64,000 nucleotides of DNA from Alphaproteobacteria bacterium (GTDB lineage: Bacteria; Pseudomonadota; Alphaproteobacteria; SMXS01). The position numbers were made by a program, and so were the translations under genes. Each line of letters starts with the position of its first letter. The stretch's first letter is position 1. The stretch spans positions 62,001 through 126,000 of the forward strand of contig JANQQJ010000040.1 in assembly GCA_028284945.1 (NCBI GenBank), written 5' to 3'. Of this stretch, positions 1 through 64,000 are shown piece after piece. The notes beneath the pieces were generated by a model. The model had not been told where the DNA came from. It searched no databases and saw only the letters and a list, made by a program, of their open reading frames with translations.

Positions 1-683
1 CTGGCACCCGTTAGAAAAATGACGGTAGCCGCTGCCCAGATGAAGCTGCGCCACGCCCCGATAGCAATGAATGCAAAAGGCACCAATACGGCAAGCTGAG
101 GTTTAAAGGCGAGCAGGCCGATAAGCACGCCCGCCAAAGCGGGGCGCCGCTCCAGGATAGATAGCGCACCGCCCATCAGCCCCGCGGTAAATCCGGCGTT
201 CTGCCCCAGAACAAGATTGAGAAACATTGCCGGTGTCGCCAGCACGGCGAGGATTGATATGCGCCATGACGTCAGCACGGGCCTGAGACCCGCTGCAAAG
301 GCCGCGATGCTGAGCGCCACCCAGACGAAGAAGCCTGGCACATAGGGCAGCAAGGCGAACGGAATCAGAAACAGCGCGGCGATGGGCGGATAGTCATATT
401 TAAAGCCAAGATCCTCCCGCCCCAGCAGCTCATCATGGAATTCTTTGAAGACCAGGAAATCATAGGCCTGTTCCAGCTCACGTTTGGCAGCGAAGTGCCC
501 GCCGCCCCAGAACGAGACGAAATCCGTTCCAAAGACCATGCCCTCGTCGCTGGAGAGCCCCTGCGATGTCCTGCCATAGAGATCGACGGCAAATATCGCC
601 ATGGCGGCGACAGCCCATATCATTGCATAGCGCTGCAACCGGTCGGGTGTCAGCCAGGCCATATGTTTCAGATCAAGCTTCAT
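1..683 (-). CDS. GT87-family (DUF2029) mannosyltransferase, partial
   Basis: This reading frame runs off the left edge of the window, so about 227 N-terminal residues are present and the C-terminus is missing. The protein begins MKLDLKHMAWLTPD and has a hydrophobic segment (about residues 20-35), an acidic loop with YDYPP, then several membrane segments. The motifs LGQN and FKPQ, spaced about 35 residues apart, are typical of polyprenyl-phosphate-mannose-dependent GT87 enzymes. Such proteins sit in the inner membrane and transfer mannose or a similar sugar to lipid or glycan acceptors. It is divergent from queC. Family assignment is by motif and topology; the acceptor is unknown. Confidence 0.75.
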   Translation of the reverse strand, partial: MKLDLKHMAWLTPDRLQRYAMIWAVAAMAIFAVDLYGRTSQGLSSDEGMVFGTDFVSFWGGGHFAAKRELEQAYDFLVFKEFHDELLGREDLGFKYDYPPIAALFLIPFALLPYVPGFFVWVALSIAAFAAGLRPVLTSWRISILAVLATPAMFLNLVLGQNAGFTAGLMGGALSILERRPALAGVLIGLLAFKPQLAVLVPFAFIAIGAWRSFIWAAATVIFLTGA

Positions 684-786
684 CGAATCGGTAAGGTCGT
701 GTTTTTGGAAGTCCGCCCCTCGCCCCTTCCAGTCTTCGTCGTGATCGCGTATCCATCGCACGGGACGAATTGGAGCGCCAGATTTC

Positions 787-1476
787 ATGAGTGAAAAACG
801 GGCAATTGTTCTTTTGAGCGGCGGACTCGACTCAGCCACCGTAATCGCCATGGCGCGGGCGCAAGGCGCGGCCGTGCACGCTCTATCGTTCCGTTACGGC
901 CAGCGGCACGCAGCCGAGCTGGATGCCGCGAAGGAGATCGCCCGCGCTAATCAGGTCACAGAACACCAGATTGTCGATATCGACCTGCGGCAGTTTGGCG
1001 GCTCCGCGCTGACCGATGATATTGACGTGCCGAAAGGCCGCAGCGCGGCCGAGATGGCCGGCGAAATTCCCATCACCTATGTCCCTGCCCGCAACACGAT
1101 CTTCCTGTCCTATGCGCTGGCCTTGGCGGAAGTTCGGGGCATTCGCGACATTCATATCGGCGTCAACGCGGTGGACTATAGCGGCTATCCGGATTGCCGG
1201 CCTGAATACATCGCTGCATTCGAGAGGATGGCCAATCTGGCCACCAAATCAGGCGTTGAGGGAGACCGCGCCATCCGTATCCACACGCCATTGATTGATC
1301 TCACCAAGGCCGAGATCATTCAACGGGGCACAGACCTGGGCGTGGACTATGGGGCGACTGTCAGCTGTTATGACCCTACACCCAACGGCGCGGCCTGCGG
1401 TGAATGCGATGCCTGCAGGCTCCGCAAAAAAGGCTTCGCCGATGCCGGTCTGCCGGACCCGACACGATACGCCTGA
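787..1476 (+). CDS. queC: 7-cyano-7-deazaguanine synthase QueC
   Basis: QueC converts 7-carboxy-7-deazaguanine to preQ0 using ATP and ammonia, in the cytosolic pathway to queuosine. The PP-loop SGGLDS lies at residues 11-16, and four cysteines at about 194, 204, 207 and 210 near the C-terminus form the expected zinc site. The length of 229 residues is normal. queE begins 2 bases after the queC stop, so the two are co-transcribed and probably translationally coupled. No preQ1 riboswitch is recognisable in the roughly 100-base leader. Confidence 0.97.
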
Positions 1477-1478
1477 TT

Positions 1479-2114
1479 ATGAGTTATTCGGTCAAAGAGC
1501 TGTTCTTTACGCTACAGGGCGAAGGCGCCAATACCGGCCGGCCGGCCGTCTTCTGCCGCTTCGCCGGCTGCAATCTATGGTCCGGGCGGGAAGAAGACCG
1601 CGCGGAGGCGGTCTGCACCTTCTGCGACACGGACTTTGTCGGGATTGACGGTCCCGGCGGCGGCAAGTTCGACACAGCTGAAGCGCTGGCAGCTGCTGCC
1701 GCTGAAAAAGCCAGTGATGCCATGACCAGGGGCATGCTTTTGGTCTGCACAGGCGGTGAGCCGCTGCTCCAACTGGATGCGCCGCTGATCGACGCGTTTC
1801 ACGGGGCCGGATTCGAAATCGCGGTGGAAACAAACGGTACCATCGCGGCGCCCGCCGGTATCGACTGGATTTGCGTCAGCCCCAAGGCGACGGCGCCGCT
1901 GGTGCAGACATCGGGAGACGAGCTGAAACTTGTCTATCCGCAGGCCACCGCCATGCCGGACCGGTTCGTGGATCTGGATTTCCAGCACTTTTTCTTGCAG
2001 CCGATGGACGGCCCGGCGACGGCGGAAAACATCCAGGCCGCCACGGCCTACTGCATGGCCCATCCACAATGGCGGCTCAGCTTGCAAACCCACAAGATGA
2101 TCGGGATTCCCTAG
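1479..2114 (+). CDS. queE: 7-carboxy-7-deazaguanine synthase QueE
   Basis: This radical-SAM enzyme makes 7-carboxy-7-deazaguanine from 6-carboxytetrahydropterin, the step before QueC. The start MSYSVKELFFTLQGEG is chosen because it gives the standard QueE N-terminus and lies directly after the queC stop; a longer frame extends upstream but would overlap queC. The cluster cysteines are C31, C46 and C49, giving CX14CX2C, the expanded spacing of one QueE subtype rather than CX3CX2C. The GGEP motif follows at about residue 91. With 211 residues it is of normal size. Confidence 0.95.
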   Translation: MSYSVKELFFTLQGEGANTGRPAVFCRFAGCNLWSGREEDRAEAVCTFCDTDFVGIDGPGGGKFDTAEALAAAAAEKASDAMTRGMLLVCTGGEPLLQLDAPLIDAFHGAGFEIAVETNGTIAAPAGIDWICVSPKATAPLVQTSGDELKLVYPQATAMPDRFVDLDFQHFFLQPMDGPATAENIQAATAYCMAHPQWRLSLQTHKMIGIP

Positions 2115-2121
2115 GCCTATC

Positions 2122-2148
2122 CGTCATTCCCGCGAAAGCAGGAATCCG
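2122..2148. repeat. short dispersed palindromic repeat
   Basis: The sequence CATTCCCGCGAAAGCAGGAAT can fold as a hairpin with a GAAA loop and one mismatch in the stem. It lies just after queE. Very similar short palindromes are widespread intergenic repeats in proteobacterial genomes; this is the only copy I noticed in the window. It could help terminate the queCE transcript, but there is no T-tract. Confidence 0.5.
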
Positions 2149-2184
2149 TGCTAAACCGAGTAGCTGCGTTGAAATAGCCCCCGC

Positions 2185-2577
2185 TCAACGCGGAGGTGAC
2201 AAACGGTCGAAAATAACGGTCTCATTCGCTGCAAACGCTGGTTGGATTACCTTATCCCGCCAGTCAGGCATATAACCCGGCAACTTCTGAAACAGCCTAT
2301 CAACCGTTTCGAATCCCTGCAGTTCTTCGTGAATAAGCCAGACTTGTAAACCTGCATCCTCGCTCACCTCGATTTCAAAACAGACAAGGTCAGTTGTTAT
2401 CAGGTCTTTCTTATAAGCTGTTATCTTTAGAACCTTGTCGAGATCCACTCGAAAAAGCACATCGTCATGGCGAACTGCCTCAAACCCATCACCACTGACA
2501 ACCAATATTGGGTCAGGCTTGTTGTTGGGCGCCTGCTTGCTGAAGAGCTTCTCGATCCACTCGAAAGCCGCACTCAT
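2185..2577 (-). CDS. hypothetical protein, 130 aa
   Basis: I do not recognise the family. The protein is soluble, without signal peptide or membrane segment, slightly acidic, with a run of short beta-like segments (ILVVSGDGFEAV, VLFRVDLDKVLKI, TDLVCFEIEV) and a helix-rich end. It lies 6 bases downstream of queF on the same strand, so the two probably form one transcript. The tract KLFSKQ at the N-terminus and codon use are unremarkable. A role linked to queuosine is not implied by anything visible beyond this position. Confidence 0.7.
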   Translation of the reverse strand: MSAAFEWIEKLFSKQAPNNKPDPILVVSGDGFEAVRHDDVLFRVDLDKVLKITAYKKDLITTDLVCFEIEVSEDAGLQVWLIHEELQGFETVDRLFQKLPGYMPDWRDKVIQPAFAANETVIFDRLSPPR

Positions 2578-2583
2578 AAGGAC

Positions 2584-3039
2584 CTAACCCCTGCCCCTGT
2601 ATGTCGGCACGCCCTGGTCGGGCAACCATAGCCCCTCGGGTGGTGGGCCAGACTGATAGAACACGTCAATGGGAATGCCGCCGCGGGGATACCAATAGCC
2701 GCCGATGCGGATCCATTTGGGCGCGATCGCTGCCTCTATCCGTTTGGCGATGGAGACCGTACAGTCCTCGTGGAACGCCCCATGGTTCCTGAAACTGCCC
2801 AGAAACAACTTCAGGGATTTCGACTCAACGATTGACGCGTCGGGCAGGTAATCGATCACCAGATGGGCGAAATCCGGCTGGCCGGTGACCGGACAGATTG
2901 ATGTGAATTCCGGGCAAGTAAACCGTACTAAATAGTCGGTGCCGGCATGCGGGTTCGGAACGGCCTCAAGCACGGCTTCATCCGGTGTCGCGGCTATCTG
3001 GCTGTCGCTACCAAGCTGGGTCAGAGTCGTTTCAGGCAT
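2584..3039 (-). CDS. queF: NADPH-dependent 7-cyano-7-deazaguanine reductase QueF
   Basis: QueF reduces the nitrile of preQ0 to the amine of preQ1 with NADPH. The start [10 protein letters not shown] is preferred over upstream in-frame codons because it gives a 151-residue protein, the size of unimodular QueF. The active cysteine is in [12 protein letters not shown] (C49, with D56 seven residues later), and the substrate glutamate is in ESKSLKL (E72). Together with queC and queE about 0.5 kb away, this covers the steps from carboxydeazaguanine to preQ1; queD and tgt are not in the window. Confidence 0.96.
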
Positions 3040-3177
3040 TTCAGCACCCCTTATTGAGTGCCTCTGCTTACCGCAAAAACGCGCTGAGCGCGACGTCCCG
3101 GGCCACCGCACCTTGAACGGTGGTGGGTCAGTCTCTAAGTTGATCCAAATCCGATCACTAAAGGCATTCGCCACCTT

Positions 3178-4182
3178 ATGACCATCCGCAAAGATTTCGT
3201 CGAGAGCATCGGCAACACCCCTCTGATCCGGCTAAACGCCGCATCCGAAGCCACCGGTTGCGAAATTCTCGGCAAGGCCGAGTTCCTCAACCCCGGCGGG
3301 TCGGTCAAAGACCGTGCCGCCTGGGGCATTATCAAGGATGCCGAGGAACAAGGGCTGCTCAAGCCTGGCGGCGTCATCGTCGAAGGCACCGCCGGCAATA
3401 CCGGCATCGGGCTGGCGCTGGTGGGGAATGCCCGCGGTTATAAATCGGTAATCGTTGTCCCGGAAACCCAGAGCCAGGAAAAATTCGATATGTTGCGCCT
3501 CTGCGGCGCCGATCTGCGGCTTGTTCCCGCCGTGCCATACAAGGACCCGAACAACTATGTGAAGGTGTCCGGGCGGCTCGCTGACGACATTGCCAAAGAA
3601 AACCCCAACGGCGCGATCTGGGCCAACCAGTTTGACAATACCGCCAACCGCCGCGCGCATTTTGAGACCACCGGGCCCGAAATCTGGGATCAGACCGGCG
3701 GCAAGGTCGACGGGTTTATCTGCGCGGTCGGCACCGGGGGCACGTTGGCCGGTGTGGGCATGTATCTGAAAGATCGCAATCCGGATATTCAGATCGGTCT
3801 GGCTGACCCCATGGGCGCCGCGCTTTTTGAATATTACAAGAATGGCGAGTTGAAGTCCGAAGGCACGTCGATTACCGAAGGCATTGGCCAGGGCCGCATC
3901 ACCGCCAATTTGGAAGATGCGCCGGTCGATCACCCGTTCCAGATTTCCGACGCCGAGGCCTTGCCGATCGTGTTCGATCTGCTTGAACACGAGGGGTTTG
4001 TGCTGGGCGGCTCCAGCGGCATAAATATCGCCGGCGCGATCCGGCTGGCTAAGGAAATGGGGCCAGGCCATACCATTGTCACCGTTCTCTGCGACTACGG
4101 CACCCGCTATCAAAGCAAGATGTTCAACCCGGCGTTCCTGAAGGAACAGGGACTGCCGGTGCCGCACTGGCTCGATACCTAA
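3178..4182 (+). CDS. cysK: cysteine synthase A (O-acetylserine sulfhydrylase)
   Basis: PLP enzyme making cysteine from O-acetylserine and sulfide in the cytosol. The PLP lysine is K44 in NPGGSVKDR, and the substrate loop GTAGNTG and phosphate-binding GTGGT are both intact. At 334 residues it is slightly longer than the E. coli enzyme, with the extra length mostly at the C-terminus. It heads a sulfur cluster: sseA starts 19 bases downstream and metC follows, all on the same strand. It is divergent from queF, with about 138 bases between the two starts. Confidence 0.95.
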
Positions 4183-4201
4183 CGCTTAAGGCAGGACCGA
4201 C

Positions 4202-5047
4202 ATGTACAGCAAAACAGATTCCCTGGTCTCGACCGACTGGCTGCAGGAAAACCTCGAGGCGCCTGACCTGCGCATCGTCGATGCCAGCTGGTATATGCCT
4301 GATGAAGGCCGTGACCCCCGCGCGGAATATGACGCGGAGCACATCCCGGGGGCGGTGTTTTTCGACATCGACGAAATCAGCGACCTGGAAAACCCGGCGC
4401 CTCACATGCTGCCCCCAGCGGAGAAATTCGCCAGCCGGGTCCGCAAGCTCGGCCTGGGAGACGGCAATCGCATCGTCATCTATGACGGGGCAGGTTTGTT
4501 CAGCGCCGCGCGGGTTTGGTGGATGTTACGGGTATTTGGACACAACGACGTCGCCGTTCTGGATGGCGGTTTGCCCAAGTGGAAATCCGAGAACCGGGTG
4601 TTGAGCGATATGCCGGAATTACCACGTGAACGCCATTTCACGGCCCGCATGAACGCCACCATGGTCCGCGATCTGAACCAGATGAAGGACAATCTTGAAA
4701 CCGCCCGCGAACAGGTGCTTGATGCCCGCAGTCCTGCTCGGTTCAAAGCCGAAGAGCCGGAACCCCGGCCCGACGTACGTGGCGGACATATTCCAGGCGC
4801 CACCAACCTGCACTACCGCAGCCTGCTGAACAGCGACGGGACGATGTTGCGCGACGATGACCTAAGGCAAGCCTTTGCCGATGCGGGCGTCGACATGAAC
4901 CAGCCGGTCGTCACCTCCTGTGGTTCCGGCGTCACAGCGTCAATCCTGGCGCTGGGTCTGCATATGCTGGGCCACCGGCAGGTCGCGCTCTATGACGGTT
5001 CCTGGACGGAATGGGGCGCGCAGACGGACACCCCTGTCGAGACCTAG
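4202..5047 (+). CDS. sseA: 3-mercaptopyruvate sulfurtransferase
   Basis: Two rhodanese domains: an inactive N-terminal one (about 10-140) and a catalytic C-terminal one (about 165-275). The active-site loop reads CGSGVT with the cysteine at about residue 240, the form typical of mercaptopyruvate rather than thiosulfate sulfurtransferases. Length, 281 residues, is normal. Its place between cysK and metC fits a role in cysteine breakdown and sulfur transfer. A good purine-rich ribosome site (GGCAGGACCGAC) precedes the ATG. Confidence 0.93.
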   Translation: MYSKTDSLVSTDWLQENLEAPDLRIVDASWYMPDEGRDPRAEYDAEHIPGAVFFDIDEISDLENPAPHMLPPAEKFASRVRKLGLGDGNRIVIYDGAGLFSAARVWWMLRVFGHNDVAVLDGGLPKWKSENRVLSDMPELPRERHFTARMNATMVRDLNQMKDNLETAREQVLDARSPARFKAEEPEPRPDVRGGHIPGATNLHYRSLLNSDGTMLRDDDLRQAFADAGVDMNQPVVTSCGSGVTASILALGLHMLGHRQVALYDGSWTEWGAQTDTPVET

Positions 5048-5080
5048 CCCCTCCCCATACTCTGTGCCACTCTGGCGCTC

Positions 5081-6250
5081 ATGAAAAAAGACACCAAAAT
5101 CGTCTCCCTCGGCCGCGGCGGCGAGCATGCACCGGGAATGGTGAACGTGCCGGTTTACCACGCATCGACCATTCTGTTCGATACAGTGGCCGAGCTGAAT
5201 GCGGCTGTTGCGGGCCGCGACGAACATATCCTCTATTACGGACGGCGCGGCACGCCGACCCAATGGGCGCTGAAGGATGCGCTGACCGATCTGGAGGGCG
5301 GCGATGGCTGCATGCTCTATGGATCGGGTCTTGCAGCGATTACAGGAGCGCTTCTGGCATTTCTGAAAGCTGGCGACCATGTGCTGATGAGCGATTCGGT
5401 CTACGGCCCCACCCGCGTCTTCTGTAACCACGGCCTGAAACGATACGGGGTGGAGACGACCTATTACGATCCGGCGATAGGCGCTGACATCGCTGACCTG
5501 ATGCAGGACAACACTAAAATTGTCTTTGCCGAGTCCCCCGGTTCATTGACTTTTGATGTCCAGGACATGGCAGCCATCAGCGCAGCTGCCCACGCGCAGG
5601 ACGCCTACGTATTCGCCGACAATACATGGGCGACCGGCTATTATTTCAAACCCTTAGACCATGGTGTTGATGTATCCATTCAGGCACTGACCAAATATGT
5701 CGTGGGTCATTCAGACGTCATGATGGGGGCCGCCGTCGCCAATGAACGGGCGTGGAAACAGCTGCACCGGGGCGGTTTCATGCACGGGCATTGCGCCTCG
5801 CCGGACGACACATATCTGGCGCTGCGCGGCCTTCGAACTCTGAGTGTTCGGCTCGAGCGGCACCAGCAGAACGCGCTTACGGTCGCCAACTGGCTGGCGG
5901 AGCGGCCGGAAGTCCATCAAGTCCTGTATCCTGCCCTGCCGGGCGCGCCGGGCCATGATCTCTGGAAACGCGACTTTCAGGGCGCATCGGGTCTTTTCAG
6001 CATCGTCATGGAAGACGGGACGGACGATGCCGTGGCCGCGATGCTGGACGGGCTAGACCGCTTCAAACTAGGGTTTTCATGGGGCGGCTATGAAAGTCTG
6101 GCCCTGCCAGCGAAGCCCGAGCAGAGCCGTACGGCCACCACCTGGGAATCACCCGGGCCGATGATCCGGTTCCATATCGGTCTGGAAGACCCGGACGACC
6201 TGATTGCTGATCTGGATAAGGGATTCGCGCGTTACACCCGCGCGCTCTAA
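5081..6250 (+). CDS. metC: cystathionine beta-lyase
   Basis: PLP-dependent Cys/Met metabolism enzyme of 389 residues, cleaving cystathionine to homocysteine, pyruvate and ammonia. The PLP lysine lies in ALTKYVVGHSD and is followed by the family's GHSD signature. YGRRGTPT near residue 49 and ESPGS near 152 are further family motifs. The MetC-type wording of these motifs and the sulfur context favour beta-lyase over cystathionine gamma-synthase or gamma-lyase, but substrate preference within this superfamily is hard to fix from sequence. Confidence 0.9.
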   Translation: MKKDTKIVSLGRGGEHAPGMVNVPVYHASTILFDTVAELNAAVAGRDEHILYYGRRGTPTQWALKDALTDLEGGDGCMLYGSGLAAITGALLAFLKAGDHVLMSDSVYGPTRVFCNHGLKRYGVETTYYDPAIGADIADLMQDNTKIVFAESPGSLTFDVQDMAAISAAAHAQDAYVFADNTWATGYYFKPLDHGVDVSIQALTKYVVGHSDVMMGAAVANERAWKQLHRGGFMHGHCASPDDTYLALRGLRTLSVRLERHQQNALTVANWLAERPEVHQVLYPALPGAPGHDLWKRDFQGASGLFSIVMEDGTDDAVAAMLDGLDRFKLGFSWGGYESLALPAKPEQSRTATTWESPGPMIRFHIGLEDPDDLIADLDKGFARYTRAL

Positions 6251-6260
6251 GTGTTAGTCT

Positions 6261-6635
6261 CTAGCGAAAACGCTGACACGGATAAGCAAAACCAGTGCCG
6301 CTCATGGCATCAAGCTGCCCGGCATTGGAAAAACCGCTGGCGCAGCCCTGGAAGTTCGAGTCCCGGCGATCACCAAAGAACCGGCCGCCCCCGTCGCGGC
6401 GGCCATAAAAGTTCGTCGAATCGATCCGGCGGCCATTGCTGTAGAACTGGACCTGGGGCCCTTCGGGGTTGACGTCTGCGCCATACTGGCTGAAATAGCC
6501 CCGTTCAGAGAGATTTAGGCCACTTTCATCCATCTGCTCAGGCGCGATCACCTGAAACGCAGACGCACCGCCAAATGGCAGCGCGAAACTCAGCAGAACT
6601 GTCAGTGCCAATGTTCTCAACGGATCAATCTCCAT
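6261..6635 (-). CDS. secreted hypothetical protein, 124 aa
   Basis: The N-terminus MEIDPLRTLALTVLLSFALP is a signal peptide with likely cleavage after GGASA. The mature part is Gly/Arg/Tyr rich, low in secondary structure, with two cysteines (one in FQGCASG, one in YPCQRF) that could form a disulfide. The start at ATG 6635 is chosen for the AAGG five bases upstream. It converges with metC, 10 bases between the stops. I do not recognise the family. Confidence 0.65.
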   Translation of the reverse strand: MEIDPLRTLALTVLLSFALPFGGASAFQVIAPEQMDESGLNLSERGYFSQYGADVNPEGPQVQFYSNGRRIDSTNFYGRRDGGGRFFGDRRDSNFQGCASGFSNAGQLDAMSGTGFAYPCQRFR

Positions 6636-6698
6636 CACCTTCTGTTAAAATAGCACAGAAGTGCAATCAATCAACGGCTTGACCGAACGGATACCGCC

Positions 6699-7091
6699 AT
6701 GACCGACGCAACCAATCAATTGCTCGACATCGTTAAATTCGATGACCGCGGCTTTGTGCCCGCCATTGCACAGCAGCACGACTCTGGGGAAGTGCTGATG
6801 ATGGCCTGGATGAATGAACAGGCGATCCGCGAAACATTGGCGACCGGACAAGTGCACTATTGGTCGCGGTCCCGCGATGCTTTGTGGCACAAGGGCGAAA
6901 GTTCCGGCCAGACCCAGGAACTTAAGGATTTCAGTGTCGATTGCGACGGTGACACGATTCTGCTTTCGGTCGATCAAACCGGTGTTGCCTGCCACACAGG
7001 CCGCCGCACCTGCTTCTTCAGAGCGTTCAGAAATGGTGAGATTGTCGAGACCCAGGGCGTCGATATAGACCCAAAAACCCTTTATAAATAA
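6699..7091 (+). CDS. hisI: phosphoribosyl-AMP cyclohydrolase
   Basis: Third step of histidine synthesis: hydrolysis of the adenine ring of PR-AMP. The magnesium site DCDGDT (about residues 86-91) and the zinc cysteines in GVACHTGRRTCFF are intact. The 130-residue length indicates a stand-alone cyclohydrolase without the HisE pyrophosphohydrolase domain, as usual in alphaproteobacteria. It is not beside other his genes here. Confidence 0.97.
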   Translation: MTDATNQLLDIVKFDDRGFVPAIAQQHDSGEVLMMAWMNEQAIRETLATGQVHYWSRSRDALWHKGESSGQTQELKDFSVDCDGDTILLSVDQTGVACHTGRRTCFFRAFRNGEIVETQGVDIDPKTLYK

Positions 7092-7203
7092 AAGGTTACT
7101 ATCGATCCGACAAAGCTGAATACACCCTAAACTACCTGTTCATCTTGGGTACAGCGGCCCTGTGCGAATCTCCGTGTCATCAAGTCGACCAAAGGAGACA
7201 GAG

Positions 7204-8199
7204 ATGAACACGCGTTTGAAAATCCCAGTGATTGCCGCCGTAGCGACCGCCGTCGCTGCATTTGCGGTTCCGGGCGACGCAAGCGCCCGTCCGGGTGACG
7301 ACGATCGTGGCCGCCACGTTGAGCGCCACCAGTCCAAAGATCGCGACTTCGACCGCCGTAATCGCAAGGCCGACCGGCGCGCCGAACGCAGAGCCGATCG
7401 TCGCGCGGAACGCCGTGCTGACCGACGTGCAGAGCGTCAGGCAGATCGCAGAGCGGAACGTCGCGCTGACCGGCGGGCTGAACGCCGCGCTGATCGTAGG
7501 GCAGACAGGCGTGTGGAGCGTAGGGCGCACCGCAACCATGTCGACCGTGGCCACTATGCACACCGCGACAAAAAGGTCGTCCGCAAGAATGTGAAGAAGG
7601 TCTACCGCGACGACCGGCTGGTCAACAAGCGGGTCAGCAAGGTCTACCGCGACGGTCCGGACCGGTATTATTACAAGAATGGCCGGAGATACATCGACCG
7701 TAAGGGCTATAAGCACGGTTATAAGGATGGCTATCGCCACGACTACCGGCCCAAGGCCCATAAGCATCACTACAAGGGCCGCCACTACAATAACCGGTAC
7801 TACAGCTATCGTGGGACCCGTCATGACCGGGACTACTATGCCTATGACCGCAAGCGTCAGAAGCGCCTGCACAAGGCCTACCGCAAGGGGTACAAGCATG
7901 GCCGTTATCAGGCGCGGCACAACTACCGGTATGACTATGGCCGCCCGTATTGGGATTTCGGCTACTACCACCGCCACCGGAACCACTTCAATGTGTGGCG
8001 CCCCTACTTCGGCCGGTTGTGGAATGATTTCTACCACCAGGCTGGCTGGAACGGCGGCTACCGGAACGACTGCCACCCGGTAACGAAGATCAGGAACCGC
8101 CATGGCTATCCGACCCTCATTGGCGCCGTGATGTGCTACGACCGGTACGGTGAAGCCTATATCCTGCGCGGCAGCCGCCACGTTCTGCACCGCTACTAA
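7204..8199 (+). CDS. secreted Arg/Tyr-rich repeat protein with C-terminal Cys motif
   Basis: Start chosen at ATG 7204, preceded by AAAGGAGA. Residues 1-28 are a signal peptide ending GDASA-R. Residues 54-109 are 14 tandem four-residue units of RRAE/RRAD type, predicted to be a highly charged helix. Residues 110-285 are rich in Tyr, Arg, His, Lys and Gly. The last 45 residues form a separate segment with CHPVTKI, then GAVMCYDRYGEAYI and GSRHV, closely matching the end of the protein encoded at 8334. The two C-terminal cysteines probably pair. Strongly basic and likely periplasmic or surface-located, perhaps binding anionic polymers (inference). Family not recognised. Confidence 0.8.
   Translation: MNTRLKIPVIAAVATAVAAFAVPGDASARPGDDDRGRHVERHQSKDRDFDRRNRKADRRAERRADRRAERRADRRAERQADRRAERRADRRAERRADRRADRRVERRAHRNHVDRGHYAHRDKKVVRKNVKKVYRDDRLVNKRVSKVYRDGPDRYYYKNGRRYIDRKGYKHGYKDGYRHDYRPKAHKHHYKGRHYNNRYYSYRGTRHDRDYYAYDRKRQKRLHKAYRKGYKHGRYQARHNYRYDYGRPYWDFGYYHRHRNHFNVWRPYFGRLWNDFYHQAGWNGGYRNDCHPVTKIRNRHGYPTLIGAVMCYDRYGEAYILRGSRHVLHRY
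7363..7530 (+). repeat. tandem 12-bp repeat coding RRAE/RRAD
   Basis: Fourteen consecutive 12-base units encode alternating RRAE and RRAD tetrapeptides inside the preceding gene. Codons differ between units (cgc, cgt, cgg, aga, agg for Arg), so the amino-acid pattern is better kept than the DNA, which suggests selection on the protein and not a recent slippage expansion. Confidence 0.85.
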
Positions 8200-8224
8200 C
8201 GCAGAACTTAATCCCTAGACGTCT

Positions 8225-8251
8225 GAGCCGTCAGCTTTCAGCTGGCGGCTC
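8225..8251 (+). terminator. hairpin terminator after basic repeat protein
   Basis: An 11-bp stem (GAGCCGTCAGC with GCTGGCGGCTC, one G-T wobble) around a five-base loop lies 26 bases past the stop at 8199. A weak T-rich tail follows. It probably separates this gene's transcript from the gene starting at 8334. Confidence 0.65.
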
Positions 8252-8333
8252 ATTCATTTCCGTTCAGGAACTATTCATCTTGAAATCGCTACCTTCCGAC
8301 TCGTAGCCTGTGGAAGGGCTTGGGAGAGCACCA

Positions 8334-9137
8334 ATGATGAAACTGAGACATTTTGCCATCTTCGCCTCGGTCGCCGCGCTGGTCGTTGCAGCGGTACCGA
8401 GTGATGCATCCGCCCGGGACGGATACCGTGACGGCGGGCGCCATCACTATAAAGGCGGTGGCAGGCACCACGACTACAATCGTGGCCGGAGCTATAATCA
8501 TCGTGGCTATCGCCGGAACTACGACCGGGGGTACCGCAAGGGTTACCGGAACAGTTACCGCCATGGCTACAAGCAGGGCTATCGACACAATTATAACAAG
8601 GGATATCGTCACGGTTATCGCCACAACTACAACAAGGGCTACCGTCACGGTTATCGCTACAACAAGGGATACAAGCGCGGCTACAAACATGGCTACCGGC
8701 ACGGCTACAAGCCGTACCGATACGGTTACCGCCACGGCTATCGCCATGGATACCGGCCCTATTACCGCGGGTACCGGCATGGATACAGGCGCGGCTATCG
8801 GCCCTATTACCGCGGCGCCTATTGGGGGTATGGCAGGCACTATGGCCATCGCTATCACGGATACGGCCATGGCAGCGGATATTGGGCGCCGTTCGCAATC
8901 CTAGGCACAGCAGCCCTCGTCTATGCGATTGCTGAGTCAAACGACAACGACGACCGCTACTACTACAACAATCGGACGGTTCCGGCACAAAGCAACGCTC
9001 GCCCCTGCCACATCGTCCACAAGATCGAGAGTGCCGACGGGTACCAGGTCAAGATGGGCGCCACCATGTGTTACGACGCCAATGGTTCCGCCTACATTGT
9101 CAGCGGCAGCGAACACGTCGTTGAAAATCTGCAATAA
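8334..9137 (+). CDS. secreted GYRHGY-repeat protein with C-terminal Cys motif
   Basis: Start at ATG 8334 (or the next codon, also ATG) after GGGAGAGCACCA. A signal peptide ends near SDASA-R. Residues 30-185 are a long run of GYRHGY/GYRKGY/GYKHGY-type units with almost no acidic residues; a short hydrophobic stretch (FAILGTAALVYAIA) follows near residue 190-205. The final 45 residues contain CHIVHKI, GATMCYDANGSAYI and GSEHV, aligning without gaps in most positions with the end of the protein at 7204. The repeat regions of the two proteins are unrelated in sequence. Likely envelope-associated; function unknown. Confidence 0.8.
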   Translation: MMKLRHFAIFASVAALVVAAVPSDASARDGYRDGGRHHYKGGGRHHDYNRGRSYNHRGYRRNYDRGYRKGYRNSYRHGYKQGYRHNYNKGYRHGYRHNYNKGYRHGYRYNKGYKRGYKHGYRHGYKPYRYGYRHGYRHGYRPYYRGYRHGYRRGYRPYYRGAYWGYGRHYGHRYHGYGHGSGYWAPFAILGTAALVYAIAESNDNDDRYYYNNRTVPAQSNARPCHIVHKIESADGYQVKMGATMCYDANGSAYIVSGSEHVVENLQ

Positions 9138-9161
9138 GCCAGTATAGACAAATCACACGAG

Positions 9162-9193
9162 AGGCCGGCCCGTAAGGGCCGGCCTTTTCTTTT
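9162..9193 (+). terminator. rho-independent terminator
   Basis: A perfect 10-bp stem (AGGCCGGCCC with GGGCCGGCCT) with a GTAA loop is followed by TTTCTTTT. It ends the transcript of the GYRHGY-repeat gene, so the SUMF-type genes downstream need their own promoter. Confidence 0.93.
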
Positions 9194-9264
9194 GAGTGTT
9201 CAAGCGCCTGACAAACGCCTGCCCGGCGACTACGATACCGCTTCACCGAACAACGAGCGCGGCC

Positions 9265-10329
9265 GTGGCACGAAAAAGTACAGACGCCTACCAACCGGAT
9301 CAGACCTCAGGTAAAGGCCAGCTCATTCTGGCCGGCGTTGCCGCGGTGGTGACCATTGTGACCATGGTGTATCTGTTTGTGGCCGCAGAGCCGGCAGCCG
9401 ACGACCCAACTACAAGCCCTTCACCCAAGGCAGCCCGGGAAGGCTACCAGCCATCGTCTGGCGTCGAGGACTGTATCAACTGCCCCAAAATGGTTCAGAT
9501 GCCGACCGGTACAGTAGTGCTGGGGCTGACGCAGCAGGAATCAACATCAGATCAGGTTGCCCCGATTCATGCCCTGACCGAGATTCCCGCCCGGGGCGTC
9601 GCCATCACAGATCCATTTGCCGTTAGTTCGACGGAGGTTACACGCGGACAATTTGCTGACTTCATCGCAGACACCAGCCATGACATCAGCGGATGCATCG
9701 TGCGGAAAGAAAATCAGTGGATATACGACGACAGTTACAGTTGGCGGGATCCCGGCTTCGATCAGACCGATGATCACCCGGTCGTTTGCGTAAGTTATGA
9801 CGATGCTGCCGAATATGTCTTGTGGCTGCAGCAGCGAACACTCAATCCTTATCGTTTACCAACGGAAGCTGAGTGGGAGTTCATCGCAAGGGGCGGGCAT
9901 GACCAGTCCAGACCTTGGGGTGATGATCTGAACCTCGCATGCGACGATGCCAATGTCGCCGGTACGAGCTTTGCAAACACTTATGGGATCACGTCAGAGC
10001 GTCTGATGTTTCCCTGTGACGACAATCACCCCAGGACGGCAGCCGTCGCCCAATTCTCGGCCAATGGCTATGGCCTTTATGATCTGTTCGGCAATGTTCG
10101 CGAACGGATCGATGGATGCTGGACACCTGATCACCGGCAACCGCCGGTCGGGACAAGACCTGCGCGCCCTGAAGACTGCCAGGAATCCATTGTCAAAGGC
10201 GGCGGATGGAGCGATCCGCCAGCCAATCTGCGGACGCCGCGGCGGATACGCGCGCTTACAACAGAACGTCGGGCAGATACGGGCTTCCGGGTCGTAAAAG
10301 ATCTGCCGTTCAACCAATCACCCAACTAA
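9265..10329 (+). CDS. membrane-anchored SUMF1-fold protein, no FGE cysteines (I)
   Basis: SUMF1/FGE-sulfatase domain protein. GTG 9265 is proposed as start; an in-frame GTG at 9196 sits directly on the terminator tail and is less likely. A membrane anchor follows at about residues 20-42, then DCINCPKMVQMPTG opening the domain, TEVTRGQF, VVCVSYDDA, YRLPTEAEWEF, GLYDLFGNVRE and GFRVV. The catalytic cysteines that formylglycine-generating enzymes carry after GGS are absent (GGGWSDPPANLRTP). Eight other cysteines match the neighbour gene. Probably periplasmic, non-formylglycine-forming. The next gene's ATG overlaps this stop (TAATG). Confidence 0.85.
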   Translation: MARKSTDAYQPDQTSGKGQLILAGVAAVVTIVTMVYLFVAAEPAADDPTTSPSPKAAREGYQPSSGVEDCINCPKMVQMPTGTVVLGLTQQESTSDQVAPIHALTEIPARGVAITDPFAVSSTEVTRGQFADFIADTSHDISGCIVRKENQWIYDDSYSWRDPGFDQTDDHPVVCVSYDDAAEYVLWLQQRTLNPYRLPTEAEWEFIARGGHDQSRPWGDDLNLACDDANVAGTSFANTYGITSERLMFPCDDNHPRTAAVAQFSANGYGLYDLFGNVRERIDGCWTPDHRQPPVGTRPARPEDCQESIVKGGGWSDPPANLRTPRRIRALTTERRADTGFRVVKDLPFNQSPN

Positions 10330-11417
10330 TGCCCGAAAAGGACAAACGCGGACCGGACTATTTGCGTTTACGGTATCAGGAGCGCCGCCAGGCGATGGGC
10401 GCGCGCGCCGCCCTAATCGCTGCGATCGCGGTAGCCGTCGGCATTTTGTTGGCCTGGATTCAGGACAGTCAGCGGCAATCTCTGGAAGAAATGCTGGAGG
10501 CTAGGGATTCCGTAACCCTGGCGAGCAGTACACCCTCTATCTGGAGTGCCCGTAACCGGTCAAATGTGGTGATTCAGGACTGTCCGAATTGCCCGGAACT
10601 TATAGGCGTTCCCGCCGGTCGGCTTGCGATGGGGTTGCGGTATGAAACCTATTCGCTCCTGGATATTCCAGCGCGCCAGGCCGCATTGGAACTCCCCCTG
10701 CACTGGGCCGAGATCGAGGCCTTTTCCATCGGCCGGAGCGAAGTGACCAAAGCGGCGTTCGCAGAATATGCTGACGCCAAAGGCCTTGAGGTCGACGACT
10801 GTGACACATCCGCAGGCGTTCAGACCAAGGCCAGCCGGGGGCTTGCCGGGTGGCAACAACCGGGATTTCAGCAGTTTGATAATCATCCAGTGGTCTGCGT
10901 GTCCTGGCAAGAGGCCAACCAATATGCGGCCTGGCTATCGGAAAAGACCGGACAATCGTATCGCCTACCTAGGGAAGCTGAATGGGAGTGGGCTGCCAGA
11001 GCAGGGACACAAGGTGCTTGGTTCTGGGGAAATGATGCAGAGCGGGCGTGCGGATATGTGAACGGAGCGAGCCAAAGCGGGGCTCAAACGCCACCGCAAG
11101 ATGCGCTTTTTCCATGCGACGATGGCATCAGATTCACCACTGATACCAATTCAGGGCAGACCAACCCGGCGGGACTGAATCACATGATCGGCAACGCTGC
11201 GGAGTGGACGCTGGACTGCATGACCACCGGTTACAATCCCGAGGGAACCCTGAGCAGTTCCGAGGCCCAGCAAAACTGTCCGGAGCGGGTTGTCCGTGGT
11301 GGGTCCTGGAGCGATGGGCCTGTTACGGCGCGCGCCTCATCACGCGAACCGCGCGCTCCAGATTATCGGAGTAACAGAATTGGGTTCCGCCTGGTTCGTG
11401 AGCTTCCACCCGAGTAG
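10329..11417 (+). CDS. membrane-anchored SUMF1-fold protein, no FGE cysteines (II)
   Basis: Paralogue of the preceding gene, translationally coupled through TAATG. The N-terminus is cytosolic and charged, followed by a membrane segment at about residues 27-46 and a periplasmic SUMF1-type domain: DCPNCPELIGVPAG, SEVTKAAF, VVCVSWQEA, YRLPREAEWEWAAR, MIGNAAEWTLDC, VVRGGSWSDG, IGFRLVREL. The position after GGSW lacks the paired cysteines of true formylglycine-generating enzymes. The cysteine pattern (DCxxC, C before the Trp-rich loop, VVC, AC, FPC, DC, C before RVVRGG) is shared with its twin. The role is unknown; sugar or peptide binding is conceivable. Confidence 0.86.
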   Translation: MPEKDKRGPDYLRLRYQERRQAMGARAALIAAIAVAVGILLAWIQDSQRQSLEEMLEARDSVTLASSTPSIWSARNRSNVVIQDCPNCPELIGVPAGRLAMGLRYETYSLLDIPARQAALELPLHWAEIEAFSIGRSEVTKAAFAEYADAKGLEVDDCDTSAGVQTKASRGLAGWQQPGFQQFDNHPVVCVSWQEANQYAAWLSEKTGQSYRLPREAEWEWAARAGTQGAWFWGNDAERACGYVNGASQSGAQTPPQDALFPCDDGIRFTTDTNSGQTNPAGLNHMIGNAAEWTLDCMTTGYNPEGTLSSSEAQQNCPERVVRGGSWSDGPVTARASSREPRAPDYRSNRIGFRLVRELPPE

Positions 11418-11433
11418 CAGGAAGCGCGTGGCT

Positions 11434-11494
11434 TAGAGCAAAACCAGCTTAGTCGGAATCGGGAGATTCCAGCTAAGCTGGTAAATTTGCTCTA
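11434..11494. repeat. large imperfect hairpin element I
   Basis: Outer arms TAGAGCA and TGCTCTA, middle arms ACCAGCTTAG and CTAAGCTGGT, inner arms GGAATC and GATTCC around a four-base loop form one long stem. It lies 17 bases past the SUMF-type gene II and could act as a bidirectional terminator or be a mobile palindromic element. I saw no second copy in the window. Confidence 0.75.
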
Positions 11495-11507
11495 GAAACC
11501 AATAGAT

Positions 11508-11570
11508 TAGATCATCTTTATCTGTTGAGTTGAAACGCTAAGCGCTTCCAACTCAACAGATGATGATCTA
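11508..11570. repeat. large imperfect hairpin element II
   Basis: Outer arms TAGATCATC and GATGATCTA and inner arms ATCTGTTGAGTTG and CAACTCAACAGAT are nearly perfect complements, with a short loop containing a small inner palindrome. The right arm includes the stop codon of the biotinyl gene on the minus strand. Together with element I this fills the whole convergent intergenic space. Confidence 0.78.
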
Positions 11571-11789
11571 GCCGTCCATGACGGCGACCGGATCGCCTTC
11601 GTTGATGGTGTCTTCCACCTCGACCAGGATTTCTTTGATCGTGCCGCTGCCTGGGCTTGCGACGGGGATTTCCATTTTCATGGATTCCAGAATCAGGATG
11701 TCGTCGTCTTCTTCAACCGTGTCACCTGGGGCAACCTCAATCGAAATCACCTTGCCTGGAATTTCCGATTCGATGCGGATATCGGCCAC
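11568..11789 (-). CDS. stand-alone biotinyl/lipoyl carrier protein
   Basis: A single 73-residue biotinyl domain. The attachment motif is ESMKMEI with the lysine at residue 38, close to the EAMKM consensus for biotin and unlike the DK(A/S) of lipoyl domains. Such free-standing carriers serve acyl-CoA or other biotin-dependent carboxylases. It is the last gene of a minus-strand run starting with the PQQ sugar dehydrogenase; the 62-base gap to the FAD monooxygenase leaves co-transcription likely but unproven. No carboxylase subunit is in the window. Confidence 0.88.
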   Translation of the reverse strand: MADIRIESEIPGKVISIEVAPGDTVEEDDDILILESMKMEIPVASPGSGTIKEILVEVEDTINEGDPVAVMDG

Positions 11790-11851
11790 TTAGTCCTCCC
11801 CATTACAAGCGCATGACTGGCGGCGACGTTACCGGCTCGTGGCCTGCACGT

Positions 11852-13072
11852 CTACCAGTCCGGCAGCGCCCGCCACGCCTCGTCTGTGCCCTGCACAGCC
11901 AGTTCGGCATCATAGGCATAGAGCCAATTCTGTTGACGGGTGAACCCGCCATCGGCTTGGTTGCCAATCTCGCCAAACCGCTGGTTTCGAGCCGCGACCT
12001 CGGCGGGGTTGTCATAATGGTACCAGCCTTCTGCCTGGCGTGAATGCTGAACCATCCGGGTCGCGCGGTCATGACGAAGCTCTTGAAACCGCGCTAACGC
12101 ACTCTCGACCGCCTCGGGGTGTTCGCTGAGGCAACGTCCCAACACCCAGGCATCTTCGATACCCTGAACAGCACCCTGCGCATGGTACGGCAACATTGCA
12201 TGCGCCGCATCGCCCATGACGGCGATCCGCCCAACAGTCCACTCGGGTAACGGCATTCGATCATAAAGAGCTGTCACAAAGGGTTCGTCCGTTGCCTCGA
12301 TCATCGCCCTCGGAACATCGTACCAGCCGTCAAACCAGCCAAGGATCTCCTCGTGATCGCCGGATTGATCCCAGGATTCGACCTTGCTGTCGTCGGCTTC
12401 ACCAAGGGCCAGCCAGTTCATCTGACGGCCCCCAGCAACATAATAGTAGACGAATGATATGCGCGGCCCCATGGCGATGTAGGAAGAAACCGGGATCTGC
12501 AAGTGCTCAATACGGGCAGCGTCCAGAATGCCGCGCCATGCAACATATCCGGACCGACGCGGCGGGTCGGGCCGCAGAACCGTCTCGCGGACCAGGGAGT
12601 GGATGCCATCCGCACCGATCAGCACGTCACCCTCATACCGCGTTCCGTCTGCGCAGATCGCCCATGCGCCCTCGGCATTTTGACCGACTTCAACCACTTT
12701 GGTGTTCATGTGAACCCGGCTGCGATTCAACCGGCCCGTCAGCGAGCCAATCACATCGCGGCGGTGTGCGTGATAGTAGCCGGAACCGAAAGTCTCACGC
12801 GCCCGCGGCATCAACGGTGTCTGGAGGACGATGTTACCCGTATCCCAGGAGATGAATTTATGGGAATCGGGCTCGGTGACATAGCTGGGCAGATCGTCGC
12901 CCAGATCCAAGCGCTCGAGAATGCGCACCCCGTTTGGACTGAGCTGAATCCCGGCACCGACGTCTTCAAACGCCTTGGCCTGTTCCAGCATGACAAAGTC
13001 GACGTCTAATTGCTCCAGGGTCAATGCAAGCGCAGAACCGCCGACACCTGCCCCAATGATGATGACTTTCAT
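11852..13072 (-). CDS. FAD-dependent aromatic-ring monooxygenase (salicylate hydroxylase-like)
   Basis: Group A flavoprotein monooxygenase of 406 residues. The FAD-binding GAGVGG is at residues 7-12, a DG-type motif GADGIHSLVR lies in the middle, and GDAAHAMLPYHAQGA is the second FAD motif. Start MKVIIIGAG is chosen because it opens the Rossmann fold. The order of motifs matches salicylate/3-hydroxybenzoate hydroxylases, which hydroxylate phenolic rings with NAD(P)H. It begins 4 bases after the DUF938 methyltransferase stop, so they share a transcript. The substrate is not determined. Confidence 0.85.
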   Translation of the reverse strand: MKVIIIGAGVGGSALALTLEQLDVDFVMLEQAKAFEDVGAGIQLSPNGVRILERLDLGDDLPSYVTEPDSHKFISWDTGNIVLQTPLMPRARETFGSGYYHAHRRDVIGSLTGRLNRSRVHMNTKVVEVGQNAEGAWAICADGTRYEGDVLIGADGIHSLVRETVLRPDPPRRSGYVAWRGILDAARIEHLQIPVSSYIAMGPRISFVYYYVAGGRQMNWLALGEADDSKVESWDQSGDHEEILGWFDGWYDVPRAMIEATDEPFVTALYDRMPLPEWTVGRIAVMGDAAHAMLPYHAQGAVQGIEDAWVLGRCLSEHPEAVESALARFQELRHDRATRMVQHSRQAEGWYHYDNPAEVAARNQRFGEIGNQADGGFTRQQNWLYAYDAELAVQGTDEAWRALPDW

Positions 13073-13076
13073 CGTG

Positions 13077-13694
13077 TCACGCTCTTTCTTTTCGGAACAC
13101 CAGGGACAGGTTATTCGCTGGCATCTCAATTGTCTCGTTCAGCGTGAAGCCGGTATCAGCGGCTGCTGCGGTCACGGCCTCAAGATCACGAATACCCCAG
13201 CTTGGATTGCGGCTCCGTAGGTCTCGGTCAAAGGCGGCATCGCCATCGCTGCGATAGGTGCCATTCTGCCGATACGGTCCGTAAAGAAATAATACACCCT
13301 GTGGTGCCAGATGCCGTTCGGCGCCGCTGAACAGACCCAGACACGCGGCCCACGGCGCGATATGGATCATGTTGATGTTGACGATGGCCTGCACGGGATG
13401 AATATCGTCGATTGGCCATGGGTCAGATGTGACATCCAACCTGACAGGGGCGCGTACACGATCATGTTCTGCTGCGTCTCGCCACGCATTGATACTGTCG
13501 AAATGTTGGATATCGTATTCGCTCGGCAGCCAGGAAAGGCCGGTCAGCGCCGACGAAAAGTGCGCGGCGTGCTGGCCGGTCCCGCTGGCGACTTCCAGAA
13601 CCGTGCCCGTGTCAGGCAAGACACGCCTGAGGACGTTCAGGATCGGATCGGCATTGCGGGAGGTCGCGCCCCAGCGCTGCCTTCTATCTGTCAT
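13077..13694 (-). CDS. DUF938 SAM-dependent methyltransferase
   Basis: A 205-residue class I methyltransferase fold. The SAM-binding glycine motif reads VLEVASGTGQHAAHF near residues 33-47, and the block INMIHIAPWAACLGLF followed by LFLYGPYRQNG is characteristic of DUF938. The start overlaps the PPOX gene by 11 bases, indicating coupling. The substrate of DUF938 proteins is not known to me. Confidence 0.88.
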   Translation of the reverse strand: MTDRRQRWGATSRNADPILNVLRRVLPDTGTVLEVASGTGQHAAHFSSALTGLSWLPSEYDIQHFDSINAWRDAAEHDRVRAPVRLDVTSDPWPIDDIHPVQAIVNINMIHIAPWAACLGLFSGAERHLAPQGVLFLYGPYRQNGTYRSDGDAAFDRDLRSRNPSWGIRDLEAVTAAAADTGFTLNETIEMPANNLSLVFRKERA

Positions 13695-14232
13695 CCAGAA
13701 TGCCTGTTGGCAGGCCGTCGATACTGGTTTGGTTCCGGTCGACCCAATAGTCCTTGATGCCCTGTTCGCCGCGGCCTTCCGCCCATTTCACCAGGGTCTG
13801 GCGTTCTTGTTTGAGTTCATATTCCGGTACAGCATAGCCACAGGACGTTTGCGCCTGATCGACATCGATCACCATGATCTGCCGCACCCCCGCCATCGCC
13901 GGGAAAAGGCCGATCAATTGGTCGAATTCGTCAGACCCGGGGCGAACCGACCGCCCCCTCCCATAGAGCCGCAGAATATTGGCGTTGCGCGTAAAACTGC
14001 ACCACATCACCGTAATGCGGCCATTCTGTTTTAGATGCGCGGCCGTTTCGTTGCCGCTGCCGGTCAAGTCCAAATAGCAAACCGTCTTGCCATCGAGCAC
14101 CCGAAACGAGTCCATACCCTTGGGGGACAGATTGATCCGTCCCTCATCAGGCGCAGTGGAGACGAAGAACAGGTGCTGATCGGCAATGAACGCCTTCAGC
14201 TTGTCATCCAGCTGATCGAAGAACTCAGACAC
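13684..14232 (-). CDS. pyridoxamine 5'-phosphate oxidase-family protein
   Basis: Split-barrel FMN-binding protein of 182 residues, beginning with GTG two bases after the sugar dehydrogenase stop. The segments FVSTAPDEGRINLSPKG and RITVMWCSFTRNANILRLYG are typical of the PPOX-like family that reduces small molecules or handles heme, not of PdxH itself. Likely cytosolic. Middle gene of the five-gene minus-strand operon. Confidence 0.85.
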   Translation of the reverse strand: MSEFFDQLDDKLKAFIADQHLFFVSTAPDEGRINLSPKGMDSFRVLDGKTVCYLDLTGSGNETAAHLKQNGRITVMWCSFTRNANILRLYGRGRSVRPGSDEFDQLIGLFPAMAGVRQIMVIDVDQAQTSCGYAVPEYELKQERQTLVKWAEGRGEQGIKDYWVDRNQTSIDGLPTGILDDR

Positions 14233-14234
14233 AA

Positions 14235-15347
14235 TTACTCACCATAAGCGATCCGGTAAATCACACCGGCCTTGTCGTCGGACACCAGGATCGAGCCGTC
14301 GGGAAGCTCTTTGATATCGACCGGGCGGCCCCAGTCCCTGCCCCGTCGCAGCCATCCGCTGGCAAACACTTCGGTGCCTACTGCGTCGCCGGTTTCATCC
14401 ATGCGCACTCGCATAATCCGGTAGCCGACGGGGAAAGTGCGGTTCCAGGAGCCGTGCTGCGCCAACAGAACGTCGCCCTTGTAGGCCGCGGGCATCATAT
14501 CGCCCTGATAAAAGATGAAGCCCAGCCCGGCCGTGTGCGCCTGGAACTCCTGGATCGGAAATTGAACGCTCTCGGGCGGTGATTGATCCTTAAACTCCTT
14601 CGTTCGGGCCCGGCCACCGCCAAACCAAGGATAACCGAAATTCTGACCCACTTCAGTGAGGCGATTCAGTTCTTCAGGCGGCACATTGTCGCCCATCATA
14701 TCGGCGCCATTGTCGGTGAAATAGAGGTCACCATTGTCCGGGCTGAAGGTCAGGCCGACCGAGTTTCTGATACCGCTGGCGACCGTCTGAACGTCCGATC
14801 CGTCCGGGTTCAGGCTGATGATTGTGCCAGCCATCCCTTCCGGCATACAGACGTTGCAAGGCACGCCGATTGCGATGTAGAGCCTGCCATCCGGCCCAAG
14901 CTCCATATAGCGCCAGCCATGCCAGCCATTGTCCAGAAGGTCCGGCCCGACCTTAACCGGCGTCTGAACAGGATTATCTATATCAAAGGCTGCATCGCCC
15001 CACCGGATAAGCCGGTGTTGCTCTGCCACGTAAAGCACGCCGTCCACGAGCGAAAGACCATTGGGCGATTTCATGTCATCCGCCAGCAGGATCCGTTGTC
15101 CGGCTTCAAACGTGTTTTTGTCAAACGGCACGGCATGCAAAATCTTGCCCCCGCCGCCGCCTGCGTCGGCCGAGCCAACGATGACGAACCCGTCGCCCAC
15201 CGCCAATGAGCGGGCCTCGGGCACCTCGGCCCAGACCTCGATGGAGAACCCATCTGGCAGTTTGATGGTTTCAAGCTTAACGGCGCTGGCCTGCGTACTG
15301 GCCGCAATGAAGAGAATGGCGGCAATACAAAGCCGATGGAGCTGCAT
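14235..15347 (-). CDS. secreted PQQ-dependent sugar dehydrogenase-like protein
   Basis: Six-bladed beta-propeller of the glucose/sorbosone dehydrogenase family, 370 residues. MQLHRLCIAAILFIAASTQA is a signal peptide, so the protein acts in the periplasm. Recognisable blocks are ESVQFPIQEFQAHTAGLGF, LLAQHGSWNRT, RGRDWGRPVDI and SDDKAGVIYRI. The start is the ATG at 15347, as the upstream in-frame extension lacks a signal. It is the first gene of the operon running to the biotinyl carrier. The true substrate may be an aldose or a membrane-derived sugar alcohol. Confidence 0.88.
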   Translation of the reverse strand: MQLHRLCIAAILFIAASTQASAVKLETIKLPDGFSIEVWAEVPEARSLAVGDGFVIVGSADAGGGGGKILHAVPFDKNTFEAGQRILLADDMKSPNGLSLVDGVLYVAEQHRLIRWGDAAFDIDNPVQTPVKVGPDLLDNGWHGWRYMELGPDGRLYIAIGVPCNVCMPEGMAGTIISLNPDGSDVQTVASGIRNSVGLTFSPDNGDLYFTDNGADMMGDNVPPEELNRLTEVGQNFGYPWFGGGRARTKEFKDQSPPESVQFPIQEFQAHTAGLGFIFYQGDMMPAAYKGDVLLAQHGSWNRTFPVGYRIMRVRMDETGDAVGTEVFASGWLRRGRDWGRPVDIKELPDGSILVSDDKAGVIYRIAYGE

Positions 15348-15463
15348 GGTGCGTTTCCTTTTTCGTTGTCGCGCGCCATTATAGCCAAAGGGCCAATAAA
15401 GCCACGCAATTGGCATCGTCTGACTGTAAGGATGTATATGCTGGCCCCCGGCGCACAAGATCA

Positions 15464-15480
15464 ACGGAGGTAACACCCTG
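15464..15480 (+). promoter_or_regulatory. Shine-Dalgarno site pointing to a CTG start
   Basis: ACGGAGG is followed after seven bases by CTG at 15478. No ATG, GTG or TTG lies in this frame between here and GTG 15622, and the coding region from CTG contains the first membrane segment expected for DUF502 proteins. This site therefore decides the start of the next gene. Confidence 0.65.
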
Positions 15481-16191
15481 ACTCGTCGTTTCTGGTCCCG
15501 CTTTCAGCGCTGGTTCATTACCGGGATTCTGACACTGATCCCGCTATGGATCACCTGGATCATCTTCACCTTCATCCTGGCGCAGCTGTCAGACATCGGG
15601 AAGCCTGCCGCGCGGCAGATCGTGCAGTGGATCGGCCCCAGCACCATTCTGACCAGCGATGCCGTCGAGACCACGCTAGCGGTCATTGTCACGCTGATCC
15701 TAATATTACTGGTCGGCTGGCTGGCGAGTCAGTTACTGGGCCGGCGATTGCTCAATCTGTTCGACTCCATGGTTCAGTCGATCCCGCTCATCGAAAAGGT
15801 CTATGGCGCAACCAAACAACTCCTTTCGGTGATGCAGCAAAAGCCTGACGAGGTGCAGCGGGTGGTCCTAATCAACTTTCCCCATGACAGCATGAAGGCG
15901 GTCGGCTTTGTGACCCGCACGCTGACCGACGAGGATACCGGCGAGAAGATCGCCGCCGTCTATGTGCCGACGACGCCAAACCCGACCTCTGGCTATCTCG
16001 AACTTGTGCCGATCCATAACGTGGTCTCAACCGACTGGACCGTCGATCAGGCGATGTCCTTCATCATCTCTGGCGGCGCGGTTTCGCAAGAGACAATCAA
16101 TTTCCGCCGCAGCCACGGCGCCCCCATTACGCTTGGCGAAGCCATCAAGAAAAATGATGAGCCAGAAGGCGAAGACCCGGAGGTCAAATAA
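15478..16191 (+). CDS. DUF502 inner-membrane protein with CTG start
   Basis: DUF502 protein of 237 residues with two membrane helices: ITGILTLIPLWITWIIF (about 12-30) and LAVIVTLILILLVGWLA (about 66-85). The family motif SIPLIEKVYGATKQLL follows, then a soluble domain with VGFVTRTL and VPTTPNPTSGYL. Starting at GTG 15622 would delete the first helix, so CTG 15478 with its strong ribosome site is preferred; a sequencing error is the alternative. The function of DUF502 is unknown. The 3' end overlaps the converging DUF202 gene by 8 bases. Confidence 0.83.
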   Translation: MTRRFWSRFQRWFITGILTLIPLWITWIIFTFILAQLSDIGKPAARQIVQWIGPSTILTSDAVETTLAVIVTLILILLVGWLASQLLGRRLLNLFDSMVQSIPLIEKVYGATKQLLSVMQQKPDEVQRVVLINFPHDSMKAVGFVTRTLTDEDTGEKIAAVYVPTTPNPTSGYLELVPIHNVVSTDWTVDQAMSFIISGGAVSQETINFRRSHGAPITLGEAIKKNDEPEGEDPEVK

Positions 16192-16552
16192 TCCGCACCA
16201 GCCAGAGCATCAGCAGGATACCAAAGACGAACAGCAGGCCGGACATAACGAGCGGCAGTGTCAGATCCTTGAACCGGATGGTCTCCTCCCGATCAATTGC
16301 CCGATTGATCCGAATGTAGTGACCGGTCGAAAAGGCAATCACCAGAATACCCAGTGCGACCAGAAATACGGCCAGAACACTGATGTCGAGCCCCATGCTC
16401 GGCACCGCCTGTCCGCTTTCCGTGCCCGAAACCTTGATAAACATCTCGAAGCGTTCGACGAAAAAGCCCAATACCATGACGGTCACCCCGGTGCGAACCC
16501 AGGCCAGGTAGGTCCGCTCGTTGGCAGCGTGGTCGGTGTAATTCGTGATCAT
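16184..16552 (-). CDS. DUF202 (YidH-type) membrane protein
   Basis: 122-residue protein with three membrane helices and the DUF202 signature NERTYLAWVRTGVTVMVLG near the N-terminus. The function is unknown. It is 9 bases downstream of the alpha/beta hydrolase on the same strand and overlaps the end of the DUF502 gene on the other. Confidence 0.88.
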   Translation of the reverse strand: MITNYTDHAANERTYLAWVRTGVTVMVLGFFVERFEMFIKVSGTESGQAVPSMGLDISVLAVFLVALGILVIAFSTGHYIRINRAIDREETIRFKDLTLPLVMSGLLFVFGILLMLWLVRII

Positions 16553-16561
16553 TGCGCACCC

Positions 16562-17530
16562 CTACCCAAACCGGCGGGTCAGCCAATCGACCATGAAGCC
16601 GTTTACCTCATCGGGGAATTCTTGCTGAATCCAATGGCCGCTGTCCGGCACCCGCTGGATTTCAATATCGTCGACATGGCCCTCCATCAACGACGCCACG
16701 TCGGGGATTGCAGCGGTGGCCAGATCGTTACCCGCCTCAATGAAGAGCGACGGTACGGTGATCTGCTGTTTTAAGTGGACCGTGGTCTTCCAGTTACGCG
16801 ACCAGTTCCGATACCAGTTGATTGGCCCGGTGAAACCACCCTTGGCATAGGTATCGGCATAGAATTTCAGTTCTTCTTCACTGACGATCCGGTCGCCGCC
16901 TGCGGGCCCCATCTGCACTCGCTTGACCAGATCGGCCACTTTCTCCTCATGCGGCAGCTTGGCGAATTCTTCCAGCGTGATCGGGTTTTTCCGCATCAGT
17001 GTGTCGAACACCCGGTAAGGGTCCGAATCGAACACCTCGTCTGCTTCATGGCTGTCCTGGAAGTTGACGATATACATCCGGTCGCCCCACATTTTGCGGA
17101 ACGTCTCGACCGGGTCCTCCGGTGCGCGCGGAATAAACGGCACGCCGGCGCCGATAATGCCCGCCACCCGGCTGGGATGCAGCAACGGCACCTGCCAAAC
17201 CACCAGACCACCCCAGTCATGGCCAATGAAAACAGCTTTTTCGATGTCATAGGCGTCAAGCAGCCCGACCAGGTCGGCCGTGAGATTATGAATGTCATAT
17301 TCGACCGCCGCTTCCGGCTTGTCGGTCAGCCCATAGCCGCGCTGATCCGGCGCCAACACTCGAAACCCAGCGTCTGCCAGCGCCGGAAGCTGATTGCGCC
17401 ATGAATAGGCCAGTTCCGGAAAGCCATGACACAGCACGACAGGAAAACCATCTGCTGGCCCGGCTTCATAAACCGCCATGTTGATGCCATTGGTCTTGAT
17501 GAAATTCGGCTCTGGAAATGCGGCCGTCAT
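16562..17530 (-). CDS. alpha/beta hydrolase, epoxide hydrolase-like
   Basis: Soluble epoxide hydrolase-type fold, 322 residues. HGFPE (35-39) is the oxyanion motif, the nucleophile is D105 in GHDWGG, and DSGHWIQQEFP near the C-terminus supplies the catalytic histidine. RGYGLTDKP is also typical. An aspartate nucleophile points to epoxide or haloalkane hydrolysis rather than ester hydrolysis; cap-domain tyrosines that would separate the two were not identified. The start at 17530 places the fold correctly. Confidence 0.87.
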   Translation of the reverse strand: MTAAFPEPNFIKTNGINMAVYEAGPADGFPVVLCHGFPELAYSWRNQLPALADAGFRVLAPDQRGYGLTDKPEAAVEYDIHNLTADLVGLLDAYDIEKAVFIGHDWGGLVVWQVPLLHPSRVAGIIGAGVPFIPRAPEDPVETFRKMWGDRMYIVNFQDSHEADEVFDSDPYRVFDTLMRKNPITLEEFAKLPHEEKVADLVKRVQMGPAGGDRIVSEEELKFYADTYAKGGFTGPINWYRNWSRNWKTTVHLKQQITVPSLFIEAGNDLATAAIPDVASLMEGHVDDIEIQRVPDSGHWIQQEFPDEVNGFMVDWLTRRFG

Positions 17531-17676
17531 AGTCGTTCCCCTGATATTTACCTTGTTGGGCTCACGATCCATCGTGGTGCGGCACAGCGCAAGAAGATTC
17601 CCGACATAACAACAGACCCGTGATCCGTTGCCAGGGCCAGACCGAACAGATATGAGACTCTTTGAGGAGAAGCGCC

Positions 17677-18237
17677 ATGTTGAATGCCATTGCCCGAGTC
17701 GTCGCCATACCGTTTGTCGCTCTTGCCTTGAGCGTCCCTACAGGAGCCGCAACCATGACCGCCTATGACTTTGACTTTACCGCCATCAATGGCGACCCGA
17801 TGCCGTTAAGCGATCTGGAAGGAAAGGCCCTACTGGTTGTCAATACAGCATCCTTTTGCGGCTATACGCCGCAATACAGGGCCCTTGAGGAACTCTGGCA
17901 GGAATACAAAGATCAAGGCCTGGTGCTCGTCGGCGTCCCATCCGACAGCTTCAATCAGGAATATGACGATAACGCAGAGATCAAGGAATTCTGCGATACC
18001 AATTACAGCATCACGTTTCCGTTGACCGAGAGTACGCCGGTGAAGGGTGACAGCGCCCATCCCTTCTACGCCTGGGTGAAGGAACAAGGCGGGCGTTCCG
18101 CAGAGCCAAGCTGGAATTTCAACAAGGTGCTGGTGGATGCCAATGGCAATTACGTGAAGACGTTCGGATCAGGTGTTGCACCTGATGCAGGCATGGTGCG
18201 CCGGGCTGTGGACGCGGCATTGCCGGGCGCTGAATAA
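17677..18237 (+). CDS. exported glutathione peroxidase-family thiol peroxidase
   Basis: 186 residues from ATG 17677, preceded by GAGGAGAAG. A signal peptide spans about residues 1-25. The peroxidatic cysteine is C61 in NTASFCGYTPQY (cysteine, not selenocysteine), and WNFNKVLVD carries the conserved Trp and Asn. Export to the periplasm is an uncommon location for this family, and there the electron donor would more likely be a thioredoxin-like protein than glutathione (inference). Confidence 0.9.
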   Translation: MLNAIARVVAIPFVALALSVPTGAATMTAYDFDFTAINGDPMPLSDLEGKALLVVNTASFCGYTPQYRALEELWQEYKDQGLVLVGVPSDSFNQEYDDNAEIKEFCDTNYSITFPLTESTPVKGDSAHPFYAWVKEQGGRSAEPSWNFNKVLVDANGNYVKTFGSGVAPDAGMVRRAVDAALPGAE

Positions 18238-18333
18238 CGTATCGATACCGCTCATAACATTCTGGCTACAAGGAACGGACGCGCGTCGGTTATGGTGTAG
18301 GAATATTGACCAGCCAACCCTACTTCTTCACCC

Positions 18334-19284
18334 ATGGCACCACATATCATTCGATCCCCTGGAAAACTCAGTTCAGCCCGTAGAATGTTTCGCACCCTCT
18401 GCATCAGCTCCTGTGCGCTTCTATTTTGCCTGACGGCTGTTGCCGGCGGCGCGGAGGCCGCCATTTTTGGCGACGGCAATCCCAAGAATGGACCGGAAGA
18501 TGATCGTCGGCCCATCCTGATTGACGACCGGACATTACAGCCTCTGCGCGCCACCGGCACCATAGAATGTGATGGCGTGGTCCGCGGATCGGGCACCGTG
18601 CTGGACGTCAGCGACTTCGCCGACGCAAATGGTTGGACCGTCATCGCCACGGTCGCGCATATCTTTTTCGAACCAAACACCCATCGCAGGCGCTCGAACT
18701 GTATTTTCGTGCCCTATCTTGGCCGTGAATACAGAAGGCAATTCGATCTCAATGATGCGGTGATGGGCGACTATATTCCGTGGGCAAAGCCAAAACTGAC
18801 GGACTTTAAAGATGACTGGGCGTTCATCGCGCTGGGCGCCCGGCTGGACCGATTCGGCGCGGCAATGAAGCCGATTACACCTGGCATGCTTCAGAAAATG
18901 GTCAAAGTTTACGGCCCGACAACCAAGGGCGCCGCAATCGTCGGATACAACGAGTCGGAACGCAAACAGACCGTCAGCCTGGGCTGCCAATTGGTGAAGC
19001 TGCCGGACCGTTACGGTAACGACCTTCAGCTCAGGCTGTACTTTACCAACTGCGACGCCAAGCCGGGCGCCTCTGGCGGCGGTGTTTCGGTCAAGATGGG
19101 CGCTAACCACTATTTGATTGGAATGTATGCAGGGCACTACTGGAAGTCGCAATCAGCACCCGGTGCGCGCCAGCCCACACGGCCCTCTGATGGGGATCCG
19201 TTTCACCCCCGCGCCAACGCGAATATTTTCAGGGTCTTTGACGGCCGAATGGTCGAAGCGATCCAGGAACTCCTGGAACGATAG
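18334..19284 (+). CDS. secreted trypsin-like serine protease
   Basis: Chymotrypsin-fold protease of 316 residues. H109 in ATVAHIFF, D160 or D161 in KDDWAFIAL and S247 in PGASGGG form the triad. A hydrophobic signal lies at about residues 19-42; an internal ATG at 18385 would give a more standard signal peptide, so the true start may be there. Cysteines at 79, 123, 218 and 240 suggest disulfides in the periplasm or outside the cell. No PDZ domain follows, unlike DegP. Confidence 0.85.
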   Translation: MAPHIIRSPGKLSSARRMFRTLCISSCALLFCLTAVAGGAEAAIFGDGNPKNGPEDDRRPILIDDRTLQPLRATGTIECDGVVRGSGTVLDVSDFADANGWTVIATVAHIFFEPNTHRRRSNCIFVPYLGREYRRQFDLNDAVMGDYIPWAKPKLTDFKDDWAFIALGARLDRFGAAMKPITPGMLQKMVKVYGPTTKGAAIVGYNESERKQTVSLGCQLVKLPDRYGNDLQLRLYFTNCDAKPGASGGGVSVKMGANHYLIGMYAGHYWKSQSAPGARQPTRPSDGDPFHPRANANIFRVFDGRMVEAIQELLER

Positions 19285-19287
19285 AGG

Positions 19288-19623
19288 TTACCCCAGGGCC
19301 TGAACAGCCGCATCCCGGCTGGAATGGACCGTAACAATGCTGTCGACCCCGCTGACGGACATCACTTCCGAGACGTTGCGCTGCGGACTACACATTGCAA
19401 AACCACGTTTTTGGTCCTGCATCTCACGGGCGATGATCAGGATCGCCCGGATTCCGGCGCTGCTTAAGTAACTCAGCGCGGACAGGTCCAGCAGGACCGG
19501 GCCACCGGACTTGCCGAACCGGGCCATGACGCCGTTCTGAAACTGATCCGCGCTGCTGGCATCCAGCCGGCCCTCCAGACACACAATATCCACCCCGGCC
19601 TGCGATTCCTGACGAAGGTTCAT
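19288..19623 (-). CDS. STAS-domain anti-sigma factor antagonist-like protein
   Basis: 111 residues consisting of a single STAS domain. The phosphorylatable serine region reads LSYLSSAGIRAIL (S54 or S55), as in SpoIIAA-type antagonists, which switch partners by phosphorylation. No anti-sigma kinase is adjacent, so the partner is elsewhere. It converges with the protease gene, 3 bases between stops. Confidence 0.88.
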   Translation of the reverse strand: MNLRQESQAGVDIVCLEGRLDASSADQFQNGVMARFGKSGGPVLLDLSALSYLSSAGIRAILIIAREMQDQKRGFAMCSPQRNVSEVMSVSGVDSIVTVHSSRDAAVQALG

Positions 19624-19678
19624 GTTTGGCGTTCCATTGCTGTTATCTCCCCGGTGTAACGAAGCGTACCTGCTCCGG

Positions 19679-20341
19679 CTACATCATGTGTCCCAGATGG
19701 CTCGACGCCGCGAGTTGAATATCGACATGCAGCTGTTTCACCGTTTTCGACAGGGCCTGGCCGATCAGGTCCAGCTTGCAGATCTGCTCGATCCGGTCAG
19801 CCGCATGGTCCAGCTCGCGTGGGCTGAGGATCGACTTGAACAGATCTCCGGCATCGACCAGACAGATCACGACGACATCGCGGGGTTCAGGAATCTTGTC
19901 GCTCAAAATTGCGTCAAGAATTCGCAGCTTGACTTCCCGCTCCTCCCGGTCATCAATCATCGGATAGCGCCGCGTGCCAAATACCCAGAGTATTTTCTTG
20001 TCGACGACCTTCAGGACACCTTTCGAAACCAGAGAATCGAGGGATTTGTCCAAAATCTCTTCACCGAAACCGGCCAGCACCCGAATCCATTCGGACGCAC
20101 TCAATTCCTCACTCGCGGCAACAATCTGCGCCAGGTAGGGATCAAGGACCGCGTCTCCCGTCGGTGACGGGTCGATGACCTTCAGCAGTTCCAGGTCCGC
20201 ATCGATCTTGGACTGGAACGCCAGGTCCATCAGCACGGCGCCAGCCAACACATGATTCACCACCAGCCCCTTGGGCTGCAGCATGGCGCCTGTCTCATCG
20301 TCCAGCAGCAGCAGCGTTATGTCTTCGGCAAAGTTGAGCAT
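19679..20341 (-). CDS. GPP34 (GOLPH3-like) family protein
   Basis: 220 residues; the start MLNFAEDITLLLLDDETG gives the typical GPP34 N-terminus and the longer upstream frame is discounted. Signature segments are LAGAVLMDLAF, the KGVLKVVDKK strand pair and FGTRRYPM. In eukaryotes the family binds PI4P on Golgi membranes; in bacteria the role is unknown and copies are best known from actinomycetes. A phosphoinositide role here is not supported by context. Confidence 0.85.
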   Translation of the reverse strand: MLNFAEDITLLLLDDETGAMLQPKGLVVNHVLAGAVLMDLAFQSKIDADLELLKVIDPSPTGDAVLDPYLAQIVAASEELSASEWIRVLAGFGEEILDKSLDSLVSKGVLKVVDKKILWVFGTRRYPMIDDREEREVKLRILDAILSDKIPEPRDVVVICLVDAGDLFKSILSPRELDHAADRIEQICKLDLIGQALSKTVKQLHVDIQLAASSHLGHMM

Positions 20342-20519
20342 TAGAAAATATCCCAATCGATCGCCGCGTCGTCGGCGCCACGCAAAACTATCCCGGAACC
20401 GGCCTCGGAACAACGCCAGATACCGCCATATGCAGCATGCTTTGCTGATTAGCATCAATGCCGAGACGGCCCATTTGGCTTACGCCCAGTGGTACTGAAT
20501 CAACCCCATTGAGGACAGT

Positions 20520-20786
20520 ATGAACCACCATCACCGCAAGATCCTGCATGCATTGTTTGCCCACCCGATCAGCGCCAATATTTCCATGAAGGACGTCGAA
20601 AGCGTATTCCGCGAACTGGGAGGCGAATTGAAGTCGGCCCATTCGGGCAAACTCCATGTCTCTCTCAACGGTCACAGCGCCAACTTCTCGCACGCCAAAC
20701 ACAGCCTGCCCAAGGAAGAGGTCGTGCAGGTCCGAAAGTTCATCGAAAAGTGCGGGGTCGACCCAGAGAAGGATTATCCGCTATAG
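20520..20786 (+). CDS. small HicA-like protein
   Basis: 88 residues resembling the HicA dsRBD-like fold: a helix with MKDVESVFRELGGEL, then KLHVSLNGHSANF holding the His/Ser-rich strand and a C-terminal helix. The canonical HicA catalytic SHH is not present in that form, and no hicB-like antitoxin gene is adjacent, so toxin activity is doubtful. Many such proteins are simply annotated hypothetical. Single gene between divergent or converging neighbours. Confidence 0.65.
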   Translation: MNHHHRKILHALFAHPISANISMKDVESVFRELGGELKSAHSGKLHVSLNGHSANFSHAKHSLPKEEVVQVRKFIEKCGVDPEKDYPL

Positions 20787-20807
20787 GCCAACTCTGGCTG
20801 CAAGGCG

Positions 20808-21695
20808 CTAAAAGCGGCCGATGACATTAATAAGTTCGGCATCGTCATCGCGGCAGGCAACATAGTTCGGGCCGATGAAGTCCTCGTAGATGAAGTCATA
20901 ATCGTGGAAGTGGACGCCATCCGGCCCGAGCTTGCCGAGGCGGTAGCCCAGACCCGTGAAAAACTCGTAGGCATGCTTCAGCAGAAAATCGCCAACCAGT
21001 GCGCCGCGATTATATTCGAACTGGATCAGCCTGATCGACCCGGACGCCAGCATCGGGCGAAAGCCTTCCAGCACGCGCCCTTCGGCCCCTTCAACGTCAA
21101 CTTTCAGGAAATCGATCGCCGTGATGCCATGGCTCTCGCAATAATCGGCGCCCCGCTCCACACGGCCCAGGATTTTCTGCCCGGAAAAACCGCCGTCGGC
21201 CTCAAATTTGTAGACCGACGACAAGAGGTCGGAGTCGTAGAGATAAACCGGTACCTCACCGGCTTCATCGCTCAGGCCGAAATCATTGATATGGATATTG
21301 TCCCCGCGCCCCAACGCGGTTTCCAGCTTGCTGCAGGTCTCCTGGACGATTTCAAAGGCGTGTAGATCCGCTTCCGGAAACACACTATGTGCATGGGTTG
21401 ACCATGTGCCCTTATTGGCGCCGACGTCGAACAACATCGAAAATCCCAAAGGCTGAAGTGCATCCAGCAGGAACCGCTCGCCATTGAGCTGAAATCGATT
21501 CGGCACATGGGTGGATTTTTCCAGATGGGCACGGGAAAACATCACGAGGGGCAGATCATTGCCCTGCCCTTGCTGCTCCACGACATGCCGGGCAATGGTC
21601 TCGATTTCACCCCGGCTCATGCCGGATAGAAACCCTGCCTGAAGGCGGGCCATCTGTATCGCCAAATTCTTTTTGATCTTCTTGCTGAGCGACAC
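20808..21695 (-). CDS. FkbM-family methyltransferase
   Basis: 295 residues beginning at GTG 21695. The SAM-binding core starts at about residue 93 with MLFDVGANKGTWS and the FkbM signature FLKVDVEGAEGRVLEGF lies near residue 190. This family O-methylates sugars and polyketides; in proteobacteria it often modifies surface polysaccharide. The C-terminal YRLGKLGPDGVHFHDYDF is also a common FkbM ending. No polysaccharide genes are adjacent. Confidence 0.88.
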   Translation of the reverse strand: MSLSKKIKKNLAIQMARLQAGFLSGMSRGEIETIARHVVEQQGQGNDLPLVMFSRAHLEKSTHVPNRFQLNGERFLLDALQPLGFSMLFDVGANKGTWSTHAHSVFPEADLHAFEIVQETCSKLETALGRGDNIHINDFGLSDEAGEVPVYLYDSDLLSSVYKFEADGGFSGQKILGRVERGADYCESHGITAIDFLKVDVEGAEGRVLEGFRPMLASGSIRLIQFEYNRGALVGDFLLKHAYEFFTGLGYRLGKLGPDGVHFHDYDFIYEDFIGPNYVACRDDDAELINVIGRF

Positions 21696-21742
21696 AGTGA
21701 CAATGGCCCTTATTGCTATAAGTCGATTAGCTTAACGCGGCT

Positions 21743-22036
21743 CTATTCAGCCTCTTCAAGGATGATGTTGCTGAGCTCCATCTTGCCTTTGCGGATTTCC
21801 TTCGCCTCGGCATATTCCGGTGAGTTCCAGAAGGTGAGGAACGCATCGCGCGACGGCCACCGCATGAGAACGGTATCCCGGTCAGACGGCCAGGTCCCTT
21901 CAAGCACTTCGGGTTCCGACGTGCGAGCGATGTATTCGCCGCCATAATGCTCAACCAACGGCGCGGCGATGGCGCCATAGGCCTCAAGACAGGATGGGTC
22001 CAAAACTTTGACTGTTGCAACGACGTAAATGCTCAT
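21743..22036 (-). CDS. DUF1330 protein
   Basis: 97-residue dimeric ferredoxin-fold protein of the DUF1330 family, with the typical VLDPSCLEAYG, YGGEYIART and LMRWPSRDAFLTFWNSPEY segments. Function unknown; relatives occur beside catabolic dehydrogenases, as here, where it is divergent from an SDR gene (97 bases between starts). Confidence 0.9.
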   Translation of the reverse strand: MSIYVVATVKVLDPSCLEAYGAIAAPLVEHYGGEYIARTSEPEVLEGTWPSDRDTVLMRWPSRDAFLTFWNSPEYAEAKEIRKGKMELSNIILEEAE

Positions 22037-22133
22037 GGTGACTCCCCTTTGCTCGCCCCTCGTTTAGCATGATGGACGGATTGCCGCCCAGACACTAACA
22101 ATCATGGCTGAGCACTGAACAAGTGGGGGATTT

Positions 22134-22910
22134 ATGGAACTGCAGGGTAAGAGGATCATTGTCACGGGGTCGGCGCGCGGTATGGGTGCCGCGACGGTCC
22201 GGGCCTATGTGGCGGCGGGCGCCAATGTTATCGGCATGGATGTGTCAGACGAAGCAGGTGCGGCGGTTTCAGCCGAGGCGCAGGCGAACGGCCCGGGCAA
22301 GGCCGGCTATCTGCATGTCGATGTCGCAGATAAGGCCAGCGTGGAGGCAGCATTTGCGCAAGCGGTCGAACAACTGGGCGGGCTCGACACCCTCGCCCAC
22401 CCGGCTGCGATTCAACGCTCCTCGGATGCAGGCAATGTCGGTGTCGACGATTGGGATCTGATGTTCGCCGTTAATGTGCGCGGCACCATGCTGACCAACC
22501 AGGCCGCCTACCCCTACATCAAGGCAGCTAGTGGCGGCTCAATCATCAATTTCGGCTCAATCTCCGGCCAACGGCCCGAGCCGGGCGCCGCGGCCTATTC
22601 GGCCTCCAAAGGCGCCGTCCACTCCTGGACAAGGACGGCAGCCGGCACCTGGGGTGCAGACAATATCCGGGTCAATGCGATCCTGCCTGCCATGGCGACG
22701 CCGATGTACCTCGAAGCCATGGAACGCGCCAGCGACGAAGAACGCACGGCCAGCTACTGGATGAATCATCAATCCATCGCCATGGGCGAGAAATATGGCG
22801 ATCCTGATAAAGACCTGGGTCCCGTCATGGTGTTCCTTGCATCAGACGCATCGCACTTCATCACCGGCCAGATGATCCCGGTCGATGGAGGCCAGACCAG
22901 CGTCAGGTAA
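22134..22910 (+). CDS. SDR-family oxidoreductase
   Basis: Classical short-chain dehydrogenase, 258 residues: cofactor loop TGSARGMG near residue 12-19, YSASK catalytic motif near residue 155-159, and a C-terminal GQMIPVDGGQTS. The usual NNAG is replaced by AHPAA. Substrate unknown. Converges with the nitroreductase gene, 9 bases apart. Confidence 0.9.
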   Translation: MELQGKRIIVTGSARGMGAATVRAYVAAGANVIGMDVSDEAGAAVSAEAQANGPGKAGYLHVDVADKASVEAAFAQAVEQLGGLDTLAHPAAIQRSSDAGNVGVDDWDLMFAVNVRGTMLTNQAAYPYIKAASGGSIINFGSISGQRPEPGAAAYSASKGAVHSWTRTAAGTWGADNIRVNAILPAMATPMYLEAMERASDEERTASYWMNHQSIAMGEKYGDPDKDLGPVMVFLASDASHFITGQMIPVDGGQTSVR

Positions 22911-22919
22911 TCCCTTCGT

Positions 22920-23597
22920 CTAGTCGTCAAATCCAACAAAGACAGCGGCTTCATCAACAGACTTACGGGTCGAAACCACCGCATTGGCCGGAAATGAATC
23001 GTCCGGGTAACCCATAGCGACGCAGATCATGATCACCTGATCGTCGGGAATACTGGCATGCTCTCGGACGACCGGTGACTGCATGATGCCCTGGCTGTTC
23101 ACGACACAGCCCAGTCCGCGTGACCAGGCAGCGTTCACCAACGCATTGGTGACAGCCCCACAATCAAATGGGGCGATGTCGCCGCCATGAATTGACCGAT
23201 CATAGGTTACGACGATGGAGACCGGCGCATCGAACTGGCGGAAACCGCGCAAGACCCAGTCCTGCCGCGCGTCCTTATCGTGCCGTTCGATCCCCATTGC
23301 GGCAAACAGCTGCTTGGCAATGCCGATCTGGCGTTCCCGGTGCGCGCCTTCATAGGCGCCGTGCGAGCGGAATTCCCGCGAATCCGGCACGCCGGCCAGA
23401 TTGCGTTCTGTATTGCCGGCCCGTATGCGGTCCAGCGGGTCGCCCGAGACGACATAGAAATTCCAGGGTTGGGTATTGAGCGACGATGGCGCACGCATCG
23501 CCATTTCGATCACTTTCCTGATCACCTCTTTGGGCACCGGTTTCTGCTGGTAGCCACGGATACTCCGGCGCCCCATGACGACGTCATCATATTGCAT
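22920..23597 (-). CDS. nitroreductase-family flavoprotein
   Basis: 225 residues, FMN-dependent NAD(P)H oxidoreductase. Start ATG 23597 is chosen because GGAGG sits seven bases upstream. RRSIRGYQQKPVP and APSSLNTQPWNFYVV are the FMN-binding N-terminal motifs, and AMGYPDDSFPAN marks the C-terminal part. It is divergent from the carotenoid oxygenase gene and shares its 184-base promoter region. Confidence 0.9.
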   Translation of the reverse strand: MQYDDVVMGRRSIRGYQQKPVPKEVIRKVIEMAMRAPSSLNTQPWNFYVVSGDPLDRIRAGNTERNLAGVPDSREFRSHGAYEGAHRERQIGIAKQLFAAMGIERHDKDARQDWVLRGFRQFDAPVSIVVTYDRSIHGGDIAPFDCGAVTNALVNAAWSRGLGCVVNSQGIMQSPVVREHASIPDDQVIMICVAMGYPDDSFPANAVVSTRKSVDEAAVFVGFDD

Positions 23598-23737
23598 AGT
23601 CAAACCTCCAGATTTGCGTCACGCATCGCACGCAGATAGGCCTTATGGCAATCGGGAAATACGACTCCGGCATCAATTTTGGACCCATACCCAATGGGGA
23701 TGGCTCAATGACTCTATCTCTATTTGCAATTCTAATT

Positions 23738-23750
23738 TTTACAATGTAAA
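23738..23750. promoter_or_regulatory. candidate operator palindrome
   Basis: TTTACAATGTAAA is a perfect 6+1+6 inverted repeat in the AT-rich region 32 bases before the carotenoid oxygenase start. Its place between two divergent genes suggests a repressor or activator site. No regulator gene is adjacent. Confidence 0.45.
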
Positions 23751-23781
23751 TCTTGGTTCAGATTAATCCATGGAGGTACGC

Positions 23782-25203
23782 ATGCGGGTTTCTGAAATCG
23801 AAAACCCTACCAATCCGTCGTTCTTGGGGAACGCCGCCCCGGTAGAACAAGAAAACAACACGGTCTGCACCGAGATTATCGGCCGGATTCCGGAAGAGCT
23901 CGCAGGCTCGTTCCTTCGTATCGGCTCAAACCCCGTCTTTGTTGATAATCCGGAAACCTATCACCCATTTGATGGTGACGGCATGATCCACGAAGTCAAT
24001 TTCTCGAACGGCACCGCCACCTATGTCAACCGGTTCGTCAATACAAAGGGGCTGCAGCTGGAGCTGGAGAAAGGCGACTATATCTGGACAGGCCTCGCCT
24101 CCCCGCCCGATTTCACCAACGAACACGGCATGCTGAAAAACGTGGCGAACACCGCCATGGTCTATCATGCCGGCAAGTTCATGGCGCTGTGGGAAGGCGG
24201 CAACCCGCACCACCTGACCCTGCCTGCGCTCGATACGGTTGGCGAAGTCGACTATGACGGCAAACTGAACCATCCGTTTACAGCGCACCCCAAGGTGGAT
24301 GCCCAGACCGGTGAAATGGTGACCTTTGGCGCCAGCCTGATGGCGTCGCCGTTCTGCAGCGTCTCCATCGTCGACAAGAATGGCGAAATGGTCCACACCA
24401 CCGGTGTCGATCTGCCTAAGGCCATCATGATGCATGATTGCGCGATCACGTCGAACTACACCGTGATCCTTGATCTGCCGTTTACATACAACATTGAAAA
24501 CATGGCCAAGGGTGAGCCGATCCTGCAATGGGATCCGGATAATGGCTCACGGCTTGGTGTGCTGGCGCGCGGGGCCGACGGCAGCGAGATCAAGTGGTTC
24601 ACGGTCGAAAACTGTTTCGTATTCCACACCGTCAACGCCTTTGAAGACGGCGATGAGGTGGTGCTTGAAGCCTGCCGGACGCCCCGCATGGTCGCGCTGA
24701 CAGATGGCCGGCCGGACGATGTTCAAGTGTCTGACCTACCAAGGCTCTATCAGTGGCGCCTTAATATGAAGACCGGCGACGTGACGGAGAAGCTGCTCGA
24801 CGAAAACTGGGGCAGCGAGTTCCCGCGCATCAATGAAAACTACATGGGTCTGCGCAACCAATATTCCTATAACGCGCGGATGCCGCAGACCTCGGGCGGG
24901 CTGGGTTTCGACGGGATCATCAAATATGACCTTGTCAACGAAACCGATCAGCACTTTGCCTATGGCCCTGGCCGGTACGGCGGCGAGCCCATCTTCGCCC
25001 CGCGCGCCGGCGGCACCGCTGAAGACGACGGCTGGGTGATCGGTTTTGTTTGGGACGACAATGAAAAGCGCAGCGAATGCGTCATTCTGGATGCCGCGAA
25101 ATTCGACGAAGGCCCCATCGCGCGGATCATGATGCCGGCCCGCGTGCCCTTCGGCTTCCACGCCGGTTGGGTTGATCAGGAGAGCATCGACCGTCAAGTC
25201 TAA
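23782..25203 (+). CDS. carotenoid cleavage oxygenase (RPE65/lignostilbene dioxygenase family)
   Basis: 473 residues from ATG 23782, since the SD TGGAGG lies just after an upstream in-frame ATG. Non-heme iron dioxygenase: the four iron-ligand histidines are in FTAHPKVD, IMMHDCAI, VFHTVNAF and FGFHAGWV, all present. N-terminal IPEELAGSFLRIGSNP and HPFDGDGMIH are family hallmarks. The enzyme cleaves a conjugated double bond in a carotenoid, apocarotenoid or stilbene. Neighbouring SDRs could process the aldehyde products (inference). Confidence 0.93.
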   Translation: MRVSEIENPTNPSFLGNAAPVEQENNTVCTEIIGRIPEELAGSFLRIGSNPVFVDNPETYHPFDGDGMIHEVNFSNGTATYVNRFVNTKGLQLELEKGDYIWTGLASPPDFTNEHGMLKNVANTAMVYHAGKFMALWEGGNPHHLTLPALDTVGEVDYDGKLNHPFTAHPKVDAQTGEMVTFGASLMASPFCSVSIVDKNGEMVHTTGVDLPKAIMMHDCAITSNYTVILDLPFTYNIENMAKGEPILQWDPDNGSRLGVLARGADGSEIKWFTVENCFVFHTVNAFEDGDEVVLEACRTPRMVALTDGRPDDVQVSDLPRLYQWRLNMKTGDVTEKLLDENWGSEFPRINENYMGLRNQYSYNARMPQTSGGLGFDGIIKYDLVNETDQHFAYGPGRYGGEPIFAPRAGGTAEDDGWVIGFVWDDNEKRSECVILDAAKFDEGPIARIMMPARVPFGFHAGWVDQESIDRQV

Positions 25204-25223
25204 CGAGCTGACAAAGCGACAAG

Positions 25224-25260
25224 AAAGGCGGCCCCTGTAACCTCAGGCGCCGCCTTTTCT
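25224..25260 (+). terminator. rho-independent terminator after carotenoid oxygenase
   Basis: AAAGGCGGC pairs with GCCGCCTTT across a 16-base loop, followed by a T-rich tail (TTTTCTGTTTT). It ends the oxygenase transcript before the SDR gene at 25340. Confidence 0.85.
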
Positions 25261-25339
25261 GTTTTGGCGATGGATTGATTGATCAGAGTGCCGCGTGTAG
25301 CTAGGCTTCCTGACCTGACGCCGGAGGAGGACGCCAATC

Positions 25340-26128
25340 ATGTTCGATCCGAAAAGCCCGCTGGACTCCTTCTCGTTTGATGGCGAAGTCGCCATCGTCA
25401 CGGGCGGTGCCCGCGGTATCGGTTATTCAATCTCCCAGACCCTGAATGCGCTGGGCGCGACGGTCCTTATCGCGGACAAAGACGCTGACACGGCCGGCGA
25501 AGCGGCTGAAACCATCGGAAACAGCGCATTGGCTATCGCGTGCGATGTGACCGATGAAGCCAGCGTCACCGCGCTGGTCGATATGGCCTGGGACAAGTTT
25601 GGCCGTCTCGACATGCTGGTTAACAATGCGGGCATGGCGGTGCGCGATATCGCGGTCGATCTGTCGCTCGAAGAATGGCAATCCGTCGTCGACGTCAATA
25701 TGACAGCGGTGTTTACCGTAGCACGCACCGCCGTCCGCCGGCACCTGGCCGCTGATAACGCGTCCAATACGTTGCGCATCGTCAATATGGCCTCGATCAT
25801 GGGCCTGTCCGGCGGCGGGCTTTATCCCAACCAATCCTATCAAGCGACGAAGGGCGCAGTCGTCAATCTCACCCGGGCCATGGCAATTGAGTGGGCGCAA
25901 CAACGCGTGCGGGTCAACGCATTGGCGCCGACCTGGGTCCGCACGGAATTTATTGGCGCGCTGCTCGAAAACGCGGCGCTGGTCGAAAAGATGGAAGCGC
26001 TGATGCCCATGGGCCGGATGGCTGAACCGGAAGAGATCGCGGGCGCAGCCATGTTTCTGTTGAGCCCGGCCTCTAGCATGGTCACCGGACATATCCTTGC
26101 CGTCGACGGCGGCTACCTGGCGCAGTAG
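25340..26128 (+). CDS. SDR-family oxidoreductase
   Basis: 262 residues with TGGARGIG cofactor loop, LVNNAGMAV, catalytic Ser region NMASIMGLSGG and YQATK, ending GHILAVDGGYL. A strong ribosome site (GGAGGAGG) precedes the ATG. Related to 3-oxoacyl-ACP-reductase-like dehydrogenases; substrate unknown. The next gene begins inside or just after its 3' end. Confidence 0.91.
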   Translation: MFDPKSPLDSFSFDGEVAIVTGGARGIGYSISQTLNALGATVLIADKDADTAGEAAETIGNSALAIACDVTDEASVTALVDMAWDKFGRLDMLVNNAGMAVRDIAVDLSLEEWQSVVDVNMTAVFTVARTAVRRHLAADNASNTLRIVNMASIMGLSGGGLYPNQSYQATKGAVVNLTRAMAIEWAQQRVRVNALAPTWVRTEFIGALLENAALVEKMEALMPMGRMAEPEEIAGAAMFLLSPASSMVTGHILAVDGGYLAQ

Positions 26129-26810
26129 GCCCCTGGCCCTGCGCGAAACCGACCTTTACTCGCCGATCAAGGCGTTCCTTGAAGGGCAAGGCTATGAGGT
26201 AAAAGGCGAAGTTGGTGCCGCCGATATCGTCGCATGCCGGGGCGATGAAGACCCGGTCATCGTTGAGTTGAAAACCGGTTTTTCACTCTCCTTGTTTCAC
26301 CAGGCCATTGCCCGTCAGCCGCTGACCGACAGTGTCTATGTCGCGGTGCCACAGGGCAGCGGCCGCCCATTTCTGAAATCCCTTAAAAACAACAAATCGC
26401 TGTGCCGCCGCCTCGGATTGGGGCTGATCACCGTGCGCTTGAAGGACGGATTGGTGACCGTCCACCTGGATCCCGCGCCCTACCGGCCCCGAAAATCCAA
26501 ACTCAAGCGCGACAGGCTGCTCAGAGAATTCGCCAAACGCGTCGGTGACCCCAATGACGGCGGTGCGACGCGGCAGGGCCTGATGACCGCCTATCGGCAG
26601 GACGCCCTGCGCTGCCTTGCTGTGCTGCGGGACAACGGCCCGACCAAAGGGTCTAAGGTCGCTGCGGCATCGGGAGTCAAGAAAGCCACACGCATCATGG
26701 CCGACAACCACTATGGCTGGTTCGACCGGGTAGAGACCGGCATCTATGACCTGAGTCCGAAGGGTAAAGTGGCAGTTGAAGCGTATTCAGCCGAGCTAAA
26801 TGCGCTGTAG
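26097..26810 (+). CDS. DUF2161 PD-(D/E)XK phosphodiesterase-like protein
   Basis: DUF2161 family. The nuclease-fold motif is GAADIVACRG followed by VIVELKTGFS (D...ExK). The start is uncertain: TTG 26097 overlaps the SDR gene by 32 bases, while CTG at 26133 or 26139 would place the start right before RETDLYSPIKAFLEGQGYEV, where relatives begin; no ATG is available. The C-terminal half has a winged-helix-like segment (CLAVLRDNGPTKGSKVAA). Function unknown. Confidence 0.82.
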   Translation: MPSTAATWRSRPLALRETDLYSPIKAFLEGQGYEVKGEVGAADIVACRGDEDPVIVELKTGFSLSLFHQAIARQPLTDSVYVAVPQGSGRPFLKSLKNNKSLCRRLGLGLITVRLKDGLVTVHLDPAPYRPRKSKLKRDRLLREFAKRVGDPNDGGATRQGLMTAYRQDALRCLAVLRDNGPTKGSKVAAASGVKKATRIMADNHYGWFDRVETGIYDLSPKGKVAVEAYSAELNAL

Positions 26811-26864
26811 CAAACAATTGTAACGGCAAAGTTGCGGGGCATTCGCGTTTCGACCTCTACGAAG

Positions 26865-27083
26865 CTATCGATTTAAGTGCGCAGGGTAAGTCATATCGCT
26901 CGCAAGATCCTTTACTCGGCTTACCACGGTTCTTCGGGCTGTCACCAACCCATCGGTCAGAAGGTCATCACCAGACAAGAACTGGACCGCCGAAATTGCT
27001 CCCGACGCGACGGCACCTCCCGCTGCCGCAATGACCGCCAAGCTCTTTGATCCTTTCTCAAGAAACTCCCGGCGGGATATCGT
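26865..27083 (-). pseudogene. startless Tat-signal reading frame, 72 codons
   Basis: The frame begins with ACG at 27083, where a start would be expected, and reads TISRREFLEKGSKSLAVIAA, a twin-arginine signal (SRREF), then a Gly/Ala-rich hydrophobic stretch, then about 35 polar residues ending LNR before TAG. No ATG, GTG or TTG exists between an upstream TAA and the SLAV leucine. Either the start codon has mutated or the gene is a remnant. The overlapping frame with an ATG upstream has no such features and is discounted. Confidence 0.4.
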
Positions 27084-27190
27084 CTTGTGAGCACAGTAAA
27101 CAATCGACCCTGTTGCGCCGGCTGATTGATTCTTAAGACTTCCCTCATCAACTCTCGGTCGTTATTCTAATCCGATTATGGGAGGGGCAT

Positions 27191-28060
27191 ATGGGCAGAT
27201 GGGCAATGGTGATTTTGTCGCTATTGGCACTGTTTTTCGCGACAAACTCAATCGGATATCTTTATGGCAGGATCGTCTCACCGGATTTTGGTAACGAATA
27301 CGACGTAGCCGCATACATCGTTAAACATGCGAGCTTTGCCTACGGTGATGGGGCGCTGCAAGGTATTGAAGTTACCGTAGGCTCGAGATCGTTTGCCTAT
27401 GATGTTCAGGCCAATTCGGTCCAAATGGCCCTGCTGCTCAATGGTGCATCAAGTTCTTTGTTCAAAAGAGGTAGTCGCGCTCAGGTGGAGCGTATCTATA
27501 AGTTCGTCGGTGTTTCAAAGGCTGTGCCAGGTGGCGCAATAGGCGCCGCAGTTATGGCCGCTGATCACGCCAGAAAGCAGAGAAGTTGGAGGCGGGCACC
27601 CGCTTACGTGTTGCGGCTGCGGCGAGCAGCCGGTGTGGCCATGGCGACAGTAGCAGGAGCCGTTGGATATCTCGGTTACAAGTATGGCTACTCCGATACG
27701 CTTGATCCCGATGATCCTGACTTTATCAAGGCTATGGATAACCCTGATGTTTGGAGAAGCGTCGTGAAGCCCATTGAGGGTTGCATTGCGGAGACCAACA
27801 AACCCCTCCCTCCAATGACCGACAGAGAAGAGTATTCAATGTTTGGCGCCCCTTTGACCAGGCGCCCTCCTATGGCTGTTGTCGCGACACGCCAGAACGA
27901 AGGACAGAGTGGCGACGATGAATCGAGTCTCGATGAGCTTCTCGAAAGCGTGAAAGCCACTAATCTACCTATCGCGAATACAAAATTTCCGCAGTCTAGC
28001 AGCTGCCAAACTCTTGACGGCAACGCTACGCGGGACCGACCTAAATGGGTTACCAGCTAG
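27191..28060 (+). CDS. hypothetical membrane-anchored protein, 289 aa
   Basis: ATG 27191 follows GGGAGGGGCAT, a good ribosome site. The N-terminus is a hydrophobic anchor (about residues 5-25); a second hydrophobic stretch lies at about 150-170 (AAGVAMATVAGAVGYLGY). The region between is soluble and basic; the C-terminus is acidic and Ser-rich (DDESSLDELLESV). No family recognised. Composition is more AT-rich than the chromosome around it, consistent with acquisition. Confidence 0.7.
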   Translation: MGRWAMVILSLLALFFATNSIGYLYGRIVSPDFGNEYDVAAYIVKHASFAYGDGALQGIEVTVGSRSFAYDVQANSVQMALLLNGASSSLFKRGSRAQVERIYKFVGVSKAVPGGAIGAAVMAADHARKQRSWRRAPAYVLRLRRAAGVAMATVAGAVGYLGYKYGYSDTLDPDDPDFIKAMDNPDVWRSVVKPIEGCIAETNKPLPPMTDREEYSMFGAPLTRRPPMAVVATRQNEGQSGDDESSLDELLESVKATNLPIANTKFPQSSSCQTLDGNATRDRPKWVTS

Positions 28061-28154
28061 AAGTTGAACCATGGAGGACAGATAACCATCGGTTGCGCAT
28101 TCTGCCTCCCTTGGCCCTTTGCTACCGTAACCGCATAAAAAAGAGGGGCGCACA

Positions 28155-28788
28155 TTGCAAACGATCGGACTATTGCTGGCTGCTATTGATTTGCCTGGCC
28201 TTACCAAGAAACTTGAAGCTCGATCGACCAATTCCGCACAGGTCCCCTTCACCGAACGTGCGCCGCACTTTCGGATTTTGCCAAGAAGGGCAGTGGTCGA
28301 GTAATACGATTTCTCAAACAAGATGGTCGTTGGCAAAGGTACTCATTCTTTCTGACCGCGGCTTTCATTGGGCTTATAGCCCTTGCGATAGTGAGCGAGA
28401 CGCCATCCCAGACGGTTACATCGGCGTTCATGGTCGCGATTGCTTTTCCAATAATCGCCGGAATCCTCATCTGGTACGGTACACTTTTTGCCGCGGGTGC
28501 CTTGCCGTTCTGTACTAGATTGCCGGCTCTCCTACGTTCTATGGCTCATTCTTCACGTCATGAGCATGCCCCCCAAGGGTACAGTTGCATCTCTCGGTTT
28601 CGGCTTGGCGGTAATCGGCTATCTGACGAGCTGAAGAGCGCCGGCAGCAGGCAATTGATTACAAGGAGTACCTAGAAAAAATTCGAAACCTCTGCGTTCA
28701 GGTTGTCAATGCTGGAGGTATCGATCCCGCAGACTACCCCCCGAAGCTCCTCCGCACGAACGTTGTGATACTACTCCAGGGCCTTTAA
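28155..28788 (+). pseudogene. fragmented membrane-protein gene(s), several frameshifts
   Basis: Coding-like segments appear in successive frames: TTG 28155 onward gives LQTIGLLLAAIDLPGLTKKL; from about 28262 a second frame gives GRVIRFLKQDGRWQRYSFF and two membrane helices; from about 28540 a third gives VLWLILHVM...GLAVIGYLT and a TGA at 28634; from about 28630 another gives RRQQAIDYKEYLEKIRNL through a TAA at 28788. No single frame spans them, so I read this as decay. Family not recognised; the join points are approximate. Confidence 0.35.
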
Positions 28789-28921
28789 TCGATCCTTGGA
28801 CTTCCAGATTTCTTTGCGGCCATTCGGTTTTTTGCACCTCTTTTGGAACCTGGATACGGACATACCAGACGCCGTTCCGCTGATTCAAACCCGGATATTT
28901 TGCCACGTCACACACCCTCAA
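28706..28921 (-). pseudogene. tyrosine integrase N-terminal remnant (DUF6538-like)
   Basis: From 28921 the minus strand reads AKYPGLNQRNGVWYVRIQVP then KEVQ, the N-terminal pattern of phage-type tyrosine recombinases with DUF6538. At an A-run the frame shifts, and the other frame continues as RKEIWKSKDRLKALE, stop, YHNVRAEELRG. There is thus at least one frameshift and one in-frame stop, and the core-binding and catalytic domains are missing. It lies 84 bases from the 3' end of tRNA-Glu, the usual position for such an integrase. Confidence 0.6.
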
Positions 28922-29005
28922 ACTTGTAGCACAAAAGTGTAACCCTCAGAAGAAAGCCTGAGAGAAATCAGAGGGTTGTAGTGATTAGAAGCACTTAGGA
29001 GAAAG

Positions 29006-29081
29006 TGGCGACCCCTACGGGACTCGAACCCGTGTTGCCGCCGTGAAAGGGCGGTGTCCTAGGCCACTAGACGAAGGGGTC
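29006..29081 (-). tRNA. tRNA-Glu (anticodon TTC)
   Basis: Cloverleaf on the minus strand: acceptor GACCCCT pairing with AGGGGTC, anticodon loop CTTTCAC with TTC, T-loop GGTTCGAACCC. CCA is encoded. The 3' end faces the decayed integrase. Confidence 0.96.
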
Positions 29082-29143
29082 GTAAGAGGCGAACGCCGTA
29101 ATTAAAGGGTGAGCCCTACCGGGTCAAGAGGTTACCGCGCCAT

Positions 29144-30985
29144 CTACAGCACAGGTGCTGCATCCTCGATCAACAGCTGCGCCTGCAGCCGCCCCATCCA
29201 GCGGTCGGCCCGCAGGTGACCGGCTAGATTAAGTGGTGTATCGGCCTTGGCCGCGCTCAACAACGCCGGCCCCATCGGGTTATCCATCGCGCGAAACGCA
29301 ATGGCCTTTAAGCGCCCGCCATCCCGGCCACTGACGAGGCAACTGACGTGATTCTCACCCACCACCTTGGCGTTGACCAGCCGGGCCTGTGGCACGGCAA
29401 AGCGGGGCTCCCGATGGCCTGAACCAAAGGGCCCTGCTTGTTCCAGCACCCCAACCAGGTCAGGCGTGGCTCCTGACACGGCAAGGGAAGCATCAATCCG
29501 CAGCCCCGCTTCGGCACCTGCCGCCAGGATACGCGGCCCCAGATGGGTGTTCAAAAACTCCCGCAGTTCGTCGACTCGTTCGGCACGAACAGTCAGCCCC
29601 GCGGCCATTTTATGTCCGCCACCATTCTCCAGAATGCCCGCCTGAACCGCTGCTGTGACCGCAGCGCCCAGATCAACGCCTGGAATCGACCGGCCCGAGC
29701 CCTTGCCGACACCATCATTGACGGCAATGACAAAGGCGGGGCGGCGCAGCTTGTCCTTGATCCGGCTAGCGACAATGCCGATCACGCCCGGATGCCACCC
29801 CTCTCCTGCCGCAATGACAACCGGCGCATCGCCGCCAGCGCCTGCCAGCAGATTGAAGGCGTCTTCCTGAACCGCCGCCTCGATTTCCTTACGTTCCTGA
29901 TTGAACCCATCGAGCGCACGGGCAATGGTCGTTGCCTGCGCCGGGTCTTCCGTTGACAGCAAGGCCGTGCCCATATCCGCCTGGCCGACGCGGCCACCGG
30001 CATTAACCCTCGGGCCGAACACGAAGCCCGCATGATAGGTACCCGGCGGTTCATCAACCCCGGCAACATCGGCAAGCGCGCGCAGACCGGGGTTGCGGCG
30101 CTTCGCCATGACCTTGAGCCCCTGTGAGACCAGCGCCCGGTTTACACCTGTCAGCGGCACAACGTCACAGACCGTGCCAAGGGCTACCAGATCCAGCCAA
30201 TCGAGCGGATTGGGCGCCTGCCGGTCCTTGAACCAACCACGCTCCCGCAACGCGCGGTTCACTCCCACCACCAGGAGGAACGCCACGCCCACCGCGGCAA
30301 GCTGACCGAATCCGGTAATGATCTCGTCAGCCTCGTCGGGGCGATTGGGGTTGATCAGCGCGTAACAGGGCGGCAATGACCCGTCGGCCTGATGATGATC
30401 GACGACGATCACATCGAGCCCGGCATCCACCCCGGCCTGAAGGGCATCGAAGGCCGTGGTGCCGCAATCAACCGTCAGCACGACGCTGGAACCGTCTGCC
30501 TTCAGTTTGCTAAGCGCGGCGGCGTTCGGGCCATAGCCCTCTTTAATCCGGTCGGGAATGTAGGTCACGCAGGTGGCGTCAACGGCGCCGAAAAACCGTT
30601 TTAACAGCGCCGAAGAGGTGGCACCGTCAACATCGTAGTCGCCAAAAATTGCAATCGTCTCACCCTTTGCGATGGCATCTGCGACCCGATCGGCGGCCTT
30701 GTCCATATCGAGAAACCGCGACGGGTCCGGCAACATGTCCCGGAGGGTCGGGTTGAGGAACTGTTCGGCATTTTCCAACTCGACGCCGCGGGCCGCCAAC
30801 ACCCGTGCGACAATGTCCGGCAGGCCGTGGCGTTGCGACAAGGCATGGACAAGCCGGTCATCGGCCTCTGACAGAACCCAGCGCTGGCCAGTCAGAGACT
30901 GTGTTACGCCCAGATAGGCCTGAGTGCCGTCAACGGCGGCCAAAACGTCATCCACCGCGCTCAGCCTCCGGGTCCGTAGGATCAT
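29144..30985 (-). CDS. recJ: single-stranded-DNA-specific exonuclease RecJ
   Basis: 5'-3' ssDNA exonuclease of recombination and mismatch repair, 613 residues. The DHH-family metal motifs are DYDVDG, VDCGT and DHHQ, with the DHHA1 motif ENGGGHKMAAG further on. The ATG at 30985 overlaps the upstream CNNM/CBS gene by 38 bases; a shorter start before VTQSLTGQRW is possible and would remove most of the overlap. It is the last gene of a minus-strand run from glpX or hom. Confidence 0.95.
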   Translation of the reverse strand: MILRTRRLSAVDDVLAAVDGTQAYLGVTQSLTGQRWVLSEADDRLVHALSQRHGLPDIVARVLAARGVELENAEQFLNPTLRDMLPDPSRFLDMDKAADRVADAIAKGETIAIFGDYDVDGATSSALLKRFFGAVDATCVTYIPDRIKEGYGPNAAALSKLKADGSSVVLTVDCGTTAFDALQAGVDAGLDVIVVDHHQADGSLPPCYALINPNRPDEADEIITGFGQLAAVGVAFLLVVGVNRALRERGWFKDRQAPNPLDWLDLVALGTVCDVVPLTGVNRALVSQGLKVMAKRRNPGLRALADVAGVDEPPGTYHAGFVFGPRVNAGGRVGQADMGTALLSTEDPAQATTIARALDGFNQERKEIEAAVQEDAFNLLAGAGGDAPVVIAAGEGWHPGVIGIVASRIKDKLRRPAFVIAVNDGVGKGSGRSIPGVDLGAAVTAAVQAGILENGGGHKMAAGLTVRAERVDELREFLNTHLGPRILAAGAEAGLRIDASLAVSGATPDLVGVLEQAGPFGSGHREPRFAVPQARLVNAKVVGENHVSCLVSGRDGGRLKAIAFRAMDNPMGPALLSAAKADTPLNLAGHLRADRWMGRLQAQLLIEDAAPVL

Positions 30986-32021
30986 CGTCGGTCTCGTTCA
31001 TTCGATCCCGCCACTTTTCCAGCGCCAGCACCTGCATATCTTCAACCGTATCTGTCTCATCGATGATCTCGAGTCCCAACAGGGTCTCGACGACATCCTC
31101 CAGCGTCACGAGGCCCTGAACCTCACCATACTCATTCACCACGAGAACGAGGTGAAGGTCTTCATGCAACATCGCATCGAAGACTTCGAGGACCGAGAGC
31201 AAGTCCGGTACCGCCAGGATCGTCCGGTTGAAGGTGGCAAGCGTCCGGGTTTTCTGGTTTTTCGCCTGATCGAGAAGCAGTTCGTCTTTGAGGACATAAC
31301 CGATCACATCGTCGGAATCGTCGCCGAAGACCGGTATGCGCGAAAATGGCTGCAGAGCGTGCTCGTTAAGAAAATCGCTCACCGTCATATCCTTGGAGAC
31401 CGAGAAGATGACCGCGCGGGGAGTCATGATCTCACGGACCGAGATATCGCCCAGCCGCAATATGTTGCTGAGGATATGCATCTGCTTTTCGTCGATATGT
31501 CCCTCTTCAACACCGGCGGCCGCCATCGCTTCGACTTCAGAGCGGTTAAAGATGGAGCGGCGCGCAGCCCCATGCGCAAAAAGCCGGGTGATCCGGCGTG
31601 ACATCCAAACGAACGGGGCAAGCAAACGGGTCATCCCCAGAATGACCGGTGCCAGCGGCAGCGCAAGTTTGTGCCAATAGATGGCGCCAAGCGATTTGGG
31701 AATAATCTCTGAAAGCACAAGGATCAGGATCGTCAGGATCGCCGACGCGACCCCGAGATAATTGTCCCCATAGATTGCAGCGGCCTGGGCCCCCACGCCG
31801 GCAGCGCCGACAGTATGAGCAACCGTATTGACCGTCAGGATGGCGGCCAGCGGCCGGTCCAGGTCGTCTTTCAGACGCCGCAAAGTTTTGGCGCCGCTAA
31901 CCCCTTCGCGCTCCAGCGCTCTTACGTAGGAATTTCTGACCGAAAGCAGGACTGCTTCAGCGATCGAGCAGTAAAAGGAGAACACCAGTGCGATTAGCAG
32001 ATAGACGATCAGCAATGTCAT
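30948..32021 (-). CDS. CNNM-domain/CBS transporter-like protein (hemolysin family)
   Basis: 357 residues: CNNM/DUF21 membrane domain (about 1-190, four hydrophobic segments, with AEAVLLSVRNSYV near the start) followed by a CBS pair (about 205-330, including REIMTPRAVIFSVS). The family is linked to magnesium or cobalt efflux; the old name hemolysin is not supported by function. A CorC/HlyC C-terminal domain is missing, the protein ending soon after the CBS pair, as in the shorter members. Confidence 0.88.
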   Translation of the reverse strand: MTLLIVYLLIALVFSFYCSIAEAVLLSVRNSYVRALEREGVSGAKTLRRLKDDLDRPLAAILTVNTVAHTVGAAGVGAQAAAIYGDNYLGVASAILTILILVLSEIIPKSLGAIYWHKLALPLAPVILGMTRLLAPFVWMSRRITRLFAHGAARRSIFNRSEVEAMAAAGVEEGHIDEKQMHILSNILRLGDISVREIMTPRAVIFSVSKDMTVSDFLNEHALQPFSRIPVFGDDSDDVIGYVLKDELLLDQAKNQKTRTLATFNRTILAVPDLLSVLEVFDAMLHEDLHLVLVVNEYGEVQGLVTLEDVVETLLGLEIIDETDTVEDMQVLALEKWRDRMNETDDDPTDPEAERGG

Positions 32022-32089
32022 CGCCGGTGGGCCAACCTCCTTAATGTTGCAGCGCAGATCAATCCGTCGCCGCTGCGCGCATCCACGTC

Positions 32090-33052
32090 TTACCGCTTAC
32101 CGCGATGCTGCGTCTTGATCGTCCGGATCGTCTGCGACCACGACCGCATCACAATGCTCTCGGTCGTATAGCCTTTCGGAATTAGACGGACACCTTCGAG
32201 CATCGAACCATCCGTGACCCCGGTCGCGGCGAAAATCACATCGCCGCCGGCCATATCCTCAAGATCATATTTCCGGTCAAGGTCTTCGATCCCCATGCGC
32301 TGGGCACGGCCCCGCTCATCGTCGTTCCGGAATAAAAGCCGGCCCTGAATCTGCCCGCCGATACACCGCAACGCGGCAGCTGCCAGCACGCCTTCGGGTG
32401 CACCGCCCGTACCCATATAAATGTCGATGCCTGTATTCTCTGGATCGGTGGTCTGAATAACGCCGGCAATATCGCCATCGCCGATCAAGTGGATTCGCGC
32501 GCCCGCCTCCCGAACAGCCTTAATCAGTTCACCGTGCCGCGGCCGGTCCAAAATACAAGCGGTGAGTTCCGCAACCGGCACGCCTTTGGCCTTTGCCAGA
32601 GCCGCGAGATTTTCCGCCGGTGTCGCATCGAGGTCGACAAGGCCCGGTTCAAACCCGCCACCAATGGCAATCTTGTCCATATAGACGTCAGGCGCGCGCA
32701 GCATGGTCCCGCCCTCGCCCAGTGCAATGACGGCGAGCGCATTGTGCATCGCTTTGGCGGTAATCGTCGTTCCCTCAAGCGGATCGAGCGCAATATCAAC
32801 CGGGGTGCCACCGGCGCCGACCTTTTCACCGATATAGAGCATCGGGGCTTCGTCTCGCTCGCCCTCGCCGATCACAACCTCGCCATCGATGTCCAGCCGG
32901 TTAAGCTGTTCGCGCATGGCATCGACCGCGGCCTGGTCAGCCGCTTTTTCGTCGCCGCGGCCGGTCAGGCTTGACGCCGCGATCGCAGCCGCCTCGGTTA
33001 CACGGACGACTTCCAACACCAAGAGCCGATCCATTGCGGACTTAGCGCCCAT
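32090..33052 (-). CDS. glpX: class II fructose-1,6-bisphosphatase
   Basis: 320 residues, gluconeogenic phosphatase dependent on Mn or Mg. GEGERDEAPMLYIGE and DPLEGTTITA are the metal and substrate motifs, and YMGTGGAPEGVLAAAALRC is the GlpX signature. It is 39 bases downstream of the homoserine dehydrogenase gene, in the gene order commonly seen in alphaproteobacteria (hom, glpX, recJ). Confidence 0.95.
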   Translation of the reverse strand: MGAKSAMDRLLVLEVVRVTEAAAIAASSLTGRGDEKAADQAAVDAMREQLNRLDIDGEVVIGEGERDEAPMLYIGEKVGAGGTPVDIALDPLEGTTITAKAMHNALAVIALGEGGTMLRAPDVYMDKIAIGGGFEPGLVDLDATPAENLAALAKAKGVPVAELTACILDRPRHGELIKAVREAGARIHLIGDGDIAGVIQTTDPENTGIDIYMGTGGAPEGVLAAAALRCIGGQIQGRLLFRNDDERGRAQRMGIEDLDRKYDLEDMAGGDVIFAATGVTDGSMLEGVRLIPKGYTTESIVMRSWSQTIRTIKTQHRGKR

Positions 33053-33091
33053 CTGTTTCTCCTTCTACCCCGTTTTCTTTAAGCCTTGCGG

Positions 33092-34378
33092 CTAGAACGA
33101 CTCGATTCTGATTACTTCGGGAGCTTCGGTCACAAAGGCCAGTTTTGCAATCCGATCCAGCGCTCGATTCAAATTTGCTTCGCTTGTTTCGTGTGTGGTC
33201 ATCACCAGATGCGCAGCGCTACCGGACTCAGGCTGGCGCTGCAGCAGTTCTTCCATGGAGATGTCCTCATCTCCCAGGGCGGCGGTGACCTGTGCCAAGA
33301 CACCCGGCCGATCCTCCACCTCAAGCCGGACATAGAACCGTCCCTCGGCTTCATCGTCCGCGCCGGACGCCGCTGACGCGGAACCCGATGGATTGAGAAT
33401 CGGATGTATATTGCCGCGCGCAATATCGATGATATCAGCGACCACGGCAGATGCGGTCGGCCCTGCCCCTGCACCCGGCCCCTCAAGGACAGCGGCCCCC
33501 ACCGCATCACCTTCAACGATTACAGCGTTAGTGACGCCGTTGACCCCGGCGATCGCCGTATTGGCGGCCACCAAATAGGGGCGCACCTGCTGGCTGATTG
33601 AATCGCCAGATCGGGCGGTTATGCCCAGCAGCTTGATCCTGAAGCCCAGCTCTTCAGCGAATTCGAGATCAAGCGGCGTTATGTTCCTGATGCCTTCTGT
33701 TTTAACCGTCGTGAAGTCGATGGGCGTACCGAAAGCAACACTGGTCAGGATCGCGAGCTTGTGGGCCGCATCAATGCCATCGACATCGAACGTCGGGTCA
33801 GCTTCTGCGTAGCCGAGCTCCTGCGCGTCGGCCAGAACATCGGCAAACGCCGCACCGGACTGTTCCATTTCGGTAAGGATGTAATTGCAGGTGCCGTTCA
33901 AGATGCCATAAACGCGCGTAACCGCATTGGCGGCCAGCCCCTCGCTCAGGCCCTTGATGATCGGGATACCACCAGCGACGGCAGCCTCGAACCGAAGCGC
34001 ACAATCGTTTTCAAGCCCGGTTATTGCCAGCGCGTTCCCATGATGGGCTATCAGCGCCTTGTTGGCCGTCACAAAACCTTTGCCTGCCGCAAGCGTGGCC
34101 TCGGCCAGCGCTTTAGCGGGACCGTCTTCGCCACCGATCAGTTCAACAACCAGATCGACGTCAGGATCGGACGCCAGTGCCACGGGATCATCATGCCAGG
34201 TCATCGCATCCAGTGACAGTCCACGGTCACGGGTGCGGTCCCGTGCCGACACAGCGGTAACGGTGATCGGGCGCCCGGCACGCGCGGCCATCAGCTCAGC
34301 ATGCTCTGAAAGGATTTGAAGGACCCCGCCGCCGACTGTTCCTAGTCCAGCGACCCCAATACGAAGCGGTGTTGTCAC
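33092..34378 (-). CDS. hom: homoserine dehydrogenase
   Basis: 428 residues, reducing aspartate semialdehyde to homoserine for threonine and methionine. The N-terminal Rossmann motif is GLGTVGGGV, the catalytic block contains GTCNYILTEM and YAEADPTFDVDG, and a C-terminal ACT domain (about 345-425) suggests threonine feedback. It begins with GTG overlapping the aminotransferase stop by 4 bases (GTGA). Confidence 0.95.
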   Translation of the reverse strand: MTTPLRIGVAGLGTVGGGVLQILSEHAELMAARAGRPITVTAVSARDRTRDRGLSLDAMTWHDDPVALASDPDVDLVVELIGGEDGPAKALAEATLAAGKGFVTANKALIAHHGNALAITGLENDCALRFEAAVAGGIPIIKGLSEGLAANAVTRVYGILNGTCNYILTEMEQSGAAFADVLADAQELGYAEADPTFDVDGIDAAHKLAILTSVAFGTPIDFTTVKTEGIRNITPLDLEFAEELGFRIKLLGITARSGDSISQQVRPYLVAANTAIAGVNGVTNAVIVEGDAVGAAVLEGPGAGAGPTASAVVADIIDIARGNIHPILNPSGSASAASGADDEAEGRFYVRLEVEDRPGVLAQVTAALGDEDISMEELLQRQPESGSAAHLVMTTHETSEANLNRALDRIAKLAFVTEAPEVIRIESF

Positions 34379-35595
34379 GCGGTTACAGCCTCAACTTCCT
34401 CATCGGCGCCGGCAGAAAAGAACCGCCTGACCGCCCGTGCGGCCTGGCGAATCCGTTGTTCATTTTCGACCAGCGCAATGCGGACATAGCCCTCGCCATA
34501 CTCACCGAAGCCAATCCCTGGCGCAACGGCAACCCCGGCTTCGCGTAGCAAGAGCTTGGCAAAACCATTGGAGCCCAGATGCGCATACTCTTCAGGCACC
34601 GGCACCCAGGCGAACATGGTCGCCTCGGGGCTGGGGATATCCCAACCGGCCTGGGCAAAACTTTGCACCAGAACGTCGCGGCGGCATTTGTAGATGCTCC
34701 GCGCTTCGGCGACGCAGTCTTGTGGACCATTGAGCGCTGCCGCAGCGGCAACCTGAATGGGCGTGAACGCGCCATAATCCAGATAGGACTTGATCCGCCC
34801 AAGCGCTGCGATCAATCGCGGATTGCCTGCCGCAAAACCGATCCGCCATCCCGGCATGGAATAGGTTTTGGACATCGACGTGAACTCAACCGCGACATCC
34901 TTTGCGCCGGGCACTTCCAGGATCGATGGTGGCGGGTTGTCGTTGAAGTAGATCTCAGAATAGGCGAGGTCCGAGAGCACATAGAGCTCGTGCTTGCGGC
35001 AGAAGCTGACGACTTCCCGGTAGAAATCCAGGTCCACGACCTTGGCCGTCGGATTGGACGGAAAGTTCAGCACCACCGCCATCGGCGCGGGCACGCTGTG
35101 CCGCATGGCGTTATCCAGCGCCCGCATGAAGGAGTCGGTAAAGTCTTCTTCCATCGGTGACGGCAGATGCCGGATGGTCGCATCGGCGATGATGAAACCG
35201 AATTGATGGATCGGATAGCTGGGGTTGGGTACCAGAATCACGTCGCCCGGCGCGCTGATGGCTGAGGCCAGATTGGCCAGCCCTTCCTTCGAACCTAGCG
35301 TCACGATGACTTCGTTTTCTGAGTCCAGATCGACGCCAAAGCGCCGCCCGTAATAGCCAGCCAGCGCCCGCCGCAATCCAGGGATGCCGCGCGAGACCGA
35401 ATACCGATGCGTCCGCGGATTGCGCACGGTTTCGATCAGCTTGTCGACAATATGCTGCGGCGTCGGAAGATCAGGGTTACCCATACCGAAATCGATAATG
35501 TCTTCACCCGCTGCGCGCGCGGCGGCCTTCATCGCATTGACTTCTGCGAAGACATAAGGCGGCAGGCGCTTGATGCGGTGAAACTCGGTTTGCAT
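34375..35595 (-). CDS. class I aminotransferase (AlaC / LL-DAP aminotransferase-like)
   Basis: 406 residues from ATG 35595; an in-frame ATG 30 bases upstream is an alternative. PLP lysine lies in SMSKTYSMPGWRIGF, with NFPSNPTA and DLAYSEIYF as cofactor-binding motifs. Gene order upstream of hom is typical of the alphaproteobacterial enzyme usually annotated LL-diaminopimelate aminotransferase or AlaC-type alanine transaminase. Which of these reactions it performs cannot be decided from sequence. Confidence 0.88.
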   Translation of the reverse strand: MQTEFHRIKRLPPYVFAEVNAMKAAARAAGEDIIDFGMGNPDLPTPQHIVDKLIETVRNPRTHRYSVSRGIPGLRRALAGYYGRRFGVDLDSENEVIVTLGSKEGLANLASAISAPGDVILVPNPSYPIHQFGFIIADATIRHLPSPMEEDFTDSFMRALDNAMRHSVPAPMAVVLNFPSNPTAKVVDLDFYREVVSFCRKHELYVLSDLAYSEIYFNDNPPPSILEVPGAKDVAVEFTSMSKTYSMPGWRIGFAAGNPRLIAALGRIKSYLDYGAFTPIQVAAAAALNGPQDCVAEARSIYKCRRDVLVQSFAQAGWDIPSPEATMFAWVPVPEEYAHLGSNGFAKLLLREAGVAVAPGIGFGEYGEGYVRIALVENEQRIRQAARAVRRFFSAGADEEVEAVTA

Positions 35596-35768
35596 GGGTC
35601 TGGCTTTCTGTGGCTGATGGGTCATCTAATAGCAGGGGCTCGGTAGGAGTCCAATTGCTGAATGGTCCGACCCTCTAACCACGGAATGCGGCGATTTAGC
35701 GGTCGCATTGCATCAAACTGTCATTTCGTTACGTTAGGTCCAAGCGGACGATGAATGGAGAGTCGCGG

Positions 35769-37550
35769 ATGGGCAAAAAAGAAACAGAGAATCCGACAGA
35801 CGGTGCATCGATTGCCGCTGATCTCGCGCAGGTCTCTGCGCAGTATCAGATGCTGATGGCCGATTACATGACCCGCCATCCGCAGACCCGTGAGTTCCCC
35901 GACACGGATCCATTCAACACCTCCGATGCATGGGCCGCGCTAGCACAGGCCTGGATGGCCAATCCCATGCAGATTCTGGAAGCCCAGCTTGATCTTTTCC
36001 GTGGGCTGACCCAACTCTGGCAGAACATGGCTATGCAGGCGATGGGGCAGACCGCGCCGCCCGTCATAGAGCCGGAACAGGGTGACAGGCGCTTTTCCCA
36101 CGAGGACTGGGACGAAAACCAGATTTTCAGTTTTATCAAGCAGTCCTACCTGCTGACATCGCGCTGGTTTCTCAATGCGGTCAAAGACACCGAAGGACTA
36201 GACCGGGAGACACGGATCAAACTGGAATTCTTCTCCAAACAGTTTGTCGATGCGCTGTCGCCGACCAACTTCGTCATGACCAATCCGGAAGTGCTGCAAA
36301 AGACATTCGAGTCAGGCGGCGAAAACCTGCTGCGCGGTCTGAAGAACGTCCTGAATGACCTGGAAAAAGGTGACGGCGAACTCAAAATCTCCATGACCGA
36401 CCCGGACGCGTTCGAGGTCGGACAGAATATCGCAACGACCCCGGGCAAGGTGATCTATCAAAACGATATTCTGCAGCTCATCCAATACGAGCCGACCACG
36501 GAAAAGGTCTTCAAGCGGCCGCTTCTGATCATGCCGCCTTGGATCAACAAGTTCTATATCCTCGACCTGCAGCCGAAAAACTCGTTCGTCAAATGGGCGC
36601 TGGACAAGGGCTATACCGTTTTCGTGGTCTCATGGGTCAATCCGGATGAGCGCCTCGCGGAGAAGACGTTCGAAGACTATATGTTCGAGGGCCCGCTCGA
36701 TGCGCTCGATGCCATTGAGGCGGCAACCGGCGAAAAATCGGTCAACGTGATCGGCTATTGCATCGGCGGCACGCTGCTGGCCTCTACCCTTGCCTATATG
36801 GCGGCGAAGGGCGACAAGCGCTTCAACGCGGTAACCTTCTTCACAGCCCAGGTCGATTTCTCCGAGGCAGGCGACCTAAAAGTCTTCATCGACGACGAAC
36901 AAATTGAGTCGATGGAAGAGGAAATGGCCGAGAAAGGTTACCTGGACGCGAAGTCGATGCAGCAAACCTTCAATATGCTGCGGTCAAATGATCTGATCTG
37001 GTCGTTCGTCGTGAACAACTACCTGCTGGGCAAAGAACCCGTTCCGTTCGACCTGCTTTACTGGAATTCCGATTCCACCCGCATGCCCCGCGCCCTGCAC
37101 AGCTTTTACCTGCGCAAATTCTACAATGAGAACAAACTGATAGAACCGGGCGGGATCACACTTGGCGGCGTGCCTCTTGATCTGAGCCTGATTGAAAACC
37201 CTGTCTATCTGCAGGCCGGGCGCGAGGATCACATTGCCCCTTATCAGTCTGTTTTTAAAGCCGTTCACCACTTTTCGGGCCCCACCCGGTTCATGCTGGC
37301 CGGCTCAGGACATATTGCCGGTGTGATCAATCACCCCGACGCCAAAAAGTACAATTTTTCGATCAATCCAGAGAACCCAACAAACCTGGATGAGTGGATC
37401 ACAGGCGCGAAAACCACACCCGGATCATGGTGGCCCGACTGGCATAAATGGCTGTCCAAAAAGTCCGGAAAAAAGGTTCCGGCACGGCACCCGGGAGACG
37501 GCAAACTTACCCCTATCGAGAACGCCCCGGGCAGCTACGTCAAAGCCTAA
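35769..37550 (+). CDS. phaC: class I polyhydroxyalkanoate synthase
   Basis: 593 residues from ATG 35769, preceded by TGGAGAG. It polymerises 3-hydroxyacyl-CoA into storage granules. The lipase-like box GYCIGGTL holds the catalytic cysteine; the aspartate is in GREDHIAP and the histidine in GSGHIAGV. The N-terminal 200 residues form the PhaC_N domain with WFLNAVKDTEGLD. The length fits class I. phaA, phaB and phasin genes are not in the window, so the gene is a single unit, divergent from the aminotransferase. Confidence 0.95.
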   Translation: MGKKETENPTDGASIAADLAQVSAQYQMLMADYMTRHPQTREFPDTDPFNTSDAWAALAQAWMANPMQILEAQLDLFRGLTQLWQNMAMQAMGQTAPPVIEPEQGDRRFSHEDWDENQIFSFIKQSYLLTSRWFLNAVKDTEGLDRETRIKLEFFSKQFVDALSPTNFVMTNPEVLQKTFESGGENLLRGLKNVLNDLEKGDGELKISMTDPDAFEVGQNIATTPGKVIYQNDILQLIQYEPTTEKVFKRPLLIMPPWINKFYILDLQPKNSFVKWALDKGYTVFVVSWVNPDERLAEKTFEDYMFEGPLDALDAIEAATGEKSVNVIGYCIGGTLLASTLAYMAAKGDKRFNAVTFFTAQVDFSEAGDLKVFIDDEQIESMEEEMAEKGYLDAKSMQQTFNMLRSNDLIWSFVVNNYLLGKEPVPFDLLYWNSDSTRMPRALHSFYLRKFYNENKLIEPGGITLGGVPLDLSLIENPVYLQAGREDHIAPYQSVFKAVHHFSGPTRFMLAGSGHIAGVINHPDAKKYNFSINPENPTNLDEWITGAKTTPGSWWPDWHKWLSKKSGKKVPARHPGDGKLTPIENAPGSYVKA

Positions 37551-37648
37551 CCCCCTAGAATATCAATCAATTTTGAAATGGTGCCCCCGCGGGCCGTTCG
37601 CGGTACTATAACCTTCAGGACCGTCAGTCCGGAGGTTTGAAACCGCAT

Positions 37649-38386
37649 ATGAACCTGAAAAAAATCATATCATGGCTTTGCGTTGCCGCGGGGTTGTTCT
37701 TGTTGGTCATGGCCGTGGTCCTGTCCGGCGACCGGATCAACCTGTTGATCAGCGGCACCACCACTCAGGGCCTGGTTGCTTCAAATAACATCGTGTTGGG
37801 CGCTGACCGGGGATGCAGCGCCAGCGCCTGCAGCCATCCTTTTGTCGAGTTCCAATCGCAGGATGGCCGGCGCCTAAATTTCCTCAGCCGGTTCGGCGCG
37901 GCCGAATCGCAATACGCGCCCGGTGAACGGGTTGAGGTCATTTATACAAATGGCGGTGCGACACTGGCCGAGATTAATGATTTTGGCCGCCTCTGGACCA
38001 GTTTGCTGGTGACGGCTGGACTGGGGATTTTGCTGATTGCAACCGGCTTTTTCTACGGGCGTAGCAAACCTCCGCGCCCGGCCGGCGCGCCGGTCCGCGT
38101 CAAGAGCAATCCCTGGCTCAAGCAGAACGGCTATCCGATTCAAGCCGTCGTGCAATCCGTCGCGCGAACAATGGTACGCGGCGACAACCCACGCCCGGGA
38201 TGGCAGATCGTTACCAAAGGAACCGCACCGCGGGGCCCCAAAACCCTGGTTTATCGAACCGAACCGCTTGATTTCGATCCGTCCGGTAAGGTTTCTGCGG
38301 GCGATACGTTGACGGTTCTGGTCGATCCGGACAATCCGGACGATTACTGGATCGACACGGAGAATCTCCGCGAAGCTGCCACCTAA
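37649..38386 (+). CDS. DUF3592 membrane protein
   Basis: 245 residues with membrane helices near residues 5-25 and 115-135 and two beta-rich soluble parts (RGCSASACSHPFVEFQSQDG and a C-terminal VDPDNPDDYWID). The YxPGE, V.YTNGG and VDPDNP patterns are typical of DUF3592. ATG 37649 is taken as start, with GGAGG about 13 bases upstream. Function unknown. It converges with the gamma carbonic anhydrase gene and overlaps it by 4 bases. Confidence 0.8.
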   Translation: MNLKKIISWLCVAAGLFLLVMAVVLSGDRINLLISGTTTQGLVASNNIVLGADRGCSASACSHPFVEFQSQDGRRLNFLSRFGAAESQYAPGERVEVIYTNGGATLAEINDFGRLWTSLLVTAGLGILLIATGFFYGRSKPPRPAGAPVRVKSNPWLKQNGYPIQAVVQSVARTMVRGDNPRPGWQIVTKGTAPRGPKTLVYRTEPLDFDPSGKVSAGDTLTVLVDPDNPDDYWIDTENLREAAT

Positions 38387-38916
38387 GCGTCCCTGTACTC
38401 CCGGCAGCGCTGAATGTAGCCCTCGGTCAAGTGCCGGTTATGAGCGATCTCGGCATCACTTAAGTCACGCATATATTTGGCCGGTCGGCCGCCCCACAGC
38501 TGGCCAGCAGGAACCCGTTTTCCAGGTGTCACGAGGGATCCCGCAGCAATCATCGCGCCAGGCTCCACGACTACATCGTCCATCACCGTGCTGCCCATGC
38601 CGATCAGGCATCCTTCCTGCAGCGTGCAGGCATGCAGCAGCACCATATGGCCGACCAGAACCATATCTCCGATGATCGTCGGACTGCCGCCATCAGTAAC
38701 ATGAATGACCGAACCGTCCTGTACGTTCGACCCCGCTCCAATCCGAATGTAATTCACGTCACCACGAACAACACAGTTGAACCAGATGCTGGACTCCGCG
38801 CCGATCTCGACATCGCCGATCACCCGGGCGCCATCGGCAATGAACGCGCTCGCATCGACCTTGGGCGTAACGCCCTTATAGGGAATCAGCTGCCTTGTGC
38901 CCTTGCTATTGGACAT
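38383..38916 (-). CDS. gamma-class carbonic anhydrase-like protein
   Basis: 177 residues of left-handed beta-helix hexapeptide repeats with a C-terminal helix. The zinc histidines expected for the family are in VIHVTDGG and VLVGHMVLLHAC. Related to YrdA/PaaY/CaiE proteins, many of which lack proven carbonic anhydrase activity. Its ATG overlaps the argC stop by one base (TGATG), so it is translationally coupled to argC. Confidence 0.9.
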   Translation of the reverse strand: MSNSKGTRQLIPYKGVTPKVDASAFIADGARVIGDVEIGAESSIWFNCVVRGDVNYIRIGAGSNVQDGSVIHVTDGGSPTIIGDMVLVGHMVLLHACTLQEGCLIGMGSTVMDDVVVEPGAMIAAGSLVTPGKRVPAGQLWGGRPAKYMRDLSDAEIAHNRHLTEGYIQRCREYRDA

Positions 38917-40043
38917 CAGGGGAACAACGGCAATTGCTCAAGGCCGGTGGTTTCCGGCAGGCCAAACATCAGGTTCATATTCTGGATCGCCTGTCCCGAG
39001 GAGCCCTTGACCAGATTATCGATGGCAGACACGACAACGGCACGGTCACCGCGCCGGTCAGCCGCGACCCCAATGAAACAGTAATTCGACCCGACAACAT
39101 GGCGGGTGGACGGCACCTCGCCAAAGTTCAGCACCTGAACGAACGGCTCATCAGCAAAGCGGGTGACCAGCACATCATGTAACGACTGGGCGTCAGCACC
39201 TTCGTTGAGATCGACATAGATGGTCGATAATTCACCTCTGTTCATGGGCAACAAATGCGGGGTGAAGGTCACGTTAACATCGTTACCTGCCGCAGCGGAC
39301 AGCTCCTGATCGATTTCCGGACCATGCCGGTGTTTTCCGACGCCATAAGCATGCGTCCCGGTCGAGACCTCGGTATAGAGATTGGCCTCTTTGAGCGACC
39401 GACCCGCTCCCGTCACACCGGATTTGGCATCGATGATGACGCTGTCATTGTCGATCAGCCCTGACGCCACCAGCGGAATCAGCGCCAGCAATGCACCAGT
39501 GGGATAGCAACCGGGGCACGCGACCAGATCGGCACTCCGAATATCCTCGCGGTAAAACTCGGTCAGGCCATAGACAGCAATTTTCTGAAGGTCGGGCGCT
39601 AGGTGCTCGTGACCATACCATTGAGCGTAGGTGTCCACATTCCGCAGCCGGAAGTCCGCCGACACGTCGATCACCTTCACCGCCCCGGGGATCTCGGCGA
39701 CATAATCTTCGATGTCATGTTCGCCCAGCAGATCATCGACCAGCGTATGGCCGGTCTTGTGGAACAGCCCCCGCACAACTTCCTGCGTGGTGCCATGTGG
39801 CAGGCAGCAGAACACCACATCAACCTCAAGCCCTGCCCACTCCACTTCGTCGATTGACATCAGGTTCGGTAGATCGAGCGTTACCAGATGTGGGAAGACG
39901 GCACCCAACGGCTCGCCAGCACGGCGATCCGCCGTCATCACAACGATCTCAACATTGGGATGCCGGGCAAGCAGCCGGATGGCGTCCGCCCCCGTATAAC
40001 CGCTGGCGCCCAGTATGGCCGCCCTGATGGTTCTGGTACTCAT
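38916..40043 (-). CDS. argC: N-acetyl-gamma-glutamyl-phosphate reductase
   Basis: Third step of arginine synthesis; 375 residues. GASGYTGADAIRLLARHP is the NADP-binding start, the active-site cysteine is in VACPGCYPTGALL, and HRHGPEI supplies the catalytic histidine region. The start MSTRTIRAA is chosen to begin the Rossmann fold. Length about 30 residues over the shortest ArgC types but normal for type 1. Confidence 0.95.
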   Translation of the reverse strand: MSTRTIRAAILGASGYTGADAIRLLARHPNVEIVVMTADRRAGEPLGAVFPHLVTLDLPNLMSIDEVEWAGLEVDVVFCCLPHGTTQEVVRGLFHKTGHTLVDDLLGEHDIEDYVAEIPGAVKVIDVSADFRLRNVDTYAQWYGHEHLAPDLQKIAVYGLTEFYREDIRSADLVACPGCYPTGALLALIPLVASGLIDNDSVIIDAKSGVTGAGRSLKEANLYTEVSTGTHAYGVGKHRHGPEIDQELSAAAGNDVNVTFTPHLLPMNRGELSTIYVDLNEGADAQSLHDVLVTRFADEPFVQVLNFGEVPSTRHVVGSNYCFIGVAADRRGDRAVVVSAIDNLVKGSSGQAIQNMNLMFGLPETTGLEQLPLFP

Positions 40044-40177
40044 TGTCTTTTCCTTACCGTCACTTGGCGCGAAACCTAGGCTTCGCGGCTTCTTCAATCA
40101 AGCAGGCCGGCAACCGAATCGAAAAAGCTGCCTTTCCACCTTATATTCTAGGCCATGCCTAACCTGGAACGCCGATC

Positions 40178-40492
40178 ATGAACCGACTGTGCACGACCCT
40201 ATTGCTTGTTCTCTATGCCTCCTCCGCGACAGCCCAGATCGCCGATCGTACCGGGCTGCTTGAGGAAGCGCAGGCGTTTGGCACGCTGATCGGCCAGGCT
40301 GCCCAATGCGATGTCCCGCCAGAGGCTATCCAGGCCTATGTCAGCGAGGCGCTGCCAACCCGATTGCCCGCGACCGGCGACGCAGCCTTCGACGAGCAAA
40401 TGAACCAGGCCTTCGAGCAGGCGATGCGCGGTGCAGCAGTGCCAGAGGCCGGCTGCGACCAGGTGGTCGCGGCCGTTACGCCTGATAGCTAG
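40178..40492 (+). CDS. small secreted hypothetical protein
   Basis: 104 residues with signal peptide MNRLCTTLLLVLYASSATA. The mature part is helical, acidic, with two cysteines (AAQCDVP and EAGCDQV) that may form a disulfide bridging a helical hairpin. No family recognised. Its 3' end overlaps the converging MATE gene by 17 bases. Confidence 0.65.
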   Translation: MNRLCTTLLLVLYASSATAQIADRTGLLEEAQAFGTLIGQAAQCDVPPEAIQAYVSEALPTRLPATGDAAFDEQMNQAFEQAMRGAAVPEAGCDQVVAAVTPDS

Positions 40493-41879
40493 GTCGTCGC
40501 CGGTCCCGCGCCGCCAGATAGGCAAACCGCGCGCTTAGCAAGCCGACGGACACGACGCTGGCCAGGATGAAAGATTCGAATAGTCCGCTGGTTCCATGAC
40601 CCAGCGGAAACGCGAAGTACCACGCCAGCGGCACCATCAAACCAAGATAAGAAACGGTGTGTGATGCAGTCGGGAACCATTTGTCATGGCGGCCGCGCAA
40701 GGCGTTGGCCAATACGGTTTGCGCCCCGTCCAGGATCAGCGCGAACCCACCCAGGAAATAGAGCGGTTTGGCCGCCGCGATCACCGCCGGATCATCGGTA
40801 AAAATCCCGCCGATAAGGCCTGGCGCAAACAACAGCAGGAGCGCGGCAGGGATCTGAATGGTGACATTGAGGCCAAGCCCGGTCCATCCAGCCAGCGCCA
40901 TATCCCTCGTGTCACGCCTGCCATAGGCATCACCGACCTGAACGCCTGTGGCACTGGCGATACCGGCCGCTGCCATGAAGAAGAACCCGAACACAGCAAA
41001 CACGATGTTGGTTGATGCGATGGCCAGGGCGCCCAACCAGCCCGCCAGTATGAACAGGGCGGTGAACGCGCCGTGCTCAATCCCGAAACTCAGCGCAGCT
41101 GCATAGCCCAGACGCCGCTGTTCGGCCCAGCTGGCGAAGGTCCCTTTTGGCTTCAGCCGGGTCCCGTACGTGGCGTGGTCGCGCATATAGAGCACATAGA
41201 GCACGATACTTGCGGTCAGCACGAAGCGGACGGTCGTGGTTGCCCAGGCAGACCCTTCCGCGCCCATGGCTGGAAACCCTAGATTGCCATAGATCAGCAT
41301 CCAGTTAACGAAGACGTTCAGAATGTTCGCGCCAACCATCAGAACGACGCCCGGCAATGTCCTTTTGATGCCTTCCAGGAAGTACATGGAGGAGATGTAG
41401 ACAATGCCCATCGGCATGCCGTAGCCATAGATCTGCGTCACCCGTCCGGCGCCTTCGGCAATCGGTGCCTCAATCTGGACGGCCAGCAAAACCTCCTCGC
41501 CGAAATAGCAGAACAGCGAGAGCACACAGCCCAGCGCAAAGGCATAAGGCATCGAACGCCGCCATGCCGCGCCCGCTTTGGTCAAGTTGCCCTCACCATA
41601 AGCGTTGGCTGACATGATCAACGTGCCCAGCATCATGCCCATGGCAGGCACAAAGAGGATGCCGACGACGGTGCCGGCCATGCTCTGATAGGCCAGTTCG
41701 GCAGTATCGAACCGCCCGACCATGGCCGTGTCGACCAGCTGCATCGTCATCCAGCCAACGCGTGCGATAACGATCGGCACCGCAAGCTGGAACAGCACGG
41801 TGACCTGCCGGCGAATCTGCTCTGTTCTTGCCCTTTCTCCCGGCGAAATAGAGCCGGCGGCGCTAAAATCTTTCATCAT
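40476..41879 (-). CDS. MATE-family efflux transporter
   Basis: 467 residues with 12 predicted membrane helices in two homologous halves; the conserved MATE motifs include the N-terminal VDTAMVGRFDTAELA and, in the second half, SFGIEHGAFTALFILAGWLG. Exports cationic drugs or metabolites by H+ or Na+ antiport. No regulator adjacent. Confidence 0.92.
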   Translation of the reverse strand: MMKDFSAAGSISPGERARTEQIRRQVTVLFQLAVPIVIARVGWMTMQLVDTAMVGRFDTAELAYQSMAGTVVGILFVPAMGMMLGTLIMSANAYGEGNLTKAGAAWRRSMPYAFALGCVLSLFCYFGEEVLLAVQIEAPIAEGAGRVTQIYGYGMPMGIVYISSMYFLEGIKRTLPGVVLMVGANILNVFVNWMLIYGNLGFPAMGAEGSAWATTTVRFVLTASIVLYVLYMRDHATYGTRLKPKGTFASWAEQRRLGYAAALSFGIEHGAFTALFILAGWLGALAIASTNIVFAVFGFFFMAAAGIASATGVQVGDAYGRRDTRDMALAGWTGLGLNVTIQIPAALLLLFAPGLIGGIFTDDPAVIAAAKPLYFLGGFALILDGAQTVLANALRGRHDKWFPTASHTVSYLGLMVPLAWYFAFPLGHGTSGLFESFILASVVSVGLLSARFAYLAARDRRRPSYQA

Positions 41880-41937
41880 CGTGGCCGTCAGGCCGTCCGC
41901 AAGTCAGCGATCCTCAATTGCGGCGGCCCCAACGCTC

Positions 41938-42705
41938 CTAAGCTAAGTTCTTCTGCAATACCGGCAGAATGTCCAAAATCTGTTTCCGGTCCCAAAGGCA
42001 CATTTCCTTGGCCTGCTGCGACCCTTCTCCATCGCGAATCCGATACCGGACATCCTGGGGAAACGAAAACGGTGGCGAGAAAAGATCAAATCGTCGCCAC
42101 ATGCCCGACTCGATATCCGAATTCTCAAACTCCCGGTCTTTCAGGTGTGTCGTCGTGAGCACATAGCGGATGTTCGACCTGCAGAAGTTCTCCATGGCCG
42201 CCAGAATGTCGCGATACGACAGGTGAAACAGGCAGTCGCGGCAGATCCAAAGGTCGGCGTCGGGAAACGGATCCTTCGTTATGTCGAATTGCTGAAACCG
42301 CACATGGTCGCCAGCGAATTCCGCGTTGTTTTTGTCGACCAGCGCTCCCACGATGTCACCTCCGATATAGGTAAACGCATTGTCGCGGCACACCAGCTTC
42401 ATCCAGTTAAAGTCGCCGCACGGTGCATCAAAGACCGACTCAACTGAAAACTGTTCCATCATGGTCGGCAGTTCCGACCTCAGATTCTCGGTCGTCTCGA
42501 GGGTTGAGCCGGGTCCGCTTAGACTTTCATCGCTGCCCCAATAGTTTTTCTCCTGAATGGTCGAAAACCGTCCTTCAAGCGAAGATTCACTGAGAATTTT
42601 GTTACGCGTCATCAACAGCTGCACCCTGTCCGCGGCCCTGCGCGCCGCGCCAACAAAACCATGCCGTTGTATGGCAGCAAGCGTTCGTGTTGTGAGTCCG
42701 GCCAT
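41938..42705 (-). CDS. class I SAM-dependent methyltransferase
   Basis: 255 residues from ATG 42705. The N-terminal 70 residues are helical; the SAM core begins with VFDAPCGDFNWMKLV (about 95) and LWICRDCLFHLSY. The cysteine-rich DAPCGDFNWM motif is shared by a small group of methyltransferases found near polysaccharide genes. Substrate unknown. Confidence 0.82.
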   Translation of the reverse strand: MAGLTTRTLAAIQRHGFVGAARRAADRVQLLMTRNKILSESSLEGRFSTIQEKNYWGSDESLSGPGSTLETTENLRSELPTMMEQFSVESVFDAPCGDFNWMKLVCRDNAFTYIGGDIVGALVDKNNAEFAGDHVRFQQFDITKDPFPDADLWICRDCLFHLSYRDILAAMENFCRSNIRYVLTTTHLKDREFENSDIESGMWRRFDLFSPPFSFPQDVRYRIRDGEGSQQAKEMCLWDRKQILDILPVLQKNLA

Positions 42706-42794
42706 TATTCTGGTCCTGTCCTTTAACGGGGCTGAATGGGTCACTGTGTGGGCTTGAAGAGAGTAACCTGGAAACAAACACACCTGTCTGAGGT

Positions 42795-42828
42795 TAAAAA
42801 AAGGGGCCGCGGTTTCCCGCAGCCCCCG
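42795..42828 (-). terminator. rho-independent terminator of rplM-rpsI
   Basis: On the minus strand GGGGCTGCGGG pairs with CCGCGGCCCC around an AAA-type loop and is followed by a run of seven T. It lies 27 bases past rpsI. Confidence 0.92.
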
Positions 42829-42854
42829 GAAATTCCGATGTTTTCTTAGCGCGT

Positions 42855-43331
42855 TTAACGCTTTGAGAACTGGAAGCTGCGACGTGCTTTCGCACGGCCA
42901 TATTTCTTACGCTCTACCACACGCGAGTCACGGGTCAGGAAGCCTTTTTCCTTCAGCGGCTTGCGCAGGGCCGGCTCAAAGAGGGTCAGAGCCTTGGAAA
43001 TGCCATGTCGGACGGCACCAGCCTGACCGGACAACCCACCGCCCTTGACCGTACACCAGACATCGTACTGATCGCGGCGCTCTGCAACTTCGAACGGCTG
43101 GCGCAGGATCATCCGAAGAACCGGACGGGCGAAATACACGTCCTGATCGCGGCCATTGACGATGACCCGGCCCGATCCCGGTTTAATCCAGACACGTGCC
43201 ACGGCGTTCTTCCGCTTGCCGGTCGCATAGGAGCGGCCTTGCGCGTCAATCTGAGGCTCCGGCATTGGCGCCGCGGTCTCGGCAGTCGCCGCACCCAGGT
43301 CGCTCAAATCTGTAATGACATCATCAGCCAT
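42855..43331 (-). CDS. rpsI: 30S ribosomal protein S9
   Basis: 158 residues with an alphaproteobacterial N-terminal extension of about 30 residues before the conserved [15 protein letters not shown]. The C-terminus ends [11 protein letters not shown], the tail that contacts P-site tRNA. Co-transcribed with rplM, which ends 3 bases upstream. Confidence 0.98.
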
Positions 43332-43334
43332 GAT

Positions 43335-43799
43335 CTAGAGGCCCTTCTTGTTCTTGCTGTTACGCGACCCGAAATCGAGAACCTCAGGCGACTGCGCTTC
43401 ATGCGGATGATCAGGGCCGGCATAGACACGAAGTTTCTTAAACTGTGCCCGGCCAAGCGGTCCCCGCGGGATCATCCGTTCAACGGCCTTCATCACAACC
43501 CGCTCGGGATGCGCGCCGTCCAGAATCTGTCCGGCGGTCCGCTGCTTGATGCCGCCGGGATAGCCGGTGTGCCAGTAATAGGTCTTGTCGGCCCGCTTGT
43601 TACCGGTCAGCGCAACCTTGTCGGCATTGATGATGACGACATGATCGCCACAGTCGATATGCGGCGTGTACATCGGCTTACGCTTGCCGCGCAGAAGCAT
43701 GGCGACTTCAGATGCCAAACGGCCCAGTACAAGGCCTTCAGCGTCGATCAGATGCCATTTGCGCTCCACCTCAGAGGGTTTCGCGGAATAGGTTTTCAT
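43335..43799 (-). CDS. rplM: 50S ribosomal protein L13
   Basis: 154 residues, early-assembling large-subunit protein. [16 protein letters not shown] and [12 protein letters not shown]-like [16 protein letters not shown] are conserved. First gene of the rplM-rpsI operon; the region upstream is AT-rich and probably holds its promoter. Confidence 0.98.
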
Positions 43800-43945
43800 A
43801 GCTCGGATCCTGAACCTGTTGGGAGCGCTCGCGCCCCACTGAAATCAAGGCGCGCAGTATGATTATCCTGAGCGCCAAGTCAATATCTGATAGTTACTAA
43901 ATTCTTCGTAAAAACAACGACTTAAATTTGAGGTATTATAGTACC

Positions 43946-44686
43946 CTATAAATTTGTTGGTGTTTCCTCGACAGCATCCCCGCCTTCAAGAACAACGACC
44001 TGGACAACAGGCACAAAACCCTTGGCAATCAGATGGACGATTTTTACCGACCCGACATCGACCCGGACCGGATAGCCATGGGGCACCAGGAATTGCCGAA
44101 ACTGGATCGCGGGCTCTCCCTCAACCAAAGCGCCCGACAACTGCGCGAACCCCAGGCCCGGCTCGTCACGGTGCAGCATCAACACCAGCTCTGGTGTGTC
44201 GAAATCGACTGGCGTTCCCAAATGTGCTGAAAGCGAGAGCGCAAGTTTGCTCATCGCCACCTCATTATAGAGCACATCCACCTGCACGCGTTCCGCCGTC
44301 CGCTGCAACAAGAGCCCCAAAACCTGGTCCCCTGCGCCGCGCCAATCAGCGGCGTTGGCCGTCATGGGCAGCGCCGTTTCAATTTCCAGCGTTACGGCGC
44401 CATCAACATCCGACCCACAGGAAGCGGCCTCAGCCTCAGCGAAGAATGGATCGAGAACCGCTTTGAGATCGTCCCATGACCGTTCGCAAGCTGTGACGTC
44501 TGACAATGGCAAGACGATACGAGCGGCCGCCTCACCACTTGTCTCTGGCTCTGCGGATATCGCCAGAACGTCTTCTAGGTGAATCTCAGCCGTAACGATC
44601 GGTTTGCACGCGGCCAGAAATCCCGCAGCGGCGGCGAAAAGCACACGGCTGAAATGTCGTCTGCTGAAAATCGAGGCTCGAACCAT
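43946..44686 (-). CDS. lipoprotein with Tat-like signal, hypothetical
   Basis: 246 residues. The N-terminus contains SRRHFSRVLFAAAAGFLAAC, combining a twin-arginine pattern with a lipobox (LAAC, cysteine at about 27), so it is likely a Tat-exported lipoprotein. The rest is beta-rich and acidic with two further cysteines (VTACERS and AASCGSD) about 30 residues apart. No family recognised with confidence. Confidence 0.75.
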   Translation of the reverse strand: MVRASIFSRRHFSRVLFAAAAGFLAACKPIVTAEIHLEDVLAISAEPETSGEAAARIVLPLSDVTACERSWDDLKAVLDPFFAEAEAASCGSDVDGAVTLEIETALPMTANAADWRGAGDQVLGLLLQRTAERVQVDVLYNEVAMSKLALSLSAHLGTPVDFDTPELVLMLHRDEPGLGFAQLSGALVEGEPAIQFRQFLVPHGYPVRVDVGSVKIVHLIAKGFVPVVQVVVLEGGDAVEETPTNL

Positions 44687-44763
44687 GCCTTAACCTATCA
44701 ACAGCCATCGCTATCGGGTAGCCGGGGATGCGTCACGTCCTCGTGATCGGGGTTGGTGCCCGT

Positions 44764-45774
44764 TTACACGCGCTTCAGGCGGGCTGCGGCCCAAACCAGT
44801 GTCGTCAGCAGGACAACGGCGCCAGCCTGATGGAAAACCGCAAGCCAGGCAGGCACATAAGGCAGGTAAATCACCGTAACAATGCCCGCCAGCACCTGAT
44901 AGAGCGTTGCAAGGCCTACCGCGTGGACGACCCAGCCTTCACGCCGGTTACGCACCCACCACAGCCCCGCATAGAGCGCAATGACATAGGCAATCATCCG
45001 ATGGGTGAACTGCACGGTCCTGTGATCTTCAAAGACCCCCTGCCAGAAGGGTGGATTGGTCAGAATGTCCGGTGGAATAACAGCACCGTCGATGGCGGGC
45101 CATGTGTTGTAGATAAACCCGGCATCCAGCCCGGCGACGAAAGCACCGCTGAGAATCTGCAGATAAACAATGCCTGTCAGCACCACCAATCCGGCATAAG
45201 GTAACCCCTCTATCCGCTGCCTTAAATTCGCGATCAGCCAGACGATGTAGCCATAGATGGCAAAGGCAAGGCCGAGATGCGCCGCCAACCTGTACTGGCT
45301 GACCGCAGGCCGGTCGACCAACCCGCTCTTGACCATGTACCAGCCGAGCACCCCCTGCGCGGCGCCTAGCCCCAGCAAGAGCCATAGGTGCGGTTTCAGG
45401 GCGCTGTGCACCCTGCCTTTCGCCAAAAACCAGAAGAACGGCACCGCAAAAGCCAGGCCGATGAAACGCCCCAACAGCCGGTGAAGATATTCGAACCAGA
45501 AAATGGTTTTGAACTCGTCGACACTGAAGCCCTGGTTCTTGTACCGGTACTCCGGCGTTTGCCGGTATTTGTCCAGTTCCTCCTGCCAGGCCTGTTCGGT
45601 CAGTGGCGGCAGCCAGCCGGTCACCGGCCGCCAATCGGTCATCGATAGGCCGGATTCAGTGAGCCGCGTGACCCCGCCCAGCAGGATCATGGCGAAGATC
45701 AGCACGGCCATCAGCGTCAGCCACCTGGTGATGGCCGGGTCCGGGTTAGCGTAAGGTGAGGTGCGCGCCGTCAT
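44764..45774 (-). CDS. ctaA: heme A synthase (COX15/CtaA)
   Basis: 336 residues, eight membrane helices, oxidising heme O to heme A for aa3-type cytochrome oxidase. Family blocks are GGVTRLTESGLSMTDWRPV, EFKTIFWFEYLHRLLGR and QFTHRMIAY, holding the heme-ligand histidines. The long form of this family (type 2, no cysteine pair) is typical of alphaproteobacteria and mitochondria. The start at 45774 gives the usual short N-terminus. Confidence 0.94.
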   Translation of the reverse strand: MTARTSPYANPDPAITRWLTLMAVLIFAMILLGGVTRLTESGLSMTDWRPVTGWLPPLTEQAWQEELDKYRQTPEYRYKNQGFSVDEFKTIFWFEYLHRLLGRFIGLAFAVPFFWFLAKGRVHSALKPHLWLLLGLGAAQGVLGWYMVKSGLVDRPAVSQYRLAAHLGLAFAIYGYIVWLIANLRQRIEGLPYAGLVVLTGIVYLQILSGAFVAGLDAGFIYNTWPAIDGAVIPPDILTNPPFWQGVFEDHRTVQFTHRMIAYVIALYAGLWWVRNRREGWVVHAVGLATLYQVLAGIVTVIYLPYVPAWLAVFHQAGAVVLLTTLVWAAARLKRV

Positions 45775-45895
45775 GATGCGGCTAGATTTAGCGCGCCCTG
45801 CGGCGCCGGACCACAGGAACCGACGCCGCATGACACATGCCCGCCATGCGCCTACCGAAAGGAAAAAGGGGACCGGCGAGCCGATCCCCTTCTAT

Positions 45896-45972
45896 TGGTC
45901 GGAGTGGCCGGATTCGAACCGACGACCCCCACACCCCCAGTATGGTGCGCTACCAGACTGCGCTACACTCCG
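45896..45972 (-). tRNA. tRNA-Pro (anticodon GGG)
   Basis: Cloverleaf on the minus strand: acceptor CGGAGTG with CACTCCG, D-arm GCGCAGTCTGGTAGCGC, anticodon loop CTGGGGG, T-arm with GGTTCGAATCC. CCA is encoded. Confidence 0.95.
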
Positions 45973-46055
45973 ACAGAACCCTGGCGGGCGGGCGCGCACT
46001 ATACTGCCGAGCCAGCCAACGGGCAACGGGACATTCAACCCCTTGGAGACTGACG

Positions 46056-46859
46056 ATGAGCGACGATTGGCGTGACCTGAACCGGCGCAACTGGAACGAC
46101 CGCGTCCCGCTGCATGTCGCGTCCAAAGCCTATGACGTTGAGGGCTTCAAGTCGGGTATCTCGAGCTTGAGCCAGCAACAGATTGACGATGTCGGCCCTG
46201 TTACAGGTAAGACCCTGGTCCACCTGCAATGCCATTTTGGTCTGGATACGCTCTCCTGGGCGCGCCTGGGGGCGGATGTGACCGGCCTAGACTTCTCCGA
46301 ACCTGCCATCGAAGCAGCACGGCAACTGGCGTCAGATATCAGCGTTGATGCGCGGTTCGTCTGTGCCGATGTCTATGACGCAACGGACGCCCTCAAGGAG
46401 ACCTATGACATCGTCTACACAGGGCTCGGCGCAATCAATTGGCTGCCGGACATCGACCGATGGGCACAGGTGGTCTCCAACCTTCTGAAACCAGGCGGCA
46501 TGTTCTATCTGCTCGAGTATCACCCTTTCAGCTGGGTGTTTGCCGACGAGGACTTAACCATCGAGTATGACTACTTCACACCAAATGGCGCTGTTTTTGA
46601 AAACACGACCACCTACACTGACAGTGACCGGGAGCTCACCGAGACCAAACAGGTCGAGTGGAACCACAATATCGGCGAGGTCGTAATGGCCGTCTTGAAT
46701 GCAGGCCTTGAGATATCAGAACTACGCGAAGAACCACGCTCATACCTTTATCGACGCTGGCCATTCATGACGGCGGCTGAAGACCGCCACTATGACATGC
46801 CTCCGGATCGTCCAAGCCTGCCACTGATGTATACGCTGAAAGCGACAAAGCTGAGTTAA
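46056..46859 (+). CDS. class I SAM-dependent methyltransferase
   Basis: 267 residues from ATG 46056 (TTGGAGACTGACG upstream); the longer frame runs through the tRNA and is discounted. The SAM motif is [20 protein letters not shown] followed by [11 protein letters not shown]. The N-terminal [13 protein letters not shown] and the closing [10 protein letters not shown] are typical of a common methyltransferase group of unknown substrate. Converges with merR-type gene, 4 bases overlap. Confidence 0.88.
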
Positions 46860-47308
46860 CCGCGGAGTGTCCGGCTGACCTTTTCCAGGTCACCGACCAA
46901 CCGGCGCAATTGCCTTTTCAAATCTTCCTGGGAATCGGCGCGGGCTTCACTGGCGCCGTCATGTACAACAGCGGACAGACCGGCACCATCCTCAGGGACG
47001 CCTTTTGCCGCGTCAATGACCGAGCGGACACCGCGCTCTTTCAGAACCTTTTGCACGCCCTTGATGGTCAGCCCGTCTTCATAGAGCAGCCGCCTGATCC
47101 CCCGCAACAGCATGACGTCTTCGGGGCGGTAATACCGCCGCCCGCCGCCACGCTTCAGAGGTTTGATCTGATTGAAACGGGATTCCCAGAACCGCAGCAC
47201 GTGCTGCGGCACATCAAGGTCGCTCGCGACCTCACTAATGGTTCGAAACGCCTCTGGCGACTTACGTGGACGAGCCTTATCGGGTCCGATGTCCTCGAAT
47301 TCCGCCAT
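46856..47308 (-). CDS. MerR-family transcriptional regulator
   Basis: 150 residues: N-terminal MerR winged helix (about 18-85) with [20 protein letters not shown] and [20 protein letters not shown], then a short coiled coil. There are no metal-binding cysteines. It follows ihfA by 8 bases, an arrangement conserved across alphaproteobacteria; its target genes are not known. Confidence 0.93.
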
Positions 47309-47316
47309 TCACCAGG

Positions 47317-47619
47317 TTAGGGTTTGGTCGCCCGTGTCACGAGCGACTTCAAGACCTGGCTCGGCCGAAATACCAATACACGCCTTGGTTCGATGGGTAC
47401 TTCCTCGCCGGTCTTGGGGTTGCGCCCCATCCGGCTACCCTTCTCGCGGACGACAAAACTCCCGAAGGAAGACACTTTTACTGTGTCTCCTTTGACCAGT
47501 TCGTCGGACATGATGCGCAGAACGCTTTCAAGCAGGTCCGCGGACTCGTTCCGCGAAAGACCAACTTCATTGTAAACGGCCTCGCTTAAATCCGCGCGCG
47601 TTAATGTTTTACCACTCAT
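47317..47619 (-). CDS. ihfA: integration host factor alpha subunit
   Basis: 100 residues, DNA-bending nucleoid protein. The beta-arm segment [20 protein letters not shown] carries the intercalating proline, and [19 protein letters not shown] is the usual N-terminus. Sits between fabH and the MerR-type gene. The partner ihfB is not in the window. Confidence 0.96.
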
Positions 47620-47767
47620 AATCTAGCCTTCCTGTTTCCCCAGGCCGCCCCCTCTGGCCACCAACATGAGAGACTGAGAAATAAGCGTAGTCTCGCCCCC
47701 TAAGCCAGTCAACTTGAAAGGCTTTTTTGCGAACTGGAACAATGTAAATTGCGCTGGAAAGCAGGCT

Positions 47768-48745
47768 CTACCACCGAACCAGGCTGGCACCCCAGGTAAA
47801 GCCGCCACCCATGGCTTCCATAATAACCAGGTCACCGGGCTTGATTCGCCCGTCCTGAACCGCCGAATCGAGCGCCAGCGGTACAGAGGCCGCAGACGTG
47901 TTGCCATGGATATCGACCGTCAAGACGACGCTTTCAGGCGGCAGACCCAGTTTCCGCGCCGTTGCATCGATTATCCGCCGATTGGCCTGATGCGGGACAA
48001 TCCAATCGATGTCGGACTGGTTGACACCGGTGCCCTCCAGCGTCTCCGCGACAATGCCCGCGAGATTGCCAACCGCGTGCCGGAACACCTCCTTACCCCG
48101 CATCCGCAGGTGGCCAACGGTCTGCGTCATGGAAGGCCCGCCATCGACGTAAAGCAGATCATGCTTGGCGCCATCGGCCCTTAGTTTGCTGGACAAGATG
48201 CCGCGCGGCTTTTCAGCACCGGATTGGTCCTCAGCCGACAGGATGACGGCGCCTGCACCATCGCCGAACAGAACGCATGTTGCCCGGTCTTCCCAATCGA
48301 GAATGCGGGAGAAGGTCTCTGCGCCGATCACCAAAGCGTTCGTCGCCTGTCCAGACCGGATCAGCCCGTCCGTAACGGCCAGCGCGTAGACGAAGCCGGA
48401 ACACACGGCCTGAATGTCAAAGGCAGCACCATGCGAAATACCCAGAGCCGACTGTACCTTGGTGGCCGTCGCGGGAAAGGTTTCATCGGGCGTCGCTGTG
48501 GCCACGACGATCATATCGATGTCGTCCGGCGTCATTCCGGCATTGTCGAGCGCGTTCCGGGCGGCCGCCGCTGCCAGATCCGACGTAAACTCGCCCTCGG
48601 CTGCAATATGGCGCTGGCGAATTCCTGAGCGTTCGACAATCCATTCATCGGTTGTATCGACCATGGTCGCCAGCTCGGCATTGGTCAGCATCCGTTCCGG
48701 CAAGTAAGCGCCGACGCCTTTGAAGACCGAGCGAATGTCACTCAT
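47768..48745 (-). CDS. fabH: beta-ketoacyl-ACP synthase III
   Basis: 325 residues; starts type II fatty acid synthesis by condensing acetyl-CoA with malonyl-ACP. The triad is C in [15 protein letters not shown] in [10 protein letters not shown] and N in [11 protein letters not shown]. The ATG overlaps the plsX stop (ATGA). Confidence 0.97.
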
Positions 48746-49794
48746 GAAGACACCGCCGTTTGAGCGTCTACGTCCAGCGCCCCCGCAAACAGGGTCAGGT
48801 CATCAGCGATAAGCTGCAACAGGTCCCCTTCTACAAGATCCTTTGCGACGCCGACTGCACTGGCGATACCAGCGGCATTCGCGCCCCCATGGCTTTTTAC
48901 GACCAGTCCATTCAGTCCCAAAAACATGCCGCCATTGTGCGTGTTTGGGTCTAGATGGTCACGCAATGATCGCAGCGCACCCCTGCTTAACAGGTATCCC
49001 AGCATTGCAAGCGGCGAATTACGGAACGCCCGACGTAGCAACTCCGTGACCAGAAGCGCCGTTCCTTCCGCGGTCTTGAGCGCCACATTGCCGGTAAATC
49101 CATCAGTCACGACGACATCGACGGCACCCTTGCCGATGTCATTGCCTTCAATGAAACCCGTGAAATCGAAATGTGCTTCCACCTCACGAAGCCGCTCTGC
49201 GGCCTGTTTGATTTCGTCGTGTCCTTTGAGTTCTTCCGTCCCAATATTCAGAAGAGCGACACTTGGCCGCGAAAGACCCAGCACCAGCCGGGCATAGGCC
49301 GCGCCCATGACCGCAAACTGAACCAGATTTTCATCGGAACATTCGACATTGGCGCCCAAATCCAACACAGCGCTTTCGCCGCGGGTGGTCGGCATAAGCG
49401 AAACAAGCGCCGGCCGGTCAATGCCGGGCATCATGCGCAAAATGAACTTGGAAAGCGCCATCAGCGCGCCGGTGTTCCCGGCCGAGACAGCAACAGCGGC
49501 GTCACCGTCTTTGACGGCCTGCACGGCCCTCGCCATGCTGGACTCCCGCCCCTTGCGCAGCGCCTGGCTGGGCTGCATGGAGCCGTCTATCACGGTGTCG
49601 GTGTGAACGACCTCACAGCACTCGGCCAGGACCGGGCTGCCATTGACAGCCGGTTCAAGCACGCTGCCGTCGCCGAACAGCATATAGCGAAGATTGGGAT
49701 ATCGCTCCCGGGCCAGTTTGGTCCCTTCCAGGACAACGTCCGGAGCGGAATCACCGCCCATCGCGTCTAGTGCAACCGTTAAGGTGCCCGCCAA
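48742..49794 (-). CDS. plsX: phosphate acyltransferase PlsX
   Basis: 350 residues, converting acyl-ACP to acyl-phosphate for phospholipid synthesis. [35 protein letters not shown] and [13 protein letters not shown] are the conserved blocks. The start is TTG 49794, with GGAGG eight bases upstream; the ATG between them is out of frame. Follows rpmF by 23 bases. Confidence 0.96.
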
Positions 49795-49817
49795 CGCGAC
49801 ATCCTCCGTGAGAGCCT

Positions 49818-50003
49818 TTAGAAGGTCTCGACTGCCTCGACAACCTCACGGCCGTCATAATGGCCGCATGCCGGGCAGACGTGGTGCGGCAGCTTCATTT
49901 CGCCACAGTTTGCGCATTCATTCGCACCAACACGGGGCAGCGCGTCGTGCGCGCGGCGCATGTTGCGCTTGGAGCGCGTGATTTTACTTTTGGGTACCGC
50001 CAT
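49818..50003 (-). CDS. rpmF: 50S ribosomal protein L32
   Basis: 61 residues with the L32 start [20 protein letters not shown] and a zinc ribbon: C and C in [10 protein letters not shown], then VCPACGHY. All four cysteines are present, the zinc-binding form. Confidence 0.97.
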
Positions 50004-50081
50004 GTCTTGTCTCTTCAATTCGGCCCGCGAAACCGTCCAGGCCCGATCAGGTGCGAGAACATACTTGAATTCGCCACGGCT

Positions 50082-50630
50082 TCAAGCTTTGTCTTTCAAT
50101 TGTTGCAGAACCGCAAACGGGTTCTTTCGCCCGGAAACATCGCTCTCTGCCTCAACTTCTGCAGCATCGGCCAGACCCAATTTCGCCGCTTCGGCTAAGG
50201 AAACAGGTTTTCTGGGATAGGGATCCAGTGACATTGCCAGATATTGAACCGCGATATCGCCCAAATCGACCGTGTCACCCTCAATCAACTCGACGTCTTC
50301 GTCATCCAGATCGATCTCTACATCCCGGCCGAATTCCATCGAACCCGCATGGATCAAGCGCACGTGGATATCAGCCGACGCGGTTGCCTCAATGGGGTCC
50401 AGGGTTACAACGCAGGTTTGCGTCACATCGGCCGACACAGTACCGGTCAAAATCGCATCCCCTTTGCTTCCTAACCGCCTTATTACACCGCCCAATTCGA
50501 ACCGCGCGACCGCCTGCAGATCCAGCCTCTCGGCGATAACCTCACGGTCAGCCTCATCCGCGGCAAACCGGATGGTCCGCTCCGTGCCCGACAGATCCTC
50601 CAGATCCAGTGTAAAGAGCGACTGTGTCAT
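50082..50630 (-). CDS. DUF177 (YceD) protein
   Basis: 182 residues. The YceD signature is TQTCVVTLDPIEATASADI, followed by an acidic block (DLDDEDVELIEGDTVDLGD) and the C-terminal YPRKPV. Related proteins are tied to 23S rRNA metabolism in plants and bacteria. It sits before rpmF as in most bacteria, and its ATG overlaps the stop of the gene upstream by 4 bases. Confidence 0.93.
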   Translation of the reverse strand: MTQSLFTLDLEDLSGTERTIRFAADEADREVIAERLDLQAVARFELGGVIRRLGSKGDAILTGTVSADVTQTCVVTLDPIEATASADIHVRLIHAGSMEFGRDVEIDLDDEDVELIEGDTVDLGDIAVQYLAMSLDPYPRKPVSLAEAAKLGLADAAEVEAESDVSGRKNPFAVLQQLKDKA

Positions 50631-51202
50631 GCGGACACATCCTCCAGCGGAGACCCAAAATCAACTTTGCCTTCCATCAGCGCCGGCAATGGCTGCATCG
50701 CCAGCAAATCAATCTTCGCCCGCACGTAGTCGCCCATCCGTGCGGCCCCCTCATGCGGCAGACCATCATCGCGATAGAGGTTTCGCATGATAGCAACATT
50801 CAGCTGATCCCCGCCCTCGTCCAACGCCGTTTGGTAGGCCTCGACACGCCCCAGAAACGCCTTCCCCATGGCGCGGACCCGCCGGCCAATCCCCATGTCA
50901 CCCACCCCCATTTCGCGCAAAGAGCGGTCCATATCGGCGAACATTTCGTCGAACAGCGCCTGAGAGACGACCTGTCCGTTTTCGCCCGCGTCACGCAGCC
51001 GGTGCATGACGACAAAAGCATGCAGAATAATCATGTCAAACCGGCCATCGAGCGTATCGGCGACATCGGCATCGCGATAGAAACTTGGATGACGCGCCTG
51101 CGCAACGATGGTGTTGTAGAGGCCGTTGGCGACCATCTGGCGTGCCGTCGGCCGAAAAAGGCCGCTTATACGCTGCGAGAACCGTTCAAACCGCGCCATC
51201 AT
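50627..51202 (-). CDS. ubiquinol-cytochrome c chaperone-family protein
   Basis: 191 residues matching the CBP3/UQCC1-type chaperone domain: LYNTIVAQARHPSFYRD, DGRFDMIILHAFVVMHRL and FDEMFADMDRSLREMGVGD. In mitochondria this family assists cytochrome b and bc1 assembly. First gene of the DUF177-rpmF-plsX-fabH run. Confidence 0.92.
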   Translation of the reverse strand: MMARFERFSQRISGLFRPTARQMVANGLYNTIVAQARHPSFYRDADVADTLDGRFDMIILHAFVVMHRLRDAGENGQVVSQALFDEMFADMDRSLREMGVGDMGIGRRVRAMGKAFLGRVEAYQTALDEGGDQLNVAIMRNLYRDDGLPHEGAARMGDYVRAKIDLLAMQPLPALMEGKVDFGSPLEDVSA

Positions 51203-51329
51203 CTGTCTCTAGCACCTGATCCAAGGGGCGGCATTGACACCCCATGGGTGCAGTGCCATTTTCTTCCTCAGCGACATAGGACGCATAGGCGCACCGGTCA
51301 ACCGCGCCTGACTTGAACCAGCAAATGAG

Positions 51330-51800
51330 ATGCATGTGAACAAACGAGCGCTGAGAACCGCCCTGGGTGTTGTATTGGTGACAGGTGTTGCTGTTTCAGG
51401 CTGCGCCAAGACCGTTAATCATCGGGGATATCTATTGGATGAAGCGGTGATCGAGGAAATCCGCCCCGGCGTCGATAACCGCAGTTCTGTGCTCGCGGCG
51501 CTGGGCTCACCGTCTGTCGGCGGCACGTTTGATGACGAGACCTGGTACTATGTCAGCCGCACCCAGGAACACTGGGCCTTCTTCAAACCGGACGTTACCG
51601 CACATGATGTCATTGTGATCTCATTCGATGACCGGGGTTCGGTTGCCGATATTGGCCGGCTTGGCCTTGATGACACGCAGGACATCGACACTGTCGGGCG
51701 CAAAACGCCGACCCGCGGTAAGGAACTCGGTTTCTTCGAACAGATCTTCAGTAATATTGGCCGCTTCAGCGGCGGCGGTCCGGCCCAACCAGGTAACTAA
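51330..51800 (+). CDS. bamE: BamE/SmpA-OmlA-family outer membrane lipoprotein
   Basis: 156 residues. The lipobox VAVSGC places the lipid cysteine at about residue 25. The domain reads IEEIRPGVDNRSSVLAALGS, TWYYVSRTQEH and VISFDDRGSVADI, the SmpA/OmlA pattern. The protein should be a periplasmic-face outer membrane lipoprotein helping BamA insert beta-barrels. Divergent from the bc1 chaperone gene. Confidence 0.92.
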   Translation: MHVNKRALRTALGVVLVTGVAVSGCAKTVNHRGYLLDEAVIEEIRPGVDNRSSVLAALGSPSVGGTFDDETWYYVSRTQEHWAFFKPDVTAHDVIVISFDDRGSVADIGRLGLDDTQDIDTVGRKTPTRGKELGFFEQIFSNIGRFSGGGPAQPGN

Positions 51801-51820
51801 AGCGGTGCCTGATCTGACAT

Positions 51821-51857
51821 AAAAAAGGCCCCAGCAAGCGCCGGGGCCTTTATCTTT
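51821..51857. terminator. bidirectional terminator between bamE and hppA
   Basis: AAAGGCCCC and GGGGCCTTT form a 9-bp stem around a 10-base loop, with A-run on the left and T-rich tract on the right, so it can serve both converging genes. Confidence 0.9.
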
Positions 51858-51876
51858 CAGGATATGGTCGTTCTGC

Positions 51877-53949
51877 TTAGTGGGCCAGAATGGCCAGCAA
51901 CAACAGCGCGACAATATTGGTGATCTTGATCATCGGGTTAACAGCGGGGCCCGCGGTATCCTTGTAAGGATCACCGACGGTATCACCGGTCACGGCCGCG
52001 TGGTGGGCGTCAGAGCCCTTGCCGCCGTGATTGCCGTCTTCGATGTACTTCTTGGCGTTATCCCAGGCACCGCCACCCGCAGTCATCGAGATCGCGACAT
52101 AGATGCCGGTCACGATCACGCCCAGCAGCATCGCACCCAGGGCGGCAAAGGCTGCGGCCTGATCCGCGATCGCATTGACAAGGAAGTAGATCACAATCGG
52201 TGACAGGACCGGCAGCATCGACGGCACAATCATCTCCTTGATCGCAGCCTTGGTCAAAAGGTCGACCGACTTGGCATAATCCGGCTTGGCGGTGCCTTCC
52301 ATGATACCCGGATTGCTGCGGAACTGGTCTCGGACCTCTTCCACGACAGCACCACCGGCGCGGCCGACAGCCATCATGCCCATGGAGCCGAACAGATAAG
52401 GCAGCAAGCCGCCCAGCAGCAGACCAACCACGACATAGGGATTGGACAGGCTGAAGTCGACAGGCACGTCGAAATAGAGCTTCAGATCCTCCGTATAGGC
52501 CGCAAACAGCACCAGAGCACCCAGGCCAGCAGAACCAATCGCATAGCCCTTCGTAACAGCCTTGGTGGTGTTACCAACCGCGTCAAGCGCATCGGTGATG
52601 TTGCGGACTTCGGGTTCCAATTCGGCCATTTCGGCGATACCGCCGGCGTTATCCGTCACCGGACCATAGGCGTCGAGCGCAACCACCATGCCGGCCAGCG
52701 CCAGCATGGTCGCAACCGCGATCGCAATGCCAAACAGGCCCGCCAGCGAGTAGGTGCCGATGATGCCCGCCACGATGACGAGGGCGGGCAGTGCGGTCGC
52801 TTCCATGGAAACTGCGAGGCCCTGGATAACATTGGTGCCGTGGCCGGTCGTTGAGGCCGCGGCCACACTCTTCACCGGGCGGTAGTTGGTCCCGGTGTAG
52901 TACTCCGTGATCCAGATGATCAGACCGGTCACCACCAGCCCGATAGCACCGCACCAGAACAGGTCCATGCCGGAATAGGTGGTGCCTTCAACCGGGCCCA
53001 GACCGATAACATATTGAGTTAGCGGATAAAGCAGGATCAGCGATAGAACGGCCGTGGTCACGAAGCCCTTATAAAGGGCGCCCATAATGCTGCCGCTGGA
53101 GCCGACCCGCACAAAGAACGTGCCGATGATCGAGGTGATGATGCAAACACCACCGATTGCCAGCGGATAGAGCATCATGCTGGCTTCCACTGTGCCGTTG
53201 AAGAATATGCTCGCCAGCACCATGGTCGCGACGACCGTCACCGCATAGGTTTCGAAAAGGTCAGCGGCCATGCCTGCGCAGTCACCGACATTGTCGCCCA
53301 CATTGTCGGCAATCACCGCCGGGTTCCGGGGGTCATCTTCGGGGATACCGGCCTCGACCTTACCAACGAGGTCAGCACCGACATCCGCGCCCTTGGTGAA
53401 GATACCACCGCCCAGACGCGCAAAGATTGAGATCAGGGAGGCGCCGAAGCCAAGCGCCACAAGACCGTCAATCAAGGTCCGGTCGGAGTTGGTAAACCCC
53501 ATGCTGAGCAGGATTGCATAGAAACCAGCAACCGACAGCAGCGCCAGGCCGGCGACCAGCATGCCGGTCACGGCGCCTGACTTGAACGCAATGCTCAGAC
53601 CTGCGCCCAAGCTTTGCCGGGACGCCTCGGTCGTACGGACATTGGCCCGCACCGACACGATCATGCCGACATAACCCGCAACACCGGAAAGCACGGCACC
53701 GATCACAAAGCCGGCGCCAACGATCCAGCCCAGCAACAGGCCAATCACAACAAAGATAACAGCACCGACGATGGCGATGGTGGTGTACTGACGGTTTAGG
53801 TAGGCGGCAGCACCTTCTTGAATAGCGCCGGCAATTTCCTGCATGCGTTCGTTACCCGCACTCGCAGCAAGAATCCCGCGGCCGGTTACCAGACCGTAAA
53901 GTACGGCCAGCACGCCGCAGGCCAATACGGCAAGAAGCTCAATTGACAT
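51877..53949 (-). CDS. hppA: proton-translocating inorganic pyrophosphatase, K+-independent type
   Basis: 690-residue membrane pyrophosphatase with about 16 helices, pumping H+ with PPi hydrolysis. [20 protein letters not shown] and [18 protein letters not shown] form the PPi/Mg site. The segment GNTTKA has lysine where K+-dependent enzymes have alanine, marking the K+-independent class. Monocistronic, ending at a terminator shared with bamE. Confidence 0.96.
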
Positions 53950-54160
53950 TCGATTTCCCTCTGGATTGTTATCTGGCCTTTCTCGTCGCGCACTCGCTTT
54001 GTACGGAAAGGCTTGGGTTGTCCTGTTTCTGTTCAGGTCAGAAGCGGCGGCACTCTGCCAAAACTACCCTACAAACGCAAGCACCGGAGCCCGATGCGCT
54101 TCAAGGCGTATCAAAAACTCCGGCGCAAGGCACCGACCCACTGATTTTAACGACAAGGCT

Positions 54161-54364
54161 TTAGTGCGCGGACGCCCGCACCCAGTCGATGATTTCGTCT
54201 ATGGCGCCGTCTAAAACGTCTGAAACCTCGTCCAGACCAGCCCATTGGGCTTCCCGCGCGAGATACTGCAAACCGGGCAGAATCAGCATGGCATTTTCTT
54301 GCGGCGTATCCGCGATCAGACCGTTCAGTCTGGTCTCATCCTCGGCATGTGTTGTGGATTTCAC
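54161..54364 (-). CDS. small protein translationally coupled to luxI
   Basis: 67 residues, acidic and helical, no signal or membrane segment. It begins with GTG sharing one base with the luxI stop (TAGTG), a strong sign of coupled translation. The C-terminal WAGLDEVSDVLDGAIDEIIDW is an amphipathic helix. I do not recognise a family. Its position makes it a candidate modulator of the signal synthase or of the LuxR proteins (inference). Confidence 0.7.
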   Translation of the reverse strand: MKSTTHAEDETRLNGLIADTPQENAMLILPGLQYLAREAQWAGLDEVSDVLDGAIDEIIDWVRASAH

Positions 54365-55002
54365 TAGGCCACCCTCTCAGCACGGCGCTCAAGATCCGCA
54401 GCCGTCTGAAGCACGGGTTCATTGACCCCGAGCTTGCTGCGTACCCGCGCCAGGATTTCAGGCGAGATTTTCGGTGCGATCGCCCTGACCGCCTCTCCGC
54501 CAATCATCCGTGTTTCGCCAAGGACGGTTACCGGCCAGCCCGTCCGTTCCATCAAAATCGTCTGCATCGCAACAGGCATCAAAATATAATATTGCTCCAG
54601 GCCTTGCTTAACGCCGTATTCAAGATAAGCGACCATCATCTCAGCAACGATGCGCCGGCGCATTTCCGGATCCAAGTCAGGGTCCACCGCAAGGCGGGTG
54701 CCTTCCCAGACCGTGTCTGATTTCACCAGTGGCGCAAAGGTCACCATGTCGCTGAATACTTCTTCCAACATGTAGGGCATGGTTGTCGGGCTTAGCCGCG
54801 TGACACCGCGCACAATGCCTTCCTGGTCACGATAGGTCAGATAGACAGCCGCGGGCGTGTCGTAGGGGTCGTATTCCATGCCGTTAAAATGCGGCACGTC
54901 ATACTTCTGTTCCTCAACGAAAACCTTGTAGCGAAGCCGGTGTTGCCCGGCTATGGCATCACCGAAGTAGTGGGCTGTCTCAAATGTTATGCAATCGATC
55001 AT
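54364..55002 (-). CDS. acyl-homoserine-lactone synthase, LuxI family
   Basis: 212 residues from ATG 55002. Counted from this start the invariant LuxI residues fall at R24, F28, D45 and D48, with later R in VTRLSPT, F in EVFSDM, and E and R in WEGTRLAV. The nearly invariant W34 is Tyr here (EEQKYDV). The enzyme joins SAM and an acyl donor to make a homoserine-lactone signal; the acyl chain cannot be predicted. The C-terminus is about 15 residues longer than in LuxI. Confidence 0.92.
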   Translation of the reverse strand: MIDCITFETAHYFGDAIAGQHRLRYKVFVEEQKYDVPHFNGMEYDPYDTPAAVYLTYRDQEGIVRGVTRLSPTTMPYMLEEVFSDMVTFAPLVKSDTVWEGTRLAVDPDLDPEMRRRIVAEMMVAYLEYGVKQGLEQYYILMPVAMQTILMERTGWPVTVLGETRMIGGEAVRAIAPKISPEILARVRSKLGVNEPVLQTAADLERRAERVA

Positions 55003-55065
55003 CGACCATCCACAGGTTGGAACTATCAGGCCTTCCAACCTAGGCATGACGGCCACACCGCACAG

Positions 55066-55081
55066 CTACGGTCATCCGTAG
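55066..55081. promoter_or_regulatory. lux-box-like palindrome upstream of luxI
   Basis: CTACGGTCATCCGTAG is an inverted repeat with perfect 6-bp arms and a 4-base centre, 64 bases upstream of the luxI start. Its size and place suit a LuxR-type operator giving positive feedback on luxI. The arms do not match the classical ACCTGT consensus closely. Confidence 0.5.
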
Positions 55082-55130
55082 GGTAGATCGATTTTGATAC
55101 AAATTTTTGCTTCATGGTGGCTGCCTGGAA

Positions 55131-55151
55131 TCCGAGTCCGAGTCCGAGTCC
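55131..55151. repeat. hexanucleotide tandem repeat
   Basis: TCCGAG occurs three times in a row followed by TCC, between luxI and luxR. Such short arrays can change length by slippage; being non-coding, a change here would alter spacing only. Confidence 0.8.
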
Positions 55152-55197
55152 TGCCCCGCTCTGCCTGAACGGGGTTCAAAGAACCCAATTGTTGGTG

Positions 55198-55914
55198 TTA
55201 CGGGGTGATAAGCCCCAGATGCAGTGATTTGACGACTGCCGTCACGCGGGAGTCGACTTCTAGCTTCTTCAGGATGTTCCGAACGTGGAACTCAACGCCG
55301 TGCTCGGAAATTCCGAGAATTTCGCCGATTGCCCAGTTGCTCTTGCCCTGGGCGCACCAGTGCAGGACTTCCCGCTCCCGGTCGGTAAGCGCGACCATCG
55401 GGTTGCCGTCCTGTTCGATAAACGACCAATAGTTCAGATGGAACTGGTGCGCCAATGCATTGAGCACCGACAGATTCTGGGACATTTCGGCGCCGCCAGA
55501 ACTGCTGGCAAGGCCGATACCGGATACTTCGCCACGCGGTCCATGCAATGGAATACCAACGCCATCATATAGACCGGCATCCTTGCCCGCGCCCATGAAC
55601 TCCATCTGCCGTTTGCTCAACGGCAGGCGCTCTGAAAGCCCGTCCCAGGAGAAAGGCCGCGAGGCTACGGTTCCATAGCGGAGAACGGGGTCAATGGTCT
55701 CAAACTCTTTCTGTCCGTAGAGCGACAACCATTCATTCGGGTAATTCGTCAGCACAAGGGACGATCCAGCACTATCGTCAGCTTCAACCGCGCGCGTGCT
55801 GTTGTACATCACCAAATCAAAGCCAAAGTCACCGATCGCGCGCTTGAACAGCGCGAGAACTTCTTCCTGGGTTTCGGCCTTATTGGAGGCCTCGATGTAA
55901 TCGATGATCTCCAT
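55198..55914 (-). CDS. LuxR-family AHL-responsive transcriptional regulator
   Basis: 238 residues. The autoinducer-binding domain keeps the signal-pocket residues: W and Y in NEWLSLY, D and P in ETIDPVL, W in FSWDGL, G in LHGPRG. The C-terminal GerE-type helix-turn-helix reads LTDREREVLHWCAQGKSNW through VEFHVRNILKKL. Both halves look functional. It lies 5' of luxI on the same strand, with about 195 bases and the palindrome between, and 4 bases after a second LuxR-like gene. Confidence 0.93.
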   Translation of the reverse strand: MEIIDYIEASNKAETQEEVLALFKRAIGDFGFDLVMYNSTRAVEADDSAGSSLVLTNYPNEWLSLYGQKEFETIDPVLRYGTVASRPFSWDGLSERLPLSKRQMEFMGAGKDAGLYDGVGIPLHGPRGEVSGIGLASSSGGAEMSQNLSVLNALAHQFHLNYWSFIEQDGNPMVALTDREREVLHWCAQGKSNWAIGEILGISEHGVEFHVRNILKKLEVDSRVTAVVKSLHLGLITP

Positions 55915-55918
55915 GTCC

Positions 55919-56563
55919 CTACCCGACCTCCGGCGCGATCAGGCCGAGCCGTAGCGCAATAACGACCGCATGAAGCTCGTTCTGGGCACGCAGGCCTTTG
56001 ACCGCGGTACGCACATGGCGACGGAAATCATCCGGTGTCAAATCGTGGCTTTGCAGCCGCGCCGGGGTCACGACGCCTTCAGCCTGCAGCGTCAAACACA
56101 GTAACTCTTCTTCAGACAGCTGCGGGACATGCGGAATGAAGCCGTAGTCCTTAAGCGTCTGTGTCGCTTCTGAATAGAATTCCTTGCCCCGGTCAAATAC
56201 GCCGCCCGTCGCGACATCGCGCAACGATGTGGGCAACAGCGTTACAATCGCCTTCTCATCGTCATCGCCGCGATACGGTAACACCAATACCGGTGACTCA
56301 TTGCCGCTTGGATTGGACCACCAGAAGGACCCTCGCGCCATGGATTCGCTGACCGAAAGCGGCGCCAGGACCGTCGCGAGCCGCGCCAGATAGCTGGGCT
56401 GGTCGGCCAGCGCCAGGCTGGTCAGCGTCACGTCCGGACACTCACCGTCATTCCAGACTGTATAAAGGTGGAACCCGAAGTGCTCGAACCCGCGTGTGCG
56501 CACGTAAGCGCCAAAACGGCGCTTCAACCCTTCCAGTTCTGCAACCTGTTCGAATTCGTGCAT
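55919..56563 (-). CDS. divergent LuxR-like protein with degenerate domains
   Basis: 214 residues. N-terminal part resembles an autoinducer-binding domain but lacks the pocket Trp, Tyr and Asp-Pro (DQPSYLARLATVLAPLSVSE replaces them); the later Trp survives in FWWSNP. The C-terminus aligns with the canonical neighbour (LSEEELLCLTLQAEG, then FRRHVRTAVKGL and ALRLGLIAPE against SLHLGLITP) but the recognition helix is poorly kept. It may not bind signal or DNA normally and could act by dimerising with its neighbour. First gene of the quorum-sensing run, after about 260 bases of AT-rich promoter DNA. Confidence 0.82.
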   Translation of the reverse strand: MHEFEQVAELEGLKRRFGAYVRTRGFEHFGFHLYTVWNDGECPDVTLTSLALADQPSYLARLATVLAPLSVSESMARGSFWWSNPSGNESPVLVLPYRGDDDEKAIVTLLPTSLRDVATGGVFDRGKEFYSEATQTLKDYGFIPHVPQLSEEELLCLTLQAEGVVTPARLQSHDLTPDDFRRHVRTAVKGLRAQNELHAVVIALRLGLIAPEVG

Positions 56564-56823
56564 TACAGCGTATTAGTTGTCGGACCTCGTAGTGCTTCGA
56601 ATATACGCAAACAGTAATGAAAAAACAACGTGATAAATCAATGCACTCGGCGGAGTCTCTAATAGATTCAATTTAAAGCTAATCCGAGTCTAATGATGCA
56701 ACTGCAACGAGTCACAATTCGGTGACCATAAACGGCCCCGACAACTATAGAATCTAATTTTGACTCTTCGCGATACTATATTTGGTGGTTGATTCGTCTT
56801 TCCATAAAATTTGAATTATGTCG

Positions 56824-57801
56824 TTACCGATGCGTAAAACCGGATGACTTCAGTTCCACGATGTTTTTTTGACTGTCCAGAACGATGACACCGGACCCCC
56901 GGATCACGTCGCCAATGACCGTCGCTTTGCATTCTGTCCTAATTGCCGCCATACCGAACCTATCCAATCGGATAGGCGGTGCGGTCATGACCAGTTCGTA
57001 GTCGTCACCACCGGTTAAAATTACGTCCAAAAGCTCAGGATTCCGGGCAAGGGCGCCCTGCGCGGCCGCTGAAAGTGGCAATTGATCAACATGTATGCGG
57101 GCGCCCACGTCGGACACCTCACAGAGGTGTCCGATATCAGCGACCAGGCCATCAGATACATCCAGCCCGGCAGAAACCAGACCGGCGGCCGCCTGACCGG
57201 CTGCAAGGCGCGGCTGTGGAAGGCGGTATCGGTCCAGCAGATGACCGGACGGGTCATCAATCTGGCCCCGCGCTGCCAATAGCCCCAGCGCGGCATCACC
57301 AATGGTGCCAGTAACGACAATTTTGTCGCCGGGGGACGCGCCACTTCTGGAAATTGCCTCCCCGGCTGCCACCATTCCCATGGCCGTCAATGACAGAGTC
57401 AGCGGCCCCGTTGTCGAGACCGTGTCGCCACCGATCAGGCCCATCCCATATGCCGCCTGGTCACTCGCCAACCCCTCAACGAACCTTTCGAGCCAACGAT
57501 CCTCCGTTGCCCTGGGCAGCGCCAGACCCAGCAAGTAGGCCGACGGCCGCGCGCCCATGGCCGCAAGATCGGACAGATTCACCCGCAGCAGTTTTCTGGC
57601 AATCAGGTCCGGCGGATCATCGGGAAAGAAGTGAACCCCCGCGACCATCATGTCCTTGGTCACGACCAGTTCCTGCCCCTGTGGCACTCCCAGTGTAGCG
57701 GCGTCGTTTTCGAGCGCTGCGGCACCTTTGTGCGCCGCGGCCAATGGCGCGAGAAGCTCGTTGATCAGCTCGAATTCACCGCGACGGTCGATTCCGGCCA
57801 T
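56824..57801 (-). CDS. thiL: thiamine-monophosphate kinase
   Basis: 325 residues, phosphorylating ThMP to the active cofactor ThDP. ENDAATLG, VVTKDMMVAGVHF, LLRVNLSDLAAMGA, GGDTVST and DVSDGLVADIGHL are the AIR-synthase-fold motifs; GGDDYELV follows. Last gene of the run from rpiB, 15 bases after nusB. Confidence 0.96.
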   Translation of the reverse strand: MAGIDRRGEFELINELLAPLAAAHKGAAALENDAATLGVPQGQELVVTKDMMVAGVHFFPDDPPDLIARKLLRVNLSDLAAMGARPSAYLLGLALPRATEDRWLERFVEGLASDQAAYGMGLIGGDTVSTTGPLTLSLTAMGMVAAGEAISRSGASPGDKIVVTGTIGDAALGLLAARGQIDDPSGHLLDRYRLPQPRLAAGQAAAGLVSAGLDVSDGLVADIGHLCEVSDVGARIHVDQLPLSAAAQGALARNPELLDVILTGGDDYELVMTAPPIRLDRFGMAAIRTECKATVIGDVIRGSGVIVLDSQKNIVELKSSGFTHR

Positions 57802-57816
57802 GGCCCGGCGCGGCGG

Positions 57817-58308
57817 CTAGCCGCTGTTTCCCGGCCTGACCGTGCGGGCAATCCGGTCAAGCACGCCGTTTACGAAACCAGGCTCGCTTTCGGTGAAGAA
57901 GGCGTTGGCGATATCCAGATACTCGTTGATGATCACCGGCGTCGGGATATCGGGGCGCGCGATCAGTTCGTAGGTCCCTGCCCTTAGGATCGCCAGAACC
58001 AGCCTCTCAATTCTGGCGATGGTACGCCCTTGAGTGGCCGCGCCGATTTGACTGTCGACTTCCGTCAGGCGCTCCGTCGCCCCTTTGAAAATGTCTTCAA
58101 ACAACGCCATATCGGCAGGCCGGTATTGATCACCGTCGACTTCCTTGCCGATCCGCCAGGTCTGGAACTCCGAAACGATCTGGCGGACCGATGCATCTGT
58201 GGACGCCGCCTGATAGAGCGCCTGAACCGCGGCCAGCCGCGACGCACTGCGGGACCCCGGCCCGCTTTCTACGGATAGCGCTTCAGTTTCCGGCACGGTG
58301 TCGCTCAT
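57817..58308 (-). CDS. nusB: transcription antitermination factor NusB
   Basis: 163 residues, all-helical RNA-binding protein of the rRNA antitermination complex. SRLAAVQALYQ at the N-terminus and LAILRAGTYELIARPDIPTPVIINEYLDIA are conserved. In many alphaproteobacteria ribH precedes it; here ribD does, 46 bases upstream. Confidence 0.95.
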   Translation of the reverse strand: MSDTVPETEALSVESGPGSRSASRLAAVQALYQAASTDASVRQIVSEFQTWRIGKEVDGDQYRPADMALFEDIFKGATERLTEVDSQIGAATQGRTIARIERLVLAILRAGTYELIARPDIPTPVIINEYLDIANAFFTESEPGFVNGVLDRIARTVRPGNSG

Positions 58309-58354
58309 GGTTTTCAGATGTCATATCAGGTTTCGCTCGATGCGTTTGGCGACC

Positions 58355-59449
58355 TTAATAGGCGGTGCGGCTATAGGTTTCCAGCACATCCTCGCCGAGG
58401 CTGACCTGCTCCTGGCGCACAAACCGCCTCGCTTGCGTTGCTTCAGCCAGCCCCAGGGTGGCAACCGCAGCAAGCCCATCACCGCCGATAACCGAAGGCG
58501 CCCGAAACCACGCAATCCGGTCGACGAGATCCAACCTCAACAGACTTGTCGCGAGCTCTGCGCCGCACTCCGCCAGAACACGCGTGACGCCTTGACCACC
58601 CATCATCTCCAACGCCGCCGGCAGCCCGACCCGTCCGTCTTCAGTATCGTTAATGTGCAAAACGGTAACGCCTTTGGCCTCAAAGGGACTCGGGTCCGAA
58701 GACGCCAATGTCAGCAGCGTCGTGGAAACGGCATTTGATGTCTCAACCAATTGGCTGGCCAACGGGGTTCGCAGGCTGCTGTCGACCACAAAGCGCGATG
58801 GACTGGCGTGCTCCAGCCCCGCAATCCGGCAATCCAGCATCGGGTCGTCAGCCAGTACGGTGCCAACACCGGTCAGAATCGCATCATGCTGCACCCTTAG
58901 CAGATGACCATAACGTCGGGCGTCCGGGCCAGTGATCCACTGACTATGTCCATTAGCGGTCGCAATCTTGCCGTCCAATGTGGTGGCCAACTTCAAAGTG
59001 ACAATTGGGCGGCCAGAGCGGATTCGCATCAGGAACCCGGCATTGAGCGCCTCGGCTTCGGCTTGACCAATATCCTCATGAACCTCAATGCCAGCACCTT
59101 TGAGCATGGCGATGCCCGCGCCTGAAACACGCGGGTCGGGGTCACGGGTCGCGACGACACAACGGCTGATGCCTGCGTTAATCAACGCCTCGGCACAAGG
59201 GGGCGTCTCACCATGATGGGCGCAGGGTTCGAGCGACACATAGGCGGTCGCGCCTTTGGCTGCGTCTCCCGCCTGCGCTAATGCTTCTGTCTCAGCATGG
59301 GGACGACCGCCGGGCTGGGTCCAACCGCGCCCCACGACACGCCCTTCTTTAACGATGACGCAGCCGACCGCCGGGTTGGGGGCGACACGGCCTAATCCAC
59401 GGCGTGCCAGCCCGAGGGCCGTTCGCATATGCCATAGATCGTCTTGCAC
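58355..59449 (-). CDS. ribD: bifunctional riboflavin deaminase/reductase RibD
   Basis: 364 residues, second and third steps of riboflavin synthesis. The deaminase domain (about 1-145) has HAETEAL and PCAHHGETPPC zinc motifs; the reductase domain (about 148-360) starts RPIVTLKLATTLDGKIA. Start codon is GTG 59449; an ATG 21 bases in is also possible. 21 bases after nrdR. Confidence 0.95.
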   Translation of the reverse strand: MQDDLWHMRTALGLARRGLGRVAPNPAVGCVIVKEGRVVGRGWTQPGGRPHAETEALAQAGDAAKGATAYVSLEPCAHHGETPPCAEALINAGISRCVVATRDPDPRVSGAGIAMLKGAGIEVHEDIGQAEAEALNAGFLMRIRSGRPIVTLKLATTLDGKIATANGHSQWITGPDARRYGHLLRVQHDAILTGVGTVLADDPMLDCRIAGLEHASPSRFVVDSSLRTPLASQLVETSNAVSTTLLTLASSDPSPFEAKGVTVLHINDTEDGRVGLPAALEMMGGQGVTRVLAECGAELATSLLRLDLVDRIAWFRAPSVIGGDGLAAVATLGLAEATQARRFVRQEQVSLGEDVLETYSRTAY

Positions 59450-59470
59450 GGTGCGGGCCCCTAGGCCGCG

Positions 59471-59935
59471 CTAGTCTTCTTGCGGCTCGCCATCAAGACT
59501 GCCGATGAACTCTTCGAAGTCCTTGGCCTCGCGGAAGTTCTTATAGACAGAGGCGAACCGGACATAGGCAACCTGATCAATACCCGCGAGCCCTTCCATG
59601 ATCAGTTCCCCGATCAGGTCAGAGGGAACTTCGGCCTCGCCCATGCTTTCCAGCCGGCGAACCAGGCCGTTGATCATTCGATCGACGCGTTCCGGCTCGA
59701 CGGGCCGTTTGCGCAGCGCAATCGCCAGGGACCGGGTCAACTTATCCCTGTCAAAAGGAACGCGCTTACCGCTTTTTTTGATCACGGTCAGTTCGCGCAG
59801 CTGAACCCGTTCAAAGGTCGTGAATCGAGCGCCGCAGGCCGGACAATGCCGCCGCCGCCGGATGGCCGCGCCGTCCTCGGTCGGGCGGGAATCCTTAACC
59901 TGGGTTTCGTCGTTACCGCAAAACGGACAGCGCAT
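59471..59935 (-). CDS. nrdR: transcriptional repressor NrdR
   Basis: 154 residues, repressor of ribonucleotide reductase genes. The zinc ribbon is [17 protein letters not shown] with CPACGARF, followed by an ATP-cone (about 49-139) that senses dATP/ATP. Located between glyA and ribD as in most alphaproteobacteria. Confidence 0.97.
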
Positions 59936-59959
59936 GGTTCCCCTCCCCCTCGGTACCGA

Positions 59960-61264
59960 TTATGTCGTGTAAATCGGAAATGCGTTGGTCAGCGCCGCCA
60001 CGCGTTCGCGGGCTGCGGCTTCCGCCGCACTATTGTCATCAGGGTTGGCTGCGAGCCCTTCCAGAACATCGGCTATCAGATCGCCGACTTCCTGAAACTC
60101 ACCGACACCAAAGCCGCGTGTTGTGCCGGCGGGCGTCCCCAACCGGATGCCGGAGGTCACCGCCGGTTTCTCCGGATCGAACGGAATGCCGTTCTTGTTA
60201 CAGGTGATGTTGGCCCGCTCCAGTGAATCCTCAGCGGCGTTACCCTTCACGCCTTTGGGGCGCAGATCGACTAGCATAAGGTGGGTATCAGTGCCCCCGG
60301 ACACCATATCGAAGCCGCGCTGCATCAGTTTCTCCGACAGCGCCTTTGCATTTTCGATGATCGCCCGCGCGTAAAGCTTGAAATCCGGTTGTAGATCTTC
60401 ACCAAAAGCAACCGCTTTGGCCGCGATCACATGCATCAGCGGGCCACCCTGCAGGCCCGGGAACACAGCAGAATTGATCTTTTTGCCCAGCGCCTCGTCA
60501 TTGGACAGGATCATGCCGCCACGCGGTCCCCGCAAGGTCTTGTGGGTTGTCGTCGTCACAACATCGGCAAATGGCAGGGGGCTGGGATGCACACCGCCTG
60601 CAACCAGCCCGGCGAAATGCGCCATGTCGACCATCAACAGCGCACCGACGCTATCGGCGATCTCACGGAAGCGGGCAAAGTCTATGATCCGTGGATAGGC
60701 AGACCCGCCCGCGATGATCAGTTTAGGCTGGTGTTCCTTGGCCAGCCCCTCGATCTCGTCGAAATCGATCAGATGGTCCTGCTGGCGCACGCCATACTGA
60801 ACCGCGTTAAACCATTTACCCGATTGTGCAGGCGGCGCACCGTGCGTCAGGTGACCGCCGGCAGCCAACGACATGCCCATGATGGTGTCACCCGGCTTCA
60901 TCAGGGCCAGCATCACGGCCCCGTTGGCCTGTGCTCCGGAATGCGGCTGCACATTGGCATAGGCGCAGTCGAACAGTTTTTTGGCACGATCGATCGCCAG
61001 GTCTTCCGAGACGTCAACATATTCGCAGCCGCCGTAATAGCGGCGCCCGGAATAGCCCTCGGCATATTTGTTGGTCAGGACAGAGCCCTGCGCCTCCAGA
61101 ACGGCACGAGACACGATATTCTCGCTCGCGATCAGTTCGATCTGACTTTGCTGTCGGTGGAGTTCGCCATTGATCGATCCGGCGACGTCAGGATCGGCCT
61201 CGGCGAGCCCGGCAGAAAAGAAACGATTGGACGCGGAATTGTTATCAGCAGCTTGGGTCGACAT
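59960..61264 (-). CDS. glyA: serine hydroxymethyltransferase
   Basis: 434 residues from ATG 61264, with GGAGAG eight bases upstream; a GTG three codons earlier is less well placed. PLP enzyme interconverting serine and glycine with tetrahydrofolate. The PLP lysine is in [16 protein letters not shown]-terminal extension of about 15 residues before the conserved core. Confidence 0.97.
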
Positions 61265-61283
61265 GGTCGGCACTCTCCGGTGG

Positions 61284-61736
61284 CTAGCTTTGGCCTAGTT
61301 TTGCGACGCGGCCTTCGTGGCGGCCTCCGCCAAATTCAGTGTTGAGAAATTCGCTCAGGGCATCTTTTGCCGCCTCGGTACCGATAATCCGGGCACCCAG
61401 CGCCAGCACGTTGGCATCATTGTGTTCGCGGGCCAGCCGCGCTTCGAGACCGTTGTGGCATAGCGCGGCGCGGACCGCCGGGTTGCGATTGGCGGCAATG
61501 GAAATACCGATCCCGGTGCCACAGACAATCAGGCCCATGGGTGCCCGCCCCTCTTCAATGGCTTGCGCCACCGCATGGCCGAAATCGGGATAGTCCACGG
61601 AATCTGGGCCAAACGCGCCCAGATCCAGAACCGTATAGCCCTGGGGCAGCAATTCGGCTTTCAACAGCTCTTTGAGCTCGAATCCTGCGTGATCCGAACC
61701 CAGTGCTATCGCCGGCTTCGACGACGGTTCCGTCAT
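61284..61736 (-). CDS. rpiB: ribose-5-phosphate isomerase B
   Basis: 150 residues, pentose phosphate pathway. [10 protein letters not shown] near the N-terminus and the active cysteine in [14 protein letters not shown] are intact. Its stop is 19 bases before the glyA start, first gene of the rpiB-glyA-nrdR-ribD-nusB-thiL run. Confidence 0.95.
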
Positions 61737-61892
61737 TCAGTCTGCTATTTGTTCCACTACCTAAGTCCCGGCGGACCGAGACACCCGACTAGAAGAAGTC
61801 CTACCATATGTCGGGGTGAGACGCCAAGCATGCCCAAGGTGTCGTGGGTGAGAATTGCAGTTTTTGCAGATCGAACGTGGGGCGCACCCAGG

Positions 61893-62504
61893 CTACAGCG
61901 TGTCTGAAGGTGGAAAATACCGATAATGTCCGGTGATCGGAAACCTGAACAGGATGTCCTCAAGTTGCGGACCGGCACCGATATTGTGAACCGCCATAAG
62001 CCGTTTCCCATCCGGTGTGCGCCTGTCGGTAAGGATGCCGATATGAGGCAAGCTTCCACCCACCATCCACGTCACCAGATCGCCCGGCTGATAGTCAGCG
62101 GGATTCGAAGAAACGTCGAACGTTTCACCATGACGCTCAAAGAACACCTGAAGATTCGGCACCCGCCGATGATCAATGTTGCTATCGGGCTTTGAAAGCC
62201 CCCAATGGTCAGGATAGGCGTCAAAGTCCGCGCTCATGTCTTCGTGCACGAGCTGCTGCAGATCAATCCCCAGCGCACGATAGGACCGGATAACGACGTC
62301 TGTGCAAACGCCATATTGGGCCGGCACATCACCCATCGGATAGGCGATCCTGCGATAGCTGCCATCATAGGTAACAGCGTGTTTGGTCCGCTCCAACGCG
62401 GCATCGACAAGCTGGTCGGGTGTTTGCGCAGCGGCATCAAGTGTCGCCCACAGAAAAACCAGCCCGCACAGGCCCAACACACCCATTATGCGTTTGACGA
62501 TCAT
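61893..62504 (-). CDS. DUF1287 secreted protein
   Basis: 203 residues from ATG 62504 with signal peptide ending near DAAAQ. Conserved blocks: YGVCTDVVIRSYRALGIDLQ, HRRVPNLQVFFERHG, YQPGDLVTWMVGGSLPHIGI and AVHNIGAGPQLED. The Cys-His arrangement resembles NlpC/P60-like peptidases, so cell-wall hydrolysis is plausible, but the family has no proven activity known to me. Confidence 0.9.
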   Translation of the reverse strand: MIVKRIMGVLGLCGLVFLWATLDAAAQTPDQLVDAALERTKHAVTYDGSYRRIAYPMGDVPAQYGVCTDVVIRSYRALGIDLQQLVHEDMSADFDAYPDHWGLSKPDSNIDHRRVPNLQVFFERHGETFDVSSNPADYQPGDLVTWMVGGSLPHIGILTDRRTPDGKRLMAVHNIGAGPQLEDILFRFPITGHYRYFPPSDTL

Positions 62505-62555
62505 GTCCTGGAGATAGGTCACGATTCTGGCGGAAATGGGGCCGATCAATTGCGT

Positions 62556-63770
62556 TTAAGCGGCGCGGCTGATCTTCCGCCGTTCCCAGACCGTGTTGAG
62601 CGCGTCGACAAGCGCATCCATCATCTCGTCGGTGTGATACGGCCCCGGCGTAAAGCGCAAGCGTTCGGTACCCCTAGGCACGGTCGGGTAGTTAATCGGC
62701 TGAACGTATATGGCGAATTCTTCCATCAGCTCGTCCGACACCTGCTTGCACAGGGTGGCATCACCGACCCATAGCGGCACGATGTGGCTTTCGGATTCCA
62801 TCAACGGCAGTCCTGCATCGCGGAACCGCTGCTTCAAGGCCGCCGCGCGTTCCTGATGGCGCACACGCAGATCGTTGGTCCGCTTCACATGCCGGATACT
62901 GGCCAACGCGCCCGCTGCCAGCACGGGCGATAGTGAGGTCGTAAAAATGAATCCAGGCGCATAGGACCGGACGACATCAATCAGTTTCGCCGTTCCCGTG
63001 ATATACCCGCCCATCACGCCGAATGCTTTCGCCAGCGTGCCCTCGATGATGGTGACCCTGTCCATCACTGCATCGCGTTCGGCGACACCGCCGCCACGCT
63101 CACCATAGAGCCCGACGGCGTGAACCTCGTCCAGATAGGTGATCGCATTGTACTTGTCGGCCAGATCACAGATCGCTTCTATCGGCGCGATATCGCCATC
63201 CATCGAATAGACGGATTCGAACGCAATCACCTTGGGCGCGTCCGGATCAGCCTGTTGCAGCAGTTCTTCCAAATGAACCAGATCGTTGTGGCGGAAAATC
63301 CGCTTGGTCTGACCGGAATGCCGCACGCCCTCAATCATCGAGGCGTGGTTCAGCTCATCCGAAAACAGGATACAACCCGGCAAAATCCGCCCGATCGTGC
63401 TGAGCGTCGCCTCATTGGAGATGTAGCCGGAGGTAAACAGCAGCGCGGCTTCCTTGCCGTGCAGGTCTGCCAGTTCCTGTTCCAGCAGCACATGATAGTG
63501 GTTGGTGCCGCTGATATTGCGGGTACCACCCGCACCGGCGCCACACTCATGCAGGGCGGTTTCCATCGCCGCGATCACATCGGGGTTTTGACCCATGCCC
63601 AGATAGTCATTGGAGCACCAGACGGTGATATCGCGCTGAACGTTGTCGCCCTCATAAAAGCGTGCACGCGGGAATTCGCCCGCGCGGCGGGCAATATCCA
63701 TGAAGACACGATAGCGGCCTTCAGCGCGCAGCGAATCTATCGCTTCTTCGAATTTAGCCTCGTAATCCAT
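62556..63770 (-). CDS. hemA: 5-aminolevulinate synthase
   Basis: 404 residues, condensing glycine and succinyl-CoA in the C4 (Shemin) route to heme, characteristic of alphaproteobacteria. PLP lysine in [26 protein letters not shown] and [11 protein letters not shown] are further motifs. AGGAG precedes the ATG. An FNR-type box lies about 68 bases upstream, suggesting oxygen control. Confidence 0.97.
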
Positions 63771-63837
63771 CGAACTCCTGAACCGGGAGGCCCCCGGAAC
63801 GCCTTTGGTAATCTACTGAAAGGTTTACGCCAACCCC

Positions 63838-63851
63838 CTGATCCGGATCAA
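63838..63851. promoter_or_regulatory. FNR/FnrL-type box upstream of hemA
   Basis: On the minus strand the site reads TTGATCCGGATCAG, matching TTGAT-N4-ATCAA at nine of ten positions. It is centred about 74 bases before the hemA start. FnrL regulation of hemA is known in Rhodobacter; here it is inferred from the site. Confidence 0.55.
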
Positions 63852-63895
63852 TTTAGGGCGATAAATGGCGTCGGGAAAGCTATATCGGCAGCAGG

Positions 63896-64000
63896 TCAGG
63901 GTCCCAATCGTGCAAAGCGCAGCGCTTCTCGCAGACCACGCAGCGACACTTTGTGACTGACCTTGTGATTGCCCGCACGGCCAGAGACCTCGGCGAACAC
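63896..64000 (-). CDS. C-terminal fragment of an unidentified protein
   Basis: The last 34 residues of a frame entering from the right edge, reading AEVSGRAGNHKVSHKVSLRG and ending ALRFARLGP before TGA. Basic and helix-like; too little to assign. It is upstream of hemA on the same strand, 125 bases away. Confidence 0.6.
   Translation of the reverse strand: MFAEVSGRAGNHKVSHKVSLRGLREALRFARLGP

Follow-up and report, generated by a model that had tools for sequence, protein, structure and literature searches.

A conserved LuxR/LuxI variant with a probably ligand-blind LuxR paralogue and a candidate CinS-like output protein in Alphaproteobacteria

Organization of the locus

The window, that is the whole stretch of 64,000 nucleotides analysed here, contains four consecutive minus-strand genes with the hallmarks of a quorum-sensing locus. 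In the order of transcription these are degR (55919..56563), encoding a divergent LuxR paralogue of 214 aa; luxR (55198..55914), encoding a canonical AHL receptor and transcription factor of 238 aa; luxI (54364..55002), encoding an AHL synthase of 212 aa; and a gene termed small (54161..54364), encoding a 67 aa protein with a GTG start. An earlier note on this DNA had described four genes on one strand, with 4 bases between the two LuxR genes and a 1-base overlap after luxI, and all of this is confirmed: degR and luxR are separated by 4 bp, and the GTG start of small shares one bp with the luxI stop (TAGTG). Its description of the gaps as short throughout holds for degR-luxR and luxI-small, but not for luxR-luxI, which lie 195 bp apart in the window and 195–462 bp apart across its relatives.

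LuxR matches the Pfam families Autoind_bind (E 9.9e-29) and GerE (E 2.8e-22), and it is the only one of the encoded proteins to combine both domains with the nine conserved residues of AHL receptors, in agreement with the claim that one LuxR retains the whole signal pocket and DNA-binding domain. LuxI possesses the AHL synthase domain of LuxR/LuxI quorum sensing (Autoind_synth, E 4.6e-26; 91.9 bits, for a curated cut-off of 24). Its start is most likely the ATG at 55002 rather than the GTG at 55056, since the resulting N-terminus, MIDCIT, is common to all relatives, where the ATG is also conserved. Neither DegR nor the small protein matches a Pfam family, and nothing credible was found for them in NCBIfam, so that DegR could not be assigned to any named family. 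No Rfam match was found within 51–60 kb of the window.

The luxR-luxI gap includes a lux box, CCTACGGATGACCGTAGC (55065..55082, minus strand), upstream of luxI. This element, a dyad and putative binding site, is conserved in all seven species known to carry the locus (see below), where no other part of the gap is as well conserved, and it lies at the same distance from luxI. A perfect match to this site occurs once per genome in six out of six genomes searched, leaving no further perfect site in these six that would point to a wider lux box regulon; sites with one mismatch are few, and none is common to both genera. Upstream of degR, no dyad common to the species compared was found. Because the 195–462 bp gap contains this conserved lux box, the locus probably comprises two transcription units, degR-luxR and luxI-small, and a single four-gene operon is rejected in that form on the same grounds. 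The luxR-luxI gap of the window also contains a short hexanucleotide repeat (GAGTCC units, 55130-55152), absent from the gaps of the relatives.

Conservation across the family

Relatives of LuxI were sought in 60 genomes, and were found in six species of a genus of the same family as the window genome, here labeled g3, with 75–77% identity to the window LuxI. One of these genomes (G008) is that of Alphaproteobacteria bacterium isolate RI_34, as judged from the agreement of coordinates and sequences. The order degR-luxR-luxI-small is present in all six further species, at the same site between thiL and hppA; to the extent covered by the contigs, the unit is flanked by nrdR-ribD-nusB-thiL and, at its opposite end, by hppA-bamE. 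The gap between degR and luxR is 4 bp in all seven species, and the small ORF of the relatives, 61 aa in length, starts ∼1 bp from the luxI stop. In another genus of the family, g2, thiL and hppA are adjacent, about 210–250 bp apart, which indicates that the four genes were acquired, or else lost, together. No LuxI match was found in a seventh g3 genome, G009 (78% complete). A second luxI, split over two reading frames and apparently broken, was observed in the genome G007 (G007:C1; L085:3390-4890).

Pairwise dN/dS values within g3 (NG86 method) indicate purifying selection on each of the four genes, at 0.02–0.08 for degR, 0.01–0.16 for luxR, 0–0.08 for luxI and 0–0.05 for small. The earlier note had made its reading depend on finding the same gene order in other genomes, and on conservation of the divergent LuxR and of the small ORF; both are borne out by these comparisons. 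Between the window and g3, protein identity is 71–73% for DegR, 65–67% for LuxR, 74–77% for LuxI and 60–62% for the small protein, with 55–58% for the neighbouring ThiL. The divergent DegR is therefore better conserved than the canonical LuxR (72% vs 65%). The AHL domain is 58–61% identical between genera in LuxR, and the corresponding domain of DegR 71–73%; the DegR C-terminal domain is 70–73% conserved between genera, with invariant basic residues in its helix region.

From the preservation of the four-gene order in six species and the purifying selection acting on degR and small, a circuit beyond a plain LuxI/R pair is likely. The earlier note had suggested such a built-in circuit; this part is supported, but the view of the four genes as a single compact unit is not, as the lux box splits them in two.

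The divergent LuxR paralogue

DegR is a full-length, divergent LuxR, since its match to a profile built from 59 LuxR proteins of alphaproteobacterial loci spans practically the whole protein (residues 2–212, hhalign probability 98.7, E 2.9e-16), and since its N-terminal 143 residues alone score 32.3 against that profile, compared to a maximum of 22.1 for 60 column shuffles and 13.6 for the reversed sequence. A structure model of DegR has a pLDDT of 49.9 and hence lends weak support; LuxR-type receptors account for all of its 16 best matches in the PDB, although no match has E < 0.001. A sequence search of the PDB returned no match, and outside the family only weak matches to the C-terminal part were found among 387 genomes.

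In the multiple alignment, two of the pocket residues are substituted (D70 to A, G113 to V) and W57 falls in a gap, while P71 and W85 are retained; the placement of Y61 is uncertain. In addition, about 18 residues are missing between W85 and G113. With its pocket residues changed and this segment missing, DegR is unlikely to bind AHL. Conversely, the HTH triad E178/L182/G188 is retained, although the recognition-helix region differs strongly from that of LuxR. The earlier statement that the degenerate LuxR had lost both sets of key residues thus requires correction, as it applies to D70 and G113, but not to P71, W85 or the HTH triad. Given this triad and the several basic residues kept in the helix region, DegR may bind DNA on its own. 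On balance, DegR is most likely a ligand-blind partner of LuxR, and that it modulates LuxR is a reasonable inference.

Pairs of LuxR-type proteins are found in other systems. In Sinorhizobium, the adjacent LuxR-type regulators VisN and VisR act jointly, without classical AHL sensing and without linkage to luxI. The window pair is luxI-linked, with the pocket missing in one partner only, and the window LuxR matches models of VisN and VisR through the HTH only. The functional precedents for one LuxR modulating another are CerN of Cereibacter sphaeroides and TrlR of Agrobacterium, which antagonise their LuxR partner by direct binding (PMC11655674, PMC13043044). In both CerN/CerM and TrlR/TraR, a divergent LuxR is located beside, or paired with, a full one, as is DegR here. 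However, in CerN and TrlR it is the AHL domain with its conserved pocket that is preserved and the HTH that is absent, which is the opposite of DegR, where D70A, G113V, the gap at W57 and the missing segment alter the pocket, and where the C-terminal domain is present with its triad. A dominant-negative LuxR of the TrlR/CerN type is ruled out for DegR on this basis.

The small protein and its family

The small protein is predicted by AF2 to form a helical hairpin, with high confidence for residues 21–65 (mean pLDDT 84.5); Foldseek identified generic helical hairpins only, such as ROP. I built a profile from 11 small ORFs located directly 3′ of luxI in other alphaproteobacterial families, excluding that of the window. 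Among all window ORFs, only small matched it significantly (E 5.6e-5, the runner-up being at 3.1), with the proviso that some of the seed selection relied on a motif first noted in the window protein itself, a mild circularity. The match persists when any single seed is dropped (E 9e-6 to 7e-4), and several seeds also match one another by plain BLAST. The small protein can thus be placed in a recurrent, still unnamed family of helical proteins coupled to luxI. The earlier note had presented it as a coupled protein of no known kind; the coupling to luxI is real, but in light of this family it is not simply an unknown.

With a wider profile, which includes several of the seeds, so that their own matches are expected, family members were identified in 36 of 387 genomes of the class, about half of them adjoining luxI. 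Those inspected away from luxI have no luxR nearby, with the exception of the paralogues described below; members with neither luxR nor luxI in the vicinity were seen in several alphaproteobacterial genomes (L206-L212). No convincing match to small was found on plasmids.

In four g3 genomes (G002, G004, G005 and G006; loci L081-L084), a second luxR-type gene, luxR2, is followed by a paralogue of small, small2, without luxI. The luxR2 product of G002 is 32–37% identical to LuxR. In three of these genomes, the stretch separating luxR2 from small2 contains a dyad, AAACCTACTGGATTGGCTAGGTTT, of which G002 has a weaker form. The existence of these luxR2-dyad-small2 loci suggests that the small protein is a LuxR output, independent of LuxI. 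In G002, luxR2 is further preceded by a 77-aa ORF encoding a DegR-like HTH, which shares 45% identity with the window DegR across 62 aa. The window genome has a second quorum-sensing locus of its own (G000:C26; L030:6765-10691), where a single luxI has a tandem array of four LuxR genes behind it, all in the same orientation; pocket or HTH residues are altered in some of these.

A possible link to PraR

Two small proteins cotranscribed with luxI, CinS and MmaP, bind the regulator PraR (PMC10790750). In the available text on CinR-CinI-CinS of Rhizobium leguminosarum and MmaR-MmaI-MmaP of Methylobacterium fujisawaense, the small protein (67 and 59 aa, respectively) follows directly after the synthase, as in the window, and no counterpart of degR is described, unlike in the window (PMC10790750, PMC3356288). 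At 67 aa, the window protein lies within the range of about 60–70 aa for an ORF of this type coupled to the end of luxI; the likeness to CinS and MmaP is one of size and position and, at best guess, of function. According to the same text, the PraR gene precedes metK-trmB in both R. leguminosarum and M. fujisawaense (PMC10790750). The window genome likewise possesses a PraR-type XRE gene before metK-trmB (L039:4683-5162), which is a weak pointer, since this neighbourhood is class-wide and non-discriminating (PMC10688885).

In G276 (L192:1821-4465), the gene order is luxR-luxI-small-XRE. Counting matches at E < 1e-15, 6 of the 19 loci with luxI and small have a PraR-type gene no further than about 5 kb away, compared to 1 of the 24 luxI loci that lack small; a single genus contributes four of these six, and by lineage the ratio is about 3 vs 1. 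The linkage of PraR to luxI-small loci is for this reason suggestive only. The small protein of G276 is 108 aa long, and its C-terminal part resembles, by eye, the C-terminus of PraR-type proteins.

Proposed mechanism and alternatives

Taken together, these observations describe a real, conserved LuxR/LuxI variant, probably comprising a ligand-blind LuxR paralogue and a CinS-like output protein. As a full explanation, I propose a conserved LuxR/LuxI module in which a ligand-blind LuxR partner tunes the loop and a small anti-repressor is the output, a reading to which I assign a probability of roughly 45%. AHL-bound LuxR would activate luxI-small, creating a positive-feedback loop. DegR, made together with LuxR and no longer responsive to AHL, would set the gain or threshold of this loop, with the retained LuxR fold most likely allowing it to pair with LuxR. 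The small helical protein would be a protein-level output, binding and neutralising another regulator; by analogy to CinS and MmaP, its target would most likely be a PraR-type XRE repressor. A stricter version, where the ligand-blind paralogue, slower to evolve than the receptor, is a dedicated receptor partner and where luxI and the small anti-repressor are the sole direct target, forming a pure feedback switch whose readout is one small protein of a widespread, unnamed alphaproteobacterial family, seems to me doubtful.

The role of DegR could be different, if it bound and regulated DNA sites of its own, independently of ligand and without acting on LuxR, to which it would be linked only to match expression. 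The retained HTH triad, the conserved C-terminal domain with its invariant basic residues, and the occurrence of a DegR-like HTH-only ORF before luxR2 in G002 agree with such a role. However, its recognition-helix region is far from that of LuxR and no conserved dyad lies upstream of degR, while the constant 4-bp junction to luxR in seven species points to a dosage matched with LuxR; I consider this possibility worth retaining, but rather unlikely. Far less probable still, and in effect ruled out, is an ordinary luxR-luxI pair that happens to lie beside a spurious ORF and a luxR duplicate undergoing decay. The lost pocket residues, and the failure of Pfam to recognize DegR, are what such decay would produce, but dN/dS values as low as those of degR and small, in intact ORFs with fixed junctions and a conserved gene order across seven species, are not.

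The small protein might instead act on LuxR, DegR or LuxI rather than on an XRE protein, either as a chaperone or as an anti-activator providing feedback, in the manner of TraM or RsaM. It is well known that small proteins can bind LuxR receptors (PMC13043044), and both the coupling to luxI in seven of seven species and the paralogue after luxR2 would suit this role. Against it, small2 persists without luxI, family members exist away from both luxR and luxI, no Pfam match connects the protein to known anti-activators, and the luxI-cotranscribed precedents, CinS and MmaP, bind PraR (PMC10790750). I therefore regard an action on LuxR, DegR or LuxI as unlikely, and my best guess is that the small protein works in the way of CinS and MmaP, which makes a role as circuit output more likely than one as a built-in modulator of LuxR.

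If the proposed mechanism, with DegR as a ligand-blind partner and the small protein as an anti-repressor, is right, DegR would represent a partner of LuxR in which ligand sensing is gone while the fold and HTH persist, the reverse of the situation in TrlR and CerN, and the role of LuxR-LuxR pairing would become testable in a native setting. It would also imply that quorum-sensing output in Alphaproteobacteria may be conveyed by helical proteins of an unannotated, luxI-coupled family, which would act by binding other proteins instead of through a large LuxR regulon.
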